A stretch of DNA of 64,000 nt from Rhodospirillales bacterium (GCA_025359905.1 JANYDF010000113.1:1-64000); one strand, 5' to 3'; counted from the first letter of the stretch, positions 1-64,000 are shown. Translations and numbers: made by a program. The notes: a model not told the origin generated them from the letters alone.

Positions 1-124
1 CGGGGTATAGCGAAGGCAGGCGCTTGCTGCAACTGTGGGAAACGGGCAGGCAATAGGCGCGCAAGGGCAGCCCGCCCGCTTGGCCGGGGCAGCGGCGGGG
101 TCAGCGAAAGGGTCGGGGGTTCGC

Positions 125-1417
125 ATGAACGCGACGCGTCACGTCACCGGAACAGCCGCCCTACCAGCCGGCCGCCTGCGCGAGTGCCCCGATTGCGGGA
201 TGTTCCAGCGTTTGCCGCCATTGCCGCGCGGGTCAGTGGCGCGCTGCTCGCGGTGCGATGCCGTGCTGCGCCGCCGCCGGGTCGATCCGGTGGGCCGGTC
301 GCTGGCACTGGCAGTGACGGGGCTGCTCCTGCTGGCTTTGGCCGTCTGGCTGCCATTCCTCGATGTTTCCGCCGGCGGGCAGGCCCGGGAAACCTCGTTG
401 TTCAGCGGCCCCTACGAGCTTGAACAGTATGGCGTTTGGGAATTGGCCATCGCTGTGCTCGTCACGACAGTCTTGGCACCGCTCGCCCGGCTGGCCGCCT
501 TGACGTATGTGCTGGCAGGATTGCGCTTTGCGTCGCCGCCGCATCATTTGTATGCCGTGTTTCGCTGGGTCGAATGGCTTGGCCCTTGGTCGATGATCGA
601 AGTGTTTCTGCTGGGCGTCTTCGTGGCCTACACGCGGTTGCAGGCGATCGCGTCGGTCGAAATCGGCGGAGCGGTCTATGCGCTCGCCGGTTTGATGCTG
701 GCGACGGCAGCAGCCGATGGCGTGCTGGATCATGAGGCCGTTTGGGAGGGGTTGGAGCGGCGTGGCGTGGTTGCGGGACCCGCCCCGGCCCCTGGCCCGA
801 AGCATCGGCACCCGCTCTCCGGTTGCGACAGCTGCGGGCTGGTGAGCCGGGCCGCTGTGTCTTGTCCACGCTGCGGGGCCAATGTGCGGCCCCGCAAGCA
901 GGATAGCTTGCATCGCACCTGGGCGCTGCTGATCGCGGCGGCAATTCTGTATATTCCGGCCAACACGCTGCCTGTGATGACGGTGGTGCAATTAGGTCGC
1001 GGTGAGCCGAGCACAATTCTCGGCGGCGTGCAGGAATTGGCCACGCCGCAGTCTTGGCCGTTGGCCGTGCTGGTGCTGTTTGCCAGCGTGCTGGTGCCGC
1101 TGTTGAAGCTGTTCGGCCTTGGCTTCATGCTGATCACCACCCAGCGCGGCACGCGCGGCGGCCTGCGCGAGCGGACCTTGCTTTACCGGGTGGTGGAGTC
1201 GGTCGGCCGCTGGTCCATGATCGACGTATTCATGATATCCATTCTGACCGCACTGGTACGGATGGGCAAATTGGCGTCAGTGTATCCAGGACCCGGAGCG
1301 GTGGCGTTTTGCGCCGTTGTCGTGCTGACCATGCTGGCGGCGATGACCTTCGATCCCCGGCTGATGTGGGATGCGGCGGTGGGCCCCGTGCGCCGAGGAA
1401 AAAGCGCCGATGAGTGA
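125..1417 (+). CDS. pqiA: Paraquat-inducible protein A (PqiA), membrane subunit of a lipid transport system
   Basis: This is a 430-residue polytopic inner-membrane protein of the PqiA family, a partner of the MCE protein PqiB in moving lipids between the envelope membranes. It has two half-repeats. Each begins with a rubredoxin-like zinc ribbon (C21/C24 with C41/C44, and a second CDSCG/CPRCG pair near residue 240) followed by about four hydrophobic segments. An open frame continues upstream to a GTG at 35, but I chose ATG 125: it directly precedes the first zinc ribbon, and a G-rich stretch lies just before it. Its stop lies 8 bp inside the next gene, so the operon is translationally coupled. 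Confidence 0.9.
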   Translation: MNATRHVTGTAALPAGRLRECPDCGMFQRLPPLPRGSVARCSRCDAVLRRRRVDPVGRSLALAVTGLLLLALAVWLPFLDVSAGGQARETSLFSGPYELEQYGVWELAIAVLVTTVLAPLARLAALTYVLAGLRFASPPHHLYAVFRWVEWLGPWSMIEVFLLGVFVAYTRLQAIASVEIGGAVYALAGLMLATAAADGVLDHEAVWEGLERRGVVAGPAPAPGPKHRHPLSGCDSCGLVSRAAVSCPRCGANVRPRKQDSLHRTWALLIAAAILYIPANTLPVMTVVQLGRGEPSTILGGVQELATPQSWPLAVLVLFASVLVPLLKLFGLGFMLITTQRGTRGGLRERTLLYRVVESVGRWSMIDVFMISILTALVRMGKLASVYPGPGAVAFCAVVVLTMLAAMTFDPRLMWDAAVGPVRRGKSADE

Positions 1418-3122
1418 AGATGAGCCCGAACCGGCAGCGCCAGCCAACGAAGCACGGGTGCATGCGCGCAGGCCGTTTCACTACGTTTGGCTGGTCCCGG
1501 TCATTGCCGCATTGGTTGCTGGTTTTCTCGCGGTGCAATCCATTGTCCGGGCAGGGCCAGATATTACGCTGAACTTCAAGACCGCGGAGGGCCTGACCGC
1601 AGGACAAACCAAAATTCGACACAAGGCGGTGGAACTGGGAATCGTGAAAACCGTGCGGCTGTCGGCGGACAATCACCACGTCGAAGTCGTGGCGGACATG
1701 CAGAAGTCCGCCGAGCGCTATCTGACGGCCAACGCCCGCTTCTGGGTGGTACGGCCCCGGTTGGCGGCGGGCAATATATCGGGCCTCGATACCCTGGTAT
1801 CGGGCGCGTATATCGAAATGGACCCCGGAGAAGCCAGCTATGCGGCGCAAAAGCAATTCGACGGACTAGACGAGCCGCCCGCCGTGCGGTCGGATGAGCC
1901 GGGTAAGGCATTTGTGGTGATGGCCGAACGGCTTGGATCGCTCGCCAGCGGCTCGCCGGTGTTTTATCGCGATATCGCGGTCGGCGAAGTATTGAGCTAC
2001 GACGCACAGCCGGCTGCACTGGTACGCAACAAATCGATTCCAGTCTATATCTTTGTCCGCGAGCCGTTCGACAAGCTGGTGCGGCAAGGCACACATTTCT
2101 GGAACGCTTCAGGCGTCTCACTCGACCTCGGGGCCCAGGGGGTGCAGCTGCGGGTGGAAAGTCTGCAAGCCGCGCTGTCGGGTGGGATCGCATTCGAAAC
2201 GCCGGAGGACGCGCGCGACAATCCAGCGAGCCCGGTCGGCAACGTGTTCGAGCTTTATCCAACCCAAACGGCGGCGGCAAACGCCGGATTTCGCCAGCGC
2301 ATAAAATTCATGGCCTATTTCCAAGGCTCGGTTCGCGGCCTCGCCGTGGGTGCGCCGGTGGAGTTGTTTGGTATCCCGATTGGCACCGTCACCGGCATCG
2401 AACTGCAATTCGATCCGGCTGGGAACGATTCGCGGGTCGCGGTTCGCCTTGAGGTGCAACCGGAGCGGATCATGCAGCCTGAACAGTTGCGCGCGGCCGA
2501 TCCAATCGATGTGGCGCACCGGCTGGTGGCGCGCGGGATGCGGGTGCAGTTGCGCTCAACCAACTACCTCACCGGCCAACTGGTGGTGGCGTTCGACTTC
2601 TTCCCGGACGCCAAAACTGCGGAGGTGCGCCAAGAGGGCGATACCGTCGTGCTGCCGAGCATGCCGGGCGGCCTCGATAGCATCACGACCAATCTCAGCC
2701 AAATTCTATTGAAGATCGACAATCTTCCACTTGAACAGATCGCACGGAACCTGAACGACACACTGGCAGGTGCCCGATCTATCACAAACTCGAAAGATCT
2801 GCATCAAAGCATTACCGCGCTTTCGTCCACGTTATCTTCATTGCAGGATTTAGTACGCAAGACCGATAACGAGGTTGGCCCGGCGTTGAAGCGGTTGCCA
2901 GACATCGCGCAGGGGATGCAGGCGGCGATTGAACGGACGAGCAAGCTGCTTGGATCGGCAGATTCAGGCTATGGCGAGAACTCGCAATTCCGCCGGGATA
3001 TTCAGCGCTTGCTGGAGCAGGTCAGCGATACCGCTCGTTCGGTGCGGCTGCTTGCCGACTATCTCGACCAACATCCCGAGGCATTGCTGCGCGGCCGCAG
3101 TGGCCGGGCCGGAGAACGCTGA
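1410..3122 (+). CDS. pqiB: MCE-domain intermembrane transport protein PqiB
   Basis: A 570-residue protein with one N-terminal transmembrane helix (about residues 30-48), then tandem MCE/MlaD domains starting near ITLNFKTAEGL and repeated twice more, and a C-terminal alpha-helical region. In PqiB the stacked MCE rings form a tunnel across the periplasm for lipids. The ATG at 1410 has GAGGAA about 9 bp upstream and overlaps the pqiA stop by 8 bp. An in-frame ATG at 1371 lies deep inside pqiA and is less likely. The length matches the PqiB family. Confidence 0.92.
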   Translation: MSEDEPEPAAPANEARVHARRPFHYVWLVPVIAALVAGFLAVQSIVRAGPDITLNFKTAEGLTAGQTKIRHKAVELGIVKTVRLSADNHHVEVVADMQKSAERYLTANARFWVVRPRLAAGNISGLDTLVSGAYIEMDPGEASYAAQKQFDGLDEPPAVRSDEPGKAFVVMAERLGSLASGSPVFYRDIAVGEVLSYDAQPAALVRNKSIPVYIFVREPFDKLVRQGTHFWNASGVSLDLGAQGVQLRVESLQAALSGGIAFETPEDARDNPASPVGNVFELYPTQTAAANAGFRQRIKFMAYFQGSVRGLAVGAPVELFGIPIGTVTGIELQFDPAGNDSRVAVRLEVQPERIMQPEQLRAADPIDVAHRLVARGMRVQLRSTNYLTGQLVVAFDFFPDAKTAEVRQEGDTVVLPSMPGGLDSITTNLSQILLKIDNLPLEQIARNLNDTLAGARSITNSKDLHQSITALSSTLSSLQDLVRKTDNEVGPALKRLPDIAQGMQAAIERTSKLLGSADSGYGENSQFRRDIQRLLEQVSDTARSVRLLADYLDQHPEALLRGRSGRAGER

Positions 3123-3691
3123 TGCGCCGCATGGCGACACTCTTGATATCCGGCCTGCTCGCCGCCTGCGCGTCGCCGGCGCCGGATTTTTACACGCTGG
3201 CGGCGCTGCCGGGCAGCGCAAGCCATGTTTCGCTGCACAGTATCGAACTGCGCCGGATTGGTGTGGCAGGCTATTTGGACCGGCCGGAGATTGTGCGGTC
3301 CTCGGCGTCGTACCGGCTGCAATTGACCAGCACCGAACGCTGGGGCGAGCCGATGGCCGGCATGCTGGAGCGGGTGTTCACCGAAAATCTGGTCGAGCGT
3401 CTACCCGGCACAGCGGTATTCAGCGAGTCGGGCGCCATTTCCACATCGCCTGACCTCGTGCTGGAAGTCGACATCCAACGCTTCGATGCCGACGCAACCG
3501 GCGACATCGTGTTGCTGGCCCAGGTTGCAATGCGGCACGGCGACGCGCGCCAAGCGGCCGACGCCCGAACCCTGCGCCTGACAGCACGCCCCACGCGCGC
3601 CGGGGTGGGGGAACACGTGGCGGCCATGAGCCGGGCGTTGGCGCAACTGGCCGACGCGGTGGCCGATATCCTGGCGCAGAACGGCACGTAG
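3122..3691 (+). CDS. pqiC: PqiC family outer-membrane lipoprotein
   Basis: A 189-residue lipoprotein of the PqiC/DUF330 (ABC-type transport auxiliary) family. The N-terminus is a short lipoprotein signal with lipobox LLAAC, so the lipidated cysteine is C16. The mature part begins with the family-typical PAPDFYTL. PqiC is thought to anchor the PqiB tunnel at the outer membrane. Its ATG overlaps the pqiB stop by one base (TGATG), completing the pqiABC operon. The next gene is convergent, 9 bp downstream. Confidence 0.9.
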   Translation: MRRMATLLISGLLAACASPAPDFYTLAALPGSASHVSLHSIELRRIGVAGYLDRPEIVRSSASYRLQLTSTERWGEPMAGMLERVFTENLVERLPGTAVFSESGAISTSPDLVLEVDIQRFDADATGDIVLLAQVAMRHGDARQAADARTLRLTARPTRAGVGEHVAAMSRALAQLADAVADILAQNGT

Positions 3692-3700
3692 CGCAGGCGT

Positions 3701-4513
3701 TCAGCCTGCCGCGCGCTGCCAGATGCTTTGGGCCATGTCCCGCAGGGCGAGTGCTTCCTGCCAGCGATCCGACAACTCCATGCCGTCCGCTCCGGTGATC
3801 GCATAATCCGGCGGCCCCAACTCGCACAAAAACACGGCGTCCTGGCCCGGATGGCGGGCGGCATAGCTGCGCAACCCATAGTCCCACCATTGCTGAAACA
3901 GCCGCAGCCACTTGGCGTTTTGCGGAAAATCCAGCGCCACCTGAATCTGCCCCCGCGCCGCAACTCGGCCTTGGAACGAGGCGGACCGATCCAGCACGCG
4001 CTCGATATAGGCTTGCAACTCGGCCGTGGGCGGGCACGGCATCTCGCGGTCGACCACGTAGTGCGACAGGTCGGCGGACAGTTGCAATTCCGGAATTTCG
4101 TCCAGCAGCAACAAGGTGGAATACAGGTCGTTGGTGATGCAGTTGCGATGGGTTTCGAACTGCACCGGCATGTCCTCCTCCGCCGCCACGCGCAGCCAGG
4201 CACGGATCACGCTGGCCATTTCAGCGACGCGCAGCGGCATCACCTGTCCGACCACGATCACGAACGGCGACCCGACGTCGTGCGCCAAACGCAGCGCTGG
4301 CCGCAAATCTTCAATCGAGCGCGGGAACGCCGTGACCAGACCGGCCAGCCCGGTACGGGCAAAATGCGGCACCGTGGCGCGCGCCTGTTGCAATGTCAGC
4401 GCACCGAGATCGATCGCCATGCCATCGAATCCAGCGGCGGCCACCCGGTCGAAGCTGTCTGGCACCGGCGTGCCGGTCATCGCCCATAGGGCCTGGAACA
4501 CCTTCAATGCCAT
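3701..4513 (-). CDS. TIM-barrel protein of the sugar phosphate isomerase/epimerase (xylose isomerase-like) superfamily
   Basis: A 270-residue protein with an AP-endonuclease-2/xylose-isomerase-like barrel pattern. An acidic strand end FETHRN carries Glu and His, ADLSHYV carries Asp and His, and a further His/Glu appears near FLCELGP; these are typical metal ligands. The exact substrate cannot be read from sequence. I chose the ATG at 4513 (MALKVFQALWAM), 1 bp after the desaturase stop and out of a longer frame. It is the last gene of a minus-strand run ridA - DUF1028 - desaturase - this gene. Confidence 0.7.
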   Translation of the reverse strand: MALKVFQALWAMTGTPVPDSFDRVAAAGFDGMAIDLGALTLQQARATVPHFARTGLAGLVTAFPRSIEDLRPALRLAHDVGSPFVIVVGQVMPLRVAEMASVIRAWLRVAAEEDMPVQFETHRNCITNDLYSTLLLLDEIPELQLSADLSHYVVDREMPCPPTAELQAYIERVLDRSASFQGRVAARGQIQVALDFPQNAKWLRLFQQWWDYGLRSYAARHPGQDAVFLCELGPPDYAITGADGMELSDRWQEALALRDMAQSIWQRAAG

Positions 4514-4514
4514 G

Positions 4515-5480
4515 TCAATGCACCTGCCGCCCACCGATCCAGGTGCGGTCGTCGGGGTAGTCGGCCTCCGACTTGTTGGGCCAGAACGCGCGCAGCACAG
4601 CGGCCTGAAAGCCGAGATAGGTCATCATCGGCGGCGTCACGCCGCGCGCGGTAAACAGCGCCGCATGCAGCGTTGGCAGATTGTGGAACGGCACGCCGGG
4701 AAATGCGTGATGCGCGGTATGATACTGCATGTTCCAGCACATCCAGCGCAGCACGGCATTAGTACGGGTGCTGCGGGTGTTTTCCAGAATATTGCTGTGA
4801 TGCGGCAAGCCCAGATGCTCTATGGTGTTTTGTAGTTGATGCACCACTTTGGTCAGCAGCATCGGCGCGAGCCAGAACGTTACGGCGGCCCAGCTTCCGG
4901 CACTCACCGAGGCGATGGCGATGACGGCATATCCGCCCAGATGCCACCGCGCTTCGCGCACCAATCCGGCGCGGCGATTGGCCGGAATATACGGCTCGGT
5001 TACTCGCCCGGCAGCGAAGCGCACAATCCGCCGCCAGCGCGTGTACCAATATGTCGGGCCAACCATCCACCAGAAGTACGACCAGAACGTGTAACGCTCG
5101 CGCGCCAACTCGCCGTCGCGGTCCCAGTCCTGGGTATGCCGGTGATGCGCGGTATGCTGCAACTGGTCGAAATCGCGTGGAAAGAACAGCAGGAAGCCGA
5201 ACAAGCGCCCAAACCATTCGTTCGGCATGCGACTGCGAAACACCGTCCAATGGCTGAGTTCGTGCTGCCCGGCATAAAGAAAGTTGATCGGCACGCCGTG
5301 GAGCAGCAACATCGGCGCGGCCCAAAGCGTGCCCCAGCTAAGCCACAGCAGCGCCCCGGTCAGCCCGATGGCCGCCAAATGTGAGCCTACTTGCAGCGCG
5401 CCTGCCCGGTCCGACGCCGTGCACAGGCTGCGTAGCGTCGCCGCATCAATCAGGTCGCGCCGGGCAAAGACTTCCTGCAT
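4515..5480 (-). CDS. Membrane fatty acid desaturase family protein
   Basis: A 321-residue integral membrane di-iron oxygenase. All three histidine boxes are present: HELSH (73-77), HTAHHRH (109-115) and a late YHTAHHAFPG box near residue 255. Hydrophobic segments surround them. The family contains acyl-lipid desaturases, carotenoid ketolases and hydroxylases; the substrate is not determinable here. It lies 24 bp after the DUF1028 gene and 1 bp before the TIM-barrel gene, so all are probably co-transcribed. Confidence 0.85.
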   Translation of the reverse strand: MQEVFARRDLIDAATLRSLCTASDRAGALQVGSHLAAIGLTGALLWLSWGTLWAAPMLLLHGVPINFLYAGQHELSHWTVFRSRMPNEWFGRLFGFLLFFPRDFDQLQHTAHHRHTQDWDRDGELARERYTFWSYFWWMVGPTYWYTRWRRIVRFAAGRVTEPYIPANRRAGLVREARWHLGGYAVIAIASVSAGSWAAVTFWLAPMLLTKVVHQLQNTIEHLGLPHHSNILENTRSTRTNAVLRWMCWNMQYHTAHHAFPGVPFHNLPTLHAALFTARGVTPPMMTYLGFQAAVLRAFWPNKSEADYPDDRTWIGGRQVH

Positions 5481-5504
5481 GCGGGTCTCCCTTCGTGCCG
5501 ATGT

Positions 5505-6191
5505 TCAGGTCGCGTCCGCGTCGCCCGGAACGCCGTACGAAGGGGCCGACGAGGGATTGAGCGCCCGTGTTACGTACGCATCCATCTGCGGCAGCCACAT
5601 TGCCCATAAATCGGACAACGCGCCAATCGGGTCGGTCTCGTGCCAATCCACGCGCAGATCGGCCACCGGCCACGCCACATCGCGCACGATCAACAGACCG
5701 GCCGAGTGAACGGGGCCGGCTTCGCCCCCAGCGGCCAGGCCAGCCTGCATGGCCCGCACGAGCCGCTCGCCGAGCGGGCGCTCGACCAAGGCAGCGAACG
5801 CATCCACCATCGCGGCGAGAACCTCGGTCGCGTGCAACAGATTTCCAGCCGCAACCACGCCCGGCCCTTCCGCCGTGCCGTGCGTCCCCAGCGTGTGCGC
5901 GCCGGACGCCGCGGCAGTGCCGCCATGCCGGTCCACCAGCGCCAATTGCCGGTACTCGATGTGCGGCGCCGCCGCGCGCAAGCTGGCCAGCGCCTGCTCG
6001 GCGGACAGTCCGCCGGCCATCAGATCGAGGCCCTTCGGCCCCAAGGTTGGGTCGGTGATGTTCTGCGTCGCCACCGCGCCGACACCGGCGCGGGCATACG
6101 CGCACCGCGCCGCGACGGCTGGCGACGACGACGACACCGCGATGCCGAATTCCCCGGTGCGCGGGCAGCGCGCCGCGATGGAAAAGGTCAT
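5505..6191 (-). CDS. DUF1028 family protein
   Basis: A 228-residue member of DUF1028, recognised from the N-terminus MTFSIAARCPRTGEFGIAV, the SSSPAVAARC stretch and TQNITDP. The family is thought to adopt an Ntn-hydrolase-like fold and is often encoded next to RidA proteins and amino acid or amine catabolic genes, which is the case here. The function is not established. It starts 12 bp after the ridA stop. Confidence 0.88.
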   Translation of the reverse strand: MTFSIAARCPRTGEFGIAVSSSSPAVAARCAYARAGVGAVATQNITDPTLGPKGLDLMAGGLSAEQALASLRAAAPHIEYRQLALVDRHGGTAAASGAHTLGTHGTAEGPGVVAAGNLLHATEVLAAMVDAFAALVERPLGERLVRAMQAGLAAGGEAGPVHSAGLLIVRDVAWPVADLRVDWHETDPIGALSDLWAMWLPQMDAYVTRALNPSSAPSYGVPGDADAT

Positions 6192-6203
6192 GGCACGGTC
6201 CGC

Positions 6204-6617
6204 TCAGTCAGGAATGACAGCGGTGACTTCGATCTCCACCAGCCATTCCGGCCGCGCTAAGGCCGAGACAACGAGGCCGGTGGAGCAGTAATGCACGCCT
6301 TTCAGCCACTTGCCCATTTCCTGGTAGACCGCCTCGCGGTAGCGAATATCGGTCAGATAGATCACGCAGCGGCAGATATGCGACAGATCGCTGCCCGCTT
6401 CTTCGAGCAGCATACGGATATTGTCGATCGCCTTGCGCGCCTGCCCGGCTGCGTCGCCAATGTGCACGCTCTCGCGGGTGTCCAGGTCCTGTCCCACCTG
6501 GCCGCGCAGAAACACCAGCGCGCCGCGCGCCACCACGCCCTGCGACAGATCGTTGTCGAGCTTTTGCTCGGGGTAGGTCACCTTGGTGTTGAACGGGCGC
6601 AGACGCGTATGGGCCAT
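6204..6617 (-). CDS. RidA/YjgF/YER057c/UK114 family protein
   Basis: A 137-residue RidA-superfamily protein. Characteristic features are the GQVGQDL loop, the helix around ARKAIDNIRMLLEEAG, the strand CRCVIYLTD and the C-terminal LVEIEVTAVIP. Archetypal RidA hydrolyses reactive enamine/imine intermediates of PLP enzymes; this paralogue is probably a subfamily member with an unknown imine substrate. I chose ATG 6617 (MAHTRLRPF). The longer frame upstream encodes a Cys/Arg-rich stretch unlike the family. It is divergent from the ABC importer at 6807 and heads the minus-strand operon. Confidence 0.88.
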   Translation of the reverse strand: MAHTRLRPFNTKVTYPEQKLDNDLSQGVVARGALVFLRGQVGQDLDTRESVHIGDAAGQARKAIDNIRMLLEEAGSDLSHICRCVIYLTDIRYREAVYQEMGKWLKGVHYCSTGLVVSALARPEWLVEIEVTAVIPD

Positions 6618-6806
6618 GGGGTCCTCGGGGGCGGTCGGAGCGTTGAGCGTAGCGCAAAATTGCATTGACGCCAGCAATCGGCGGATTGCTGCTTCCCTCT
6701 TCCACCGGGCGCGTTTGGCGCATAGCTTGCTTGCGCATCTTGCAATCGCACAGGTTGGCCGCCGAACTGGCGCCGGCATCGTGCGCCATATGAAGGTAAG
6801 GGGACC

Positions 6807-7850
6807 ATGATGACTGGCCGGACCACTTTGCTGGGCTTAACCGCCGCCGCGTGCCTGACCGCTCTGCCCGCCTTCGCGCAAGGGCAATTGTCGGTGATGA
6901 GCTTTGGCGGTGCCTACCAGGCCGCGCAACGCTCGTCGTTCTTCGAGCCGTACACCGCCAAGACCGGCATCAAATTCGTCGAGCAGGAGTACGGCGGCGA
7001 GATCGCCAAGATCAAGGCGATGGAGCAGGCCGGCGGCGTGACGCTGGACGTGATCGACGTGGACGGACCCGGCGCGCAGCAAGGCTGCGACGAGGGGCTA
7101 TACGAGAAGCTCGACTGGCCGAAGGTCGGCGACCGTAAGGATTGGCAGCCGGGCACCGAAAACGACTGCGCGGTGGGCACCATCGTCTACGCGACCGTGC
7201 TGGCCTATGACGGCGACAAGTTGAAGGACGGCCCCAAGACGATGGCCGACCTGTTCGACACCAAGAAGTTCCCCGGCAAGCGCGGCCTGTGGAAGAACCC
7301 GGTGTCCAACCTGGAATTCGCCCTGATCGCCGACGGCGTCTCCAACAAGGACGTCTACAAGATGCTGGCCACCAAGGCCGGTCAGGATCGCGCCTTCAAG
7401 AAGCTGGACAGCATCAAGAAGGATGTCGTCTGGTGGGAAGCCGGCGCCCAGGCGCCGTCGCTGCTCGCGTCGGGTGAAGTGGTGATGACGACGGCGTGGA
7501 ACGGCCGCATCTTCAATGCCAACAAGGAAGGCAAGCACTTCAAGATCGTGTGGGACAACGAGCTGCTCGACGCCGACTACTGGGTGATCCCGAAGGGTGC
7601 CAAGAACCTCGACGCCAGCTATGCGTTCATCAAGTTCTCCACCTCGCCGGACGTGCTGTCGAACTTCCCGAAATACATCCCGTACGGCCCGGTAACCGGG
7701 GCGGCTGCCAAGGCGGTGGCGGCTGAGTATGCCGTGAACCTGCCGACCAGCCCGGCCAACGTGGCCACCGCGTTCGCGACCGATTACGGCTTCTGGGGCG
7801 ACCAGGGTGAGGAACTGCGCAAGCGCTTCACCACCTGGCTGGCGCAATAA
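6807..7850 (+). CDS. Periplasmic substrate-binding protein of a polyamine/opine-type ABC transporter
   Basis: A 347-residue extracellular solute-binding protein. The Sec signal peptide runs from residue 1 to about 24 (cleavage after AFA). Mature features include LSVMSFGGAYQ near the N-terminus and ADYWVIPKGAKN near the C-terminus, as in the PotD/PotF class. The start has a good ribosome-binding site (AAGGGGA about 3-4 bp upstream). It is the first gene of a four-gene importer, with 5 bp to the ATPase. Lysine-rich GC3 codon choice suggests high expression. The ligand is unknown; linkage to ridA/DUF1028 suggests an amine or amino-acid derivative. Confidence 0.88.
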   Translation: MMTGRTTLLGLTAAACLTALPAFAQGQLSVMSFGGAYQAAQRSSFFEPYTAKTGIKFVEQEYGGEIAKIKAMEQAGGVTLDVIDVDGPGAQQGCDEGLYEKLDWPKVGDRKDWQPGTENDCAVGTIVYATVLAYDGDKLKDGPKTMADLFDTKKFPGKRGLWKNPVSNLEFALIADGVSNKDVYKMLATKAGQDRAFKKLDSIKKDVVWWEAGAQAPSLLASGEVVMTTAWNGRIFNANKEGKHFKIVWDNELLDADYWVIPKGAKNLDASYAFIKFSTSPDVLSNFPKYIPYGPVTGAAAKAVAAEYAVNLPTSPANVATAFATDYGFWGDQGEELRKRFTTWLAQ

Positions 7851-7855
7851 CACCA

Positions 7856-8980
7856 GTGGACACATCCGCCCCGATGGCCCTCAACGCGCCGCTATTGCGT
7901 GCCAAAGGGGCGGACGATCTGGTTGTGTTCGACGGCGTGCAAAAGTCCTACGACGGACACACGCTTGTCGTGCGCGATCTGAACCTTGCCGTGAAACGCG
8001 GTGAGTTTCTCACGCTGCTGGGGCCGTCCGGCTCCGGCAAGACCACCACGCTGATGATGCTCGGCGGCTTCGAACGTCCGACCGCCGGGCACATCCTGCT
8101 GGACGGCAAGCCGGTGGAAGCGCTGCCGCCGGAAAAGCGCGATATAGGCTTCGTGTTCCAGAATTATGCACTGTTCCCGCATATGAGTGTGGCGGAGAAC
8201 GTCGCCTTCCCGCTGCGCTATCGCGGCGTGCGCGGCGCCGAGGCGCGCCAGCGCGTGGCCAAGGCGCTCGACATGGTGCGGCTCGGCGGGTTCGGCGGCA
8301 GGCGGCCCACGCAATTGTCCGGCGGACAACAGCAGCGCGTGGCACTCGCCCGCGCGCTGGTGTTTCAGCCCAAGCTGGTGCTGATGGACGAACCGCTTGG
8401 CGCACTCGATAAGCAATTGCGCGAGCGGATGCAGATCGAGATCAAGCATCTGCAACAAACGCTCGGCATCACCATCGTGTTCGTCACGCACGACCAAAGC
8501 GAAGCGCTGACGATGTCGGACCGCGTCGCGGTGTTCCACGACGGCATTCTCCAGCAGCTTGCCAGCCCGCGTGAACTGTACGACGAACCGGCCAACGCGT
8601 TCGTCGCGGGCTTCGTCGGCGAAAACAACTTTGTGCCCTGCACCGCCATGCGGATCGGCCCGCACGCCCACGCGCTGCTGGAAAGCGGGCTGAGCTTGGT
8701 CGGCACCATGCCGGTGGCGCTGCCCAACGCCGCCCAGGCCATGCTGGCCATCCGCCCGGAACGCATCGGGTTGGTGGCGTCGGGTGCCGAGGGCGCAGTG
8801 GCGTGCAACATCGCGGAGGCATTTTTCCTCGGCGATCATACCCGCGTGGATGCTACCGTCCCGGCGTTCGGCGGCATGAACGTGACGATCAAGCTGCCGC
8901 CGTCCACGCCAGTGCCGCCGCCCGGCGCCTCCGCCGGGCTGGTGCTGCCCGAACAGCACTGCCGGATCATCGCGCCATGA
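7856..8980 (+). CDS. PotA-like ABC transporter ATP-binding protein
   Basis: A 374-residue ABC ATPase. Walker A is GPSGSGKT (56-63), followed by the Q-loop in FVFQNYALFPH, the signature LSGGQQQR, Walker B LVLMDEP, the D-loop and the switch His in FVTHDQSEAL. A C-terminal TOBE-type domain carries LAIRPERIGL. This is the MalK/PotA class that energises importers at the inner membrane. The frame opens with GTG at 7856; ATG 7874 is an alternative. The stop overlaps the permease start by 4 bp (ATGA). Confidence 0.92.
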   Translation: MDTSAPMALNAPLLRAKGADDLVVFDGVQKSYDGHTLVVRDLNLAVKRGEFLTLLGPSGSGKTTTLMMLGGFERPTAGHILLDGKPVEALPPEKRDIGFVFQNYALFPHMSVAENVAFPLRYRGVRGAEARQRVAKALDMVRLGGFGGRRPTQLSGGQQQRVALARALVFQPKLVLMDEPLGALDKQLRERMQIEIKHLQQTLGITIVFVTHDQSEALTMSDRVAVFHDGILQQLASPRELYDEPANAFVAGFVGENNFVPCTAMRIGPHAHALLESGLSLVGTMPVALPNAAQAMLAIRPERIGLVASGAEGAVACNIAEAFFLGDHTRVDATVPAFGGMNVTIKLPPSTPVPPPGASAGLVLPEQHCRIIAP

Positions 8981-10206
8981 GTGCTGCTTTAGCCGGGCGC
9001 GATCTGGCGCGCGCGGTGCGCCGGTCGGCCCGTCCGGCCCAGCGCGTGGCGTTCCTGCTTGGCCTGCCCGCGCTGCTGTTCCTGTTCGTTGCCTTCGTCG
9101 CCCCGCTCGGCGCGTTGCTGTCCGCTGCCGTGGAAAACCCGGAAGTACGGCAGGTGCTGCCGCAAACCGCCGCAGCCTTGGCGCAGTGGGACGGCGCCAG
9201 CACCCCGGATGAACCGGTGTTCGCCGCCCTGGCCGCCGACTTAAAGCGGGCCAACGAGGACAAAACGGCGGCGCTGGCGGGCAAGCGGCTGAACTACGAA
9301 ATGCCGGGCATGCGCAGCAAAATGCTCTCCGCCGCCCGCATGGCAGGCGGCGCCAGCGCTGGCCCATTCCGCGAGATGTTCATTGCCAAAGATCCGGCCT
9401 GGGGCGCGTTGGAGACCTGGCAGGTCATTGCCCGCACTGCGAAGCCGTACACGCTGTATTACCTGCTGACCGCGCTCGACCTGCAACAAGCGCCGGACGG
9501 CAGCATTAGCCGGGTCGATGCGGAGAACGCGATCTTCCTGTCGCTGCTGGCGCGCACCTTGTGGATCGCCGCCATGGTCACCATCGGCACCGTGGTGCTG
9601 GGGTTTCCATGCGCCTACATCATCACCATCACGCCGCCCGCCGTGGGCCGCATCATGCTGCTGCTGGTGCTGCTGCCGCTGTGGACCTCGCTGCTGGTGC
9701 GCACCACCGCCTGGGTGGTGCTGCTGCAAACCGATGGCGTGATCAACGATATCCTATTGTGGACCGGCCTGACCGCGCACCGGCTGCAACTGATCTTCAG
9801 CCGCTTCGGCACCGTCACCGCGATGGTGCATATCCAGTTACCGTTCACCATTTTGCCAATCTACAGCGTGATGCGCGGCATTTCCCCGTCGCAAATCCGC
9901 GCCGCCCGCTCGCTCGGCGCCCCGGCGCTGTCGGCATTCTGGCGGGTCTATGCGCCGCAAACGCTGCCCGGCGTGGTCGCGGGCGGGTTGATTACTTTCA
10001 TTCTGTCGCTCGGCTACTACATCACCCCGGCATTGGTCGGCGGACCGGCCGACCAGATGATCTCCAACTTCATCTCCACCTACATCAATCGCGACCTCAA
10101 CTGGGGGCTGGCCAGCGCGCTCGGCGTGGTGCTGCTGGCGGTGACGCTGGCGATTTATGGAGCGTTCCTGCGCATCGCCGGCCCCGACCGTATGCGGTTC
10201 GGCTGA
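8977..10206 (+). CDS. ABC transporter permease (PotB-like) with a long N-terminal periplasmic insert
   Basis: A 409-residue inner-membrane permease. A first transmembrane segment (LLGLPALLFLFVAFVAPLG) is followed by roughly 150 mostly polar residues and then the usual block of five helices, with the EAA-type loop RAARSLGAPALSAFWRVYAPQTLPG. The polar insert makes it about 120 residues longer than E. coli PotB; similar long forms occur in opine/polyamine-type systems. ATG 8977 overlaps the ATPase stop by 4 bp. Confidence 0.88.
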   Translation: MSAALAGRDLARAVRRSARPAQRVAFLLGLPALLFLFVAFVAPLGALLSAAVENPEVRQVLPQTAAALAQWDGASTPDEPVFAALAADLKRANEDKTAALAGKRLNYEMPGMRSKMLSAARMAGGASAGPFREMFIAKDPAWGALETWQVIARTAKPYTLYYLLTALDLQQAPDGSISRVDAENAIFLSLLARTLWIAAMVTIGTVVLGFPCAYIITITPPAVGRIMLLLVLLPLWTSLLVRTTAWVVLLQTDGVINDILLWTGLTAHRLQLIFSRFGTVTAMVHIQLPFTILPIYSVMRGISPSQIRAARSLGAPALSAFWRVYAPQTLPGVVAGGLITFILSLGYYITPALVGGPADQMISNFISTYINRDLNWGLASALGVVLLAVTLAIYGAFLRIAGPDRMRFG

Positions 10207-10207
10207 G

Positions 10208-11023
10208 ATGTTGTGGTTGCCCTCCTACGCCACCGGGCCCGAGCGCCTCGGCAGGCTGGCCGTGCTGGTGTTCGTAGCGCTGGTGCTGATCTTCCTGATC
10301 GCGCCGTTCTTCGTCGTGGTGCCGCTGTCAGTGTCCAAGGAGGCGTTCTTCACGCTGCCGGTGAAAGAGTATTCCTGGCGCTGGTATCAAGATTTCTTCG
10401 GCAACGAGCGCTGGATCGCCTCGGTCATCAACAGCGTCATCGCCGCCGTCGCCACCACCATCCTGGCGACCATGCTTGGCACCGCCGCCGCCCTCGGGCT
10501 GGCGCGGCCGGAGTTTCCGTATCGCCGCGCGGTGATGTCGCTGATGCTGTCGCCGATGATCGTGCCGATCGTGATCGTCGCCGTCGGGTCGTATTTGTTC
10601 TTCGGCGGCCTGGGCCTGATCAACACCCGCCCCGGCCTGGTGCTGTCGCACACCGCGCTGGCGCTGCCGTTCGTGGTGGTGACGGTGGCGGCCACGCTGT
10701 CCACCTACGACACCAATCTGACCCGCGCCGGGCTGTCGCTCGGCGCGCCGCCGGTCGCGGTGTTCTTTCGCGTCACGCTGCCCGCGATAGCGCCGGGGGT
10801 GATTTCCGGCGCCATCTTTGCCTTCGCGGTGTCGTTCGACGAAGTGGTGGTGGCGCTGTTTCTGACCTCCGCTGAGCGGCGCACGCTGCCGGTGCAAATG
10901 TTCTCCGGCATCCGCGATCAGATCAACCCAACCATCATGGCGGCGGCGACCATCCTGCTCGGGCTGTCGATCGTGCTGTTTATCGTCGCCACCTGGCTTG
11001 GGCGGCGCGGCCAGAAAGCCTAA
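10208..11023 (+). CDS. ABC transporter permease (PotC-like)
   Basis: A 271-residue permease with about six transmembrane helices and the EAA loop RAGLSLGAPPVAVFFRVTLPAIAPG that docks on the ATPase. It pairs with the preceding PotB-like permease to form the membrane channel. ATG 10208 lies 1 bp after the upstream stop; an in-frame ATG at 10157 would overlap the upstream gene by 50 bp and is less likely. Its TAA stop overlaps the stop of the convergent LysR gene. Confidence 0.9.
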   Translation: MLWLPSYATGPERLGRLAVLVFVALVLIFLIAPFFVVVPLSVSKEAFFTLPVKEYSWRWYQDFFGNERWIASVINSVIAAVATTILATMLGTAAALGLARPEFPYRRAVMSLMLSPMIVPIVIVAVGSYLFFGGLGLINTRPGLVLSHTALALPFVVVTVAATLSTYDTNLTRAGLSLGAPPVAVFFRVTLPAIAPGVISGAIFAFAVSFDEVVVALFLTSAERRTLPVQMFSGIRDQINPTIMAAATILLGLSIVLFIVATWLGRRGQKA

Positions 11024-11886
11024 ACCGCCGGCGAGCGCGGGCTGGCGACCAGATCGGCCAGCACGCCCGCGAGACGCCGCACGCTGCGGGTTTGCACCCG
11101 GGTGCTCATGTAAATCCCGATCGTGACATCCGGCAGCGCGGGCAAGCTGTCCGACGGCTCCAACGCCTGCAATCCGGCGGGCACGATACGCCGCGCCAGC
11201 GTGGTCACGCCGAACCCGGCGCGCACCGCCGCTTCCAGACTGGTCAGGCTGGATGTGGTATACACAATATCGAAACTGCGGCCCTGGCGCTGCAACATCG
11301 CCAGCATGGTGCGCCGGTACAGGCAACCGTCTGGATAAGCCACCAGCCGTACCGGTCCGTCACGGTCTGGTTGCGCACCGGCATTTCCCACCCAAGTCAG
11401 CGGTTCGCGCCACGTGTTCAACGCGCCCTCGGCCAATGCATCGGGCGTCATCGCCAGCACGATATCCAGCAAGCCCTCGCGGAAATCGCGCAGCAAATTC
11501 ACCGACACGTCGGAGGCAACATCGAACCGCACATCCTGCGCCTCGCCGCGTTGCAGGAAGGCGGGCAGAAACTCGTCGGCGTAGTCGCTGGGAATGCCGA
11601 TCTTCAACCGCCCGCCTGCACCTTTGCTGGTCAGGCGCTGCATCATCTCGTCGTGCTGCGCCAATATTCGCCGCGCATAGCTGGCGCAGATTTCGCCCGC
11701 TTCGGTCAGATGCCCAGTGCCGCCCTCGCGGTCGAACAGCGCCACGCCAATCAGTTCCTGCAACCGCTTGATCTGCAAACTGATGGTCGGCTGCGCCCGG
11801 CCCAGTTGCTCACCGGCCCGCGTGTAGCCCTTCAGGTCGATGACCGTGACGAAGGCGCGCAGCAGGTCGGTGGGAACATTGCGCAT
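11020..11886 (-). CDS. LysR-family transcriptional regulator
   Basis: A 288-residue LysR protein with an N-terminal winged helix-turn-helix (residues 1-60; GYTRAGEQLGRAQPTISLQI is the recognition region) and a C-terminal periplasmic-binding-like effector domain. It is the last gene of the gnd - rpiA - SDR - lysR run, 7 bp after the SDR stop. Its 3' end meets the ABC importer operon. It may regulate either set; the sequence does not decide. Confidence 0.9.
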   Translation of the reverse strand: MRNVPTDLLRAFVTVIDLKGYTRAGEQLGRAQPTISLQIKRLQELIGVALFDREGGTGHLTEAGEICASYARRILAQHDEMMQRLTSKGAGGRLKIGIPSDYADEFLPAFLQRGEAQDVRFDVASDVSVNLLRDFREGLLDIVLAMTPDALAEGALNTWREPLTWVGNAGAQPDRDGPVRLVAYPDGCLYRRTMLAMLQRQGRSFDIVYTTSSLTSLEAAVRAGFGVTTLARRIVPAGLQALEPSDSLPALPDVTIGIYMSTRVQTRSVRRLAGVLADLVASPRSPAV

Positions 11887-11893
11887 GGCGCGG

Positions 11894-12595
11894 TCAGAAT
11901 TTCTCCGTCCAGGGGCGCAACTCCACCTCCCAACTGCGCGCGCTGCGCGGCTGGGTCAGCACCGACCAATAGCTGCGCGCAATCGCATCCGGGTCGAGCG
12001 TGCTGTCCGGCCGGTCGGCCGGATCGGCATAGCGCGCGCCGCGAATCACCCCGTCGATGATAAAATGCGCCACATGGATGCCCTGCGGCCCCAATTCGCG
12101 CGCCAGGCTTTGCGCCAAACCGCGCAGCGCGAACTTGCCCATGGCGAAGCAAGACGACAGCGCAAACCCCTTCACCCCGGCGGTCGCGCCAGTCAGCGCG
12201 ATGGCGCCATGCTTGTTCGGCAGCATGCGCCGCGCCGCCTGCTGCGCCACCAGAAACGCGCCGAACGCGCTGACCGCGATGCCGTTGGCCACCTCGGCCG
12301 GATCAAGCTCGGTGACCGGCCCGCGCACCCGACCGCTGGCGTTGTAAACCACCAAATCAGGCGTCGCCCCGGCCGCATCCAGTGCGTCGAACAACCCGGC
12401 GACCTGCGCTGCATCGGTGGCGTCGCAGGCATAGGCGCTCGCCCCGGTTTCGGCCGCCAGCGCCTGCAACTTGTCCGCATTGCGCGCGGCCACCGCCACT
12501 TTAAGCCCCTCGGCCACGAACAGCCGCGCCAGCGAGGCCGACAATCCGGGGCCGGTGCCAACAATCAGCGCCGAGCGGTAATGCGGAATGTCCAT
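11894..12595 (-). CDS. Short-chain dehydrogenase/reductase family protein lacking the canonical Ser and Tyr
   Basis: A 233-residue Rossmann-fold SDR with nucleotide-binding GTGPGLSAS (13-21) and YNASGRVRG (NAG-equivalent). The YxxxK motif reads FAMGK, so the catalytic Tyr is F150 with K154 retained. The Ser normally 13 residues before it is A137 in TGATAGVKG. The surrounding FAMGKFALRGLAQSLAREL is well formed, so this looks like a divergent subfamily rather than decay. It lies 1 bp after rpiA and 7 bp before the LysR gene. Confidence 0.85.
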   Translation of the reverse strand: MDIPHYRSALIVGTGPGLSASLARLFVAEGLKVAVAARNADKLQALAAETGASAYACDATDAAQVAGLFDALDAAGATPDLVVYNASGRVRGPVTELDPAEVANGIAVSAFGAFLVAQQAARRMLPNKHGAIALTGATAGVKGFALSSCFAMGKFALRGLAQSLARELGPQGIHVAHFIIDGVIRGARYADPADRPDSTLDPDAIARSYWSVLTQPRSARSWEVELRPWTEKF

Positions 12596-12596
12596 G

Positions 12597-13301
12597 CTAC
12601 GTCACCCCTGGCCGCATGACATGCGTCGAGCCATCCGCCGCGCCGATGATCGCCTGCTCGGCGCACTCCAGGAACAACCCGCTTTCCACCACCCCGGCAA
12701 TCGCCTTCAACTGGCGCTGCAAGGTGAACGGGTCACGGATTGGCGCGAAACCGCCGCAATCGTAAATCACGTTGCCGCCATCGGTGATCCGCGGCTGGCC
12801 GGACTTATCCAGGCGCAGTACCGGCTTGCCGCCGAGTTCGCCCAGGCGGCGGGCCGTCGATCCCTGACCGAAGCGCACCACTTCCACCGGCAGCGGCGCC
12901 CGTTCGCCCAGGTGGGTAACAATCTTGCTGCCGTCAGCCACCACCACGAAGCGGCGGCTCGCCTCGACCACGATCTTCTCGCGCAGCAAAGCAGCACCCA
13001 AGCCCTTGATCAGCCGCAGCGTGCCGGTTTCCACCTCGTCGGCGCCGTCGATGGCCAGATCGATGATCTGGCTCCCATCCAACTCCGCCAGCGTGATGCC
13101 CTCGGCCAGCGCCAGCGCCTCGGTTTCAGTCGAGGTCGGAATGCCGACGATCCGCAGCCCTTCGTCGCGCACCCGCCGCCCGAGGGCCGCCACCACGTAG
13201 GCGAGGGTCGAGCCGCTGCCGAGGCCGACCACCATGCCGTCCTGCACCAAGGCCGCAGCGGCGTCCGCCGCCGCACGCTTGGCCATATCGCCCTGCTTCA
13301 T
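12597..13301 (-). CDS. rpiA: Ribose-5-phosphate isomerase A
   Basis: A 234-residue RpiA, which interconverts ribose-5-phosphate and ribulose-5-phosphate in the non-oxidative pentose phosphate pathway. The family motifs GLGSGST (phosphate-binding), DLAIDGADEV and KGLGAALLREKIV are present, and the length is typical. It lies 12 bp downstream of gnd, whose product ribulose-5-phosphate is its substrate, so the two genes form a pathway pair. Confidence 0.95.
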   Translation of the reverse strand: MKQGDMAKRAAADAAAALVQDGMVVGLGSGSTLAYVVAALGRRVRDEGLRIVGIPTSTETEALALAEGITLAELDGSQIIDLAIDGADEVETGTLRLIKGLGAALLREKIVVEASRRFVVVADGSKIVTHLGERAPLPVEVVRFGQGSTARRLGELGGKPVLRLDKSGQPRITDGGNVIYDCGGFAPIRDPFTLQRQLKAIAGVVESGLFLECAEQAIIGAADGSTHVMRPGVT

Positions 13302-13313
13302 CTCGACTCTCCG

Positions 13314-14297
13314 TTAGTGCTTGCCCGGCTCGACATGGCCGCCGAAGCCCATGCGCATCGCCGAGAGCACTTTTTCCGCGAAGGTGTGATCCTGCCGCGA
13401 GCGGAAGCGGGTGAACAGGGCGGCGGCCAGCACTTCGGCCGGCACTGCCTCATCCACCGCCGCCTCGATGGTCCAGCGGCCCTCGCCGGAATCGTCGACC
13501 ACACCGGAAAACCGTTCCAGATGGCTGTCATCGGCCAGCGCCTGCGCGGTCAGGTCGAGCAGCCAGGAGCTCACCACGCTGCCGCGCCGCCACACCTCGG
13601 CGATGTCGGCCATGTCGAAATCGTATTGCTCGGCGGCCGGAACCTTGGACTTGGCGCGGCTGCGCAGAATGTCGAAACCCTCGGCAAACGCCTGCATCAT
13701 GCCATATTCGATGCCATTATGGATCATCTTGGCGAAATGCCCCGCCCCCACCGGACCGGCGTACAAATACCCCTGCTCGACGCGCGGATCGCGCCCCTCG
13801 CGGCCCGGCGTGCGCGCAATGGTGCCGATGCCCGGGGCAAGTGCGGCAAAGATCGGGTCCAGATGCTCGAACGCGGCGCGCGGGCCGCCGACCATCATGC
13901 AATAGCCACGCTCCAGGCCCCACACCCCGCCCGAGGTGCCGCAGTCCAGATACTGGATGCCGAATTCCGCCAGCATCGCGGCGCGGCGGATATCATCGCG
14001 GAAATAGCTGTTGCCGCCGTCGATGATCATATCGTCTGCGGTCAACAGGCCGCCGAGCGCGTTCACCGTGTCCTCAGTGATCGCCCCGGCCGGCAGCATC
14101 ACCCACACCGCGCGTGGACCGGGCAACAGTTTTTCCACCAGATCGGGCAGCGAGGCCGCCGCTTGCGCGCCCTCCAGCGCCAGCGTCTCGGCCGCCTTGG
14201 CGCTGGCGTCGAACACCACGCACGTATGCCCCGCCCGCATCAGCCGTCGGGCGATGTTGCCGCCCATCCGGCCAAGGCCGATCACGCCGATCTTCAT
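13314..14297 (-). CDS. gnd: 6-phosphogluconate dehydrogenase (decarboxylating), short form
   Basis: A 327-residue enzyme converting 6-phosphogluconate to ribulose-5-phosphate and CO2. It has an N-terminal Rossmann motif [13 protein letters not shown], the substrate signature [13 protein letters not shown], and catalytic Lys/Asn in [20 protein letters not shown]. The length identifies the YqeC/GndA-like short class rather than the 470-residue form. Preserved H and N in MIHNGIEYG argue that it is active. It heads the operon with rpiA, and a divergent creatininase gene starts 112 bp away. Confidence 0.93.
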
Positions 14298-14409
14298 GCT
14301 GCCGCTCCTAATATCTCCGCCGAGGTGGTGCCTGCGGACGCTTGCGCCAAGGCGGTCAATTGCTGCCGCAGCATGGCCCGATTACGCTGCCCCGTCACAG
14401 GGGGAACCG

Positions 14410-15189
14410 ATGAGCGCAGACACTGAAGTGGAATTCCGCCGCTTGCGCGCCGACCAGTTGCGCGCCCGCGCCGCCGCCAACGCGGTGGCCATCATTCCGT
14501 TCGGCTCGCTGGAGCAGCACGGCCCGCATTTACCGGTCGAGGTGGATAGTCTGCTCGGCGGTGAGGTGGCGCTGCGCTCCGCCCGCAAGATGGCGGCGCG
14601 CGGTGAGCCAGTGGTGCTGTTGCCCACGGTCTGGACCGGCGTGTCCGAACATCACATGGAATTCGGCGGCACCATCACGCTCGATCTGGCCACCTACACC
14701 GCGCTGGCCGAAGGCATTTGCCGCTCGCTGGTGCGGCACGGCTTCAAGCGTCTGGTGCTGCTCAATGGCCACGGCGGCAACGACAACGCGCTGCGCTGCA
14801 TCACCGACGAACTCACGCCCAAGCTCGGCGTGCCGATCATCCAGTTCACCTATTGGCACGCGGCGGCGGAGGCCATAGCGGCTGAGTTGGAAACGCAGAC
14901 CGCGCTGCTGCATGCCTGCGAGGCGGAAACCGCGATGACGATGGCGCTGCGCCCGGATCTCGTGGCCAAAGACCGGATTCCGGCGGCCAGTCAGGCGATG
15001 GAATACGTCCAACCCGGCCCGTACCGTTGGCGCACGCTGGCAGCGGTGTCCGGCAGTGGCGTCATCGGCAACCCGGCGGCGGCCTCGGCGGCCAAAGGCG
15101 AGCGGCTGCTGGAGGTGATTTCCACCCGGATCGCCGATCTGCTGTGCAACGCCGATATGTGGGCAGCCCCCTGGCGGGCGGTGGTCTAA
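14410..15189 (+). CDS. Creatininase (creatinine amidohydrolase) family protein
   Basis: A 259-residue metal-dependent amidohydrolase. Family motifs are IPFGSLEQHGPHLPVEVDS (metal-binding Glu and His), LNGHGGN and the later acidic HACEAETAM helix. The family includes creatininase and enzymes opening cyclic amides in cofactor and pyrimidine metabolism; the substrate is unknown. ATG 14410 follows GGGGAACCG. An upstream extension to 14011 lies antisense to gnd and is discarded. Its stop overlaps that of the convergent ptsI gene (CTAA). Confidence 0.9.
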   Translation: MSADTEVEFRRLRADQLRARAAANAVAIIPFGSLEQHGPHLPVEVDSLLGGEVALRSARKMAARGEPVVLLPTVWTGVSEHHMEFGGTITLDLATYTALAEGICRSLVRHGFKRLVLLNGHGGNDNALRCITDELTPKLGVPIIQFTYWHAAAEAIAAELETQTALLHACEAETAMTMALRPDLVAKDRIPAASQAMEYVQPGPYRWRTLAAVSGSGVIGNPAAASAAKGERLLEVISTRIADLLCNADMWAAPWRAVV

Positions 15190-17042
15190 CCGGTGGACGC
15201 GCCCAGAATAAGTTCCTGAATCCGCGCTGGGTCGGTCTGTTCCATCACTTTGCGGGCAAAGCGGGCGCAGTCGTCGATATTGGCGGCGCGCACCGCCTGC
15301 TTCACCTTGGGCACGGCAGACGCATTCATACTGAAGCTGCGCAGGCCCAGGCCTAGCAACAGCGGCGTCAGGCGCGGATTGGCGGCCATTTCGCCGCACA
15401 CCGACACCGGCATCCGCAGCCGCAGTGCCGCTTCGGTGGCAAATTGCACCAGCCGCAGCACCGCCGGGTGCAGCGGGTCGTACAGATGCGCCACGTCGCT
15501 CTCGGCGCGATCCACCGCCAACGCGTACATGGTCAGATCGTTGGTGCCGATGGCAAAGAAATCCGCCTCCAGCGCCAGCGCGTCGGCGGACAGCGCGGCG
15601 CCGGGGGTTTCGATCATCACGCCGAGCGGCGGCAGCGGGTCGCGCAACTTCTCGCCCCGGCGGCGCAGGCGGCGCGCCACGCGGTCGTAGATTTCGCGCG
15701 CGGCACGCACCTCGGCGACCGTGGTGACCATCGGCAGCAGCACGCGCACCGGTCCGTGCTGGGCAGCGCGCAGGATGGCGGCAAGTTGCACTTCCAGCAG
15801 CGCCGGTTCGCGCAACAACAACCGGATGCCACGCAGACCCAGCGCCGGGTTGTGGTCGGCGACCTCGGGCACGATGCCCTCGCTATGCAGCGCCTCGATT
15901 TCCTTCTCGCCGCCCCAGTCGAGCACGCGGATGGTCACCGGGTCGCCCGCCATCGCTTCGATAACGGTGCGATAGCTTTCGTACTGGTCGTTTTCGTCGG
16001 GCAGCGTTTCGCGGTTCATGAACAGGAACTCGCTGCGCAGCAGGCCGATCCCGGCGGCGCCAGCTTGCGCGATCAGCGGCAATTCGGCCGGCAGTTCCAA
16101 ATTGGCCTGCAACTCGACGGTCTCGCCATCGGCGGTTTCGGCCGGCAGGCGGCGCAGGCGAGCGTATTTCTGCTGCTGACGCGCAAAGGCGGTCACCGCG
16201 CGGCGCGCCTCGGCCAGCGTTTCCGGCCCCGGATTGACCACCACGCGGCCGGTGGTGCCGTCCACCATGATCGTGTCGCCCGCCTTGGCGGCTTGGCTTA
16301 GGCCAGGGGTGCCAAGCACGGCGGGGACGCCGAGCGCGCGCAGCATAATGGCGGTATGGCCGTCCGAGCCGCCTTCGTCGGTGGCCACACCGGCCAAGCG
16401 CGACGGGTCGAGCAAGGCGGCATCGGCTGGGCGCAGGCTTTCGCACACCAGCACGGCACCTTCCGGCAAACCCTTAAAGCTGCGGAATGGGGCGCGCGTG
16501 AGGTTGCGGATCAAGCGGCGGCAGATCTCGCGCACTTCGTCGGCCCGGCGGCGGCGTCCGGCCGAGTCTTCGCCGGCTGGCATCGCCATGATGGCGGCGG
16601 CGATGGCGTCGGTTTCGTCGGACACGGCGGTCTCGGCGCTCACCAGTGCCTCGGCGATGCGCTTGCGGGCGCCACGCACCAACCGCGAGGGGCCAATCAT
16701 TTGCAAATAGGCGTCGATCAGCGGGGCGATTTCGGCTTGGCTATCCTCAGGCAGCACTCCAAGCCGGGCCCGCAGCTTGGTGAGTTGCTTGCGCGACTGC
16801 ACAATGGCCGCATCCAGGCGCGCCGTCTCGTGGGCAACCTCGGCGGTGTCGATGGCCCTGCGGACGATCTCAGTGGCGGGTTCCGACGCGCCGAACACCG
16901 GCCCGATAGCAATGCCGCCAGAAATGGCCATTCCGGCCAGCACACGCTCCGGCCGCACCGCTTCGTCAGCGGACGAACGGGCGCGCGGGTTACGTTTGGC
17001 CCTGGCGGTCGGGTCGCCCGCCGCGTCCTCAGTTTTGCTCAT
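15186..17042 (-). CDS. ptsI: Phosphoenolpyruvate-protein phosphotransferase (PTS enzyme I)
   Basis: A 618-residue EI that transfers phosphate from PEP to HPr. An N-terminal HPr-binding/phosphohistidine domain (phospho-His H229, codon at 16356-16358) is followed by a PEP-binding TIM barrel with IGLLRSEFLFMNR, FFAIGTNDLTMYALAVDR and SVCGEMAANP. There is no N-terminal GAF domain, so this is not PtsP. The phospho-site reads GGSDGHTAIM instead of the usual GGxTSHxAI. ATG 17042 lies 14 bp inside the end of ptsH; the longer frame overlaps ptsH more deeply. About 30 Arg/Ala-rich residues precede the conserved core. Confidence 0.93.
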   Translation of the reverse strand: MSKTEDAAGDPTARAKRNPRARSSADEAVRPERVLAGMAISGGIAIGPVFGASEPATEIVRRAIDTAEVAHETARLDAAIVQSRKQLTKLRARLGVLPEDSQAEIAPLIDAYLQMIGPSRLVRGARKRIAEALVSAETAVSDETDAIAAAIMAMPAGEDSAGRRRRADEVREICRRLIRNLTRAPFRSFKGLPEGAVLVCESLRPADAALLDPSRLAGVATDEGGSDGHTAIMLRALGVPAVLGTPGLSQAAKAGDTIMVDGTTGRVVVNPGPETLAEARRAVTAFARQQQKYARLRRLPAETADGETVELQANLELPAELPLIAQAGAAGIGLLRSEFLFMNRETLPDENDQYESYRTVIEAMAGDPVTIRVLDWGGEKEIEALHSEGIVPEVADHNPALGLRGIRLLLREPALLEVQLAAILRAAQHGPVRVLLPMVTTVAEVRAAREIYDRVARRLRRRGEKLRDPLPPLGVMIETPGAALSADALALEADFFAIGTNDLTMYALAVDRAESDVAHLYDPLHPAVLRLVQFATEAALRLRMPVSVCGEMAANPRLTPLLLGLGLRSFSMNASAVPKVKQAVRAANIDDCARFARKVMEQTDPARIQELILGASTG

Positions 17043-17349
17043 TGAAGCCGGCTTCGACAAGGGCGCACAGCGCGTCCAGCGCTTCCTTGGCGTCCCAGCC
17101 TTCGGCGCGCAGTTCGATCTGCGTGCCTGGACCGGCACCCAGCATCATCAAACCCATGATTGAGCGAGCCGAAACCGATTGGCCATCGCGTAACACGTCA
17201 ACCGAAGCGCCAAACCGCTCGGCAAGGCCGACAAACTTCGCGGCCGCGCGCGCGTGCAACCCGCGCATATTGCATATCGTGACCACACGAGACAGCACAG
17301 TCAGCGAAGCGCCGGCGGCGAAGGGATCGCTTTCCGCCCCGGAGGTCAT
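17029..17349 (-). CDS. ptsH: HPr phosphocarrier protein
   Basis: A 106-residue HPr. Phosphohistidine H32 sits in NMRGLHARAAAKFV (equivalent to His15), and the regulatory serine S63 sits in SARSIMGLMML (equivalent to Ser46, the HPr kinase target). The presence of both, with hprK four genes away in the cluster, implies dual phosphorylation control. An N-terminal extension of about 17 residues precedes the usual start. It overlaps the EIIA gene by 4 bp and ptsI by 14 bp. Confidence 0.94.
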   Translation of the reverse strand: MTSGAESDPFAAGASLTVLSRVVTICNMRGLHARAAAKFVGLAERFGASVDVLRDGQSVSARSIMGLMMLGAGPGTQIELRAEGWDAKEALDALCALVEAGFNEQN

Positions 17350-17894
17350 CCCCGCGTGCCGTTCAGTTTGACGCCGTTCACCGCCGGCAATGGCGAAAGC
17401 GCTAAAGGGGGCACGACCGCGCCAGCCGATCCACCGTTGACATGGCTTGTGATCGATCCGCTATGCGCGGCCGTCACGGTTTCCGGCGGCATCCGGCAAT
17501 GCGGCAGCACATGCGATGCTGCGGCAATGTATTTGCGCCCAGCGGTCTGCGCGCAGTCCACCGCGTCCGCCAGCGGCAGGTTCGAGCGCACCTTGGCCAG
17601 TTTGACCAGCATTGGCAGGTTCACCCCGGCGATGACTTCCACGCCGCGCCGGTCCATCTGCGAGATGGCGAGGTTGCTTGGAGTGCCGCCGAACATGTCG
17701 GTCAGCAACACCACGCCGTCCCCGGTATCGACCTCGTCGATGCGCGAATGGATTTCGGCGCGCCGTCCTTCCATGTCGTCATCAGGTCCGATGCACACGG
17801 CCGCGCAGTTTCGTTGCGCGCCGACGACATGTTCCATGGCGAGACGAAGCTCTTCGGCAAGACGGCCGTGGGTGACAAGCACTAGACCGATCAT
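17346..17894 (-). CDS. PTS system mannose-type EIIA component (regulatory)
   Basis: A 182-residue EIIA(Man) domain protein. The phosphoacceptor is H9 in LVLVTHGRLAEEL, and TDMFGGTPSNLA and AGVNLPMLVKL are family signatures. No EIIB, IIC or IID gene is nearby, so it is probably an output of a regulatory PTS rather than a sugar transporter. The canonical domain ends near residue 130; about 45 extra Ala/Pro/Val-rich residues follow. It lies 9 bp after rapZ and overlaps ptsH by 4 bp. Confidence 0.92.
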   Translation of the reverse strand: MIGLVLVTHGRLAEELRLAMEHVVGAQRNCAAVCIGPDDDMEGRRAEIHSRIDEVDTGDGVVLLTDMFGGTPSNLAISQMDRRGVEVIAGVNLPMLVKLAKVRSNLPLADAVDCAQTAGRKYIAAASHVLPHCRMPPETVTAAHSGSITSHVNGGSAGAVVPPLALSPLPAVNGVKLNGTRG

Positions 17895-17903
17895 GATGTG
17901 CTC

Positions 17904-18896
17904 TCAGGCCTCCTGCGCCTGAATCGACGGCTGACCGGCACCGCCGCCCGCGCGGGTCAGGGCAGCCGCAGCATGCTGCGCCAGCACGCCTTCGCGGGCG
18001 AGTTCCCGATGGGTCACCGATACGCGCCAGCCAGCTTCCGTTAGCGTCAACGCCAACCTCTCGACGATGTAAACCGACCTGTGACGCCCGCCACTGCACC
18101 CAATCGCGATGGTCGCGTATTTCTTGCCCTCTTGCACGAAGCGAGGCAACAACAGCGCCAACAGGTCGACCAGCTTGGCATAGAACCCAGGAAAATCCGA
18201 GTCGGCCTGCACGTAGGCCCCGACTTCAGGGTCTTGTCCGGTGCGCGGCTTCAAGTGGGAGACATAGTGCGGATTGCGGAGGAAGCGGGCATCCAAAACC
18301 ATGTCCGCCTCGCGGGGCAGACCGGCAGGGAATGCGAAAGACAATAGCGTGACACTGAGTCCGCCCTGCGGTTCATCGGCCGCATCCGGGCCATAGCGGC
18401 GCTCGATCATGCCGCGCAGCGACGGCAGCGGCAGCCCGCTGGTATCGACCACCCAATCGGCTGCGGCATGCAAATTGGCGGTCAGCGCCTGCTCGGCGGC
18501 AATCCCGTCAGTCACCCGGCCGTTCGGGGCCAGCGGATGGCGTCGCCGGGTTTCGGTGAAACGGCGCAGCAAAATAGTTTCGTCGGCCCAGGCGAACACC
18601 AAATCGGCCCGCACATTGGGGATGCCGCGCAGCCGCGCCAGCGTCGCTAGCACGGCGTCGGCATCGAAACCACGGCTGCGCGCATCGACCCCGAACGCCA
18701 GCCGCACCGGCTGGCCGGCCTCGCTGCGGCTGACCATGTCCTCGATCAGCGTCAGCGGCGGGTTGTCGATCGCCTCATAACCCAGATCCTCCAGCGTCCG
18801 CAGAATGGACGCCTTGCCGGCGCCCGACAGTCCGGTGACCAGCACAACCCGCTGGGTCTGCGCCGGCGCGGCCAGCGTGGCTTCAATCCCGCTCAT
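17904..18896 (-). CDS. rapZ: RNase adapter/P-loop protein RapZ family
   Basis: A 330-residue RapZ/YvcJ-family nucleotide-binding protein. N-terminal P-loop GLSGAGKAS (22-30) is followed by LEDLGYEAIDNPPL. The conserved C-terminal domain contains FRNPHYVSHLKPRTG-like sequence and AIGCSGGRHRSVYIVERL. In enterobacteria RapZ senses amino-sugar status through an sRNA pathway; its role in this lineage is less clear. The P-loop Ser/Thr after the lysine is Ala (A29). ATG 18896 overlaps the hprK stop by 4 bp; the upstream 14 residues are not conserved-looking. Confidence 0.92.
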   Translation of the reverse strand: MSGIEATLAAPAQTQRVVLVTGLSGAGKASILRTLEDLGYEAIDNPPLTLIEDMVSRSEAGQPVRLAFGVDARSRGFDADAVLATLARLRGIPNVRADLVFAWADETILLRRFTETRRRHPLAPNGRVTDGIAAEQALTANLHAAADWVVDTSGLPLPSLRGMIERRYGPDAADEPQGGLSVTLLSFAFPAGLPREADMVLDARFLRNPHYVSHLKPRTGQDPEVGAYVQADSDFPGFYAKLVDLLALLLPRFVQEGKKYATIAIGCSGGRHRSVYIVERLALTLTEAGWRVSVTHRELAREGVLAQHAAAALTRAGGGAGQPSIQAQEA

Positions 18897-19354
18897 GCGA
18901 ACGCACCCGCCACCTGAGTTGCGCGCCCGAGCGCACAATCGAGCGCCACGCCGACGATCCGCGCAGCAGCGATCCGGGCCGGATCGACGCTCACGAGCGG
19001 CAAATCGAGGCTGTCATGCCGGGCAGGCGACGGCAGCCGCTCGGTGCCGGCGGCAAGGCGCACCGCCAACCGCAACCGGGCATGCCCCAAATACGGCAAC
19101 CGAAGGATGCCGAGGCCCCGCACCTCTAACAATCCGGCCAATCCGTCAGCGGGGCGCGCAATGCCATCTGAGATTTCCACTCTGTCATCCGCCACCAGCA
19201 TGAACCCAAGATCCAGCAGGCGCAGCACCATGTCCGACTTGCCAGCGCCCGGCGGACCCAGCAGCAACACTCCGGCACCCTCTCGGGCAACGCAACTCGC
19301 GTGCATCTGCATGAGGCGGGAATGTGGCGTGAGGCCGCGCGCAATGAAAGCCAC
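18893..19354 (-). CDS. hprK: HPr kinase/phosphorylase, short alphaproteobacterial form
   Basis: A 153-residue protein corresponding to the C-terminal catalytic half of HprK. Walker A is GPPGAGKSDM, followed by the family stretches FMLVADDRVEI and LEVRGLGI. It phosphorylates or dephosphorylates HPr on the regulatory serine. The N-terminal domain of Gram-positive HprK is absent, as is normal in alphaproteobacteria. The frame starts with GTG at 19354; ATG codons at 19312 and 19306 (just before HASC) are alternatives. An 85-bp gap separates it from chvG. Confidence 0.93.
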   Translation of the reverse strand: MAFIARGLTPHSRLMQMHASCVAREGAGVLLLGPPGAGKSDMVLRLLDLGFMLVADDRVEISDGIARPADGLAGLLEVRGLGILRLPYLGHARLRLAVRLAAGTERLPSPARHDSLDLPLVSVDPARIAAARIVGVALDCALGRATQVAGAFA

Positions 19355-19439
19355 AATCGTGCGGTCACGATGCTGCGAGTGCGAGGAACGCCGAGTGTGG
19401 CGCTGCGGACGCGGTGCGTGGCGGCTGGTTGCCGAAAAT

Positions 19440-21140
19440 TTAGGCGGCGCGCGGTAACCAAACCAGAAAGCGTGCGCCGATCACCCGGCCGCTGTCGTCG
19501 CGGCGATTCTCGGCACTAATGCGGCCTTTCAACGCGGCGACGATCTGGCGGCTGATCGACAGTCCCAGCCCCGAGTGCTGGCCGAAATGCTCGCCCTGCG
19601 GCCGCTCGGAATAGAAGCGGTCGAAGATATGCTCCAGTCGCGCATCAGGGATGCCGGGACCTTCATCCTCGATGCTGATCTCCACCATCGCTCCGACCTC
19701 ACGCACCAGCACGCCGATCCGGCCGTTTTCCGGTGAGAAGGATTGCGCGTTGGCGATCAGGTTGCGCAGCACTTGCACCAGCCGCCCTTCCACCGCCTGC
19801 ACCACGCAGGCCCCCTCGGGCGGGGCAAGTTCAATGCGCGCCTCGCCATCGTCGCGCGTCGCCTCGTTCAACTCGGCCAGCACGGCCAGAATGGCCGCAA
19901 CATCGACCGGTACGGTCGCCATGCGCGACAACTCGGCGTCGATGCGCGAGGCGTCGCTGATGTCGCTGATCAGCCGGTCGAGCCGCCCGACATCCTCGGC
20001 GATGATTGCCAATAGGCGGCGCTGCTTGGCCGGGTCGTCGATGCGGCGCAGCGTTTCGATGGCACTTCGAATCGAGGTCAGCGGGTTCTTGATCTCGTGC
20101 GCCACATCGGCGGCGAACCGCTCGATGGCGTCCATGCGGTCCCACAGCGCGCGCGCCGACTCGGCCAGCGCGCCCGCCAGTTCGCCGATTTCATCGTGGC
20201 GGCGCAGCAGGTTCGGCGCCACGGTGCCGGCCCGCCCGCGCCCTTCGCGCATCTGCTCCGCCGCCCCGGCCAGCCGCAGGATCGGCCGGGCGATGGTCAG
20301 CGACAGATACCAGGACAGCATCACGGTCAGCGCCAACGCCAAGCCGAACAGTGCGAGGATGGAAATGCGAACGGCGAACAGGCTGTTGTCCACCTCGCGC
20401 GCCTCACGCGTCAGCAGCACGATGCCGACGGTGTAGCGGTTGCGCGCAACCGGCTCGGAGACGGTGACCAGCAAGCGGTCGTCGACCGTACGGCGGATAT
20501 AGGCTGGCATCTCGCGGCTTTGGTCGGCGCCGGTCAGCCGCAATTCCTCGCGCACGTCCGGCTGCCAATCCGGGCCGGCGGCCGATGGGCCAAACTCCAG
20601 ATGCAGCGGGTCGCCGCCGTGCGGCAGCCATGCCAGCACGCGGTCGTAGGCGCGCCCGATGGCGCCGATGATCTGGCCGCGCGGGGCAGCGGGCGGCAGC
20701 GGCTCGGTGGTGACCGCCCCGCTGGCACCCTCGCGCACCCGGCTATCGGCAATCAACTGGCCATCCGGTGCGAACAGCCGCGCCTGGGCGCTGGGGGTGG
20801 GTTCGGTCAGCCGCCGCAGCAGCGGGCGGGCGATGTCGGGCACCAGCCGCGGCTTGTCGGCGTCGTCCTCATGCACCGCCGCCTCGCCCAGCGCTCCGGC
20901 ATAGATGCGCGCCTGCTCGCGCAGCGTGGTGACTTCGGCTTCCAGCAACCCGCTTTGGTATTGATCGACATACAGCAACGCCGCCAGCAGCAGCGCCAGC
21001 GGCAGCAGGTTGACCAGCAGGATCCGGCGCAGCAGCGGCGAGACGAACTGCGCCGAGGCAGGCCGCGCCACCTTGGCGGGCCGCGCCACCTTGGCGGGCC
21101 GGCGGATCAACTCCGCTGGCAGGGCGCCGCTGTCGGGCAT
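19440..21140 (-). CDS. chvG: ChvG/ExoS-type sensor histidine kinase
   Basis: A 566-residue inner-membrane kinase. A cytoplasmic N-tail of about 35 residues contains a PAKVAR duplication. It is followed by TM1 (ILLVNLLPLALLLAALL), a periplasmic domain of about 230 residues, TM2, HAMP, the HisKA box FAADVAHEIKNPLTSIRSA, and a HATPase domain with NLIANAQSFSPENG, DEGPGIPD and GLGLSISRQIV. ChvG responds to acid and envelope signals in rhizobia and Agrobacterium. ATG 21140 lies 7 bp after chvI; longer in-frame starts overlap chvI. Confidence 0.93.
   Translation of the reverse strand: MPDSGALPAELIRRPAKVARPAKVARPASAQFVSPLLRRILLVNLLPLALLLAALLYVDQYQSGLLEAEVTTLREQARIYAGALGEAAVHEDDADKPRLVPDIARPLLRRLTEPTPSAQARLFAPDGQLIADSRVREGASGAVTTEPLPPAAPRGQIIGAIGRAYDRVLAWLPHGGDPLHLEFGPSAAGPDWQPDVREELRLTGADQSREMPAYIRRTVDDRLLVTVSEPVARNRYTVGIVLLTREAREVDNSLFAVRISILALFGLALALTVMLSWYLSLTIARPILRLAGAAEQMREGRGRAGTVAPNLLRRHDEIGELAGALAESARALWDRMDAIERFAADVAHEIKNPLTSIRSAIETLRRIDDPAKQRRLLAIIAEDVGRLDRLISDISDASRIDAELSRMATVPVDVAAILAVLAELNEATRDDGEARIELAPPEGACVVQAVEGRLVQVLRNLIANAQSFSPENGRIGVLVREVGAMVEISIEDEGPGIPDARLEHIFDRFYSERPQGEHFGQHSGLGLSISRQIVAALKGRISAENRRDDSGRVIGARFLVWLPRAA
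21063..21098. repeat. 18-bp in-frame tandem duplication in chvG
   Basis: Two identical 18-bp copies of CCGCGCCACCTTGGCGGG lie head to tail. On the minus strand they encode a duplicated PAKVAR in the cytoplasmic N-tail of ChvG, just before the first membrane segment. Confidence 0.9.
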
Positions 21141-21147
21141 GGCCGGG

Positions 21148-21849
21148 TCAGGCTTCCTTGTAGCGGTAGCCGATGCCGTACAGCGTCTCGATCGAGTTGA
21201 ACGTATCGTCGATGCTGCGGAACTTCTTGCGCACCCGCTTGATGTGGCTGTCGATGGTGCGGTCATCGACGTAAATATTATCGCCGTACGCCGCGTCGAT
21301 CAGGTTGTCGCGCGACTTCACCATGCCCGGACGCGCCGCCAGCGCCTTGACCAGCAGAAACTCCGTCACGGTCAGTTGGATGTCGTGGCCCTGCCACATG
21401 CACTGGTGCTTGGTGTCGTCCAGCACCAATTCGCCGCGCACCATGATGCCAGCGGGCGAGGCGCCGGAGCCCTCGGCGCGGCTGTTCTCGTTGCGGCGCA
21501 GCAGCGCGCGGATGCGTTCGATCAGCAGCCGCTGGGAGAATGGTTTTGTGATATAATCATCCGCTCCCAAACGAAGCCCCATCAGCTCATCGACTTCCTC
21601 ATCCTTCGAGGTGAGGAAAATCACCGGCAGGGCGCTGCGCTGGCGCAGGCGTTGCAGCAATTCCATGCCGTCCATGCGTGGCATTTTGATATCCAGCACC
21701 GCCAGATCGACCGGGCGGGCAATGATGCCCTGCAACGCGCTTTCGCCGTCCGTGTAGGTTCGCACCGTGAAGCCTTCCTGTTCCAGCGTCATCGACACGC
21801 TGGTGAGGATGTTGCGGTCGTCGTCGACCAGGGCAATGGTCTGCTTCAT
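21148..21849 (-). CDS. chvI: ChvI-type response regulator (OmpR family)
   Basis: A 233-residue OmpR/PhoB-type regulator. The receiver domain has acidic DDD at 9-11, phosphoacceptor D53 in [11 protein letters not shown] and Lys in ITKPFS. The C-terminal winged helix contains [17 protein letters not shown] and a [15 protein letters not shown] recognition helix. The C-terminus [14 protein letters not shown] is typical of ChvI. It heads the cluster chvI-chvG-hprK-rapZ-EIIA-ptsH-ptsI. An 88-bp divergent region separates it from the next gene. Confidence 0.95.
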
Positions 21850-21937
21850 CGCGGTCCCCCTCGCCGGCGCACGCGCCGCCGGTCCCGGCTATATGGGGGT
21901 GAATTGTGGCGACATGAGGATGGAGGGTGAACGAATT

Positions 21938-22708
21938 ATGGCCGAGGACACCGCAGCAGCCGAACCGCCCGCCCTCGAACCGCCCGCCCTCGATACGCCC
22001 GCCCTCGACCCGCCCGCCCAGGAAACGCCTGCCTGGGTTGCCCGCAAACTGCTGCGCGCCGCCCGGTCCGGCACGCTGGCGAGCAGCACCGGCGGCCAGC
22101 CATTCGCGGCGCTGATCACGCCGGCCTGCGCGCCCGACTTGTCGGTGCTGCTGCTGCTGTCCGAATTGTCCGAGCACACCCGGCATTTGCGCGCCGATCC
22201 GCGCTGCGCGGTGCTGGTGACCGGGCCGGCCGAATGGGCCAACCCGCAAACCGCGCCGCGCGTGACGGTGACCGGACTGGCCGAGCAGATCGACGATGCG
22301 GCGTTGCAGGCGCGCTGGCTGGCCGTGCACCCGTACGCGGCGCTGTACGCCGGGTTCGCCGATTTCCACCTTTGGCGCATCCGCCCCAAGGCCGCCCTGT
22401 TCGTCGGCGGCTTCGCCCGCGCGGCGCGGCTGCGGCTGAGCGACCTGACGCCGGACCCGGCGGCGGTGGCGGCCATTGCCGAGGCGGAGGCCGGGATCAT
22501 CGCGCATTGCAACGAGGACCATGCGGACGCGATGGCGCGGCTCGGACTGACCGCCTCCGGCATCGCGGGCGATTGGCGGATGGTGGCGGCCGACGTGGAC
22601 GGCTGCGATCTGGCGCTAGCGGAGCGCGTGGTGCGGGTGGCGTGGGATGCGCCGGTGTCCGAAGCCGGGGCGGTGCGCGGGGCGTTGGTGCGGATGTTGC
22701 GGCGATAA
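21938..22708 (+). CDS. Pyridoxamine 5'-phosphate oxidase-like / DUF2470 (HugZ-type) protein
   Basis: A 256-residue protein with an N-terminal split-barrel FMN/heme-binding PNPOx-like domain (LRAARSGTLASS, RCAVLVTGP) and a C-terminal DUF2470 domain marked by IIAHCNEDHADAMARLG. This arrangement is seen in HugZ-type heme-related proteins; heme binding is inferred only. ATG 21938 has GGAGG about 11 bp upstream. The N-terminal 30 residues are a Pro/Ala-rich five-residue repeat encoded by a 15-bp DNA repeat. The gene ends 20 bp from the convergent helicase of the candidate defence block. Confidence 0.85.
   Translation: MAEDTAAAEPPALEPPALDTPALDPPAQETPAWVARKLLRAARSGTLASSTGGQPFAALITPACAPDLSVLLLLSELSEHTRHLRADPRCAVLVTGPAEWANPQTAPRVTVTGLAEQIDDAALQARWLAVHPYAALYAGFADFHLWRIRPKAALFVGGFARAARLRLSDLTPDPAAVAAIAEAEAGIIAHCNEDHADAMARLGLTASGIAGDWRMVAADVDGCDLALAERVVRVAWDAPVSEAGAVRGALVRMLRR
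21962..22021. repeat. Four-copy 15-bp tandem repeat at the start of the PNPOx/DUF2470 gene
   Basis: Units at 21962, 21977, 21992 and 22007 share GA(A/T/C)CGCCCGCCC. The first two are identical and the last diverges at its end. They encode EPPAL, EPPAL, DTPAL, DPPAQ, with a degenerate fifth unit ETPAW following. This looks like replication-slippage expansion in a disordered N-terminus. Confidence 0.9.
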
Positions 22709-22728
22709 ATTTCACATGGCCGCCGGTC

Positions 22729-23979
22729 TCATACGCCCACCGCCTCTAGCAGGCCGGAAAGTCCTAGGCGTGACAAGTCCACTGTGTCGATCCCTTCGAC
22801 AAACATATCGAACAGGGCCTGCTTGCGGGCGATAATTCCGGCAATCCGGGATTCAATCGTATCCGGGGTCAGGTATGAAAATACCTGCACGGGCTTGGTT
22901 TGGCCCATTCGGTGGGCACGGTCCTCGGCTTGCGCGGCAGCGGCGGGGGTCCACCACTGGTCAAGCAGAAAGACGACTGAGGCTCCGGTCAGATTGAGTC
23001 CGACGCCCCCGGCGCGCAGCGATAACAAAAGCACGCGGCGATCAGAATCGTTAAGAAATTGAGATATAGCTTGCGCGCGGATGGCTTGGTCCTGCCCGCC
23101 GGTGACGAGCAGCGGCCGCAGCCGGCGCAATCGTTCCGCTGCAGCCATAACACCGAAGGGTGCCTGAACGAACTGGCTGAATACCAAGGATTTTTCTCCC
23201 GCGGACGCGAGAGCGCCCAAGCGAACCGCCAAGTCATCGAGTTTGGCTGACTCGCCGGTTTCTGGATGCGCATTGCATATCTGTTTGAGTCGGAGGATCA
23301 GCTCCAGCACATGGGTGACCTTGACTGCCGCTCCCAGTGACCGCAGCCAGACGATGCCTTCGCGCTCCGCCGCGCAATATGCCGAACGCTGGCGTGGCAG
23401 TAGCGGCGGGGAGAGTTGGAAACGTATCTTTGGCGGTAGATCACGCAACACGTCTGCGCGGCGGCGGCGCAAGAGCATTTCGTCCAACAGCTTACGTAAC
23501 CCAATCATCATGCTGCGGCGGTCGAAGCGGCCCGGTGCCACGAACGCCAGAATGGCGATGAGATCGTCAAGCCGGTTTTCCAGTGGCGTTCCGGTAAGCG
23601 CCCAAGAACTACTGCGGGGCAATCCGCAAACGGCTGCATGGGCATCGGTATTTGTATTCTTGATCCGCTGCGCTTCGTCGGCGATCACGACGCCCCAATG
23701 TCTTTGCCGCGGCCCACCCGGACAGGTTAGCGCGAGATCGGCGACCAACCCTTCGTAACTGACGAGCACGACGTTGGCGTGAGCGAGCCAAGCCGCGCGC
23801 CTTTCGCTGGGTGTGCCGCGCGCTGTTGCAACGCTCAGTTCAGGAGCCCAGGACCGTAGTTCGCTGCGCCACTGCAATAACAAGCCTGCAGGGGCGACAA
23901 TCAGCGCGCCGCCGCCGTCTCCTGCCTGGAATCGAACCCGTAGCGCAGCGATTGCTTCAATGGTTTTTCCCAGCCCCAT
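22729..23979 (-). CDS. SNF2-family DEAD/DEAH helicase-like ATPase, component of the candidate defence block
   Basis: From its only canonical start (ATG 23979) this is 416 residues and begins directly at Walker A, MGLGKT. It has DEAQ (101-104), LTGTPLENR (129-137), and a second RecA lobe with SLRAGGVGLNLTGA and an Arg-finger region EDRAHRMGQTKPVQV. This is the compact SNF2 translocase class, COG0553-like. The same frame stays open upstream to a stop at 24115-24117 and encodes LEWLHPLAPYQIEGVARLV, the normal SNF2 Q-motif region, but contains no ATG, GTG or TTG. The true N-terminus therefore probably extends to about 24114 by a rare start (ATC at 24090, CTG at 24114) or a +1 frameshift from the upstream gene. 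Confidence 0.82.
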   Translation of the reverse strand: MGLGKTIEAIAALRVRFQAGDGGGALIVAPAGLLLQWRSELRSWAPELSVATARGTPSERRAAWLAHANVVLVSYEGLVADLALTCPGGPRQRHWGVVIADEAQRIKNTNTDAHAAVCGLPRSSSWALTGTPLENRLDDLIAILAFVAPGRFDRRSMMIGLRKLLDEMLLRRRRADVLRDLPPKIRFQLSPPLLPRQRSAYCAAEREGIVWLRSLGAAVKVTHVLELILRLKQICNAHPETGESAKLDDLAVRLGALASAGEKSLVFSQFVQAPFGVMAAAERLRRLRPLLVTGGQDQAIRAQAISQFLNDSDRRVLLLSLRAGGVGLNLTGASVVFLLDQWWTPAAAAQAEDRAHRMGQTKPVQVFSYLTPDTIESRIAGIIARKQALFDMFVEGIDTVDLSRLGLSGLLEAVGV

Positions 23980-24079
23980 GTCGTCGGCGAGCAGCAGTGA
24001 GCCGGCGACCAGCCGTGCAACACCTTCGATTTGGTAGGGTGCAAGTGGGTGAAGCCACTCCAGCCCAAATGGTTGAGGA

Positions 24080-25309
24080 TCAACCGGGATCGTCGCTGCC
24101 CTCGGGCAATTCAGTTAGCCGTTGATCCTCGCTGTAGTCCGAGGTGGACGCCTTCTCGATCGGCGTTGTGTGCACACCTTGGATGCGAAGCATATCCCAC
24201 TGGGTAATCCAGCCGCGAATATGATGCCTCATGGTTCGGTTGGCAGTACGTGCCGCGATGTCCGCCTGGGGCGCTTCCCAGCCGTAGGCCTCAGTGTAGC
24301 AGGCGCGAATCTTCTCCTCATGTTGTCGCAGGGCGCTATCGTCGGGCGGTCGCAGCTTACGCGCTTGCTTGATCGCTGCCATCGCCCGCCTAGCCAAGTC
24401 AGCCTGCAGCGGCAAATTGCGAGACTGCAATTGCAGAATCAGCTTTTCGTCGTCTTGCTTAGCGTTGATGACTTGATCATAAAAATCGTCGCTAATGGCC
24501 GAAACAGCAACAAGACCAGGAATGTTTAGATTAGGATACAGGCCAAGCCATTGCGAAAGCTCAGCATAGGCAAGTGCGCGCTGCAATGGGCCATAGCGGC
24601 CGATCAGTTCGGCCTCATCCAACAGAACGACCCAGCCAGCAAAACCAGCTGCCCTGAAAAGTTGTGGCAAAAATCGCATCCGCTGTCGCGCCAGATCGGC
24701 TGGCTTAACAGTGCCAAGATCGAACATCGACTTTGCGCCCGCCTGTTTCAGGGCCGTCCGCAGCGCAGGCAATGGCGGCTTGGCTCCTGCGAGGAATGCT
24801 TCGATTGAATGTCGAAGCGCCGCTTCCATCGTCCTGTTAAGAAGGTACAGGATGGCGGCAAACACCGGTGACATTCCCTGTGCTGGGTCCGATGTCCACA
24901 GTTCGAGTGCCTGAACTGCTCCCTGAATGCGTTGAATGTTGGACAGGGCTGAAGTTATGGCGTCGTCGTTGATATTTTGTGTCCTTGCGTTGCGCACAGC
25001 AGCCGCCAGTGTGATCCCAGGTATCGAAAGCGGCGTCTCCTTGCTGATCACCACGACGCTGACGACGAAGTTGCGCCGACGCGCGATTTCACCAAGGTAA
25101 CCGAGCAAATGGGATTTACCGGTGCCGAAGCCGCCCGCCAGCATCATCCCGGGTTGCGGATAGTCGAATGGGTCTCGCAAACTGCCGATGAAATCGGCTT
25201 CGATGGACGTATTCGGGCTGCCGAGCCGGTGGATTGCCTCACGATTCGGCACACCCGCGCGCAACGCCTCGACGGCTAGCTGGGCTGCCACTCTTGCTGA
25301 ACGCATCAT
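24080..25309 (-). CDS. BrxD/DUF2791-like P-loop ATPase
   Basis: A 409-residue P-loop NTPase resembling the BREX ATP-binding (BrxD, DUF2791) family by eye. The N-terminus has ALRAGVPNREAIHRLG. Walker A is GGFGTGKS (59-66, codons 25112-25135), followed by NFVVSVVVISKETPL. Walker B is WVVLLDEAEL (D231, E232). It overlaps the degenerate paralogue upstream by 4 bp (ATGA), and the open frame of the SNF2 helicase begins within its 3' end. Such ATPases in BREX-type systems are thought to act on DNA with a helicase. Codon use is less GC-biased than flanking genes. The family assignment is from memory of motifs and not searched. Confidence 0.78.
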   Translation of the reverse strand: MMRSARVAAQLAVEALRAGVPNREAIHRLGSPNTSIEADFIGSLRDPFDYPQPGMMLAGGFGTGKSHLLGYLGEIARRRNFVVSVVVISKETPLSIPGITLAAAVRNARTQNINDDAITSALSNIQRIQGAVQALELWTSDPAQGMSPVFAAILYLLNRTMEAALRHSIEAFLAGAKPPLPALRTALKQAGAKSMFDLGTVKPADLARQRMRFLPQLFRAAGFAGWVVLLDEAELIGRYGPLQRALAYAELSQWLGLYPNLNIPGLVAVSAISDDFYDQVINAKQDDEKLILQLQSRNLPLQADLARRAMAAIKQARKLRPPDDSALRQHEEKIRACYTEAYGWEAPQADIAARTANRTMRHHIRGWITQWDMLRIQGVHTTPIEKASTSDYSEDQRLTELPEGSDDPG

Positions 25310-26247
25310 GCGAGCTGTACCAACGGAGCTAAGGGATTATCGCCCTGTCCGGGGCGGACATCGTCCCAAACGCGCATTTTCAGCGCAACATATTGGTCCA
25401 ACGCCCGGCGCGACCCGTCATCAAGAAAGGCCTCATCGGCAATCGCGACCAGCAATATACCTTCCAGCTCATCGGCATCGTCGATCATCTGTCGCAAGAC
25501 TTCGTAGCAATCCATCACGGCTGATGGCGTATAATAGCATCCCCCGTCGGTATCGCGCCGTTCTCGTAATAGTCCACGAATGTCTATCGTTATCATCATG
25601 CCGCGCCCGCCACAGAGGCGCAGCCAATGACATAGTGATTTCAGCATGATCCGAGCATTATAGCGGCCAATTTTGGTTCCTATCTCTGCTGCCTTTACGT
25701 CGCCTATCTTGCGAAGCTGGCCGCGCAGCCAATCGTAAATCGCACCACACAATACATCACGATCATCTGTCAGGTGGCAATCGAGCAGCGAGATCATGGC
25801 GCTGCGGAAATCCTGCGCGAGGTGAACATTGTTCCAGACAACTGTCGTAATCATCTGACTCAATTGATTTCGAAGCAGTCCAGGTGCAACCCCATTTGAT
25901 TCGGCCAGATTGATCAAAGTCATGCGTTGACCCGGACGCGGCCAGCGATAGCCGCTGCTTTCGACAATTCGCTCCAGCTGAAGTTGTGTCAAAGCCGGCC
26001 AATCAACTGCGTTGGCAACAGCAAAAAATAGATACTGGAGCAGGTGCAGCCGCGTTGAGGCAGTGTCGATATGAATACTACTGAGGTTATTCCGTAAAGC
26101 GACTTTCCGGAGTGCACCGATGACCGCTGGCGGCGTGTGGCCGCCAGCTGTTACTGCAAACCGAACCGCGCTGCCGCCAGCGGGAACGAACGAGGCGGCG
26201 TATTCACGCTCGATCAGCTCAATCCAGTCATCTTGTTTGATCGCCAC
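25306..26247 (-). CDS. Degenerate paralogue of the BrxD-like ATPase (predicted non-hydrolysing partner)
   Basis: A 313-residue protein starting with GTG 26247 (AAGG 8-10 bp upstream). Its layout parallels the next gene. Where Walker A is expected it reads TAGGHTPPAVIGAL (33-46) without the GKS core, and at the Walker B position MMITIDIRGL (217-226) without the DE pair. The C-terminal block LEGILLVAIADEAF and VALKMRVWDDVR...NPLAPLVQL resembles C-terminal sequence of BREX-type ATP-binding proteins. I infer an ATPase-fold partner that does not hydrolyse ATP. It is 9 bp after the first gene of the block. Confidence 0.68.
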   Translation of the reverse strand: MAIKQDDWIELIEREYAASFVPAGGSAVRFAVTAGGHTPPAVIGALRKVALRNNLSSIHIDTASTRLHLLQYLFFAVANAVDWPALTQLQLERIVESSGYRWPRPGQRMTLINLAESNGVAPGLLRNQLSQMITTVVWNNVHLAQDFRSAMISLLDCHLTDDRDVLCGAIYDWLRGQLRKIGDVKAAEIGTKIGRYNARIMLKSLCHWLRLCGGRGMMITIDIRGLLRERRDTDGGCYYTPSAVMDCYEVLRQMIDDADELEGILLVAIADEAFLDDGSRRALDQYVALKMRVWDDVRPGQGDNPLAPLVQLA

Positions 26248-26256
26248 GGGGCTGCC

Positions 26257-27045
26257 TTAGGAGTTTTCCGGTAACAAGAACTGGACACCGACGAAGATAT
26301 GTTGCGTGCCGTCTTCATCGTAGGCGGTGATGCGTTCTGGTCCTTTGCTTCCGGTTGCCGCAGCAAACGCGAATCCGAAACCGTCCTTGGTCCGGATATC
26401 CGGCGCGCGGTTTAAACGGAGCAAATCGCAAGCAAACGCCTCTCTTGGGTATTCCGCAGCTGCCATTGGCAACAAAGTCAACAAGGCGTGAATGCGTGAT
26501 AGCGATACAACGGGGCCGTCGGCGGTGTTGCTTGGCGTCCAGGACGACGCCAGGTGCTGGTAAGCCCGCAAGATCTGTTCTAGAAAACCGGAGGCATTGA
26601 ATTTGGCGCCCTGCTGCGCCGCCTTTAAGCTACGGACGAGGTACGAAGGACGAATTGCACGTAGAGCCTTGCGCCCGATCCGTACCGCCGGTAACCGGGG
26701 TTCGAGTTTTAACAAAAATGGAAATGCACTTAACCGTCCGTCTCGATCCATAATGGTCACACCTTGGCGGGCAGCTTCAGCCTGCAACTCCTGCACGTAA
26801 GAACCATCCGACATCGACTGCGCAATGTCAAAAGGAGCACTGCCAGATAATTCCGTCAACGCGCGACTCAGACGTTCAGCGTCGTCGGGTGCTTGGGCAA
26901 TATGCCCCACCATTGCGTTGATGTCGCCAAGTGTGGCATTCCTTCGTGCACGTGAGAGACGGCTTAGGACCGCCTTGGCTTGGCGTTCGGCAGCCGCAAT
27001 CCGGGTCTCCATTTGTTGGAGAGAGGCCTCAAAAGTTTCGGTCAT
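26257..27045 (-). CDS. Unrecognised coiled-coil protein, first gene of the candidate defence block
   Basis: A 262-residue protein I do not recognise. Residues 5-36 are a heptad-rich, Ala/Arg/Glu-rich coiled coil (TFEASLQQMETRIAAAERQ). A mixed alpha/beta region follows, and the C-terminus FVGVQFLLPENS looks like a beta-strand end. There are no membrane segments, signal or enzyme motif. ATG 27045 has GGTGGG 9 bp upstream; ATG 27054 is nearly adjacent to that site and is the alternative. It is the likely first cistron and may be an adaptor or target-recognition subunit (inference only). Confidence 0.6.
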   Translation of the reverse strand: MTETFEASLQQMETRIAAAERQAKAVLSRLSRARRNATLGDINAMVGHIAQAPDDAERLSRALTELSGSAPFDIAQSMSDGSYVQELQAEAARQGVTIMDRDGRLSAFPFLLKLEPRLPAVRIGRKALRAIRPSYLVRSLKAAQQGAKFNASGFLEQILRAYQHLASSWTPSNTADGPVVSLSRIHALLTLLPMAAAEYPREAFACDLLRLNRAPDIRTKDGFGFAFAAATGSKGPERITAYDEDGTQHIFVGVQFLLPENS

Positions 27046-27102
27046 CGAGGTCATCCCACCGGTTCTTGTTAAGCGAATCGATAATCTTGCGTTAGCACAC
27101 CA

Positions 27103-27120
27103 CGGAGTCCACCAACTCCG
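27103..27120. promoter_or_regulatory. Inverted repeat upstream of the candidate defence operon
   Basis: A perfect 6-bp inverted repeat, CGGAGT - CCACCA - ACTCCG, lies about 60-75 bp upstream of the first gene of the block. The neighbouring AT-rich stretch (27121-27190) stands out from the GC-rich chromosome and could hold the promoter. The repeat could be an operator for a repressor or a short mRNA hairpin. Confidence 0.3.
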
Positions 27121-27202
27121 CAATAGGCGGCAATGAAATAAAAAATGTCTGTGTTTTATCGTTATAAGACGCCAATCGCATCATAATAGATTGCCGTAAC
27201 GA

Positions 27203-27221
27203 GCGGACTTGGCCCGTCCGC
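27203..27221 (-). terminator. Possible hairpin terminator after polA
   Basis: GCGGAC and GTCCGC form a perfect 6-bp stem around a 7-nt loop immediately 3' of the polA stop. There is no proper T-tract after it, so it may only be a processing or weak termination hairpin. If it works it would insulate polA from the defence-like operon downstream. Confidence 0.35.
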
Positions 27222-27223
27222 AA

Positions 27224-29998
27224 TCAATGCGCCTCCGCCCACGTCCGCCCCGTCCCCGTCTCCACCACCAACGGCACCGAGAGTGTAGCCGCCGCCTGCA
27301 TCACATCGCGCGCCAGGGTAGCCGTTGCCGCGGCCTCGGCCAGCGGCGCTTCGAACAGCAATTCGTCGTGCACCTGTAACAGCATGCGCGCGGTCAGCCC
27401 GGCGGCGTGCAAGGCCTGCGGCAGTTTCACCATCGCGCGCTTGATGATGTCGGCCGCCCCGCCCTGCAACGGCGCGTTGATCGCCTGCCGCTCGGCGTAG
27501 CTGCGCCGGGCTGGGTTCTTGTCGGCGATGCCGGGAATCCAGCAGCGGCGGCCGAGCGGGCTGAGCACGAAGCCATGCGTGCGCGCTTCCTCGCGGGTGC
27601 GCTCCATGTAGGTCTTGATCGCCGGATAGCGGGCGAAATACGCGTCGATATAGGCTTTGGCTTCGCCCGGCCCGATCTGCAATTGCCGCGCGAGGCCGAA
27701 GGCGCTGATGCCGTAGATAATGCCGAAGTTGATCGCCTTGGCGCGGCGGCGGGTGGCGGAATCCATTCCGGCCATCGGCACGCCGAACACTTCGCTGGCG
27801 GTGCGGGCGTGAATGTCTTCGCCCGCTGCGAAACTGTCCTTTAACTGCGGAATATCGGCGACGTGGGCGAGCAGGCGCAGTTCGATTTGCGAATAGTCGG
27901 CGCTGACCAGCACATGCCCCGGCTCGGCAATAAACGCACGGCGGATGCGGCTGCCTTCCTCGGTGCGGATCGGGATGTTTTGCAGATTGGGATCGGTGGA
28001 CGACAGCCGCCCGGTGCTGGCGATGGCCATGGCGTAGGACGTATGCACCCGCCCGGTCGCCGGGTTGATCTGCTCGACCAGCGCATCGGCGTAGGTCGAT
28101 TTCAGCTTGGCCAGTTGCCGCCATTCCAGCACGCGCGCGGGCAGGTCGTGACCCTGTTCGGCAAGACCTTGCAGCACCGAGGCATCGGTGCCCCAGGCGC
28201 CGGTTTTCATCCGCTTGCCGCCCGCCAGCCCCATGCGGTCGAACAGGATCTCGCCGAGTTGCTTGGCGCTGGCGACGTTGAACATCTCGCCAGCCATGCG
28301 GTGGATATCGATTTCCATCACCGCCATACGCTGCTCGAAGTCCTTCGACATGGCGCGCAGATCGGCGGCGTCCACTTTTACGCCAGCGCGCTCCATGTCT
28401 TGCAGGATCGGCGACAGGCGGCGGTCGATCTGTTCGTACAGCGCCAGCGCCTGGGCTTCGCGCAGCCGAGGACGCAGCGCCTGCCACAGCCGCAGCGTGA
28501 TGTCGGTATCCTCGGCGGCGTAGGCGGTGGCGCGGTCAAGCTGTACTTGCCCGAACGGAATGCGCCCTTTGCCGGTGCCAGTGACCGAATCGTAGCTGAC
28601 CGGCGTGTGGCCCAAATGCAGCACCGACAATTCGTCCATGCCGTGGCCGTGCGCGCCGGCGTCCTGCGCATAGGAAATCAGCATGGTGTCGTCGAAGGGG
28701 GCGGCGCGAGGCGCCCCGGCACGCTCCAGCACCGTCATATCGAACTTGGCGTTCTGGAAGATTTTCAGCACCGCCGGATCGGCCAGCAATGGCGACAGCA
28801 GCGCGATGGCCTCGGCCGGCTGCAACTGCGCCGCGATCACGTGTTCCAGCGTGCCCTCATGGCGCAGCGGCACGTAGCAGGAACGGCCGGGGGCAGTCGC
28901 CAGCGAGAAGCCGACGATGTGGCAAATCTGCGCGTCCAGCCCATCGGTCTCGGTATCGACCGCGACAACCCCGGCGGCGGTGGCCTCGGCGATCCAGGCG
29001 GCCAGCGCCTCGGCCGTGGTGACGCATTCATAAGGGCCGAACGGCATAGCGGCGGCTTCGGCAGGCGGCGGCGGCTCGACGGCGGCAACTGCCGCCGTGG
29101 CGGTGGCCGCAGGAGTCGGGCCGAGCGCCTTGTGGCCTTCCAGTCCAAGCCGGGTCAGCGTGGAACGGAAGCCCTGCGCCAGCAGCCACGCCGACAGCTT
29201 GGCCGGATCGGGCTCGCGCACCGCCAGCGCCTCGAACGGCAGCGGCAGCGGCACGTCGTCGCGTAGCAACACCAATTCGCGCGACATCCGCGCCTCGGCG
29301 GCGAAGGCGATCAGGTTGTCGCGCCGTTTGGACGGTTTCATAGCCGGGGCGGCGGCCAGCACCGCTTCCAGATCGCCGAATTCTTGGATGAGTTGCGCCG
29401 CGTTCTTCGGGCCGATGCCGGGCACGCCGGGCACGTTGTCGGCCGAATCGCCCATTAGCGCCTGGACTTCCACCAGCTTGTCCGGCGGCACGCCGAACTT
29501 CTCCATCACCTCGGGCAGACCGATGGACTTCTGCTTCAGCGGATCCTGCATATCCACGCCGTCGCGGATCAGTTGCATCAGATCCTTGTCCGACGAGACA
29601 ATCGTCGCCCGCACGCCGCTTGCCACTGCGGCGCGGGCGTAGCTGGCGATCAGGTCGTCGGCTTCCCAATCAGCCAATTCGATGGCCGGCACGTTGAACG
29701 CCTCGGTCGCCTCGCGCACCAGGGCGAATTGCGGGCGCAATTCCTCCGGCGGTTCCGGGCGCTGGGCCTTGTATTTGTCGTACAGCCGGTTGCGGAAGGT
29801 CAGCCGCCCGGCGTCGAAAATCACCGCGATGTGCGTGCCGGCGTGGTCCTTCAGCAGCCGCGCCAGCATGTTGGTGAAGCCAAACACCGCGTTCACCGGC
29901 GTGCCGTCGGGCCGCGTCATCGGCGGCAGGGCATGGAAGGCGCGGAAGATAAAGCCCGAGCCGTCGATCAGCAACAAATGCGGCGCATCCGCAGTCAT
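27224..29998 (-). CDS. polA: DNA polymerase I
   Basis: A 924-residue PolA with all three activities visible. The N-terminal 5'-3' exonuclease (from LLLIDGSGFIFRAFHALPP) has a helix-hairpin-helix GVPGIGPKNAAQLI. The 3'-5' proofreading domain retains DTETDG near residue 350. The polymerase domain has motif A DYSQIELRLLAH, motif B RRAKAINFGIIYG and motif C QVHDELLFEA. The enzyme fills gaps and removes RNA primers in Okazaki processing and repair. Length is normal. A zf-CHCC gene lies 28 bp upstream in the same orientation. Confidence 0.97.
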   Translation of the reverse strand: MTADAPHLLLIDGSGFIFRAFHALPPMTRPDGTPVNAVFGFTNMLARLLKDHAGTHIAVIFDAGRLTFRNRLYDKYKAQRPEPPEELRPQFALVREATEAFNVPAIELADWEADDLIASYARAAVASGVRATIVSSDKDLMQLIRDGVDMQDPLKQKSIGLPEVMEKFGVPPDKLVEVQALMGDSADNVPGVPGIGPKNAAQLIQEFGDLEAVLAAAPAMKPSKRRDNLIAFAAEARMSRELVLLRDDVPLPLPFEALAVREPDPAKLSAWLLAQGFRSTLTRLGLEGHKALGPTPAATATAAVAAVEPPPPAEAAAMPFGPYECVTTAEALAAWIAEATAAGVVAVDTETDGLDAQICHIVGFSLATAPGRSCYVPLRHEGTLEHVIAAQLQPAEAIALLSPLLADPAVLKIFQNAKFDMTVLERAGAPRAAPFDDTMLISYAQDAGAHGHGMDELSVLHLGHTPVSYDSVTGTGKGRIPFGQVQLDRATAYAAEDTDITLRLWQALRPRLREAQALALYEQIDRRLSPILQDMERAGVKVDAADLRAMSKDFEQRMAVMEIDIHRMAGEMFNVASAKQLGEILFDRMGLAGGKRMKTGAWGTDASVLQGLAEQGHDLPARVLEWRQLAKLKSTYADALVEQINPATGRVHTSYAMAIASTGRLSSTDPNLQNIPIRTEEGSRIRRAFIAEPGHVLVSADYSQIELRLLAHVADIPQLKDSFAAGEDIHARTASEVFGVPMAGMDSATRRRAKAINFGIIYGISAFGLARQLQIGPGEAKAYIDAYFARYPAIKTYMERTREEARTHGFVLSPLGRRCWIPGIADKNPARRSYAERQAINAPLQGGAADIIKRAMVKLPQALHAAGLTARMLLQVHDELLFEAPLAEAAATATLARDVMQAAATLSVPLVVETGTGRTWAEAH

Positions 29999-30026
29999 GG
30001 CCGGGCGCTCAACGGGCTGGTCCGCC

Positions 30027-30218
30027 TCAATGCCCGCCGCCGTGCCCGGCGACCTCGTTCAGCACATATTGCCGAGAGCAGTATGGGCACATCACCTGCT
30101 TGTCGACGATTCGCAGCCACACGCGCGGATGGCCCAGCGCGCCGTCGCCGCCGTCGCAGGCCAGCACAGCGTCATCAACATGAATGGTCTCGGTCGGCGC
30201 GGTGATGGTCGCGGTCAT
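30027..30218 (-). CDS. Small zf-CHCC zinc-finger protein
   Basis: A 63-residue protein ending in a CHCC zinc-finger: LACDGGDGALGHPRVWL supplies Cys and His, and VMCPYCSRQYVL supplies the CxxC pair. This domain is shared with the mitochondrial complex I subunit NDUFS6/NUMM, and free-standing copies are common in alphaproteobacteria. Its role in complex I assembly is an inference here. It is 28 bp upstream of polA and divergent from the hydrolase gene. Confidence 0.88.
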   Translation of the reverse strand: MTATITAPTETIHVDDAVLACDGGDGALGHPRVWLRIVDKQVMCPYCSRQYVLNEVAGHGGGH

Positions 30219-30263
30219 GCGGGCGATCCTCTAGCGATGGGGATGCCCGAAGCGGGCGAAACC

Positions 30264-31283
30264 ATGATAACCCTCAGCGCCGTGCTTTCAACCTCGCCCG
30301 CATTCACCCTGACGCGACGCGCGGCGCTGGCCGCCTTGCCGCTTGCGGGATGCGCCGCGATGATCAATCCGGTGGGACCCAACGTGCGAGCAGCGGCGCT
30401 GGAGACGGACGTGTTCATCATGCCGGACGGCGCGCGGCTGCCGTATCGCGCGTGGCAGCCAGCCGGGCCGCCAGCCGCGGCGGTGCTGGCGCTGCACGGG
30501 TTCAATGACAGCCGCAATGCATGGGAGTTGCCAGGGCCGGACTTCAGCGCCGCCGGGTTCGCGGTCTATGCGCCCGACCAGCGCGGTTTCGGCGCCGCCC
30601 CCGGGCACGGCCTGTGGGCAGGTGCGGCGGCGATGGTGGCCGACGCCGCCGAAATGGCCGCACTCGTCCGCCGCCGCCATCCGTCCGTGCCCTTGGTACT
30701 CATGGGCGAAAGCATGGGCGGCGCGGTGCTGATGTGCCTCGCGGCCAGCCCAAGCGCACCGCCGGATGCGCGCTACGTCTTGCTGGCCCCGGCAGTCTGG
30801 GGGCGGGCCGCGATGAACCCGTTCATGCGCGCCGGTCTCTGGCTGGCCTCCGCCTTGGTTCCGGGCCTCGCTGTCACCGGCGGGCCAGTGCGCGTGCTGG
30901 CCAGCGACAACCGCGACGCCCTGCTGCGCCTGTCGCGCGATCCGCTGACCGTGCACGCAACGCGGTTCGACACGCTGCGCGGACTGGTCGACCTGATGGA
31001 TGCGGCACTTGCAGCAGCACCCAGTTTCGCATCGCCCGGGCTGTTCCTGTATGGTGGCCACGATCAGCTCGTGCCACCAGCCGCGACCGCCGCCATGTGG
31101 CGCGCGCTGGCGCCAGGCGAAGCCCGGCGCGCGTTCTATCCGCACAGCTATCACCTGTTGCTGCGCGACCTGGAACGCAACGTGCCAATTGCCGATATCA
31201 TTGCGTGGGTCCGCAATCCGGATCGCGATTTGCCATCGGCCGCCCTGCAAGCCGCCGATGCGTGGCTCGCCAATCAAGCCTGA
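30264..31283 (+). CDS. Alpha/beta hydrolase (monoacylglycerol lipase-like) lipoprotein
   Basis: A 339-residue serine hydrolase of the lysophospholipase/monoacylglycerol lipase type. The N-terminus RRAALAALPLAGC has a lipobox, suggesting an exported lipoprotein. The oxyanion loop is LALHGFND, the nucleophile elbow GESMGG, the acid GGHDQLV and the base His in HSYHLLLRDLE, so the catalytic triad is complete. I placed the start at ATG 30264; in-frame ATGs at 30243 and 30237 are possible. Confidence 0.85.
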   Translation: MITLSAVLSTSPAFTLTRRAALAALPLAGCAAMINPVGPNVRAAALETDVFIMPDGARLPYRAWQPAGPPAAAVLALHGFNDSRNAWELPGPDFSAAGFAVYAPDQRGFGAAPGHGLWAGAAAMVADAAEMAALVRRRHPSVPLVLMGESMGGAVLMCLAASPSAPPDARYVLLAPAVWGRAAMNPFMRAGLWLASALVPGLAVTGGPVRVLASDNRDALLRLSRDPLTVHATRFDTLRGLVDLMDAALAAAPSFASPGLFLYGGHDQLVPPAATAAMWRALAPGEARRAFYPHSYHLLLRDLERNVPIADIIAWVRNPDRDLPSAALQAADAWLANQA

Positions 31284-31342
31284 CAGCCACCGCTTTCGCA
31301 GCGCTTCCCCTACGGCAAGAACCGCGCTATGCAGCCTGCGTT

Positions 31343-31419
31343 GGACCCGTAGCTCAGCTGGATAGAGCGTTGCCCTCCGAAGGCAAAGGTCGCACGTTCG
31401 AATCGTGTCGGGTCCGCCA
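31343..31419 (+). tRNA. tRNA-Arg (anticodon CCG)
   Basis: A cloverleaf of 77 nt including encoded CCA. Acceptor GGACCCG pairs with CGGGTCC, the D arm has AGCTCAGCTGGATAGAGC, the anticodon stem TTGCC/GGCAA encloses loop CTCCGAA (anticodon CCG), and the T arm has GTTCGAATC. It decodes CGG arginine codons, which are frequent in this GC-rich genome. Confidence 0.96.
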
Positions 31420-31441
31420 TCAACCTCGCAAATCTGCGGCT

Positions 31442-32065
31442 TTATGTTTTGCTGGGCGCGTGGACCGGGTCTGCGAGGCGCTGCATGTCGTGCACGGCGC
31501 AGGCCAGATCGGTGGCCAGCGGGCCGGGCAGCAGGCGGTTGAACGCGGCTGAAAGCGCCGTGTAGTACCAAGTCGTGCCGTCCTGGCCGCCGTTGAAACG
31601 GCCGAACATCGCCGTGCCATGGGTGCGCAAGTCAGTCACGATGGCCCGCGCGTTGTGCAGTTTGTCGCAGGCACTCACCAGCAGAGCGTCCGTTGACGCG
31701 TGTTCGAGATGAGCAAGGTACGCTTCCTTGCGGGCGCGCCACGGCGGCTTGGGGAATACATCGGCATCCGTGCAAGCACGCACGATGGACGCGACGCGCG
31801 GGCCGAAGCGTTCGGCAATCACGGGTTCCTGGTCCGCGCCGACATCCTCGATGGTGTCGTGCAGCAATCCGGCAATCGCCTGTTCCTGATCGCCGCCATA
31901 TTCCAGCACCAGGGCCGCAACGCTCATCAAGTGGGCGATATATGGAATGGCCGTGCCCTTGCGCCGCTGCGCCGCATGAAGCGCGAAGGCGAACGCAGTG
32001 GCTTGTGCCAGATTGTCCCAATCTTGACTGGCATTGCTCGAGGGGTCGGGCGTTGGGGCGGCCAT
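31442..32065 (-). CDS. HD-domain phosphohydrolase family protein
   Basis: A 207-residue soluble protein with an HD-superfamily metal site: IPYIAHLMSVAALVLEYG supplies the first His, GLLHDTIEDVG the HD pair, and SACDKLHNARAIV the final Asp. The pattern is that of the hydrolase domain of RelA/SpoT-like small alarmone or nucleotide hydrolases, but no synthetase or TGS domain is present. Substrate unknown. ATG 32065 begins just before the folded part; upstream codons back to 32245 encode unlikely sequence. Confidence 0.82.
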   Translation of the reverse strand: MAAPTPDPSSNASQDWDNLAQATAFAFALHAAQRRKGTAIPYIAHLMSVAALVLEYGGDQEQAIAGLLHDTIEDVGADQEPVIAERFGPRVASIVRACTDADVFPKPPWRARKEAYLAHLEHASTDALLVSACDKLHNARAIVTDLRTHGTAMFGRFNGGQDGTTWYYTALSAAFNRLLPGPLATDLACAVHDMQRLADPVHAPSKT

Positions 32066-32258
32066 GAAACACCGGCAAAAACGGGAGTGGGATGAGACCG
32101 GCACGTTTCCATAATGCTGTGGCGGCGTCGAGGTTTGTTTGTCAGATTCGCCACCGTGGCGTGCGCACACGTCATCTGGTGGCAGCGACGTGTCGCCATC
32201 GACCGGGCCGCCCAGTCCGGCGGAGCCACGAAGCATCTTATACATGCCTGTTTTGCTT

Positions 32259-32334
<76 letters not shown>

Positions 32335-32540
32335 GCCCTAGCGGAAGGTGTCCGCTGCGCAGGCGGGCCGTATAGCAATGGCGGGGCGGGCTGTGAACCC
32401 CTCAATTCGTACCCCTGGCGCAGACGTGCGGGGCGCAGCCATGCGCTGTCATCTGGGTGTCACGCGGCAACCTTGCGCGCGGCGCAACCCCGTGCTTCGG
32501 TGGACGCATTGGTTCGTTCGACAACTGGGTGGGGGTGCGT

Positions 32541-33455
32541 GTGGCCTATGCGCTGCAGCAGATCATCAATGGCGTAACGCTTGGCATGATCTACGGCTTG
32601 ATCGCCGTCGGGTATACCATGGTTTACGGCATTATTGGCATGATCAACTTTGCCCACGGCGACATCTTCATGATCGGCGCATTCCTGTCGCTCATGGGTT
32701 TGACCGTGTTGTCCGCCCTTGGCATCACATCGGTGCCGCTGGCGCTCGCCATCACCCTCATCCTGGCCTGCGGCATTGCGGCGCTGTACGGCTGGACGGT
32801 GGAGCGCATCGCGTACCGGCCGCTGCGCGGCTCGTTCCGGCTGGCGCCGCTGATCAGCGCGATCGGCATGTCCATCGTGCTACAGAACTTCGTGCAGGTG
32901 TCGCAGGGGGCGCGCGATCTTAATTTAATGCCGCTGATCCCCGGCGGCTTCAAAGTGATGGAGCAGGACGGCTTCGTCGTGCAGCTTTCGTGGATGCAGG
33001 TGATGATCTCCGTCACCACGCTGGTGATGCTGGCGATCTTCACCTGGCTGGTAACCAAGACCTCGCTCGGCCGCTCGATGCGCGCGTGTGAACAAGACAT
33101 CAAGATGGCGACGCTGCTGGGCATCGACACCGACCGGACCATCAGCCTGACCTTCGTGATCGGCGCGGCGCTGGCCACCGTGGCCGGCATGATGTTCCTG
33201 CTGTATTACGGTTCCATCAACTTCTACATCGGCTTCTCGGCCGGGGTGAAAGCCTTCACTGCGGCCGTGCTGGGTGGCATCGGCAGCTTGCCGGGCGCTG
33301 TGCTGGGCGGGCTGGCGATTGGGCTGATCGAGAGCCTGTGGTCCGGCTACGCCAGCGTGCCGTATAAGGACGTCGCCGCCTTCTCGGTGCTGGCCATTGT
33401 GTTGATCTTTATGCCGTCCGGCCTGCTCGGACGCGCCGATATCGAAAAAGTATGA
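32541..33455 (+). CDS. livH: Branched-chain amino acid ABC transporter permease LivH
   Basis: A 304-residue LivH-type permease with about eight hydrophobic segments. The N-terminal signature [20 protein letters not shown] leads into [14 protein letters not shown], and there is the family loop [21 protein letters not shown]. It forms the membrane channel with LivM. I chose GTG 32541; in-frame GTGs lie 6 and 12 bp upstream, and the frame extends to GTG 32457. It overlaps livM by 4 bp. Confidence 0.92.
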
Positions 33456-34765
33456 GCAAGTATCCGGCCGCACTGGGCGGCAAATCCCAGCCTCCGGCAT
33501 TGGTGCGCGTGGTGCGCGATGCCGGACTGTCCGCCATTGTCGCATTCGGCCTGTTTGCCAGCATGATCGGGCTGCGGCTGTTCCCGACCGGCAACGGCAT
33601 GAAGCTGCATTACCGCTGGCTGATGCTGGCCGCCGTGGTCGTGGCGGTGTTCGCCGGCCGGGTGATCATGCTGACATGGCGGGCCAATCGCCCGGCGGGC
33701 ACGCCGCAGCCGCGCCGGATTGCCGAGGCGATCAATCATGCCGGCAAGTATGTCGGCGCGGTCTTTCTGATCGCCGCCGCGACATTGCCGTTGTACGGCG
33801 GGCGCTACTTCATCGACACCGGCATTCTGGTGATGACCTACGTCATGCTCGGCTGGGGCCTGACCATCGTGGTCGGCCTGGCCGGGCTGCTCGATCTCGG
33901 CTACGTCGCGTTTTACGCGGTCGGCGCTTATTCCTATGCGCTGTTGTCGACCACTTATCATCTGGGTTTTTGGACCACGCTGCCGATTGCCGGGCTGCTG
34001 GCGGCGGTTTGGGGCATTCTGCTGGGCTTCCCGGTGCTGCGCCTGCGCGGCGACTATCTGGCCATTGTCACGCTGGCGTTCGGTGAAATCATCCGCGTGG
34101 TGCTGATCAACTGGACCAGTTTCACCGGTGGCCCCAATGGCATCACCGACATTCCCCGCCCGACGCTGTTCGGCCTGAAGTTCAACGGCAGCGGCGACCC
34201 GGATACCTTCGCGGCCTTCTTCGGCATCGACTACAGCCTGACCCAGCGCGTGGTGTTCCTGTACTATGTGATTTTCGGTTTGGCTTTGTTGACCAACTGG
34301 GTGTCGCTGCGCCTGCGCCGCCTGCCGCTCGGCCGGGCCTGGGAAGCGTTGCGCGAGGATGAGATCGCCTGCCGGGCGCTCGGCATCAATGTCACCGTCA
34401 CCAAGCTGACCGCGTTCGCCATCGGCGCCATGTTCGGCGGCTTCGCGGGGGCGTTCTTCGCCACGCGGCAAGCCTTCGTCAGCCCGGAAAGCTTCAACTT
34501 CGGCGAAAGCGCTCTGGTGCTGGCAATCGTCGTGCTCGGCGGGCTGGGCAGCCAGCTTGGCGTGGCGCTGGCGGCCGTGGTGATGATCGGTGGATCGGAG
34601 TTGTTCCGCGATTTTGCCGAATACCGCATGCTGGTGTTCGGCGTTGGCTTGGTGGTGATGATGGTGTTGCGTCCGCGCGGTTTGGTGTCTGGCCGCACGC
34701 CGTCCATTGCTTTGGGCGCGCGCAAGGAAATCGCCGCCGAACTGGTGGCGCAGGGGCGTGGTTGA
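33452..34765 (+). CDS. livM: Branched-chain amino acid ABC transporter permease LivM
   Basis: A 437-residue LivM-type permease. An N-terminal pair of hydrophobic segments precedes the core, which contains [23 protein letters not shown], the [18 protein letters not shown] signature and the cytoplasmic loop [16 protein letters not shown]. The extended N-terminus (about 100 residues) matches the longer proteobacterial LivM class. It ends 1 bp before livG. Confidence 0.93.
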
Positions 34766-34766
34766 G

Positions 34767-35606
34767 ATGAGCACCCAGGCGCCGCTGCTGGCGGTCGCGA
34801 ATCTCACGATGCGCTTTGGCGGCCTGACCGCCGTCAGCGCGCTGTCGTTCCAAGCCCGTTCGGGCGAGATCACCGCGGTGATCGGCCCGAACGGCGCGGG
34901 CAAGACCACGGTGTTCAACTGCATCACCGGGTTCTACCGGCCAACCTCAGGCGGGCTGACGCTGACCCGCCCGGACGGCGTGCAGTTGGCGCTGCAATCG
35001 CTGCCCGGCCACCGCATCGCCCGCACCGCTAAGGTCGCGCGTACCTTCCAGAACATCCGCTTGTTCGCCGGTATGACGGTGCTGGAAAACCTGATGGTGG
35101 CCCAGCACAACATGATGATGCCGACGGTGATCGGCGGGCTGCTGGCAGTGTTCGGCCTGGGCAGCTACCGCTCAAAGCAGCGCGTGGCAATTGATCGGGC
35201 GCGGCACTGGCTGAACGAAATCGGCCTGCTCAACCGGGCCGACGACCCGGCGGGCGCACTGCCGTACGGCGCGCAACGCCGCCTTGAAATCGCCCGTGCG
35301 ATGTGCACCGGTCCGGTGCTGCTGTGCCTGGACGAGCCCGCCGCCGGACTCAACCCGCGCGAGAGCGATGAGTTGTCGGATTTGCTGATGCGGATTCGCG
35401 GCGACGGCTGTTCGCTGCTGCTGATCGAGCACGACATGGGCGTGGTGATGCGGATTTCCGACCACGTCGTGGTGCTCGACCACGGCAAGAAGATCAGCGA
35501 CGGCACGCCCACCGAGGTGCGCAACGACCCGAAGGTCATCGCCGCCTATCTCGGCGAAGGCGACGAGGACGAGGAAACCCCTGCCGGCGCGGAGGCTGCC
35601 GCATGA
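34767..35606 (+). CDS. livG: Branched-chain amino acid ABC transporter ATP-binding protein LivG
   Basis: A 279-residue LivG-class ATPase. Walker A is GPNGAGKTT, the Q-loop region KVARTFQNIRLF, a degenerate signature YGAQRRLEIARA, Walker B LLCLDEPAAGLNP and switch His LLIEHDMGVVM. The C-terminus DEDEETPAGAEAAA is an acidic tail. ATG 34767 follows the livM stop by 1 bp. It overlaps livF by 4 bp. Confidence 0.93.
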   Translation: MSTQAPLLAVANLTMRFGGLTAVSALSFQARSGEITAVIGPNGAGKTTVFNCITGFYRPTSGGLTLTRPDGVQLALQSLPGHRIARTAKVARTFQNIRLFAGMTVLENLMVAQHNMMMPTVIGGLLAVFGLGSYRSKQRVAIDRARHWLNEIGLLNRADDPAGALPYGAQRRLEIARAMCTGPVLLCLDEPAAGLNPRESDELSDLLMRIRGDGCSLLLIEHDMGVVMRISDHVVVLDHGKKISDGTPTEVRNDPKVIAAYLGEGDEDEETPAGAEAAA

Positions 35607-36322
35607 CCGCGCTGCTGAAACTTACCGGCGTCACTGCTTATTACGGAGCCATCCAGGCGCTGAAAGGCGTCGATCTGGAAGTCAACAAGGGTGAGATCGT
35701 CACCCTGATCGGCTCCAACGGCGCCGGCAAATCCACTCTGATGATGACCATCTGCGGCAATCCGCGCGCCCGCGACGGCCACATCCATTACGACAGCCAG
35801 GAGATCACCCGGCTGCCGACCTTCGAAATCATGCGGCGCGGCTTGGCCCAGTCGCCGGAAGGGCGGCGGATTTTCCCGCGCATGACGGTGCATGAGAACC
35901 TGCTGATGGGTGCGTTCGGCCGCCCGCCGCATGAAGCGGTGCAGACGATGGAGCAAGTGTTCACCCTGTTTCCGCGCCTGAAGGAACGCATGGCGCAGCG
36001 CGGCGGCACGCTGTCCGGCGGCGAGCAACAGATGCTGGCCATCGGCCGCGCGCTGATGAGCCGCCCGCGCCTACTTCTGCTGGACGAGCCGAGCCTGGGT
36101 TTGGCGCCGCTGGTGGTGAAGCTGATCTTCGGCGCAATTCGCGAACTGAACCGCACCACCGGGCTGACCGTCCTGCTGGTGGAGCAGAACGCCTTCCAAG
36201 CTTTGCGGCTGGCGCATCGCGGCTATGTGCTAGTGAACGGCGCCATCACCATGGCCGGGCCGGGGGCCGAGTTGCTGGCGCGGCCTGAAATTCGCGCCGC
36301 GTATCTGGAAGGCGCGCATTGA
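35603..36322 (+). CDS. livF: Branched-chain amino acid ABC transporter ATP-binding protein LivF
   Basis: A 239-residue LivF-class ATPase. Walker A is GSNGAGKST, the signature LSGGEQQMLAIGRAL, Walker B LLLLDEPSLGLAP and switch region LLVEQNAFQAL. Together with LivG it powers the LivHM channel. It ends 7 bp before a convergent cupin gene; the substrate-binding gene of the system is about 1.5 kb further on. Confidence 0.94.
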   Translation: MTALLKLTGVTAYYGAIQALKGVDLEVNKGEIVTLIGSNGAGKSTLMMTICGNPRARDGHIHYDSQEITRLPTFEIMRRGLAQSPEGRRIFPRMTVHENLLMGAFGRPPHEAVQTMEQVFTLFPRLKERMAQRGGTLSGGEQQMLAIGRALMSRPRLLLLDEPSLGLAPLVVKLIFGAIRELNRTTGLTVLLVEQNAFQALRLAHRGYVLVNGAITMAGPGAELLARPEIRAAYLEGAH

Positions 36323-36329
36323 AGGGCCG

Positions 36330-36740
36330 CTACCCCGGAACCAGCGTCACCAGCGGCTTGCTCTTCTCGACCACGTAGGTCACGGCGATGCGCATCGGCG
36401 CGCCGCCTACCGCGACCGAATGCGGCGTGCCGGCGGGCACCAGCGAACTGCTGCCCTCCGGCATCGCTTGGTCCGGCTGGCCCTGCACCGACAACGTGCC
36501 GCTGCCGCTCAACACATAGGCCGATTCCACGCCGGGATGGGTATGGCGCGGAATCATGCCCCCGGCCGGCACTTCGACCATCACCTGAATCGTCTCGTAG
36601 CCCTCGGCCGGGCCATCGGCACGCCGCAGGATGGTGCGGCTCAGCGTGGCAGCGGCAGCCGGCGAAGCCGACACGGCAGCCGCCACCAAGCCGGTGGCGG
36701 CGCATAACGCGCACGATACAAATCCGCGCCGGTTCAGCAT
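36330..36740 (-). CDS. Exported cupin-domain protein
   Basis: A 136-residue protein with an N-terminal twin-arginine-type signal (NRRGF followed by a hydrophobic stretch and an ASPAAAA cleavage region). A single cupin barrel follows: motif 1 is PRHTHPGVESAYVLSG, with two His and a Glu ligand, and motif 2 is PAGTPHSVAVG with the last His. Probably a periplasmic metal-binding cupin of unknown reaction. It lies 24 bp after the dehydrogenase gene on the same strand. Confidence 0.85.
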   Translation of the reverse strand: MLNRRGFVSCALCAATGLVAAAVSASPAAAATLSRTILRRADGPAEGYETIQVMVEVPAGGMIPRHTHPGVESAYVLSGSGTLSVQGQPDQAMPEGSSSLVPAGTPHSVAVGGAPMRIAVTYVVEKSKPLVTLVPG

Positions 36741-36764
36741 CGCCCGCCCTCCGGTTGTGAACGT

Positions 36765-37655
36765 CTACCCAGGCAATCCTGCATCGGCCAGCGCGTTCAA
36801 TGCAATCGACGTCCAATCCAGATCGGCGCGGCCCTGCGCCTGCGCGGTCAAAAAGCGGTCGCGCAGGATGTTGGCGAACGGCATCGGCACCTGCTGGTCG
36901 GCCCCGGCAGCCAGTGCCAAGCCGATATCCTTGGCGCCCAGCGTCAGCTTGAAGCCGGGCGGGCTGAACGCTTCGTCCAGAATGAAGCGGCCATAATTGG
37001 TGTAGATCGGGCAGGCGAAGATCGTGCTGGCGATCATGTCGTGCCACACGCGGGCATCGGCGCCGCTTTTCTTCAGCAGCGCAAACGCCTCGCCCATCGC
37101 CTCGGTTGCCGCCGCGATCATGAAATTGCCGGCGATTTTGCCAACCACGGCGGCGTCCGGCGTCTCGCCGATGTCGTGGATCGACTGGCTCAACGCCTCC
37201 AGGATTGGCCGCACCTTGGCTTTGGCCTCCGGCGCGCCGGATTGCAGAATCCACAGCTTGCCGCTGCCCGCCGCCACCGGGCGGCCAAACACCGGGGCGG
37301 AGACGAAATGGCTGCCCGCCGCCGCGTGGCGCTCGGCCAGCGACTTGGCCAGCGCCACGCTGATCGTGCTCATGGAAATATGCACGCCGCCCTGGCCGAG
37401 TCCGGCCAGAATGCCGTCAGCGCCCGACATCACCGATTCCAACGCCGCATCGTTGGCCACCATGGTGATCACAGTGCCGCCCTGCGCCGCCAGTGCCGGG
37501 GTGGCGGCCAGTGCGGCGCCGCGCGCCACGAACGGCTCGGCGGCCGCCTTGCTGCGGTTCCACACCGTTACCTGGTGCCCGGTGTCGAGCAACCGGCCCG
37601 CCATGCCGCCGCCCATGCCGCCCAAACCGACAACGCCGATGGCTGTGCTGCCCAT
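36765..37655 (-). CDS. NAD(P)-dependent beta-hydroxyacid dehydrogenase family protein
   Basis: A 296-residue member of the 3-hydroxyisobutyrate/6-phosphogluconate dehydrogenase superfamily. Rossmann motif VVGLGGMGGGMAGRLL, substrate motif FVSAPVFGRPVAAGSGKL, and catalytic lysine in VVGKIAGNFMIAAATEAMGEA are present; the lysine-containing helix is well conserved. Located among branched-chain amino acid transport genes, it may act in valine-type catabolism (inference). ATG 37655 has AAAGGAAC upstream. Confidence 0.88.
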   Translation of the reverse strand: MGSTAIGVVGLGGMGGGMAGRLLDTGHQVTVWNRSKAAAEPFVARGAALAATPALAAQGGTVITMVANDAALESVMSGADGILAGLGQGGVHISMSTISVALAKSLAERHAAAGSHFVSAPVFGRPVAAGSGKLWILQSGAPEAKAKVRPILEALSQSIHDIGETPDAAVVGKIAGNFMIAAATEAMGEAFALLKKSGADARVWHDMIASTIFACPIYTNYGRFILDEAFSPPGFKLTLGAKDIGLALAAGADQQVPMPFANILRDRFLTAQAQGRADLDWTSIALNALADAGLPG

Positions 37656-37818
37656 GTTCCGTTCCTTTTTTTGCCGCTGTCGCAATGCCAGTGCATCCGC
37701 CGCCCGGTGGCGCTGCGTCAAGGCTTCGGCGGGGGCTTCCAGAGTGCAATGCTTGCGCCTACGCTGCATGGCAGCCGCGCGCCCTGTCAGCGCGGCAGCA
37801 ATTCAGGGAACCACATCC

Positions 37819-38928
37819 ATGATTAAACGGACTCTGCTCGCTGGCGCCGCTTCGCTGGCCGTTATGCTGGCCTTCGCGGCCGCTCCGGCGAGCGCGCAAA
37901 TCAAGATCGGCGTTGCGGGCCCGATCACCGGCAGCTTGGCGAGCTTCGGCGCGCAGTTGAAGGCCGGTGCGGAAGCAGCTGTGGCCGACATCAATGCCGC
38001 TGGCGGCGTGCTCGGCCAGCAGGTTCAGCTGGAAATCGGCGACGATGCCTGCGACGCCAAGCAGGCCGTCTCGGTGGCCAACAAGTTCGCCAGCTCGGGC
38101 GTCAAGTTCGTGGCCGGGCATTTCTGCTCGTCCAGCTCGATTCCGGCCAGCAAGGTCTACGCCGAGGAAGGCATCCTGCAGATTACCCCGGCCTCGACCA
38201 ACCCGAAGTTCACCGAAGAAGGCAGCTGGAACACGTTCCGCACCTGCGGGCGTGACGACCAGCAGGGCAAGTTCGCCGGCCCGTATCTGGCGAAGGAGTT
38301 CAAGGACGCGAACATCGCCGTCCTGCACGACAACACCACCTACGGTAAGGGCATCGCCGACCTTACCAAGAAATACATGAACGAAGCCGGCAAGAAGGAA
38401 GTGCTGTATCAGGCGATCGTGCCCGGCGAGCGCGACTACACCGCCGTCGTCAGCCGCCTCAAGGAAGCCCACATCAACCTGATTTATGTGGGCGGCTACC
38501 ACCCGGAAATCGGCTTGATCACCAAGCAGGCGCGTGAACAGGGCCTCAAAGTGACCATGATCGGCCCGGATTCGATCAACACCCAGGAACTGTGGCAGAT
38601 CACCGGCGACGCCGGCGAAGGCATCATGTTCACTTTCGCGCCGGACCCGATGAAGAACCCGGCTGCTGCCGCCGTTGTCTCGGCGTTCAAGGCCAAGGGC
38701 ATCAACCCGGAAGGCTACACGCTCGACACCTACGCCGCGATCCAGGAATGGGCGCTGGCCGCCACCAAGGCCGGCTCGACCGACGCCAAGAAGGTCGCCG
38801 CCACGCTGAAGTCGTCCGGCCCGTGGAACACCGTGCTCGGCCCGCTATCGTATGACGCCAAGGGCGACCTGACCAAGGCCGACTACGTTTGGTACATCTG
38901 GCACAACGGCAACTACGGCGAAATGTAA
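37819..38928 (+). CDS. Branched-chain amino acid ABC transporter substrate-binding protein
   Basis: A 369-residue periplasmic LivJ/LivK-type binding protein. A Sec signal ends after PASA (about residue 26). The mature N-terminus QIKIGVAGPITGSLASFG, the block AEAAVADINAAGGVLGQ and GDDACDAKQAVSVANKF are family hallmarks. AGGGAA lies 9 bp upstream of ATG 37819. It is transcribed alone, divergent from the dehydrogenase, and ends in a strong terminator. It presumably feeds LivHMGF. Confidence 0.93.
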   Translation: MIKRTLLAGAASLAVMLAFAAAPASAQIKIGVAGPITGSLASFGAQLKAGAEAAVADINAAGGVLGQQVQLEIGDDACDAKQAVSVANKFASSGVKFVAGHFCSSSSIPASKVYAEEGILQITPASTNPKFTEEGSWNTFRTCGRDDQQGKFAGPYLAKEFKDANIAVLHDNTTYGKGIADLTKKYMNEAGKKEVLYQAIVPGERDYTAVVSRLKEAHINLIYVGGYHPEIGLITKQAREQGLKVTMIGPDSINTQELWQITGDAGEGIMFTFAPDPMKNPAAAAVVSAFKAKGINPEGYTLDTYAAIQEWALAATKAGSTDAKKVAATLKSSGPWNTVLGPLSYDAKGDLTKADYVWYIWHNGNYGEM

Positions 38929-38953
38929 GATCGCCGCAGTTTCGTTATGAATG

Positions 38954-38986
38954 CGGCCCGCAGAGCAATCTGCGGGCCGTTTTTTT
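38954..38986 (+). terminator. Rho-independent terminator of the livJ-like gene
   Basis: A perfect 11-bp stem (CGGCCCGCAGA with TCTGCGGGCCG) around a GCAA tetraloop is followed by seven T residues. It starts 25 bp after the stop codon. This is the clearest intrinsic terminator in the window. Confidence 0.95.
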
Positions 38987-38995
38987 GGCTCCGGC

Positions 38996-39481
38996 TTATG
39001 GCCGCCGCAGCGTGTGATAGGCCCGGGCGAAATACACCAACCCGTCGTGCGACGCGCCGTGCTGCAGGGCCGCGACCTGGGCGAACACCACGGTATGGGT
39101 GGCTACCTCGGTCACTTGGCTGATCCGGCAATCGAACGCCACCACCGCGCCGTCCAGCACCGGGGCGCCGGTTTGCAGCGTATGCCAATGCCCGGCGGCA
39201 AAGCGTTCGTCCTGGTCGACCGAGCCGCCACCGAACAGGTTCGACAGGTTCTCCTGATCAGCCGCCAACGTGTTGACGCATAAGACCGCGTTGGTCAGCA
39301 GCGGCTGGTGCGAATCGTTGCGGCGGTTGACGCAAACCAGCAGCGTCGCCGGATCGTCCGTCACGCTGCACACGGCCGAGGCGGTAAAGCCAAACCGCCC
39401 GCCGGGACCATCGGTCGTTATAACACTGACTGCGGCGCCGAAGCGGGCCATCGCTTCACGATAGGTTTGGCGGTTCACCAC
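38996..39481 (-). CDS. Flavin reductase family protein
   Basis: A 161-residue split-barrel flavin reductase, the class supplying FMNH2/FADH2 to two-component monooxygenases. Characteristic are the N-terminal REAMARFGAAVSVITTDG, the FGFTASAVCSVTDDPATLLVC block and the C-terminal LVYFARAYHTL. No partner monooxygenase lies in the window. It is convergent with the livJ-like gene. Confidence 0.9.
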   Translation of the reverse strand: MVNRQTYREAMARFGAAVSVITTDGPGGRFGFTASAVCSVTDDPATLLVCVNRRNDSHQPLLTNAVLCVNTLAADQENLSNLFGGGSVDQDERFAAGHWHTLQTGAPVLDGAVVAFDCRISQVTEVATHTVVFAQVAALQHGASHDGLVYFARAYHTLRRP

Positions 39482-39631
39482 GGTCGGCGGCTCCTAAAAC
39501 TGACCGGCAAGTTAGTCGCCCGCCCACGGTCTTGAGGCAAGTGGCTCGCCCTGAAGCGCGCCGCAGACGCAGCCGCGATTGGCGAATGCACCGCGCCCTG
39601 ATACGAACGCGGGCGCGTAGGACCATCGCTC

Positions 39632-40531
39632 TTGCCCCGCCTGCTCTCCTGGTTTTCACGGCCCGGCCGCGCCGCGACCTCCGCCACCGGCATGGCGCTG
39701 GGCGTGCTGGCGTTCTTTTTGTTCGCCATGCACGACGCTTGCATCAAGTTGCTGGTCGGCGGCGGCATGCCGGTATGGCAGGTGCTGTTCGTCCGCAGCA
39801 GCATGATCTGCGCCATCTGCCTCGCCGCAGGGCGGATGCGCTTGCTGGAACGCGTGGTGGCGACCCCGATCAAGCGCACCCTGATGTTGCGCGGGCTGAT
39901 CACGCTGGCTGCTTGGCTCTGCTACTACAGCGCCGCGCGCGACCTGCCGCTGGCGCAATTGCTCACGCTGTATTTCGCCGCCCCGATCATGACCACGCTG
40001 CTGGCGGTGCCGCTGTTGCAGGAGCGTGTGACGGCGGCGCGCTGGCTGTCGGTGGGCGTGGGCTTCGCGGGCGTCGTGGTGGCCTGCGACCCCGGCGGCG
40101 TGGCGTTGTCCTGGGCCACCGTGCGTGTGCTGACGGCGGCGGCGTTTTGGGGTTACGCGATGATTTTGATGCGGCAGACCGCGATGCGGGAAAGCAACCT
40201 GCTGTTGATGTTCTACACCAACATATTGTTCCTGCTTGTCACCGCCGTCGCCTGCGCCACGCTCGGCTGGCAAGCGCCGGACAGCCGCGGCCTGCTGCTG
40301 CTGCTCGGCGTCGGGCTCCTCGGCGCTGCTGGGCAGTTCGCCTTGTTCGAGGCAATGCGCCACGCCGCCGCGTCGGTGATTGCTACCGTGGAATACTCGG
40401 CCCTGATCTGGGCGTTCGTGCTTGGCTTCCTGATCTGGGGCGACATTCCAAGGGTTGCCGTGTTCCTCGGTGCCGCGCTTATTCTTGGTGCAGGCGGGCT
40501 GCTGATTGTCACCGAGCGCCGTTCGCGCTAG
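39632..40531 (+). CDS. DMT superfamily (EamA) transporter
   Basis: A 299-residue membrane protein with ten hydrophobic segments and two EamA repeats; the second repeat begins near RVLTAAAFWGYAMILMRQTA. Substrate class cannot be fixed; relatives export amino acids and metabolites. The frame opens with TTG at 39632, and ATG 39692 (MALGVLAFF) directly before the first helix is an alternative start. Confidence 0.88.
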   Translation: MPRLLSWFSRPGRAATSATGMALGVLAFFLFAMHDACIKLLVGGGMPVWQVLFVRSSMICAICLAAGRMRLLERVVATPIKRTLMLRGLITLAAWLCYYSAARDLPLAQLLTLYFAAPIMTTLLAVPLLQERVTAARWLSVGVGFAGVVVACDPGGVALSWATVRVLTAAAFWGYAMILMRQTAMRESNLLLMFYTNILFLLVTAVACATLGWQAPDSRGLLLLLGVGLLGAAGQFALFEAMRHAAASVIATVEYSALIWAFVLGFLIWGDIPRVAVFLGAALILGAGGLLIVTERRSR

Positions 40532-40587
40532 TCTGCCAGTGAAATGCGCCCAGAGAGCCAAGTGGCGCAGCCTGGAGGACGCATCGC

Positions 40588-41823
40588 GTGCCGAATGCAA
40601 GCCTTAGCTGGTTAAACTTGTTCGTCTCCGACATGCAAACCGGCTTTGGCCCCTTCGTCCCCGTGCGCTTGGCCGCCGCCGGGTGGGACCCGGCGATGAT
40701 CGGCTCGGCGCTCAGTATCGGGACCATCACGGCGGTGCTGGCGCAGGTGCCGGCCGGAATTTTGTGTGACGCAGCGAATGCCAAACGTGGCATCGCGGCG
40801 GCGGCGATCATGACGGTCATGCTGGCTACGTTGCTGGTGGCCGGGCTGCCGCTATATCCGCCGGTGATGCTGGCCGAAGCGATGCAAGGCGGCGCCAATG
40901 TGATGCTGACCCTGTCGATTGCCGGGATCACCCTCAGCTTGGCGCGCGCCGATCAACTTGGCGAGCGGTTGGGCAACAACGTGCGTTTCTCCGCCATCGG
41001 CGGCGCGGCCGGCGCAGCCCTGCTTGGAATTGTCGGCACGCGATTTTCCTACATGGCGGTGTTCGTGGCCGCCGCCGCCTTCGGCTTTCCGGCGCTGGTC
41101 GCGCTGGCGCGCATCCCGGATGCCGAACTGGCCAAAGCCCCGCTGCGCACCACCCACGTCGCAGCCTTGCCGCGCCTGCGGCGCAGCAACGAGCGTTCGA
41201 AGATAGACCTGCTCTCCGACCGGGGGCTGCTGGTGCTGATGGCTTGCGTGCTGCTGTTCCACCTCGCCAACGCCGCCATGCTGCCGCTGGCCGCTGGCGA
41301 ACTGGCCCGCCAGGAAGGCATGACAGCCAATCTGGTGATCAGCGGCGCCATCATCATCTCGCAGATGCTCACCGCCGCAGGGTCGCCCTGGGCCGGGCGG
41401 CTGGCGCACCGTATCGGCCGCAAGCCGATCCTGCTGACCGGCTTCGCTATGCTGCCGTTGCGCGGGATCATGTTCGCCATCGACAGCTCGCCGCTGATGA
41501 CCTTGTCGGGGCAAGTGCTCGACGGGATCACCGGTGCGACCTTCGGGGTACTGCTGCCGCTGATCGTCGCCGACCTGACGCACAAAGGCGGCCGGTTCAA
41601 TCTGGCGCTGGGGATGATGGGGCTGGCGACCAGTGTTGGCGCCACGGTCAGCAACTATGCCGGCGGCCGTCTTGCCGCGATGCTTGGCAACCCAGTGGCC
41701 TTCCTGGCGCTCTCCGCCGCAGGCTTGCTGGCCACCTTGCTCGTTTGGTTTGCCTTGCCGGAGACCAAGCACTTGGCCGACGATCCGCCGGGCCCTGCAA
41801 CAGCCAAACCGGCCCCTCGATAA
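40588..41823 (+). CDS. Major facilitator superfamily transporter
   Basis: A 411-residue MFS protein with about twelve membrane segments. A cytoplasmic loop with AANAKRG follows TM2, and the central loop RRSNERSKIDLLSDRG joins the two halves; RLAHRIGRKPILLTG is the second-half loop 8-9 motif. GTG 40588 has an ideal GGAGGA 8 bp upstream, which fixes the start. Substrate unknown. Confidence 0.88.
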   Translation: MPNASLSWLNLFVSDMQTGFGPFVPVRLAAAGWDPAMIGSALSIGTITAVLAQVPAGILCDAANAKRGIAAAAIMTVMLATLLVAGLPLYPPVMLAEAMQGGANVMLTLSIAGITLSLARADQLGERLGNNVRFSAIGGAAGAALLGIVGTRFSYMAVFVAAAAFGFPALVALARIPDAELAKAPLRTTHVAALPRLRRSNERSKIDLLSDRGLLVLMACVLLFHLANAAMLPLAAGELARQEGMTANLVISGAIIISQMLTAAGSPWAGRLAHRIGRKPILLTGFAMLPLRGIMFAIDSSPLMTLSGQVLDGITGATFGVLLPLIVADLTHKGGRFNLALGMMGLATSVGATVSNYAGGRLAAMLGNPVAFLALSAAGLLATLLVWFALPETKHLADDPPGPATAKPAPR

Positions 41824-41887
41824 GCCGCCACGCCCGAGCCCCTTCTTAGTCCGCGAGCGGGCCGCCGCAATTTTCGCCGGAGTTTCC

Positions 41888-44026
41888 ATGCGCACGCAGA
41901 TTCAGGTCGGCAATCCGCAACTGGTCATCCACGAAGGCGACACCGTGTGGGCGGCCGGGCCGGACGGCCAAGTCAATGGCAGCGACGATCATGGCTTGTT
42001 CTTTCGAGACACCCGGCTGATCAGCATCTGGCAACTTTCGGCCAACGGCGTGCCGTGGGAATTGCTGAACGGCGGTGCGGTCCAGCACTTCGCCCTCGGT
42101 GTGTTCCTCACCAATCCGGTCATCGTCACCCAAGACGGCGAAGTGGCGCGCCGCGAGCTCAGCCTGTCGCTCGGCCGCTGGATGGAAGGCGGCGTGCATG
42201 AGGATATCGACATCACCAATCACGGGCGCCAGACCGTGCGGTTCAACCTTGAACTGCTGCTACGCTCGGACTTCGCCGATCTGTTCGAAGTGAAATCCCG
42301 CCGTTTCGTCCGCCGCGGCCGCGTGGTTACTGCATGGTCCGACGCCGGGCAGACGTTGCGCAGCACCTACACCCACGACACATTCTTACGCGCGCTTACT
42401 GTGACCGCGCGCGGCGATACGCCTGCCGTCTATGCCAACGGGCGTGTCAGCTTCGACATCGAACTGGCGCCGGGCGGCACGTGGCACACGTGCCTGTTGA
42501 CCGATCTGCACGACGGCGGCGAAACCTTGGCCGCCCCGGCCGCTTGCACGTCGGAGCGCGGGTCGAGCGAAACGGCGCTCAGCCTCGGCGAATGGCGGCG
42601 TGGCACGCTGAAACTCTCGTCGAGCAACGAGGAGTTCTACCGGCTGTATCGCCAGGGCGTCGATGATATGGCCGCCTTGCGCCTGCCGGTGCACCGCGAC
42701 GGCCGTACCGACGTGCTGCCTGCCGCCGGGCTGCCGTGGTTTGCTGCCCTGTTCGGGCGCGACAGTTTGGTGGTGGCGTTGCAGTCGGCACCGGTCACGC
42801 TAGCTTTTGCGCGCGGGGCGCTCGCCGTGCTTGGCGCGTGGCAAGCCCGCGAGCGCGACGATGCGCGCGATGCCGAGCCGGGCAAGATCCTGCACGAATT
42901 GCGGCGCGGCGAACTGGCCTATTTCAAGCTGGTGCCGCACACGCCGTATTTCGGCACCGCCGACGCCACCCCGCTGTATCTCATCACGCTGCATACGGCA
43001 TGGCGCTGGAGCGGCGACCGCGCGCTGCTCGCCGCGCATATGCAAACCGCCGCGCGCTGCCTGGAGTGGATCGACAATTGGGGCGACCGCGACGGCGACG
43101 GGTTTCAGGAGTACCAGACCCGCGCGCCGAAGGGCTACGAGAACATGGGCTGGAAGGATGCCGGCGACGCTGTGCTGTATCCGGACGGCAGCATGGTCAA
43201 AGGCCCCAAGGCGCTGTGCGAGTTGCAAGGCTATGTCTACGCGGCGTGGCGCGGCATGGCTGAACTGTACGACGCCGCCGGTGCGCCTGACCGCGCCGAG
43301 GAACTGCGCGCCAAGGCGGCGGCGCTGTACGAACGCTTCAACGAAGCCTTCTGGAACAATGACTTCGGCGGCTACGCCTACGCGCTGGACGGCGACAAGC
43401 GGCAGGTGCTGACCTCGGTGTCCAACGTAGGCCACTTGCTATGGTGCGGGATTGTCGCGCCTGAGCGGGCGGCGCAGGTGGTGGCGCGGCTGATGGCGCC
43501 CGACATGTTCAGCGGTTGGGGCATCCGCACGCTATCGGCCGAGCACCCGGCGTACAACCCGTACGCCTATCACAACGGCTCAGTCTGGCCGCATGACAAC
43601 GGCCTGACCGTCCAAGGCATGCGGCGCTACGGCTTCGCTGCCGAAGCGAACCAAGTCATCCGCGCGGTCAGCGACGCCGCCGCGTCGTTCGCGCTGCATC
43701 AGGTTCCGGAACTCTACGCCGGGCTGCCGCGCGACGTGGCGCCGTTCCCGGTGCAAGTGCCCGGCGCCAATGTGCCGCAAGCCTGGGCGGCGGGGGCGGC
43801 GTTCGCGTTCCTGCAGGCCATTTTGGGCCTGGAGCCTGACGCGCCGAATGGCGTGCTGCGCCTCGACCCGGCGCTGCCCGCGTGGCTGCCCGACCTGACG
43901 CTGCACGATCTGCAGTTGGGCAACCGCACGTTTGACCTGCGCTTCTACCGCGACGGGGACCGGACCATCACCGAAGTGCTGCGCGGCGACCCGGCCAGCA
44001 TTATCGCCGCCGGCCCAGCCGGATGA
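41888..44026 (+). CDS. Amylo-alpha-1,6-glucosidase / glycogen debranching-type glycosidase
   Basis: A 712-residue protein with an N-terminal beta-rich glycogen-debranching domain (NDHGLFFRDTRLISIWQL region) and a C-terminal six-hairpin (alpha/alpha)6 domain containing GLPWFAALFGRDSLV, a DGDGFQEYQ stretch and SVWPHDNGL. The acidic residues in GRDS and the WPHDNG motif fit GDE_C catalysis. It may trim glycogen or handle exported polysaccharide. ATG 41888 follows the MFS stop by 64 bp. The stop overlaps a small membrane gene by 4 bp. Confidence 0.88.
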   Translation: MRTQIQVGNPQLVIHEGDTVWAAGPDGQVNGSDDHGLFFRDTRLISIWQLSANGVPWELLNGGAVQHFALGVFLTNPVIVTQDGEVARRELSLSLGRWMEGGVHEDIDITNHGRQTVRFNLELLLRSDFADLFEVKSRRFVRRGRVVTAWSDAGQTLRSTYTHDTFLRALTVTARGDTPAVYANGRVSFDIELAPGGTWHTCLLTDLHDGGETLAAPAACTSERGSSETALSLGEWRRGTLKLSSSNEEFYRLYRQGVDDMAALRLPVHRDGRTDVLPAAGLPWFAALFGRDSLVVALQSAPVTLAFARGALAVLGAWQARERDDARDAEPGKILHELRRGELAYFKLVPHTPYFGTADATPLYLITLHTAWRWSGDRALLAAHMQTAARCLEWIDNWGDRDGDGFQEYQTRAPKGYENMGWKDAGDAVLYPDGSMVKGPKALCELQGYVYAAWRGMAELYDAAGAPDRAEELRAKAAALYERFNEAFWNNDFGGYAYALDGDKRQVLTSVSNVGHLLWCGIVAPERAAQVVARLMAPDMFSGWGIRTLSAEHPAYNPYAYHNGSVWPHDNGLTVQGMRRYGFAAEANQVIRAVSDAAASFALHQVPELYAGLPRDVAPFPVQVPGANVPQAWAAGAAFAFLQAILGLEPDAPNGVLRLDPALPAWLPDLTLHDLQLGNRTFDLRFYRDGDRTITEVLRGDPASIIAAGPAG

Positions 44027-44364
44027 TCCTGCAAGCCGCTGCTGTTTTGCTGATCGGCGCGATGCTGCTCGGCATCGGGCTGCTTTCGGCCAATGTCCGC
44101 CCGGCGGCGGCGCGCGCCGCGCACGGATTGCTGGGCGGCGCGGGCGTTGCCGCCACGGCGGCCGGATTGGCGTGGCTGCAATCCACACCGCCGGCGCTGC
44201 TGCTGGACGGCGCGGTGCTGGTCCTCGCCGCATTGCTGCTCGGCCTGCTGTACTGGCGATTTGGCGGCCGGTTGCGCGGCGCCCGCCTGGCACTTTTGGC
44301 GCTGCACGCCTTTGCAGGTGCGACCGGCGCGACCTTGCTGACCGCGTGGGCGTTCGGCGGCTAA
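44023..44364 (+). CDS. Small hydrophobic membrane protein of unknown function
   Basis: A 113-residue protein made almost entirely of four hydrophobic helices (for example LLIGAMLLGIGLL at the N-terminus) with short Arg-containing loops and no soluble domain. I do not recognise a family. It overlaps the glycosidase stop by 4 bp (ATGA), suggesting translational coupling. Confidence 0.65.
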   Translation: MILQAAAVLLIGAMLLGIGLLSANVRPAAARAAHGLLGGAGVAATAAGLAWLQSTPPALLLDGAVLVLAALLLGLLYWRFGGRLRGARLALLALHAFAGATGATLLTAWAFGG

Positions 44365-44407
44365 CCCCCCACTCCCGCTGGCCACCGCGCCGCCCTATAT
44401 CCGTCGC

Positions 44408-45229
44408 ATGGACCTCGATTTCAGCGAAGACGACATCCAGCGCTACTCCCGCCACATCCTGCTCGGGCAAGTTGGCGGCATCGGCCAAGCCAAGCTGCGC
44501 GCGGCGCGGGTGCTCGTGGTGGGCGCCGGCGGGCTGGGCAGCCCGCTGATCCTGTATCTGGCAGCGGCCGGCGTCGGGACGATTGGGATTGCGGATGGTG
44601 ATACCATAGACCTATCCAATTTGCAGCGGCAGGTGGCGCACACCACCGCCGGGCTGGGCCACTCGAAAGCCGAGTCGGCGGCCGAACGGGCCAAGGCCAT
44701 CAACCCTGGCGTGACGTTGAATGTGCATTCCACCCGGATCACGCCGGACAATGCGCTGGAGCTTATTGCCGGGTACGATGCCGTCTGTGACGGCACCGAC
44801 AATTTTGCCGCCCGCTTCCTGATTGCCGACGCCTGCGTGCTAGCCCGCCGCACTTTGGTCTCCGCCGCCGTGCTGCGCTTCGAGGGCCAGCTTTCCACCT
44901 TCAAGCCGCACGTACCCGGCATGCCGTGCTACCGCTGCCTGTATCCCGAGGCCCCGCCCGACGGGATGGTTCCCAGTTGCGGCGAAGCAGGCGTGCTGGG
45001 GGCGGTCACCGGGGTGATGGGCACGCTGCAAGCAACTGAAGTGTTGAAGGAAATCATCGGCATCGGCGATAGCATGGCCGGACGGCTACTGCTGTGGGAC
45101 GCGCTGGCGGCCAGTTTTCGCACCATCAAACTGCGCCCGGACCCGGCCTGCGCGGCCTGCGGCCCGAACGCCACGATCATCGACCTGTCCCGCCACACCG
45201 CAGCCCCGGCGCTCGCCTGTGCCATCTGA
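44408..45229 (+). CDS. ThiF/MoeB/HesA-family E1-like adenylyltransferase
   Basis: A 273-residue enzyme that adenylates the C-terminus of a ubiquitin-like sulfur carrier. YSRHILLGQVGGIGQ is followed by the nucleotide motif VLVVGAGGLGSPLI, DTIDLSNLQRQVAHTT, and CDGTDNFAARFLI. Zinc cysteines are in CYRCLYP and CAACGP. No rhodanese domain or MoaD/ThiS gene is adjacent, so MoeB or ThiF roles cannot be distinguished. Eleven bases of overlap join it to the DsrE-like gene. Confidence 0.9.
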   Translation: MDLDFSEDDIQRYSRHILLGQVGGIGQAKLRAARVLVVGAGGLGSPLILYLAAAGVGTIGIADGDTIDLSNLQRQVAHTTAGLGHSKAESAAERAKAINPGVTLNVHSTRITPDNALELIAGYDAVCDGTDNFAARFLIADACVLARRTLVSAAVLRFEGQLSTFKPHVPGMPCYRCLYPEAPPDGMVPSCGEAGVLGAVTGVMGTLQATEVLKEIIGIGDSMAGRLLLWDALAASFRTIKLRPDPACAACGPNATIIDLSRHTAAPALACAI

Positions 45230-45602
45230 CGCGCCGCTCGGCATCCTGTTGCTGTCTGGTGCGCATGACCGGGCGCACTATGCCTTCGTGCTGGCCGCCG
45301 GTGCGGCAGCACTCGGGCGCCGCGTGGTGCTGTTCGCCACCAATGCCGGTTGCCACGCCCTGGCCGCCGACTGGTCGGGGCTGGACGCTGCCGACCGTGA
45401 CGCCATCGCCCAGGCGCGCGGCGTCGCCGGGCTGGAGGAACTGCGTGCGGCAGCGGTCGAGCTCGGCGTACGGCTGATCGCCTGCGAGGCCGGATTGCGG
45501 ATGGCCCCGCTCGACGCGGCGGCGTTGCTGCCCGGCGTGGAGGTGGCGGGCGTGGCCACATTCTTGGCGGCCACCGGCGGCGGACAGATTGTTTCGCTAT
45601 GA
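45219..45602 (+). CDS. DsrE/DsrF-like family protein
   Basis: A 127-residue DsrE-fold protein (LGILLLSGAHDRAHYAFVLAA at the N-terminus). A cysteine in LIACEAGLRM lies where DsrE/TusD sulfurtransferases carry the reactive Cys. Overlap with the E1-like gene suggests a shared sulfur-transfer role. It begins with GTG 45219. Confidence 0.8.
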   Translation: MPSDAPLGILLLSGAHDRAHYAFVLAAGAAALGRRVVLFATNAGCHALAADWSGLDAADRDAIAQARGVAGLEELRAAAVELGVRLIACEAGLRMAPLDAAALLPGVEVAGVATFLAATGGGQIVSL

Positions 45603-45654
45603 AGGCTCACGCGACACTTGACCCGAAGCGGGCTGGAGGGGCAGGCAAGCAGCC

Positions 45655-46566
45655 ATGAACCTCATGCGCGCGTCACTGCTGTGCCTGCTCGCGCTGGCAA
45701 CCCCGGCGGCGGCGCAGTTGAGCCCGCCGCCGAGCGTGCTGCGGCTGCCGCCGAAAGGCAGTTCGGCGACGCAGGCGCCGGACGCGCCGATGGTCACCCA
45801 AGCCGCCCCGGTCGCCCCGGTGCAGCAGGTCGCCCCATTCGACACGCCGCAGACGCACCCGCCGCTGAAAGCCCCGGCCAGCGACCCGCTGCTGATCCCG
45901 CCCGCCAAGCCGCCCGCGACACCGCCGGTTGCCAAGCCGCCGGTTAAGAAACCCGCCAAGCCTGCGCCAGTGATCCAGGCGCCGCCAAACGTTCATGCCC
46001 AACGGGCGCCGGCAGCCGCCACGCCTGCGGCAACGAAGCCGGCAGCGGCCAAACCAGCCGCCGCACCGGTTGTTGCGGCCCCGCCGCCTGCCGCCCCCGA
46101 GCCGGAACCCGTTGTGGCCAAGCCCGGCGACATCAAGGGCAAGGTGACCGGCTTTCCACTGCCGCGCTGGGCGTCGCTGCGCTCGGACGAGGTGAATTTG
46201 CGCGTCGGCCCCGGCACGCAATACCCGATCAAATGGCTGTATCATCGCCGCGAGTTGCCGGTGCAGATCCTCGCGGAAATCGACGTGTGGCGGCAAATCC
46301 GCGACCAGGACGGCGTCAGCGGCTGGGTGCATGCCGCCACGCTGGCCGGACGGCGCGGCTTCGCGGTGAAGGGCGCGCAAGCCACGCTGCGCCGCTCCGC
46401 CGACGACGCGACCCCAGTGGCCTACCTGAAACCGGGCGTGGTCGGCCGCCTGCGCGCCTGCGACGGCGCCGCCGCATGGTGCGAAGTGCAGGTTGGCGAC
46501 TATCGCGGCTTTCTCAAGCGCGAGCAGTTCTACGGCGTCGATCCGGGCGAAGCCGTCACCAACTGA
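45655..46566 (+). CDS. Exported SH3-domain protein with a Pro/Ala-rich linker
   Basis: A 303-residue secreted protein. A signal peptide (cleavage after PAAA, about residue 20) is followed by a 130-residue Pro/Ala/Lys-rich linker. Tandem bacterial SH3 domains start near LPRWASLRSDEVNLRVGPG, with WQIRDQDGVSGWVHAATL-type sequence and a second repeat ending GDYRGFLKREQFYG. Such proteins bind cell wall or act as extracellular modules. It stands alone between the DsrE gene and the NHase-like pair. Confidence 0.85.
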   Translation: MNLMRASLLCLLALATPAAAQLSPPPSVLRLPPKGSSATQAPDAPMVTQAAPVAPVQQVAPFDTPQTHPPLKAPASDPLLIPPAKPPATPPVAKPPVKKPAKPAPVIQAPPNVHAQRAPAAATPAATKPAAAKPAAAPVVAAPPPAAPEPEPVVAKPGDIKGKVTGFPLPRWASLRSDEVNLRVGPGTQYPIKWLYHRRELPVQILAEIDVWRQIRDQDGVSGWVHAATLAGRRGFAVKGAQATLRRSADDATPVAYLKPGVVGRLRACDGAAAWCEVQVGDYRGFLKREQFYGVDPGEAVTN

Positions 46567-46606
46567 CCAGGTGACGGCGCGGCCCAGTGCAGGCTATCGT
46601 TCGCCC

Positions 46607-46915
46607 ATGGATGAAGCAGCCCCTCGCGCAATGCACGACATCGGCGGCATCTCGCGCTTCATGTGCGAGCCAGTCGATCCCACGCCCCATGAACTGACGG
46701 AATTCGACCGGCAGGTCGATGCGCTGCGGCAGATTCTTGGCATGAAACAAATCATGTCGGTCGACGAATTGCGGCGCAACATCGAATCGATCCCGGAGGC
46801 CGAGTATCACCGGCTGACCTATTACCAGCGCTGGATCCGGGCGATCTCCGCTAGCCTGCTGGACAAGGGCGTGGTCAGCGAAGCCGAGCTGCGCGCCGCG
46901 ATGGAGCCGCGCTGA
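46607..46915 (+). CDS. Nitrile hydratase beta-subunit N-terminal-like protein
   Basis: A 102-residue protein matching the N-terminal helical part of nitrile hydratase/thiocyanate hydrolase beta subunits: MHDIGGISRFMCEP, a helix FDRQVDALRQIL, and AEYHRLTYYQRWI then EAELRAAM. By itself it lacks the SH3-like barrel, which is encoded by the next gene (1-base overlap TGATG). No alpha subunit with the CxxCSC metal site is found in this window. Confidence 0.75.
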   Translation: MDEAAPRAMHDIGGISRFMCEPVDPTPHELTEFDRQVDALRQILGMKQIMSVDELRRNIESIPEAEYHRLTYYQRWIRAISASLLDKGVVSEAELRAAMEPR

Positions 46916-47193
46916 TGCTGGCCCCTGGCACAGCGGTGCGGGTGCACGACGACTGGCCGGAAACCCGTGGCCCCTGCCACATCCGCACGCCGTATTACGT
47001 GCGCGGCGCAAGCGGCACTGTGGTGCGTCACCTCGGTGATTTCCATAATCCCGAAGATCTCGCCTTCGCCCGCCCGGCGGCTACGCTGCCATTGTATCAT
47101 GTGCGTTTCGACCCGGCCGCCATCTGGCCAGAAGGCACCGCGGGCGACGAGATCGTGATCGAGATTTTCGAGCACTGGCTGGACGCCGCGTAG
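46915..47193 (+). CDS. Nitrile hydratase beta-subunit C-terminal-like (SH3-like barrel) protein
   Basis: A 92-residue protein matching the C-terminal barrel of nitrile hydratase beta: AVRVHDDWPETRGPCHIRTP, YVRGASGTVVRHLGDF and LYHVRFDPAAIW. It starts on the stop of the N-terminal-like gene. Together they look like a split beta subunit, as in thiocyanate hydrolase-type assemblies. Without the alpha gene, catalytic function is doubtful. Confidence 0.75.
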   Translation: MLAPGTAVRVHDDWPETRGPCHIRTPYYVRGASGTVVRHLGDFHNPEDLAFARPAATLPLYHVRFDPAAIWPEGTAGDEIVIEIFEHWLDAA

Positions 47194-47243
47194 CGACGTA
47201 GCATCCGCCCAACGGCTGGCGCGAACCGGCGGATTGGGGGGAC

Positions 47244-48416
47244 ATGATGGGCCGGGATTGGCGACAACGCGGCTACAATATTGCGGCGATGCGTGATTTG
47301 GCGCGCGGCATCCTGCCCCGCCCGGTGTTCGACTTCGCCGATGGCGGCGCCGAAGACGAGCGCACGCTGCGCCGCAACGAATCCTCATTCTCCGACATCG
47401 CGCTGCTGCCGCAACCGTTGAACGGCGCCGCGGAACGTGACCAGTCGCTCACGCTGCTGGGCCAGAAACTGTCCATGCCGGTCATCATCGGCCCAACCGG
47501 CCTCGGCGGGCTGTTCTGGCCGGACGGCGAGCGTTGCGCCGCCCGTGCCGCGTCCCGCGCCGGCACCGCCTATTGCCTCAGCCACGGCTCGGTCTGCACG
47601 CTGGAACAACTGGCGGAAACCAAGGCGGCGCCGCGCTGGATGCAGGTGTTCGTCTACCGCGACCGCGCCTTCACCCGCGAATTGACCGAGCGCGCCCAGA
47701 CCGCCGGGTACGACGCACTGGTGCTGACGGTGGACAACCAGTTGCTCGGCAACCGTGAGCGCGACATTCGCAACGGCTTCCAAATCCCGCCGCGCTTCGG
47801 CGCGTTGGACATGGCCATGATGGCCACCAAACTGCCCTGGCTGCTGCGGATGCGCGCTGAATTTCCGCGCCTGACCTTCGGCAACTATGTCCGCCCCGGC
47901 AAACCGGAAAACCTGAAAACCCTGGCCGGGCGGATGAACCTGTTGCTCGACCCGTCGATGAGTTGGGCCGACGTGGACGAGGTGCGCAAAATCTGGCGCG
48001 GACCGTTGATTCTGAAAGGCATTCTGCACCCGGATGAAGCCGCCGAAGCGGTCAAGCGCGGTGTGGACAGTGTGGTGGTGTCCAACCACGGCGGCCGCCA
48101 GCTTGACGGTGCCGCCGCCAGCCTCGATGCGCTGCAAGGCGTGCTGCGCGCGGTCGATGGCCGCATCCCGGTGCTGCTCGACGGCGGCGCGCGGCGTGGC
48201 GCCGATGTGGTCAAGGCGCTGTGCCTGGGCGCCGCCGCCTGCCTGATCGGCCGCCCGGCGCTTTGGGGTGTGGCGGTCAACGGCCAATCCGGCGTGGCGC
48301 ATGTGCTCGACATTTACCGCCGCGAAATCGACCGCACGATGGGCTTGTGCGGCGTCACCAGCCTGGCCGGACTCGGCCCGCATTTGCTGCTGCCCAAGGG
48401 AGCGCTTCATGCCTGA
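47244..48416 (+). CDS. FMN-dependent alpha-hydroxy-acid oxidase/dehydrogenase
   Basis: A 390-residue LldD/mandelate-dehydrogenase family TIM barrel binding FMN. The proline- and glycine-rich LSMPVIIGPTGLGGLFWPDGE and the catalytic signature VVSNHGGRQLDGA (active-site His and Arg) are intact. It oxidises L-2-hydroxyacids to ketoacids; the specific substrate is unknown. It starts at ATG 47244 or the adjacent in-frame ATG 47247. Its end overlaps the amidohydrolase start by 8 bp. Confidence 0.9.
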   Translation: MMGRDWRQRGYNIAAMRDLARGILPRPVFDFADGGAEDERTLRRNESSFSDIALLPQPLNGAAERDQSLTLLGQKLSMPVIIGPTGLGGLFWPDGERCAARAASRAGTAYCLSHGSVCTLEQLAETKAAPRWMQVFVYRDRAFTRELTERAQTAGYDALVLTVDNQLLGNRERDIRNGFQIPPRFGALDMAMMATKLPWLLRMRAEFPRLTFGNYVRPGKPENLKTLAGRMNLLLDPSMSWADVDEVRKIWRGPLILKGILHPDEAAEAVKRGVDSVVVSNHGGRQLDGAAASLDALQGVLRAVDGRIPVLLDGGARRGADVVKALCLGAAACLIGRPALWGVAVNGQSGVAHVLDIYRREIDRTMGLCGVTSLAGLGPHLLLPKGALHA

Positions 48417-49263
48417 TTTCCCGATTATCGATAGCCACGTGCATCTGTACGACGTCGAGCGGCTCAACTACGGCTGGCTGCAAGGCGTGCCGAAGATCAA
48501 CAAAACCCATAAACTGGCTGATTTCGACGCTGCGCGCGGCCCGGTGCAGGTGGACGGCATCGTGTTCGCCGAGGTCGCGGTCGATCCCGGCCTGCACATC
48601 GAGGAAGCCGCATTCGTGCAGGAAATGGCGGACGCCGATCCGCGCCTGCAAGGCATGGTGGCGCACGCGCCGGTGGAAAAGGGCGCCGCCGTCGCCGACG
48701 ATCTGGCGGCCCTGGCGCGTTTCGCCACGCTGCGCGGCATTCGCCGGCTGATCCAGACCGAGGCCGATCCCGGTTACTGCCTCGAGCCCGGCTTCGTCGA
48801 GGGCGTGCGCGAGGTTGGCCGCCACGGGCTGCCGTTCGACATCTGCATCCGCCATTTCGCCATGGCGTACGCGCTGGAACTGGTGCGCCGCTGCCCGGAC
48901 GTGCAGTTCGTGCTGGACCACATCGGCAAGCCCGACATCAAGCACGGGCTGCGCGAGCCGTGGTGGAGCCAGATGCGCGCGTTGGCGGCGCTGCCCAATG
49001 TGGTGGTGAAGGTGTCCGGCGTGGTCACCGAGGCCAATCACGCATCCTGGACGCCCGAGCAGGTGAAGCCGTACGTCGCCCACGTGATCGACACATTCGG
49101 CTTCAACCGGGTGATGTACGGCAGCGACTGGACGGTGTCGGAGCTCACGCACCGCTATCCGCAATGGGTCGAGATCTTGGACAGCGTGGTGGCTGGATCG
49201 AGCCGCGACGAGTTGGTGCAGCTTTACCGGGGCACGGCGTCGCGGGTGTACCGGGTGGGGTGA
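48409..49263 (+). CDS. Amidohydrolase-2 family (lactonase-like) metal hydrolase
   Basis: A 284-residue TIM-barrel hydrolase of the 2-pyrone-4,6-dicarboxylate lactonase/L-fuconolactonase group. HxH is in FPIIDSHVHLYDVERLNYGW, FVLDHIGKPDI carries the conserved His, and VMYGSDWTVSEL the final Asp. Coupled to the FMN oxidase by an 8-bp overlap, it may hydrolyse a lactone derived from a hydroxyacid or sugar (inference). Confidence 0.88.
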   Translation: MPDFPIIDSHVHLYDVERLNYGWLQGVPKINKTHKLADFDAARGPVQVDGIVFAEVAVDPGLHIEEAAFVQEMADADPRLQGMVAHAPVEKGAAVADDLAALARFATLRGIRRLIQTEADPGYCLEPGFVEGVREVGRHGLPFDICIRHFAMAYALELVRRCPDVQFVLDHIGKPDIKHGLREPWWSQMRALAALPNVVVKVSGVVTEANHASWTPEQVKPYVAHVIDTFGFNRVMYGSDWTVSELTHRYPQWVEILDSVVAGSSRDELVQLYRGTASRVYRVG

Positions 49264-49288
49264 TCGCCGGCGCAGCGGTATGCCCGCG

Positions 49289-49993
49289 CTACCCCACCAG
49301 CCGCTCTAGCGCCGCCCCATCCTTCACCACGATGTAGCCCGCGACCAAATCGACCACGCCTTGCTCGCGCCAGCCACGCAATTGCTTATTCACCGTCTCG
49401 CGCGAACTGGCGACCAAGGTCGCAAGGTCGCGCTGCGACAGTTTCATGTCGATGCGCGTGCCGTCCGCCACCGGGCGGCCGTAGTCGTGCGATAACTTGG
49501 TGATGAGCCGGGCGAGGCGCACCGGAAGGTCGAACAGCGCCAATTCCTCCAGCGCCAGACTGGTGCGGCGCAGCCGGTCGCACAGCACTTCCAGCATCCG
49601 CTCCACCAGTGCCGCGTTGCGCAGCATGAATGGCAAGAAGTGCTTGCGTTCGACGATCATCAGCACGGTGTCTTCCAGCGTGGTGGCGTCCGCACTGCGC
49701 GGCTTGCCGTCCAGCAGCGCGATTTCGCCGAAAATCTCACCCGCGCCGATCACGTTCAGCGTCACCTCGCGGCCATCGCTCGAAATCGACGATACCCGGA
49801 CCCGCCCGGCCATGACCGCCATCATGCTGGTGCCGGGATCGCCTTTGGTGAAGATCACCGCGCCTTTGGCGACGCGCCGCTCGCTGGCGAAACCGATGAT
49901 TTCGTCGAGTTCCTCCGCGCTCATGTGCTGAAAGAACGGGCTGGCCAGCAGCGCGTCGTGCTTCATGCGGCGGCTGATCCTAATGAGCGCCAT
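49289..49993 (-). CDS. Crp/Fnr-family transcriptional regulator
   Basis: A 234-residue regulator with an N-terminal cyclic-nucleotide-binding beta-barrel (SERRVAKGAVIFTKGDPG, GEIFGEIALLDGKPRSADA) and a C-terminal winged helix (LSQRDLATLVASSRETVNKQL). The cNMP pocket residues GEIAL and R are present. No N-terminal Fnr cysteine cluster is seen, so it is more Crp-like. ATG 49993 has AAAGG and GAGG upstream; ATG 49966 is the alternative. It lies 14 bp after fmt. Confidence 0.9.
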   Translation of the reverse strand: MALIRISRRMKHDALLASPFFQHMSAEELDEIIGFASERRVAKGAVIFTKGDPGTSMMAVMAGRVRVSSISSDGREVTLNVIGAGEIFGEIALLDGKPRSADATTLEDTVLMIVERKHFLPFMLRNAALVERMLEVLCDRLRRTSLALEELALFDLPVRLARLITKLSHDYGRPVADGTRIDMKLSQRDLATLVASSRETVNKQLRGWREQGVVDLVAGYIVVKDGAALERLVG

Positions 49994-50007
49994 CCTCTTG
50001 CTTACCT

Positions 50008-50913
50008 TTAACGCAGCATCGTTCCGGGGGGAACCCGCCGTCCGCGCAAGAATGCCTCGGCTGGAAGCACAGCGCGCCCTGCGGCCTGCACGCGGAGCAG
50101 CCGCAAGGCACCGAGGCCGGTGGCGACAGTCAGCGCACCGTCCAGTACCGTGCCGGGCGGCCCGGCGCCGGCCACCGCCGCTGCTGCCAGCACTTTCAAC
50201 GGCTCGCCGTCTAACATTGCGAAAGTGCCCGGCCACGGGTTCAGGGCCCGCACCTGCCGGTCCAGCGTGGCGGCGTCCTCGGCCCAATTCAGCCGGCCGT
50301 CCTCGCGCGTCAGCTTGGCGGCGTAGGTGACGCCGTCAGTGGGCTGCGGCGTCGCCGGAGGATTTTCGGCCAGCGCCGCCACGATCAGCCGCGCACCAAG
50401 GCTGGACAGCGCATCGTGCAGCGTGCTGGCGGTGGTGTCCGGCCCAATCGGCACCACGCCGCGCAGCAGCATCGGCCCGGTGTCGAGCCCGGCGTCCATC
50501 TGCATGATGGTGACGCCGCTTTCGCTGTCGCCCGCCAGGATGGCCGACTGGATCGGCGCCGCCCCGCGCCAGCGCGGCAACAGACTGGCATGAATGTTCA
50601 GGCAGCCGCGCGCCGGGGCGGCCAGCATGGCGTCCGGCAGGATCAGGCCGTAGGCCGCGACGACCGCCGCATTCAGCTTCAGTGCGGCAAATTCCTGCTG
50701 CACCTGCAGGTCGCGCTTCAATCGGGCGGGGGTGCGAACTTGCAGGCCCAGCGCCTCGGCAGCCTGTTGCACGGGGCACTTACGCACCGCCTGCCCGCGC
50801 CCGGCCGGACGGGGCGGCTGGCAATACACGGCAGCGATGTCATGTCCGGCGGCGTGCAGCGCTTGCAAGGCGGCGACGGAGAAGTCTGGCGTGCCCATGA
50901 ACGCCAGCCGCAT
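50008..50913 (-). CDS. fmt: Methionyl-tRNA formyltransferase
   Basis: A 301-residue Fmt that formylates initiator Met-tRNA. The N-terminus [22 protein letters not shown], the catalytic [17 protein letters not shown] (Asn, His) and [13 protein letters not shown] are hallmarks. The C-terminal tRNA-binding domain follows near [10 protein letters not shown] and [10 protein letters not shown]. It lies 1 bp after def, the usual pairing. Long upstream extensions are antisense-like or overlap def. Confidence 0.96.
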
Positions 50914-50914
50914 G

Positions 50915-51508
50915 TTAGCGGACCTTCTGCTTCTGTTCCTTGGCCAGCCGCCGCAAGATGATGTTGCGCTTGAGGATGGACAGGTGATCGACGAACAGCA
51001 CGCCGTCCAGATGGTCGATCTCGTGCTGCAAGCAGGCCGCCAGCAACTCCCCGGCCTCGATCTCACGCCGCGCGCCGGTCTGGTCGAGATAGCGCACCTT
51101 CACATGCGCCGGGCGGGTCACGTCGGCGTATTGGCCGGGCAGCGACAGACAGCCTTCCTCGCGGGTCGCCAGTTCGGTGTCGGCAGCGATGACTTCGGGG
51201 TTGATCAGCGCAATCGGCGCGCGAACGTTGTTGGTGGCCAAATCGATCACCGCCACGCGCAGCCCGGCGCCGACCTGCGGCCCGGCGAGCCCAATGCCGG
51301 GGGCGCGGTACATCGTGGCGAACATGCGCGGGATCAGGTCGCGCACCGCGTCGTCGTCACCTGGCCCGACGCGGCGGGCTTTGGCGCGCAGCGCCGCATG
51401 GGGCGCAATCAAAATCGGCATCAGCAGCGCGCTATCCGCAGCAGGGCCGGGCACGGCGGGCTGATCGCCAGGGGAATCGGCGGAAATATTCAGGGTCTCG
51501 CTGGACAT
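50915..51508 (-). CDS. def: Peptide deformylase
   Basis: A 197-residue metallohydrolase that removes the N-formyl group from new proteins. All motifs are intact: [20 protein letters not shown] and QHEIDHLDG (metal His and catalytic Glu). The core begins at [12 protein letters not shown], an in-frame ATG at 51421. The frame as called adds about 29 Ser/Pro/Ala-rich residues from ATG 51508, so the true start may be either. It is upstream of fmt. Confidence 0.93.
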
Positions 51509-51675
51509 TGCAGCGATGTAGCCGCCGCGCGGCGCTTGTTCAACGCCGCAGACGCACCAACCCCTTGCAACACAGCAATCGCCTGCCAAAATCCGTTCTT
51601 ACCGGGTTGCCAGCGTGGGACCCGGCGTATCGGCCCCGTGCGAGGGACCGGCTTCGCTCGTCAGGAGGAGGCAGG

Positions 51676-52125
51676 ATGTCGACGCGTATGTTCACGTCCC
51701 CATTGTTTTTGGGGTTCGACCATTTGGAGCAGATGCTGGAGCGGGCGGCGAAGACGTCGTCGGACGGCTATCCGCCCTACAACATCGAGCAGATCAGCCA
51801 GGTTGGGCTGCGGATCACGCTGGCCGTGGCCGGTTTCACCATGGAAGACCTGCAAATCACCCAGGAAGACAACCAGTTGGTGATCCGCGGGCGGCAGAAC
51901 GACGATACGCAAGGCCGCGTGTTCCTGCATCGCGGCATCGCCGCCCGGCAGTTTCAGCGCGCCTTCGTGCTGGCCGAGGGGATCGAGGTGAAGGGGGCAT
52001 GGATGGATAACGGCCTGCTGCACATCGATCTGGCGCGCCCGCAGCCGGAAGTGCGGGTGAAGACCATCCGCATCGTCAAGGCCGGCGGCAACCCGTCCGC
52101 CGTGGTCGATCTGAAGGCCGAGTAG
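51676..52125 (+). CDS. Small heat-shock protein, Hsp20/alpha-crystallin family
   Basis: A 149-residue IbpA-like sHSP that holds unfolding proteins. The N-terminal FLGFDHLEQMLERAAK and PPYNIEQIS regions precede the alpha-crystallin domain, which ends with GIEVKGAWMDNGLLHIDL. ATG 51676 has an optimal AGGAGGAGG just upstream. The DUF1150 gene follows 85 bp later, as in many alphaproteobacteria. Upstream 51509-51675 is shared with divergent def and may hold a heat-shock promoter. Confidence 0.94.
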   Translation: MSTRMFTSPLFLGFDHLEQMLERAAKTSSDGYPPYNIEQISQVGLRITLAVAGFTMEDLQITQEDNQLVIRGRQNDDTQGRVFLHRGIAARQFQRAFVLAEGIEVKGAWMDNGLLHIDLARPQPEVRVKTIRIVKAGGNPSAVVDLKAE

Positions 52126-52210
52126 TCCGGATTCATTCTATCGCCTTGTTTTTGAGCGTGCCTGCTTGCGCGGCCATCGTGGAGCGCAACTATCACAGGA
52201 GTGCAGTCAC

Positions 52211-52468
52211 ATGTCCGACGCCAATTCGCCGGCCGCACCGGCCCCGCTGCCAAGAATCCAGCGCATCGACATTCGTCATTTGTCCACCGAACAGCTTGCC
52301 GGGCTTGGTGTTTCGCAAATTGCGTATGTTCGCCCAGTGATGATGAACGGCACGGTGGCCTATGCCATCCATGCCGCCGACGGCACGCCGATGGCCGTCG
52401 CCGACGATCAAAACCTCGCCGTCGCCGCTATTCGCCAGCATGAAATGTTACCGACGCTGGTGCACTGA
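52211..52468 (+). CDS. DUF1150 family protein
   Basis: An 85-residue protein of the DUF1150 family, with MSDAN, STEQLAGLGVSQIAYVRPVM, and VAYAIHAADGTPMAVADDQNLAVAAI. The family is commonly encoded downstream of hsp20 in alphaproteobacteria, as here; no biochemical role is known to me. AGGAG lies 12 bp upstream of ATG 52211. A perfect hairpin follows the gene. Confidence 0.85.
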   Translation: MSDANSPAAPAPLPRIQRIDIRHLSTEQLAGLGVSQIAYVRPVMMNGTVAYAIHAADGTPMAVADDQNLAVAAIRQHEMLPTLVH

Positions 52469-52520
52469 ATCGCGCCGGTTCTCCTGGCAGATTCGGCCCT
52501 CGCGTAAAGCGCGCCGCACT

Positions 52521-52547
52521 CACCTCCGGGGCATTGCCCCGGAGGTG
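52521..52547. terminator. Perfect inverted repeat between convergent DUF1150 and hpf
   Basis: A 27-nt element has two 12-bp arms (CACCTCCGGGGC and its complement) with an ATT loop. It lies in the 91-bp gap between convergent genes. It lacks a clear T-tract on either side, so it may be a bidirectional stem-loop terminator or a 3'-end stabiliser. Confidence 0.6.
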
Positions 52548-52559
52548 CTTGGCTGCGAG

Positions 52560-53150
52560 CTAAGTTCCCGAGCCCGTCGGATCGATCCAGCCGATATGTC
52601 CGTCGCTGCGGCGATACACCACATTGAGCTCGCCGCTGGCGCTATTGCGGAACATCAGCACTTGCTGATCCGCCAGATCCATCCGCATCACCGCATCGCT
52701 CACCGATAGTTTCGAGATGTCGGCCGGCGTTTCAGCAACAACCGTGGCGTAGGTCATCGCATGGGTCTCACCATGCGGCGCCGGCGCTTCATCGTCCGCC
52801 GGGCGCAGCACGTATTGCCGCGCCGCTTCCGGCCTTTCCTTGTGGACCGAATCGCGCGCGTGGTCGTTCACCCGCCGGCGGTAGCGGCGCAGCCGCTTGG
52901 CGATATGCTCGGCGGCATCGTCGAACGCGCCATTGGCGTCCGCCGCCTCGCCCTCGCCGCGCACCATCAGACCGCGCCCGGCGTGTACGTTGATATCACA
53001 GGTGAAGAAGCTTCGCGCCCGGCTGAATGTGACATGCGCTTCCAGCGCGTGGTCGAAGTATTTTCCGGTGATCGTACTCAACTGCAGCTCAACCCTCGTG
53101 CGCAGTGAGTCCGACAGATCGACTTGCTTCCCCGAAACCGTGATCTGCAT
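52560..53150 (-). CDS. hpf: Ribosome hibernation-promoting factor, long form
   Basis: A 196-residue long HPF. The N-terminal S30AE fold contains MQITVSGKQVDLSDSLR and RARSFFTCDINVHAGRG. The C-terminal dimerisation domain contains VVAETPADISKLSVSDAVMRMDL. Long HPF pairs ribosomes into inactive 100S particles in stationary phase. It is 75 bp downstream of rpoN. The usual next gene, ptsN, is absent here. ATG 53150 begins the conserved core. Confidence 0.94.
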   Translation of the reverse strand: MQITVSGKQVDLSDSLRTRVELQLSTITGKYFDHALEAHVTFSRARSFFTCDINVHAGRGLMVRGEGEAADANGAFDDAAEHIAKRLRRYRRRVNDHARDSVHKERPEAARQYVLRPADDEAPAPHGETHAMTYATVVAETPADISKLSVSDAVMRMDLADQQVLMFRNSASGELNVVYRRSDGHIGWIDPTGSGT

Positions 53151-53225
53151 AGGGGCATTCCTCGTGCTCTTGTTCGGGACCGCCTGCCGGCGCCTGCCTC
53201 CAGAAGCATGGAGGCGCAGCATAAA

Positions 53226-54737
53226 TTATGCCGGTACGGCCTTCTCCCGTTTGCGCTGCACGGAGCTTGGGATGCGCAGCGCGTCCCGGTATTTGGCCAC
53301 GGTCCGGCGTGCGATGTCCACGCCCTCCCGCCGGAGAATCACAACTATCGCATCGTCGGACAGCACATCTTCGGCAGACTCGGCTGCAACCATTTCGCGA
53401 ATGCGATGACGTACCGCTTCGGCGCTGTGGCTTTCGCCTGAGGTTCCAGCAATGGCGGTCGTGAAAAAATACTTTAATTCGAAAATACCACGCGGCGTGG
53501 CAATGTATTTATGGGACGTTACCCGGCTGACCGTGCTTTCATGCAACTCGACCGCCGTAGCAATATCACGCAAAATCAATGGACGCAGAAACCCGACACC
53601 ATGACGGAAGAATGCATCTTGTTGCCGGACGATTTCGACTGCCACTTTCAGAATCGTTTGCGATCGCTGCTGAAGCGATTTCACGAGCCAATTGGCGGTT
53701 TGCAGCCGTTCGGCGAGGAATGCTTTATCGTCCTTGCTGGCACGCGGCATTACCTTTGCAGTCAGGTTATAGTTGACCAGCACGCGCGGCAGGGTTTCCG
53801 GGTTCAATTCCAACAGCCACCCGCCATCCGGGGTCGGCCGCATCAACAAGTCCGGCACCACCGGCTGCAACGGCGTCGCATCGAACAGCGCCCCCGGCTT
53901 GGGGTCGAGACGGCGTAATTCGCCGATCATATCGTTCAGATCGGCCGTATCGACCTCGCAAATCTGCAACAGCCGTTTGGTGTCGCGCTTGGCCAGCAGT
54001 TCCAAATTGTCGAGCAACGCCGCCATCGCTGGATCGAGCCGATTCTTCTCGGCCAACTGCACCGCGAGGCACTCCCGCAAGCTGCGGGCGAACATTCCGG
54101 TCGGATCGAAGCGCATCATCCGCGCGCGCACCGACTCGACCAACTCCAAGGCGATGCCCAATGCCTGGGATATCGCCTCAGGTTCCGCAGACAGGCGGCC
54201 GGAGGGTTCCAGCAGCGCAATCAGATAGGCGCCGATCAACCGGTCCTTAGGGTCGGAAAATGACAGCCGCAATTGCTCGCTGAGATGCTCACGCAGGGTC
54301 GGCGCGCTCTCGGCGAAATCGTCGATCGAGCGGGTATCGTCGCCAAAATCCGCTGCCCCGCCGCGCCCAACCGGCACGCCGTCGCCCGCCCCGCCCGGAT
54401 CGTAGGTTTCGGCATGCACAGCATCGAGCGGCTCGGCCTGGGCCGATACCAGCATGTCGGAGCGCACCATGTCCGCCGTGTCCGGCAGCGCCGGCGCATC
54501 CTCGAACCCGGTGGCGCCAGCGGCTTCCATCGGCGAGGGCAACTGGTCCGGCGCCGCCCGCTCACCCAGCGTCTCGCCGCGCTCATCGCGTTCCAATAAT
54601 GGGTTGCGCTCAAGCTCCTCCTCAACAAAGGCCGCGACTTCGACATTGGAGAACTGCAGCAGCTTGATGGCCTGACGCAACTGCGGCGTCATGACCAAGG
54701 ACTGCGAATGGCGCAGATCGAGACGGGGACCGATCAA
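53226..54737 (-). CDS. rpoN: RNA polymerase sigma-54 factor
   Basis: A 503-residue sigma-54. Region I (LRHSQSLVMTPQLRQAIKLLQ) is Gln/Leu-rich, Region II is acidic, and Region III ends in the RpoN box ARRTVAKYR close to the C-terminus, preceded by the helix-turn-helix. The gene lies after lptB by 107 bp. Its frame begins with TTG 54737, an unusual start that places Region I at once; no ATG gives a better N-terminus. Confidence 0.94.
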   Translation of the reverse strand: MIGPRLDLRHSQSLVMTPQLRQAIKLLQFSNVEVAAFVEEELERNPLLERDERGETLGERAAPDQLPSPMEAAGATGFEDAPALPDTADMVRSDMLVSAQAEPLDAVHAETYDPGGAGDGVPVGRGGAADFGDDTRSIDDFAESAPTLREHLSEQLRLSFSDPKDRLIGAYLIALLEPSGRLSAEPEAISQALGIALELVESVRARMMRFDPTGMFARSLRECLAVQLAEKNRLDPAMAALLDNLELLAKRDTKRLLQICEVDTADLNDMIGELRRLDPKPGALFDATPLQPVVPDLLMRPTPDGGWLLELNPETLPRVLVNYNLTAKVMPRASKDDKAFLAERLQTANWLVKSLQQRSQTILKVAVEIVRQQDAFFRHGVGFLRPLILRDIATAVELHESTVSRVTSHKYIATPRGIFELKYFFTTAIAGTSGESHSAEAVRHRIREMVAAESAEDVLSDDAIVVILRREGVDIARRTVAKYRDALRIPSSVQRKREKAVPA

Positions 54738-54844
54738 ATTCTGAGTGCCTGACAGCGACGGCGAAAGCGGAAATTGCGTTCCGTTGCAGTGCAGCGCGCC
54801 TCGGACAGCTTGGCAAGCAAGAAACGTGCAACGATTGCGCCCGC

Positions 54845-55615
54845 TTACAGGCTAAAGCGTTCGCCCAGGTAGACCCGGCGCACGCCTTCGTGCGCCACGA
54901 CCTCCTGCGGTCGCCCCTCCATCAGCACTTGGCCATCGTGCAGGATATACGCCCGATCAATAATCTCCAGTGTTTCCCGCACGTTGTGGTCAGTGATCAG
55001 AACCCCGATGCCGCGATCCTTCAAGTGACCGACCAGATCACGAATTTCACCGACTGCGATCGGGTCGATACCCGCGAGCGGTTCATCCAAAAGGATATAG
55101 CTGGGTTGCGTTGCAAGCGCACGGGCAATCTCTACCCGGCGCCGTTCGCCGCCCGACAACGCCAGCGCCGGGGTACGGCGCAGATGGCCGATGCCAAACT
55201 CGGCCAGCAATTCGGCCAGCATCTGTTCGCGCCGCCCGCTATCCGGCTCGACCACTTCCAACGCGGCGGAGATGTTCTGTTCAACATTCAGACCACGAAA
55301 GACGCTTGCTTCCTGCGGCAAGTATCCGATGCCAAGCCGGGCGCGCCGATACATTGGCAGGCCGGTGATATCGACGCCGTCCAATTGGATGCTGCCGGTA
55401 TCCGGGCGGACCAGTCCGACAATCATATAAAACGTGGTGGTCTTGCCCGCCCCATTCGGCCCCAGCAGCCCGACCGCCTCGCCGCGCCGTACCGATACGG
55501 TGACGTTCCGCACCACCGGGCGCTTGCGATAGACCTTGCCGACGCCCGACGCCACCAGCCCTGCGCCGGAAGCATCGCCCGCCGCACCGCCGGGCAATAC
55601 CCGCAAGTCGATCAT
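54845..55615 (-). CDS. lptB: LPS export ABC transporter ATP-binding protein LptB
   Basis: A 256-residue ABC ATPase that extracts LPS from the inner membrane for transport by LptFG. Walker A is GPNGAGKTT, the Q-loop YLPQEASVFRGL, the signature LSGGERRRVEIARA, Walker B YILLDEPLAGIDP and switch His LITDHNVRETL. The LptB-specific block VRRGEAVGLL and LGERFSL end are typical. It overlaps lptA by 4 bp. Confidence 0.95.
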   Translation of the reverse strand: MIDLRVLPGGAAGDASGAGLVASGVGKVYRKRPVVRNVTVSVRRGEAVGLLGPNGAGKTTTFYMIVGLVRPDTGSIQLDGVDITGLPMYRRARLGIGYLPQEASVFRGLNVEQNISAALEVVEPDSGRREQMLAELLAEFGIGHLRRTPALALSGGERRRVEIARALATQPSYILLDEPLAGIDPIAVGEIRDLVGHLKDRGIGVLITDHNVRETLEIIDRAYILHDGQVLMEGRPQEVVAHEGVRRVYLGERFSL

Positions 55616-56607
55616 GGCGCCGCCTTGCCAGCCGTATCCTTGCCAGTCGTATCCTTGCCAGCCGCTTCCGATTGAACGGTATTGGGTACGATCAAACCCT
55701 GCACGCGCTGGCCCGGCTGGCTGAGGATGTGAGCAATCCCGGTTTTCATATTCACGTCGGCGGCCGGCCCGTTCACTTGGTTGTCGCCGTGGGTGATCCG
55801 CACATGGCCAACCACGCGCGCGATGCCGGTGTCGGCTACATACACACCGCGATCGCCGCGCACGGTATCGGCCTGCGTGCGCAATTCGATATTGCCGAAA
55901 CCCTCAACCCGTTCGAGCTTGCCTGAACCGGTCAGCGGATCGGCACCAGCCTTGGCCACCGGCTTCACCCCGGCGGCGGGCGGCGGGACCGCCGCTTCGG
56001 TGGTATAGCCAACCAGCACGTCCGCCGCCAGACGCCGGCCATCGCTGGTCAGTACCACGGCATTGCCGCGGCCGACCGCCATATGGCGCTGCGACCAATA
56101 TTCCATACTGTCGCGCGCGGTCATCACCTGCTGCGGCGTGGTCAGCTTTAAAGTCTGGCCGGTCAATATCAGCAGCGCCTGATCGATGTCGTAGACGGCG
56201 TGATCGCCGACCGCTTCGTCGGTCGGGGTTACAATGCGCACATGGCCTTCGGCTTCCAGCCGGTACACCTCATTGCCACCCTCACCGGAGTCGACGGCTG
56301 CCGGCGCGGCCGCCTGGGCCGGAAGGGCCGGCGGCGATGCGAGACCTGCACCGGGCGGCGTGCCTTTCTTGCGGTAATGCGCCACCAGCGTGTCGGCCAG
56401 CACGGTCACATCGCCGCGCACGGCGCGCGCCTCACCGCTCGCCACCACCACCTGCTGCGCCTCGCGCCACTCGAAGCCATCACGGGCGGTGACCGAAACC
56501 GGCCCGCCGCGCGACATGTCGATCGCCTGCGCGCGAGCGGCTGGCGCCCACATGGCGGGCGCGGTGAACCACAGCGCAGCGGCCACAACGGCGATACGGG
56601 CGCTCAT
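55612..56607 (-). CDS. lptA: LPS transport periplasmic protein LptA (OstA-like)
   Basis: A 331-residue periplasmic OstA/LptA protein bridging inner and outer membranes. The signal sequence is cleaved after RARA (about 27), followed by ISVTARDGFEW-type OstA repeats, NEVYRLEAEGHVRIV and IELRTQADTVRGDRGVY. It is longer than E. coli LptA (185 aa), with an inserted Pro/Ala region. The C-terminus carries a Lys/Asp/Thr repeat. It overlaps lptC and lptB by 4 bp each. Confidence 0.9.
   Translation of the reverse strand: MSARIAVVAAALWFTAPAMWAPAARAQAIDMSRGGPVSVTARDGFEWREAQQVVVASGEARAVRGDVTVLADTLVAHYRKKGTPPGAGLASPPALPAQAAAPAAVDSGEGGNEVYRLEAEGHVRIVTPTDEAVGDHAVYDIDQALLILTGQTLKLTTPQQVMTARDSMEYWSQRHMAVGRGNAVVLTSDGRRLAADVLVGYTTEAAVPPPAAGVKPVAKAGADPLTGSGKLERVEGFGNIELRTQADTVRGDRGVYVADTGIARVVGHVRITHGDNQVNGPAADVNMKTGIAHILSQPGQRVQGLIVPNTVQSEAAGKDTTGKDTAGKAAP
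55624..55668. repeat. Three-copy 15-bp tandem repeat at the lptA 3' end
   Basis: Units at 55624, 55639 and 55654 follow CCTTGCCAG(C/T)CGTAT, with the third degenerate at its end. On the minus strand they encode the repeated GKDT(T/A) motif near the LptA C-terminus. Confidence 0.88.
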
Positions 56608-57404
56608 TTGCGCCGCGTGGCGGACAGCACCGGCGGCGCAGGTGCGACGGCAGAATCGGCCGGCGGAGCAGCCGAGGGCGGCGCAGCATGGGCGCCGTTC
56701 AGCACCAGCCGCCCCGGCCCGGAAAACTGGATGGCCGCCCCTTTGTCGATGAGCGTGAAGCCTTGCGCGTCCAACGTACCAAATGGGCCTTCGGCATGGG
56801 TCATTTCCGCTCCCGCCGCCGCCCCGGCCTTCAAGTCGAGTGCGGCCGAACTGGTGGTCAATGTGGTGCCGTCATCGCGATACACCTGCACATCGCCCGA
56901 TACATCGAGGTTGCCTGCCTTTTGCAGGTAAACCCCTTGGCGCGACTGCACCATCAGCCAGTTGCCCGACTCCAGCGTCATATCGCCCTTCGGCTCAGTC
57001 AAGTCGATGCGCTCCGCGTTCACTTGGCGAGCGACCGAGGCCGTCATGGTGTAGGGCCGCCCGCGATCATCAACGCCATGGTAGGTGGCAAGCTTCATCT
57101 CGCCGCTTTGCGGCTCGATCGCTCCGGGATGATAACTCAACCGCGCCCGTTCATTGTCGCCCGACAGTTCAGGCCACAACGCCACAGTCGACAGCAGCGC
57201 CAGCGCAATCAGCGGCAGCAGCCGTTTGCCGATCCGCACCACCCAACGCCGCCGTGTCAGCCGCGCATCGGGCGCGCCACCAACCCGGCGCCGGGTGCGC
57301 AGGCCAGCGGGAATAATCAACGATCCGGCGGAAGGCTGCCCGGCCGGCGGCACACGGCGTGGCGGTTCATCCGGCGGGGACATGGGCCAGCGCGCCGTTG
57401 TCAT
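56604..57404 (-). CDS. lptC: LPS export protein LptC
   Basis: A 266-residue bitopic protein. A cytoplasmic Arg/Pro-rich N-tail of about 55 residues precedes one membrane helix (LLPLIALALLSTVALWPEL, about 63-81) and a periplasmic LptC jelly-roll with ARQVNAERIDLTEPKGDM and LQKAGNLDVSGDV. It receives LPS from LptBFG and hands it to LptA. It overlaps kdsD and lptA by 4 bp each, placing LPS transport in one operon. Confidence 0.9.
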   Translation of the reverse strand: MTTARWPMSPPDEPPRRVPPAGQPSAGSLIIPAGLRTRRRVGGAPDARLTRRRWVVRIGKRLLPLIALALLSTVALWPELSGDNERARLSYHPGAIEPQSGEMKLATYHGVDDRGRPYTMTASVARQVNAERIDLTEPKGDMTLESGNWLMVQSRQGVYLQKAGNLDVSGDVQVYRDDGTTLTTSSAALDLKAGAAAGAEMTHAEGPFGTLDAQGFTLIDKGAAIQFSGPGRLVLNGAHAAPPSAAPPADSAVAPAPPVLSATRRK

Positions 57405-58417
57405 GCCACGCCGGCGCGCAATAGGTCATGCACATGCAGGATTCCGACTGGGACGTGCGCGGCATCGACGACGAATAGCGCGGTGATGCCGCTCATCGCA
57501 CGCAGCGCATCGGCGGCCAGCGCATCGGGCCCGATCGTGCGCGGCGCGCGCGTCATGATCTCGTGTACCGGACGGCCGAGCAGATCGGGCCCCATCGATC
57601 GGCGCAAATCGCCGTCGGTGACGATCCCGGTCAGGCAGCCTTGCGCATCGACGATACCCAGGCACCCGAAGCGCTTTTCGGTCATCGTCAGCAGCGCCGC
57701 GTGCATTTTGGTGTCCGGGGTCGCCAGCGGCATCGCGTCACCATCATGCATCAAGTGGCGCACCCGCTTCAGCCGCGCGCCGAGGCGGCCGCCCGGATGG
57801 AATTGGCGGAAATCGGCCGCGTCGAAGCCACGCCGGGCGATCAGCGCAATGGCCAGCGCATCGCCCAGCGCCAATTGCATCGTGGTGCTGGTGGTCGGCG
57901 CCAGCCCAAGCGCGCCGGCTTCCCGCGCTGGGGGCAGCAGCAGCACCACACTTGCGGCCTGCGCCAGAGTACTCGCCGCCTGCCCGGTGATGGCGATCAG
58001 TGGCAGGCCAAAGCGATGCGCGTGGTCGATCAAATCGGCCAACTCGGCGGTCTCGCCTGAATTGGACAACGCCAAGACAACGTCGCCCGGCACCACCATG
58101 CCAAGGTCGCCGTGCGAGGCCTCCGCCGGATGGACAAACAAGGCCGGCGTGCCGGTGGAGGCGAAGGTCGCGGCAATCTTGCGGGCGATATGCCCAGACT
58201 TGCCCATGCCAGAGACCACGACGCGGCCTTCGGCTCCAGCGAGCAGCCCAACCGCACCGGCAAATCTTGCATCCAGCGAATCGGCTAGCGCGCGCAGCCC
58301 AGCCGCTTCCGTGGCGAGCACATCGCGCGCGACCAAGAGATCACGATCCACGCCGGTGTTATCGAGAGACACGGCGGCGTCGAGGCCGGCTGCGGCTGCG
58401 GTCATGCGGGCGGACAT
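57401..58417 (-). CDS. kdsD: Arabinose-5-phosphate isomerase (KpsF/GutQ/KdsD family)
   Basis: A 338-residue enzyme converting ribulose-5-phosphate to arabinose-5-phosphate, the first step to KDO. The N-terminal SIS domain has VVVSGMGKSGHIARKIAATF, HPAEASHGDLGM and ALSNSGETAEL. Two C-terminal CBS domains follow (MTEKRFGCLGIVD, MSGITALFVVDA). It begins the operon kdsD-lptC-lptA-lptB-rpoN-hpf, linking LPS core synthesis with LPS export. Confidence 0.95.
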   Translation of the reverse strand: MSARMTAAAAGLDAAVSLDNTGVDRDLLVARDVLATEAAGLRALADSLDARFAGAVGLLAGAEGRVVVSGMGKSGHIARKIAATFASTGTPALFVHPAEASHGDLGMVVPGDVVLALSNSGETAELADLIDHAHRFGLPLIAITGQAASTLAQAASVVLLLPPAREAGALGLAPTTSTTMQLALGDALAIALIARRGFDAADFRQFHPGGRLGARLKRVRHLMHDGDAMPLATPDTKMHAALLTMTEKRFGCLGIVDAQGCLTGIVTDGDLRRSMGPDLLGRPVHEIMTRAPRTIGPDALAADALRAMSGITALFVVDAAHVPVGILHVHDLLRAGVA

Positions 58418-58560
58418 GCTCCGAATGGGCTCAGCATCGCCAAGCTCTAGGATTGCGGGCGGGCAGGGTCAATCAGCGGCGGTCAGCGCGACCACGCAAG
58501 AACCTTCTACCTGGCGCGGCGGCGCGCCCGGCGCAACGCATGGCTCAGACGTGGCAGCCG

Positions 58561-60201
58561 TCAGGATTCGTGGCCGGCCGACACGGATTGGGCGGCAGGG
58601 GGCTGAAAGACCGACACCAGCAACTGCACTTCGCGCGCCAGCGTCGCCGACTCCACCGGCTTGCGCAGCAGCCGTACGCCGGCATCGCCCATCAAATTCT
58701 GCGGCAATTCACCGCCGACAAAGCCGCTGAGCAGCACCACCGGCAAGCCCCGGTCACGGGCCCAGCGGGCCAGATCGAACCCGTCCATTTCGCCGGGCAT
58801 CAGCACGTCGGACAACACCGCATCGAAGTGCTGCTCACCCAACATGCGGATCGCGGCGGCTGCGCTGGGCGCGGTACGCACCGCCATGCCGCGCAATTCC
58901 AGCAACCGCCCCAGCGTGCGCCGCACCGCTTCGTCGTCGTCCACCACCAGCACGCGCGGCAGCGCAGCGCCTGGATCATGTGGCGGCCGAATTTCGATGG
59001 TCACATCCCCGGTGCCGATGCTGGCCGTCGAACGCGGGAACAACAGTTGCACCCTGGTGCCCGACCCCAGTTTGCTGCGCAGCCGCACCGTGCCGCCCGA
59101 TTGGTGCACAAAGCCATGCACCATCGACAGGCCCAACCCGGTGCCCTCGCCGCGCGGCTTGGTGGTGAAGAACGGGTCGAACGCCCGCTCAGCCACGTCG
59201 CCCGCCATGCCGCTGCCGTTGTCGCCAACTTCAACCACCACGGTCGGCACACCGTCGCGCGGCGCGTCCGGCCCTGGAGGCTCAATCGCCACACGGATCT
59301 CAATGCGTGGATCGCGTCCGCAAGCATCGCGGGCATTGGCGACCAGATTGATCAATCCAGTGATAAATTGGGTGCGGTCGGCGAAGATTGGGGCGGGCTG
59401 GGCCGGGAGAGCCAGCGACAATGTGGCGGTGTGCCCGGCGGCGTGGACCAGCATCAGACGGTTGCGGTCGATTTCCTCAGCGGCATCGAAGACCGCCGGG
59501 CGCAAGGCTTGGCGGCGGCTGTAGGCCAGCACCTGCCGGGTCAGCGCCGCGCCGCGATCAACGGCGCTCAGAATCGCATCGCATTCGGCCAGCACCTTGC
59601 CGTCATTGGGGCACAAGCTGTTGATCGATTCAGCGGACCCCGAGATGACCGTCAGCAAATTATTGATATCGTGGGCAATGCCGCTCGCGAGTTCAGCAAT
59701 CCCCTCGAAATGCTCGGCCGCGCGCAGTTGCCGGTTGAGCAGCACCTGCTCCTCCTGCTGCACCGCGAGCGACGCGGTGGCGACTTGCACTTCGCCTTCC
59801 AACTGGATCGTGTGGCGCTTCAACTCAGTCTGCGCGGTGCCCAGCCGGGCGAGCGCGCGGGCACGGGCGAACAATTCGGTGGGGTCTATAGGCCGAGTGG
59901 CGAAATCCGTGACCCCAACATCGAAGGCCGCCACGCGTGTCGCCAGTTCGTCCGTGCCGGTCAGCATCAGCACCGGAACGTCGCCGACCAACGGCAAACG
60001 GCGCACGTGCTCGATCAACTCGACGCCCTGCATCCCTGGCATCACATGGTCGGTGATCACGAGGACCGGTTTGATCGCCTCAATAGCGGCCAAAGCCTCG
60101 AACGGATCTTCAAACTGGGCAATCTCAAGCCCTAACGGCTCCAGCACAGCGGCGATCAAGTCCAGATTGAAACGGTCGTCATCGACAACAACGATGGTCA
60201 T
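58561..60201 (-). CDS. Receiver-histidine kinase-receiver hybrid protein, soluble
   Basis: A 546-residue cytoplasmic protein with the order REC - coiled coil - HisKA - HATPase - REC. The first REC has DDD at 7-9 and phosphoacceptor D51 (ITDHVMPGM), but the invariant Lys is Arg (ATRPID). The kinase H-box is LASGIAHDINNLL with H177, and the ATPase has VGDNGSGM and GLGLSMVHGFV. The terminal REC has VLSDVLMPG. With no membrane segments, it is probably fed by the overlapping kinase upstream (4 bp). Confidence 0.9.
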   Translation of the reverse strand: MTIVVVDDDRFNLDLIAAVLEPLGLEIAQFEDPFEALAAIEAIKPVLVITDHVMPGMQGVELIEHVRRLPLVGDVPVLMLTGTDELATRVAAFDVGVTDFATRPIDPTELFARARALARLGTAQTELKRHTIQLEGEVQVATASLAVQQEEQVLLNRQLRAAEHFEGIAELASGIAHDINNLLTVISGSAESINSLCPNDGKVLAECDAILSAVDRGAALTRQVLAYSRRQALRPAVFDAAEEIDRNRLMLVHAAGHTATLSLALPAQPAPIFADRTQFITGLINLVANARDACGRDPRIEIRVAIEPPGPDAPRDGVPTVVVEVGDNGSGMAGDVAERAFDPFFTTKPRGEGTGLGLSMVHGFVHQSGGTVRLRSKLGSGTRVQLLFPRSTASIGTGDVTIEIRPPHDPGAALPRVLVVDDDEAVRRTLGRLLELRGMAVRTAPSAAAAIRMLGEQHFDAVLSDVLMPGEMDGFDLARWARDRGLPVVLLSGFVGGELPQNLMGDAGVRLLRKPVESATLAREVQLLVSVFQPPAAQSVSAGHES

Positions 60202-62723
60202 GACAGGCCGCCCACGGATTCGCTGCGCCGCGCTTGGCTTTGGGGTGGGGCAAGCTGCGCTTTCGCCTCCGCCAGCCGGCCCAAGACCAGCGCCACAAAG
60301 CGCGGCGCAAGCAGCGCTTCATCGGCACGCAACGCCGCTTCAAGCTCCGCGTAGAGCTCCGCCATTTCCGCAGGCTCGCTGTCGCCGTGCAATACCTGCT
60401 CGCGCGCCCGGCGCGACGCTGCGGTTACCGCGAGATAGCCAAGGCTGCCCGCCGAGCCAGCGAGCGTGTGCAACCGCCGGTCCAGCCCACCATCGGCCAA
60501 GCCATCCGGCAGTTCCAGCGCGCGCAACATGCCGTCCCAGAACGTGCGCACCAGCACCGGTAAGCGCCCTTCCGGCAGCCGCGAGACCAGCATTTCGCGC
60601 ACTCGCAAATCGAGCACGGTGCCGTTCGCCACTTCGCGCCGCGGCGCGGCCACAGAACTCAGCGGCACCAGGGCCTCGGCCAACCGCTCCAAAGTGACCG
60701 GTTTGATCAGCACTGAGTCGATTCCCGCCGCCAATACGCTGGCGCGGATATTCGCTTCGGCATCGGCCGTCACCGCGATCAGTCGCAGCGTTGCGAGCGG
60801 CGGCGGCAATGCGCGCACCGCCCGGGCGAACTCAATACCGTCCATTGCCGGCATGTACAAATCGACCAGCACCGCGTCGAAGGTCGACGCGCGTACCGCC
60901 GATAGCGCCTCTTGGCCATCCGCCGCCACTTCGACGTCGTGACCGAGATGCCGCAGCAGGCTCGCGGCGATTTCGCGGTTGATTGCGTCATCGTCAGCTA
61001 CCAGCAGCCGCAACGCGCGGCCAACCAGAGGCGGCGGCGCACTGGTGCGCGACTGCAACACCTGACCGGACAGCGAAGCCCGCAGACGGTCGGCGGTCAC
61101 TGGCGCATCGAGCGTGCTGCCAGGGCCAAACGCCAACCGGCGCGCGGCCGTCACCCCCGGCGCAGGCGTGCGGGTATGGGCGAGCAGCAAGTCCACTGGA
61201 CCGCTTGGCACATTGACCAGCGCATAGCCCTCGGTGGCCAACAGCCGCGCAACACCTTCGTTCACCGCAGCAGTGCCGCCCGACACCATGGCCCGGCCAC
61301 GCGGCGCCGGCAGCGGCACCACCAAAGCGCCGTGCGGCACTTCAACCGGCACCGAGATCCAAAACACGCTGCCGTTGCCCTGGGCCGCAGTCACCCGGAT
61401 ATACCCTCCCAACGCGACGGCAATACGCTGACTGATCGCCAACCCCAGCCCGGTGCCGCGCACGGTGCGCTCGCTCGGCCGCTCCAGCCGGGTGAATTCC
61501 TGAAAAATTCGCCGCCGGTCGGCGCGCGGAATGCCTGAGCCGCTATCGATCACCGCCGCGCGCAGCCATAACGCGCCACGCCGGCGCCGCAACGACAGCC
61601 GCAGCACCACGCCGCCCGATGGGGTAAATTTCACTGCGTTGGTGAGCAAGTTCAGCAGCACCTGGCCAAGCCGCCGCCGGTCGGAAATCAATTCGATGGG
61701 CACGTCCGGGTCGACCGCAACCACCAAATCGAGCCCGGCGGCTCCTGCGGCGCTTTCCACGACCCGTGCCGCGTCTTCAGCCAGCGCGCGCACTTCGAAC
61801 ACCTCGCGCTCCAGCCGCACCGAGGCAGCTTCGAAGGCGGAGAAATCCAGCACGTCATCCAACTGCGCCAGCAGCGCTTCGCCGCAGGCCTTGATGATCG
61901 CCACCCAGCGGCGTTGCAGATCGTTCAACTGGGTATGCACAAGCAGCGAGGCGGCACCGAGCACGCCGTTCATTGGCGTGCGGATTTCGTGACTCATGGT
62001 GGCCAAGAACACGTTCTTGGCGCGCGACCCGGCTTGTGCTTGCGCGAGCGCCACCGTCAGTTCCGCGCCGAGCGCTTCGGAGCGGCGGCGCGCCGCGTCC
62101 AGTCCGGCTGCTTGCCGGTCAACCGCACGCAAGCTGAGCAACAGACTGCCGATCAGCATGGTCAGCGCGATGCCGAACGCCACATTGGCCCGCCGGATTG
62201 CGGAACGCACCGCCTCGCGGTGCGCTGCATCGGCTTGCGCGCCCAGGCTGGTCATGCGGCCGGCATCGCGTTCGATTTGCGGCAGTTCGATCGCGATCAT
62301 CCGGTGCGGCACGCTGCCGCCCAGCTTCAGCGCCTCGATTTCCGGGCCGAGCTGCTCCGAGCCGAGCCGGACATCCCGGATGGCTTCCCCCAGCACCGCA
62401 TCCGGCTTGGGGTCGAGCTTGCTTTCGTCCATCAGCGCGATGCGGCTGACGAGGATATCATAACGTTCATGCACATAATCCATCGAATCCCGGCTGCCGT
62501 CGAACTGCGCCAGACTGATGTGCATTTGCTGGATTTCAGACCGGAACTGCGCGGCCATCCACCAAGTCGAATCGCTGAAACGATCGACAAGCTGGCTCTC
62601 TCGCTGCACTAAAATAACAAATTCGGTCCCCGCAGCAATCAGCGACAACGCCGCGACCAGGGCTAACGCCCATAGCCCGTTGGCCTGCCGCCAATTACCC
62701 AGACGCCGAAACACCGACCGCAT
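60198..62723 (-). CDS. Membrane hybrid sensor histidine kinase with receiver and HPt domains
   Basis: An 841-residue phosphorelay kinase. TM1 (about 18-38), a periplasmic sensor of about 140 residues and TM2 (about 181-200) precede HisKA with H245 in MSHEIRTPMNG, HATPase (NLLTNAVKFTPSGG, GTGLGLAISQR), a receiver (ADDDAINREIAA; VLVDLYMPAMDG) and a C-terminal HPt with HTLAGSAGSLGY. Its 4-bp overlap with the downstream soluble hybrid suggests one signalling pathway. The signal is unknown. Confidence 0.93.
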   Translation of the reverse strand: MRSVFRRLGNWRQANGLWALALVAALSLIAAGTEFVILVQRESQLVDRFSDSTWWMAAQFRSEIQQMHISLAQFDGSRDSMDYVHERYDILVSRIALMDESKLDPKPDAVLGEAIRDVRLGSEQLGPEIEALKLGGSVPHRMIAIELPQIERDAGRMTSLGAQADAAHREAVRSAIRRANVAFGIALTMLIGSLLLSLRAVDRQAAGLDAARRRSEALGAELTVALAQAQAGSRAKNVFLATMSHEIRTPMNGVLGAASLLVHTQLNDLQRRWVAIIKACGEALLAQLDDVLDFSAFEAASVRLEREVFEVRALAEDAARVVESAAGAAGLDLVVAVDPDVPIELISDRRRLGQVLLNLLTNAVKFTPSGGVVLRLSLRRRRGALWLRAAVIDSGSGIPRADRRRIFQEFTRLERPSERTVRGTGLGLAISQRIAVALGGYIRVTAAQGNGSVFWISVPVEVPHGALVVPLPAPRGRAMVSGGTAAVNEGVARLLATEGYALVNVPSGPVDLLLAHTRTPAPGVTAARRLAFGPGSTLDAPVTADRLRASLSGQVLQSRTSAPPPLVGRALRLLVADDDAINREIAASLLRHLGHDVEVAADGQEALSAVRASTFDAVLVDLYMPAMDGIEFARAVRALPPPLATLRLIAVTADAEANIRASVLAAGIDSVLIKPVTLERLAEALVPLSSVAAPRREVANGTVLDLRVREMLVSRLPEGRLPVLVRTFWDGMLRALELPDGLADGGLDRRLHTLAGSAGSLGYLAVTAASRRAREQVLHGDSEPAEMAELYAELEAALRADEALLAPRFVALVLGRLAEAKAQLAPPQSQARRSESVGGLS

Positions 62724-62774
62724 CGTACTGTCCGCCCGTGACAGGTCAGCTTAGCAAACGAGCAGCAGATGCGG

Positions 62775-62788
62775 GCAAATTGATTTGC
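62775..62788. promoter_or_regulatory. Perfect palindrome upstream of the hybrid kinase operon
   Basis: GCAAATTGATTTGC has 6-bp arms with a TG centre and lies about 52 bp before the kinase start codon, a position suited to operator control. No known consensus is assigned. Confidence 0.4.
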
Positions 62789-62803
62789 ATTTTCATTGAG
62801 TGC

Positions 62804-62832
62804 CTACTCGTACGTTTTAAGGCTTCGAGTAG
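62804..62832. promoter_or_regulatory. 7-bp inverted repeat between the molybdopterin-domain gene and the hybrid kinase
   Basis: CTACTCG and CGAGTAG are separated by 15 nt, 14 bp after the stop of the molybdopterin-domain gene. This could be a weak terminator for that gene or a protein-binding site for the kinase promoter. It has no T-tract. Confidence 0.35.
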
Positions 62833-62846
62833 TCTCACACAAACCA

Positions 62847-63353
62847 TCAGCGAATGTCGATTGATGACACCTGCCAAACCGACCGCGTGTACGTGCTTTC
62901 GATGCGCAGTTCAGGCTCACGGTCCATCGGGTAAATGACCCACAACGGCCCCTGCTCGCGCACCGACATCAGGGCCCCGTCGTGCCGGGTGGCCAAGATC
63001 ACGGCGTGCTGGCGGAAATCGGCAACCGGCACGTCGGCGCTATAGTCGTTCAACGCGGCAACCCGCATCACCGACCCGCTGGCGCCGACCGCTTCCAGGA
63101 CAGCCGAGCCGAGCGGACCGGTAAACACGGTCTTGCCCTTGGTCCACGGCGTCTCGCCCTCAAAGCGGCCCTGCGGCAATGCATCGAGCATCGCGAGGTC
63201 GAAGCGGGCGCCATCCTCGGAATTTGTCTGGCTGACCTTGCCGCGTACCGTCAGCAACACCTTGCCTGTGGGCGGCGCCAGCGTGGCAGCACGCGCGATG
63301 CCAGCGGTCCACAAAACTGAACAGATACCAAGCAGAGTTCGGCGTTGCAGCAT
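62847..63353 (-). CDS. Small exported molybdopterin-dependent oxidoreductase-domain protein
   Basis: A 168-residue protein with an N-terminal signal (LLGICSVLWTAGIARA, cleavage near 22) followed by a shortened SUOX/oxidoreductase-molybdopterin-binding fold (KVSQTNSEDGARFDLAMLDALPQ; WVIYPMDREPEL). It is far shorter than catalytic sulfite oxidase family members, and the cofactor-ligating Cys is not apparent, so activity is uncertain. AGGAGGAG lies 7 bp upstream of ATG 63353, fixing the start. Confidence 0.78.
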   Translation of the reverse strand: MLQRRTLLGICSVLWTAGIARAATLAPPTGKVLLTVRGKVSQTNSEDGARFDLAMLDALPQGRFEGETPWTKGKTVFTGPLGSAVLEAVGASGSVMRVAALNDYSADVPVADFRQHAVILATRHDGALMSVREQGPLWVIYPMDREPELRIESTYTRSVWQVSSIDIR

Positions 63354-63467
63354 GACACGGCTCCTCCTAAGCAGACCGGAATTACATACCGCAACTGTGC
63401 CGTGGAATTCACCCTGCGGCGAAGAAATTCGTGATCAAATCGTTTAGCGCAATTCTTCCGATTTAGC

Positions 63468-64000
63468 TCATACACCTGCAAGCGCCACGTTAGCCGGTGC
63501 GCTGCGCACATCGACAGCGGGTGCCGGGCGACCGAGCAGGAAACCCTGCACCTGCCGGCAGCCTTGTTCGCGCAAATGCGCGAGTTGTTCTTCCGTCTCC
63601 ACGCCCTCGGCGATGACGTCCAAATTGAGGCTGCGGCCGAGCGCCAGCACCATGCGCACGATGGCATCCGCCCCGGCATCCTTGCCTAGCGCCTGCACGA
63701 ACGACTTATCGATCTTCAGGACGTCGAACGGGAAACGGCGCAAGTAGCTCAGGCTGGAATAGCCGGTCCCGAAATCGTCAAGTGCGATCCGCATCCCGTG
63801 CTGCTTCAGCGCCCCCAGAATGTCGAGCGCCCGCGCTGCATCGTCGATCAGCACGCCCTCGGTCACCTCCAGTTCGAGCCGTTGCGAGTTCAGTCCAGCC
63901 CGGCGCACCGTTGCCAGCACGGCATCAGGCAAGTCGCGCTGGCGGAATTGCACTGGCGACAAATTGACCGCCACGCGCAGGGGTTGCTTCCATCCCGCCG
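63468..64000 (-). CDS. EAL-domain protein, 3' part (gene continues beyond the window)
   Basis: The visible C-terminal 176 residues carry an EAL cyclic-di-GMP phosphodiesterase domain: [50 protein letters not shown] and [12 protein letters not shown]. Catalytic Glu, DDFG and the late E of GVETEEQ are intact, suggesting active hydrolysis of c-di-GMP to pGpG. The upstream frame remains open to the window edge (LRVAVNLSP continues into ...WKQP), so the N-terminus, perhaps a GGDEF or sensor domain, is outside. Confidence 0.93.

What the first reader, a model, noticed from the sequence alone, without database searches (positions are those of the whole stretch)
22729..27054. Candidate four-gene defence or DNA-processing system beside polA
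Four tightly packed minus-strand genes encode an unknown coiled-coil protein, a degenerate ATPase-like protein, an intact BrxD/DUF2791-like ATPase and a compact SNF2 helicase. Spacing is 9 bp, then a 4-bp overlap, then overlapping frames, so they act as one unit. A DUF2791-type ATPase plus helicase recalls parts of BREX systems, but no PglX, PglZ, BrxC or methylase is present. The set does not match a defence system I can name.
Basis: partly seen in the sequence, partly recalled or inferred. Interest (0 to 1): 0.85.

Follow-up and report, generated by a model that had tools for sequence, protein, structure and literature searches.

The report
BrxD-type ATPase and SNF2 helicase operon
Next to the DNA polymerase I gene sits a mobile four-gene set (an unknown DNA-binding-like protein, a dead and a live ATPase of the kind used in BREX and Shango phage defence, and a small DNA motor) that matches no named defence system tested here and is probably a new relative of those systems, although no function has been tested.

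Summary
Four minus-strand genes at 22729-27054 encode A (265 aa, no known family), B (313 aa, BrxC/BrxD family without Walker A), C (409 aa, intact BrxD-like ATPase) and D (about 450 aa, compact SNF2). The A-B-C trio is conserved in order in 27 of 29 family loci fetched; the exceptions are a contig cut and one A fragment. It is patchy: 31 of 397 family genomes. The most divergent relatives also have A-B-C-D, so four genes look ancestral. D is nevertheless separable: absent or decayed at about 17 loci where A-B-C persists (under purifying selection in the pairs tested), and solitary in four genomes. No PADLOC system matches. The nearest relatives are the BrxD-BrxHI pair of type-2 BREX and the SngB-SngC pair of Shango. 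A cousin operon (A-like, two BrxD, BrxHI-type helicase) lies on plasmids of Desulfomonile and Aulosira, in Aulosira directly after a type-2 BREX. In Acetobacteraceae the flanks are housekeeping genes, not defence islands, but insertion sites vary. Best reading: a horizontally moving anti-invader loader-motor module, a new variant of the BrxD/SngB kind. A defence role is inferred, not shown.

The parts
26257..27054 (-). Gene A, 265 aa: N-terminal helical hairpin (residues 8-71), five short strands (102-131), helices, and a C-terminal helix-helix-helix-strand-strand unit (185-260) that reads like a winged helix
   Evidence: the winged-helix reading is from the order of DSSP elements only
25306..26247 (-). 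Gene B, 313 aa: BrxC/BrxD-family protein with ORC/Cdc6-type AAA+ fold but no Walker A and no catalytic Walker B acid
24080..25309 (-). Gene C, 409 aa: BrxD-like AAA+ ATPase with intact Walker A (GGFGTGKSH) and Walker B (LLDEAELIGRY)
22729..24114 (-). Gene D, about 450-460 aa: compact SNF2 helicase without N-terminal extension; start codon uncertain (open frame from 24114; the first ATG at 23979 would cut off the conserved N-terminal motif)

Best explanation
A-B-C-D is a horizontally moving anti-invader module that works like the BrxD-BrxHI pair of type-2 BREX and the SngB-SngC pair of Shango: an ORC/Cdc6-type AAA+ loader that places a superfamily 2 motor on DNA. B (dead) and C (live) form a mixed AAA+ assembly in which only C binds and hydrolyses ATP and B has a structural, sensing or arginine-finger role (invariant R281 and R292, near-invariant R298). 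A, with its coiled coil and winged-helix-like end, is the DNA-binding or scaffold subunit and takes the place that TerB-containing SngA has in Shango. ATP binding by C lets the complex clamp on target DNA and load D, which translocates along duplex DNA and stalls or strips replication and transcription of the invader. No nuclease domain was found, so I expect a block rather than cutting. D is a replaceable motor: where it is gone, A-B-C either acts as a clamp by itself or uses another motor. Shown here: gene content, families, intact and dead motifs, predicted fold of B, conserved order, patchy distribution, separability of D, purifying selection. Inferred: complex formation, DNA binding by A, loading, target choice, and the anti-invader role.
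For: B and C are BrxC_BrxD members. B is predicted to fold like ORC2/Cdc6 (Z 11.8) and BREX BrxC (9zll, Z 10.0). BrxD has been called an ORC-Cdc6 ATPase that may load BrxHI (PMC12839542). Shango (TerB, ATPase, helicase) was tested as anti-phage (PMC10250203). The A-B-C order is kept across genera, with full A-B-C-D in three distant lineages. A cousin operon, A-like + BrxD + BrxD + BrxHI/SngC-type helicase, is on plasmids of Desulfomonile and Aulosira, in the latter directly after PglZ-BrxD-BrxHI. B matches the first cousin ATPase (4e-14) and not the second (0.38); C matches both; A matches the cousin's first protein above all 60 shuffles and all 132 unrelated proteins. Mobility: 31 of 397 genomes, divergent versions in one genus, opposite insertions beside pdxJ, GC3 of 0.56-0.65 in the window operon against 0.82-0.87 for clear flanking genes.
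Against: No phage or plasmid assay exists. Acetobacteraceae copies do not lie in defence islands. D is absent or decayed at about 17 loci, and solitary in four genomes with dN/dS of 0.03-0.21, so D has a role of its own and A-B-C does not need it. The tie between A and the cousin's first protein is weak on its own (hhalign E 0.0013, probability 18%). The helicase type differs from BREX type 2 and Shango (SNF2 against DEAD/Ski2-like). No match to A on plasmids or viral contigs, and none to C in phages or viral contigs.
Confidence: 0.5

Rival explanations
1. A chromosomal DNA-processing complex, not defence: A-B-C loads D or another SNF2 protein at stalled forks, DNA ends or stalled RNA polymerase, and is kept by some lineages for genome maintenance.
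For: Flanks are housekeeping genes; A, B and C are under steady purifying selection (dN/dS 0.12-0.37); solitary D is strongly conserved; in genus g1 the operon lies beside polA in both genomes.
Against: Patchy distribution, 31 of 397 genomes; divergent versions inside one genus; opposite insertions at one site; cousin operon on plasmids and next to BREX.
Confidence: 0.27
2. A-B-C alone is the functional system, and D is an independent SNF2 gene that joins or leaves the operon, as a modular motor or an accessory with another function.
For: A-B-C without D at 14 loci and with decayed D at three; solitary D in four genomes; purifying selection on each alone.
Against: D follows C in the outermost relatives L107, L083 and L085 and at about 14 loci in all, usually overlapping C or within about 120 bases of it; the cousin operon also has a helicase gene in fourth place.
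Confidence: 0.15
3. Remnant or accessory of a BREX system.
For: BrxC_BrxD family of B and C; the Aulosira cousin lies beside a type-2 BREX.
Against: No further BrxC/BrxD in the whole assembly; no PglZ or PglX model among 121 neighbours of homologous loci; B and C score 33-42 bits on NCBIfam BrxD, whose cut-off is 350.
Confidence: 0.04
4. Helper module of a transposon (TnsC-like target selector).
For: B also aligns to TnsC (Z 9.5); insertions recur beside pdxJ.
Against: No transposase or integrase was seen conserved with A-B-C; TnsC is one of many AAA+ matches.
Confidence: 0.04

Closest known systems
Shango (SngA TerB, SngB ATPase, SngC helicase)
   Same: A BrxD-family ATPase gene directly before a helicase gene, preceded by a gene for a protein without an evident enzyme domain; often on mobile elements
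   Different: No TerB protein, two ATPases of which one is dead, SNF2 instead of the SngC helicase; C scores 17 bits on the SngB model where a true SngB scores 614
BrxD-BrxHI pair of type-2 BREX (Pgl)
   Same: BrxD-family ATPase coupled to a superfamily 2 helicase; a loader role has been proposed for BrxD (PMC12839542)
   Different: No PglX, PglZ, PglW or BrxC seen; SNF2 rather than Ski2-like helicase; extra A and B
Unnamed four-gene operon of Desulfomonile tiedjei pDESTI.01 and Aulosira laxa plasmid3
   Same: Order A-like, BrxD-like 1, BrxD-like 2, helicase; B is specifically close to BrxD-like 1
   Different: Both ATPases intact; helicase of BrxHI/SngC type; A only weakly similar
BrxB, the Walker-less STAND/ORC-Cdc6 protein of BREX
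   Same: Dead AAA+ partner beside a live BrxC-type ATPase (PMC12839542)
   Different: B is well conserved and belongs to the BrxC/BrxD Pfam family; BrxB is described as fast-evolving

Membership tests
Shango | SngA protein with TerB domains | tested here: not met
   A has no PADLOC or TerB Pfam match, alone or over 31 homologues, and no hhalign match to a true SngA
Shango | SngB-type ATPase | tested here: inconclusive
   C matches SngB at 17 bits, E 5e-4, against 614 bits for a true SngB
Shango | SngC-type DEAD/DEAH helicase | tested here: not met
   D is SNF2 (Pfam 1.1e-43); SngC is not among its 25 best PADLOC models
BREX (any type) | BrxC/PglY large ATPase | tested here: not met
   PF10923 finds only B and C in the whole assembly
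BREX (any type) | PglX methylase and PglZ in the locus | tested here: inconclusive
   No such model among 121 genes flanking homologous loci, but the window's own flanks and the rest of the genome were not scanned with these models
BREX type 2 accessory pair BrxD-BrxHI | BrxD at equivalog level plus BrxHI | tested here: not met
   33 and 42 bits against a cut-off of 350; D matches BrxHI/BrxHII models only over the helicase core
Zorya type I | ZorA, ZorB, ZorC with ZorD | tested here: not met
   D matches only the helicase part of ZorD; A, B and C match no Zor model
ORC/Cdc6-type AAA+ fold (B) | AAA+ core fold | tested here: met
   Predicted model against ORC2 1w5t Z 11.8, rmsd 3.2, 168 aligned; BrxC 9zll Z 10.0, rmsd 4.3, 206 aligned
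BrxC/BrxD-family AAA+ ATPase (C) | Walker A and Walker B | tested here: met
   Invariant in 26 aligned sequences
Anti-phage defence system (general) | Protects cells from phage or plasmids | not testable with these tools
   Needs an assay
Anti-phage defence system (general) | Enrichment beside other defence genes | tested here: not met
   Hits to nine PADLOC models, each in one or two of 121 neighbours, some of them general families; but the Aulosira cousin is beside BREX

The most novel reading that the evidence does not exclude
A-B-C is a new stand-alone anti-invader core, built from a dead and a live BrxD-type ATPase and a DNA-binding subunit of unreported family, that can act with or without an SNF2 motor. 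With the Desulfomonile/Aulosira operons it forms a previously unnamed class beside BREX and Shango, in which the loader and not the motor is the constant part.
Probability: 0.4. Interest if true: 0.75.

Novelty: new variant of a known kind. Interest (0 to 1): 0.55.

Why it matters
How BrxD-type ATPases work with helicases in BREX type 2 and Shango is not known. A small set in which one ATPase is dead, the motor is compact, and natural variants lack the motor altogether would allow the loader and the motor to be tested apart. It also points to an unnamed operon class on plasmids that a model-based defence finder would miss, because its first protein matches no PADLOC model.

Tried and rejected
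Shango membership: rejected (A has no TerB, D is not SngC). BREX membership: rejected for BrxC and BrxD level. Zorya, DISARM and Dpd matches of D: helicase core only. Fold search with A found only coiled-coil matches such as PspA (Z 9.3 over residues 1-75), which a helical hairpin can give by itself; the C-terminal part was hardly tested because the hairpin fills the list. PspA/IM30 hit in Pfam: 14 bits, under the cut-off, coiled coil only. Viral contigs and phages gave no relatives of A or C. Plasmid searches with A and B gave nothing; C gave only the Desulfomonile cousin. Compositional foreignness is not general: the window copy is low in GC3, but over 25 loci the mean GC difference is near zero. 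A search for polA used a range out of frame and is not used. No promoter-like site and only two terminator-like patterns, fewer than in shuffles; no Rfam match in the operon. Literature: no paper in the library holds the word DUF2791; none of the papers found describes this gene set.

Full report
Observation. The four frames are real and lie as stated. A (26257-27054) and B (25306-26247) are 9 bp apart, B and C (24080-25309) overlap by 4 bp, and the frame of D (to 22729) overlaps the end of C. Pfam places B and C in BrxC_BrxD (1.5e-10, 8.7e-14) and D in SNF2; A has no family. NCBIfam and PADLOC give only weak BrxD matches for B and C (33-42 bits on NCBIfam against a cut-off of 350). D has an odd start: its first ATG (23979) is inside the Walker A region, and the upstream frame, which carries the conserved FGLxW...YQ motif, holds no ATG, GTG or TTG. 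In the sister species a TTG lies just ahead of that motif.

Conservation. In the family of the window genome (Acetobacteraceae by the names of the related contigs) A has relatives in 31 of 397 genomes and 17 of 102 genera. Of 29 loci fetched, B follows A in 28 and C follows B in 27; the missing C of one locus lies on another contig, so only one A fragment is a true exception. C keeps Walker A and B in all 26 aligned sequences; B lacks both in all 26 of its own. A scan of GTDB genomes, limited to one short peptide pattern, gave 29 loci, mostly labelled Acetobacteraceae or Proteobacteria MAGs, plus a contig labelled Deltaproteobacteria (L083) and one labelled Hyphomicrobiales (L085); both have A-B-C-D, as has a genome of another family of the class (L107) with only 31-37% identity in A, B and C. 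Outside the family A is rare: one further genome of 385 in the class sample.

The motor is separable. D is intact at about 14 loci (one of them cut by a contig end), frameshifted at one (L036), decayed at three (L037, L056, L057) and absent with ample sequence downstream at 14. In those D-less genomes that were searched whole, no other D orthologue was found, only distant SNF2 proteins. On a tree of A+B+C, D is present in the outermost branches and missing in several inner ones, so loss is the simpler reading. A, B and C still evolve under constraint without D (dN/dS 0.12-0.37 over the pairs tested). Conversely, four genomes of genus g34 have an intact D (69-70% identical) with no A, B or C nearby and strong constraint. 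So 'one unit' fits the ancestral order but is not obligatory.

Mobility and context. Versions from different clades occur within one genus (g101, g123, g116). In genus g101 an A-B-C-D copy and a divergent A-B-C copy lie on the same side of pdxJ in opposite orientation; a relative has a histidine kinase gene in that interval instead. In the window the operon has GC3 of 0.56-0.65 against 0.82-0.87 in clear flanking genes; A-D are 50-70% identical to those of the sister species where polA is 90%, and the flank beyond D is inverted between the two species. Across loci there is no general GC difference. Flanking genes are mostly core metabolism; only a few of 121 hit PADLOC models. This speaks against classical defence islands here.

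Kinship. Plasmid searches led to Desulfomonile tiedjei pDESTI.01 and Aulosira laxa plasmid3, which carry a 279-aa unknown protein, two BrxD-like ATPases and a BrxHI/SngC-type helicase in this order. In Aulosira the set directly follows PglZ, BrxD and BrxHI of a type-2 BREX. By profile comparison B is close to the first of these ATPases (4e-14) and not the second (0.38), C to both (1e-17, 1e-16). The 279-aa pair matches A over 140 columns with score 31, above 60 column shuffles (maximum 19.4) and 132 unrelated proteins (maximum 25.4), but with hhalign probability of only 18%; I call this probable, not proven. The other plasmid relatives examined are annotated as a TerB protein, an ATPase and a helicase, the layout of Shango; a chromosomal one was confirmed by PADLOC SngA, SngB and SngC.

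Structure. A is predicted with pLDDT 91: helical hairpin, five short strands, helices, then three helices and strands in winged-helix order; no PDB match covers the C-terminal part. B is predicted with pLDDT 92 and aligns to ORC2 (Z 11.8), Cdc6/Orc1 (Z 10.0), BREX BrxC (Z 10.0) and RdrA (Z 9.3). Two invariant arginines (R281, R292) and a near-invariant one (R298) follow the fourth core strand; an arginine-finger role is inference.

Mechanism. I favour a loader-motor module: A binds or scaffolds, B plus C form a mixed AAA+ assembly, and D is the motor. Rakesh and Krishnan (PMC12839542) propose that BrxD may load BrxHI; the paper on Pseudomonas core defence hotspots (PMC10250203) shows that Shango has anti-phage activity. 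No nuclease domain was found in A-D, so a block is more likely than cutting. The anti-invader role itself is inferred from kinship and mobility; a genome-maintenance role remains a serious rival.

Novelty. It fails tested defining features of Shango, BREX and Zorya, and I found no paper describing it. It is best called a new variant of the BrxD/SngB ATPase-helicase kind.

Noticed in passing
window 24090-24117: D has no ATG, GTG or TTG start ahead of its conserved N-terminal motif; the sister species has a TTG there. Non-standard start, frameshift from C, or assembly error.
   Followed up: partly
window 15198-22186 against L032: About 7 kb beyond D is present in the sister species at 81% identity but inverted, so the operon sits at an inversion breakpoint.
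   Followed up: partly
L148, L149, L150, L151: Solitary, intact D homologues (69-70% identity) without A, B or C in genus g34, among metabolic genes.
   Followed up: partly
L107:4006-5970 (-): The most divergent D has an extra N-terminal stretch of about 190 residues without a Pfam or PADLOC match.
   Followed up: partly
L132:654-12548: Aulosira laxa plasmid3 has part of a type-2 BREX (PglZ, BrxD, BrxHI) followed directly by an A-like, BrxD, BrxD, BrxHI-type operon.
   Followed up: yes
L034, L043, L051, L146, L147 beside pdxJ: Variable interval next to pdxJ in genus g101: A-B-C-D, inverted A-B-C, a histidine kinase, or a small transposase-like gene.
   Followed up: partly
flanks of L031-L059: One neighbour matches HEC-07 very strongly (2.9e-181) and single neighbours match mad2 and mad3 models; not traced to their loci.
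   Followed up: no
window 31343-31419 and 32259-32334: tRNA-Arg (CCG) and tRNA-Lys (CTT) genes about 4-5 kb from the operon.
   Followed up: no
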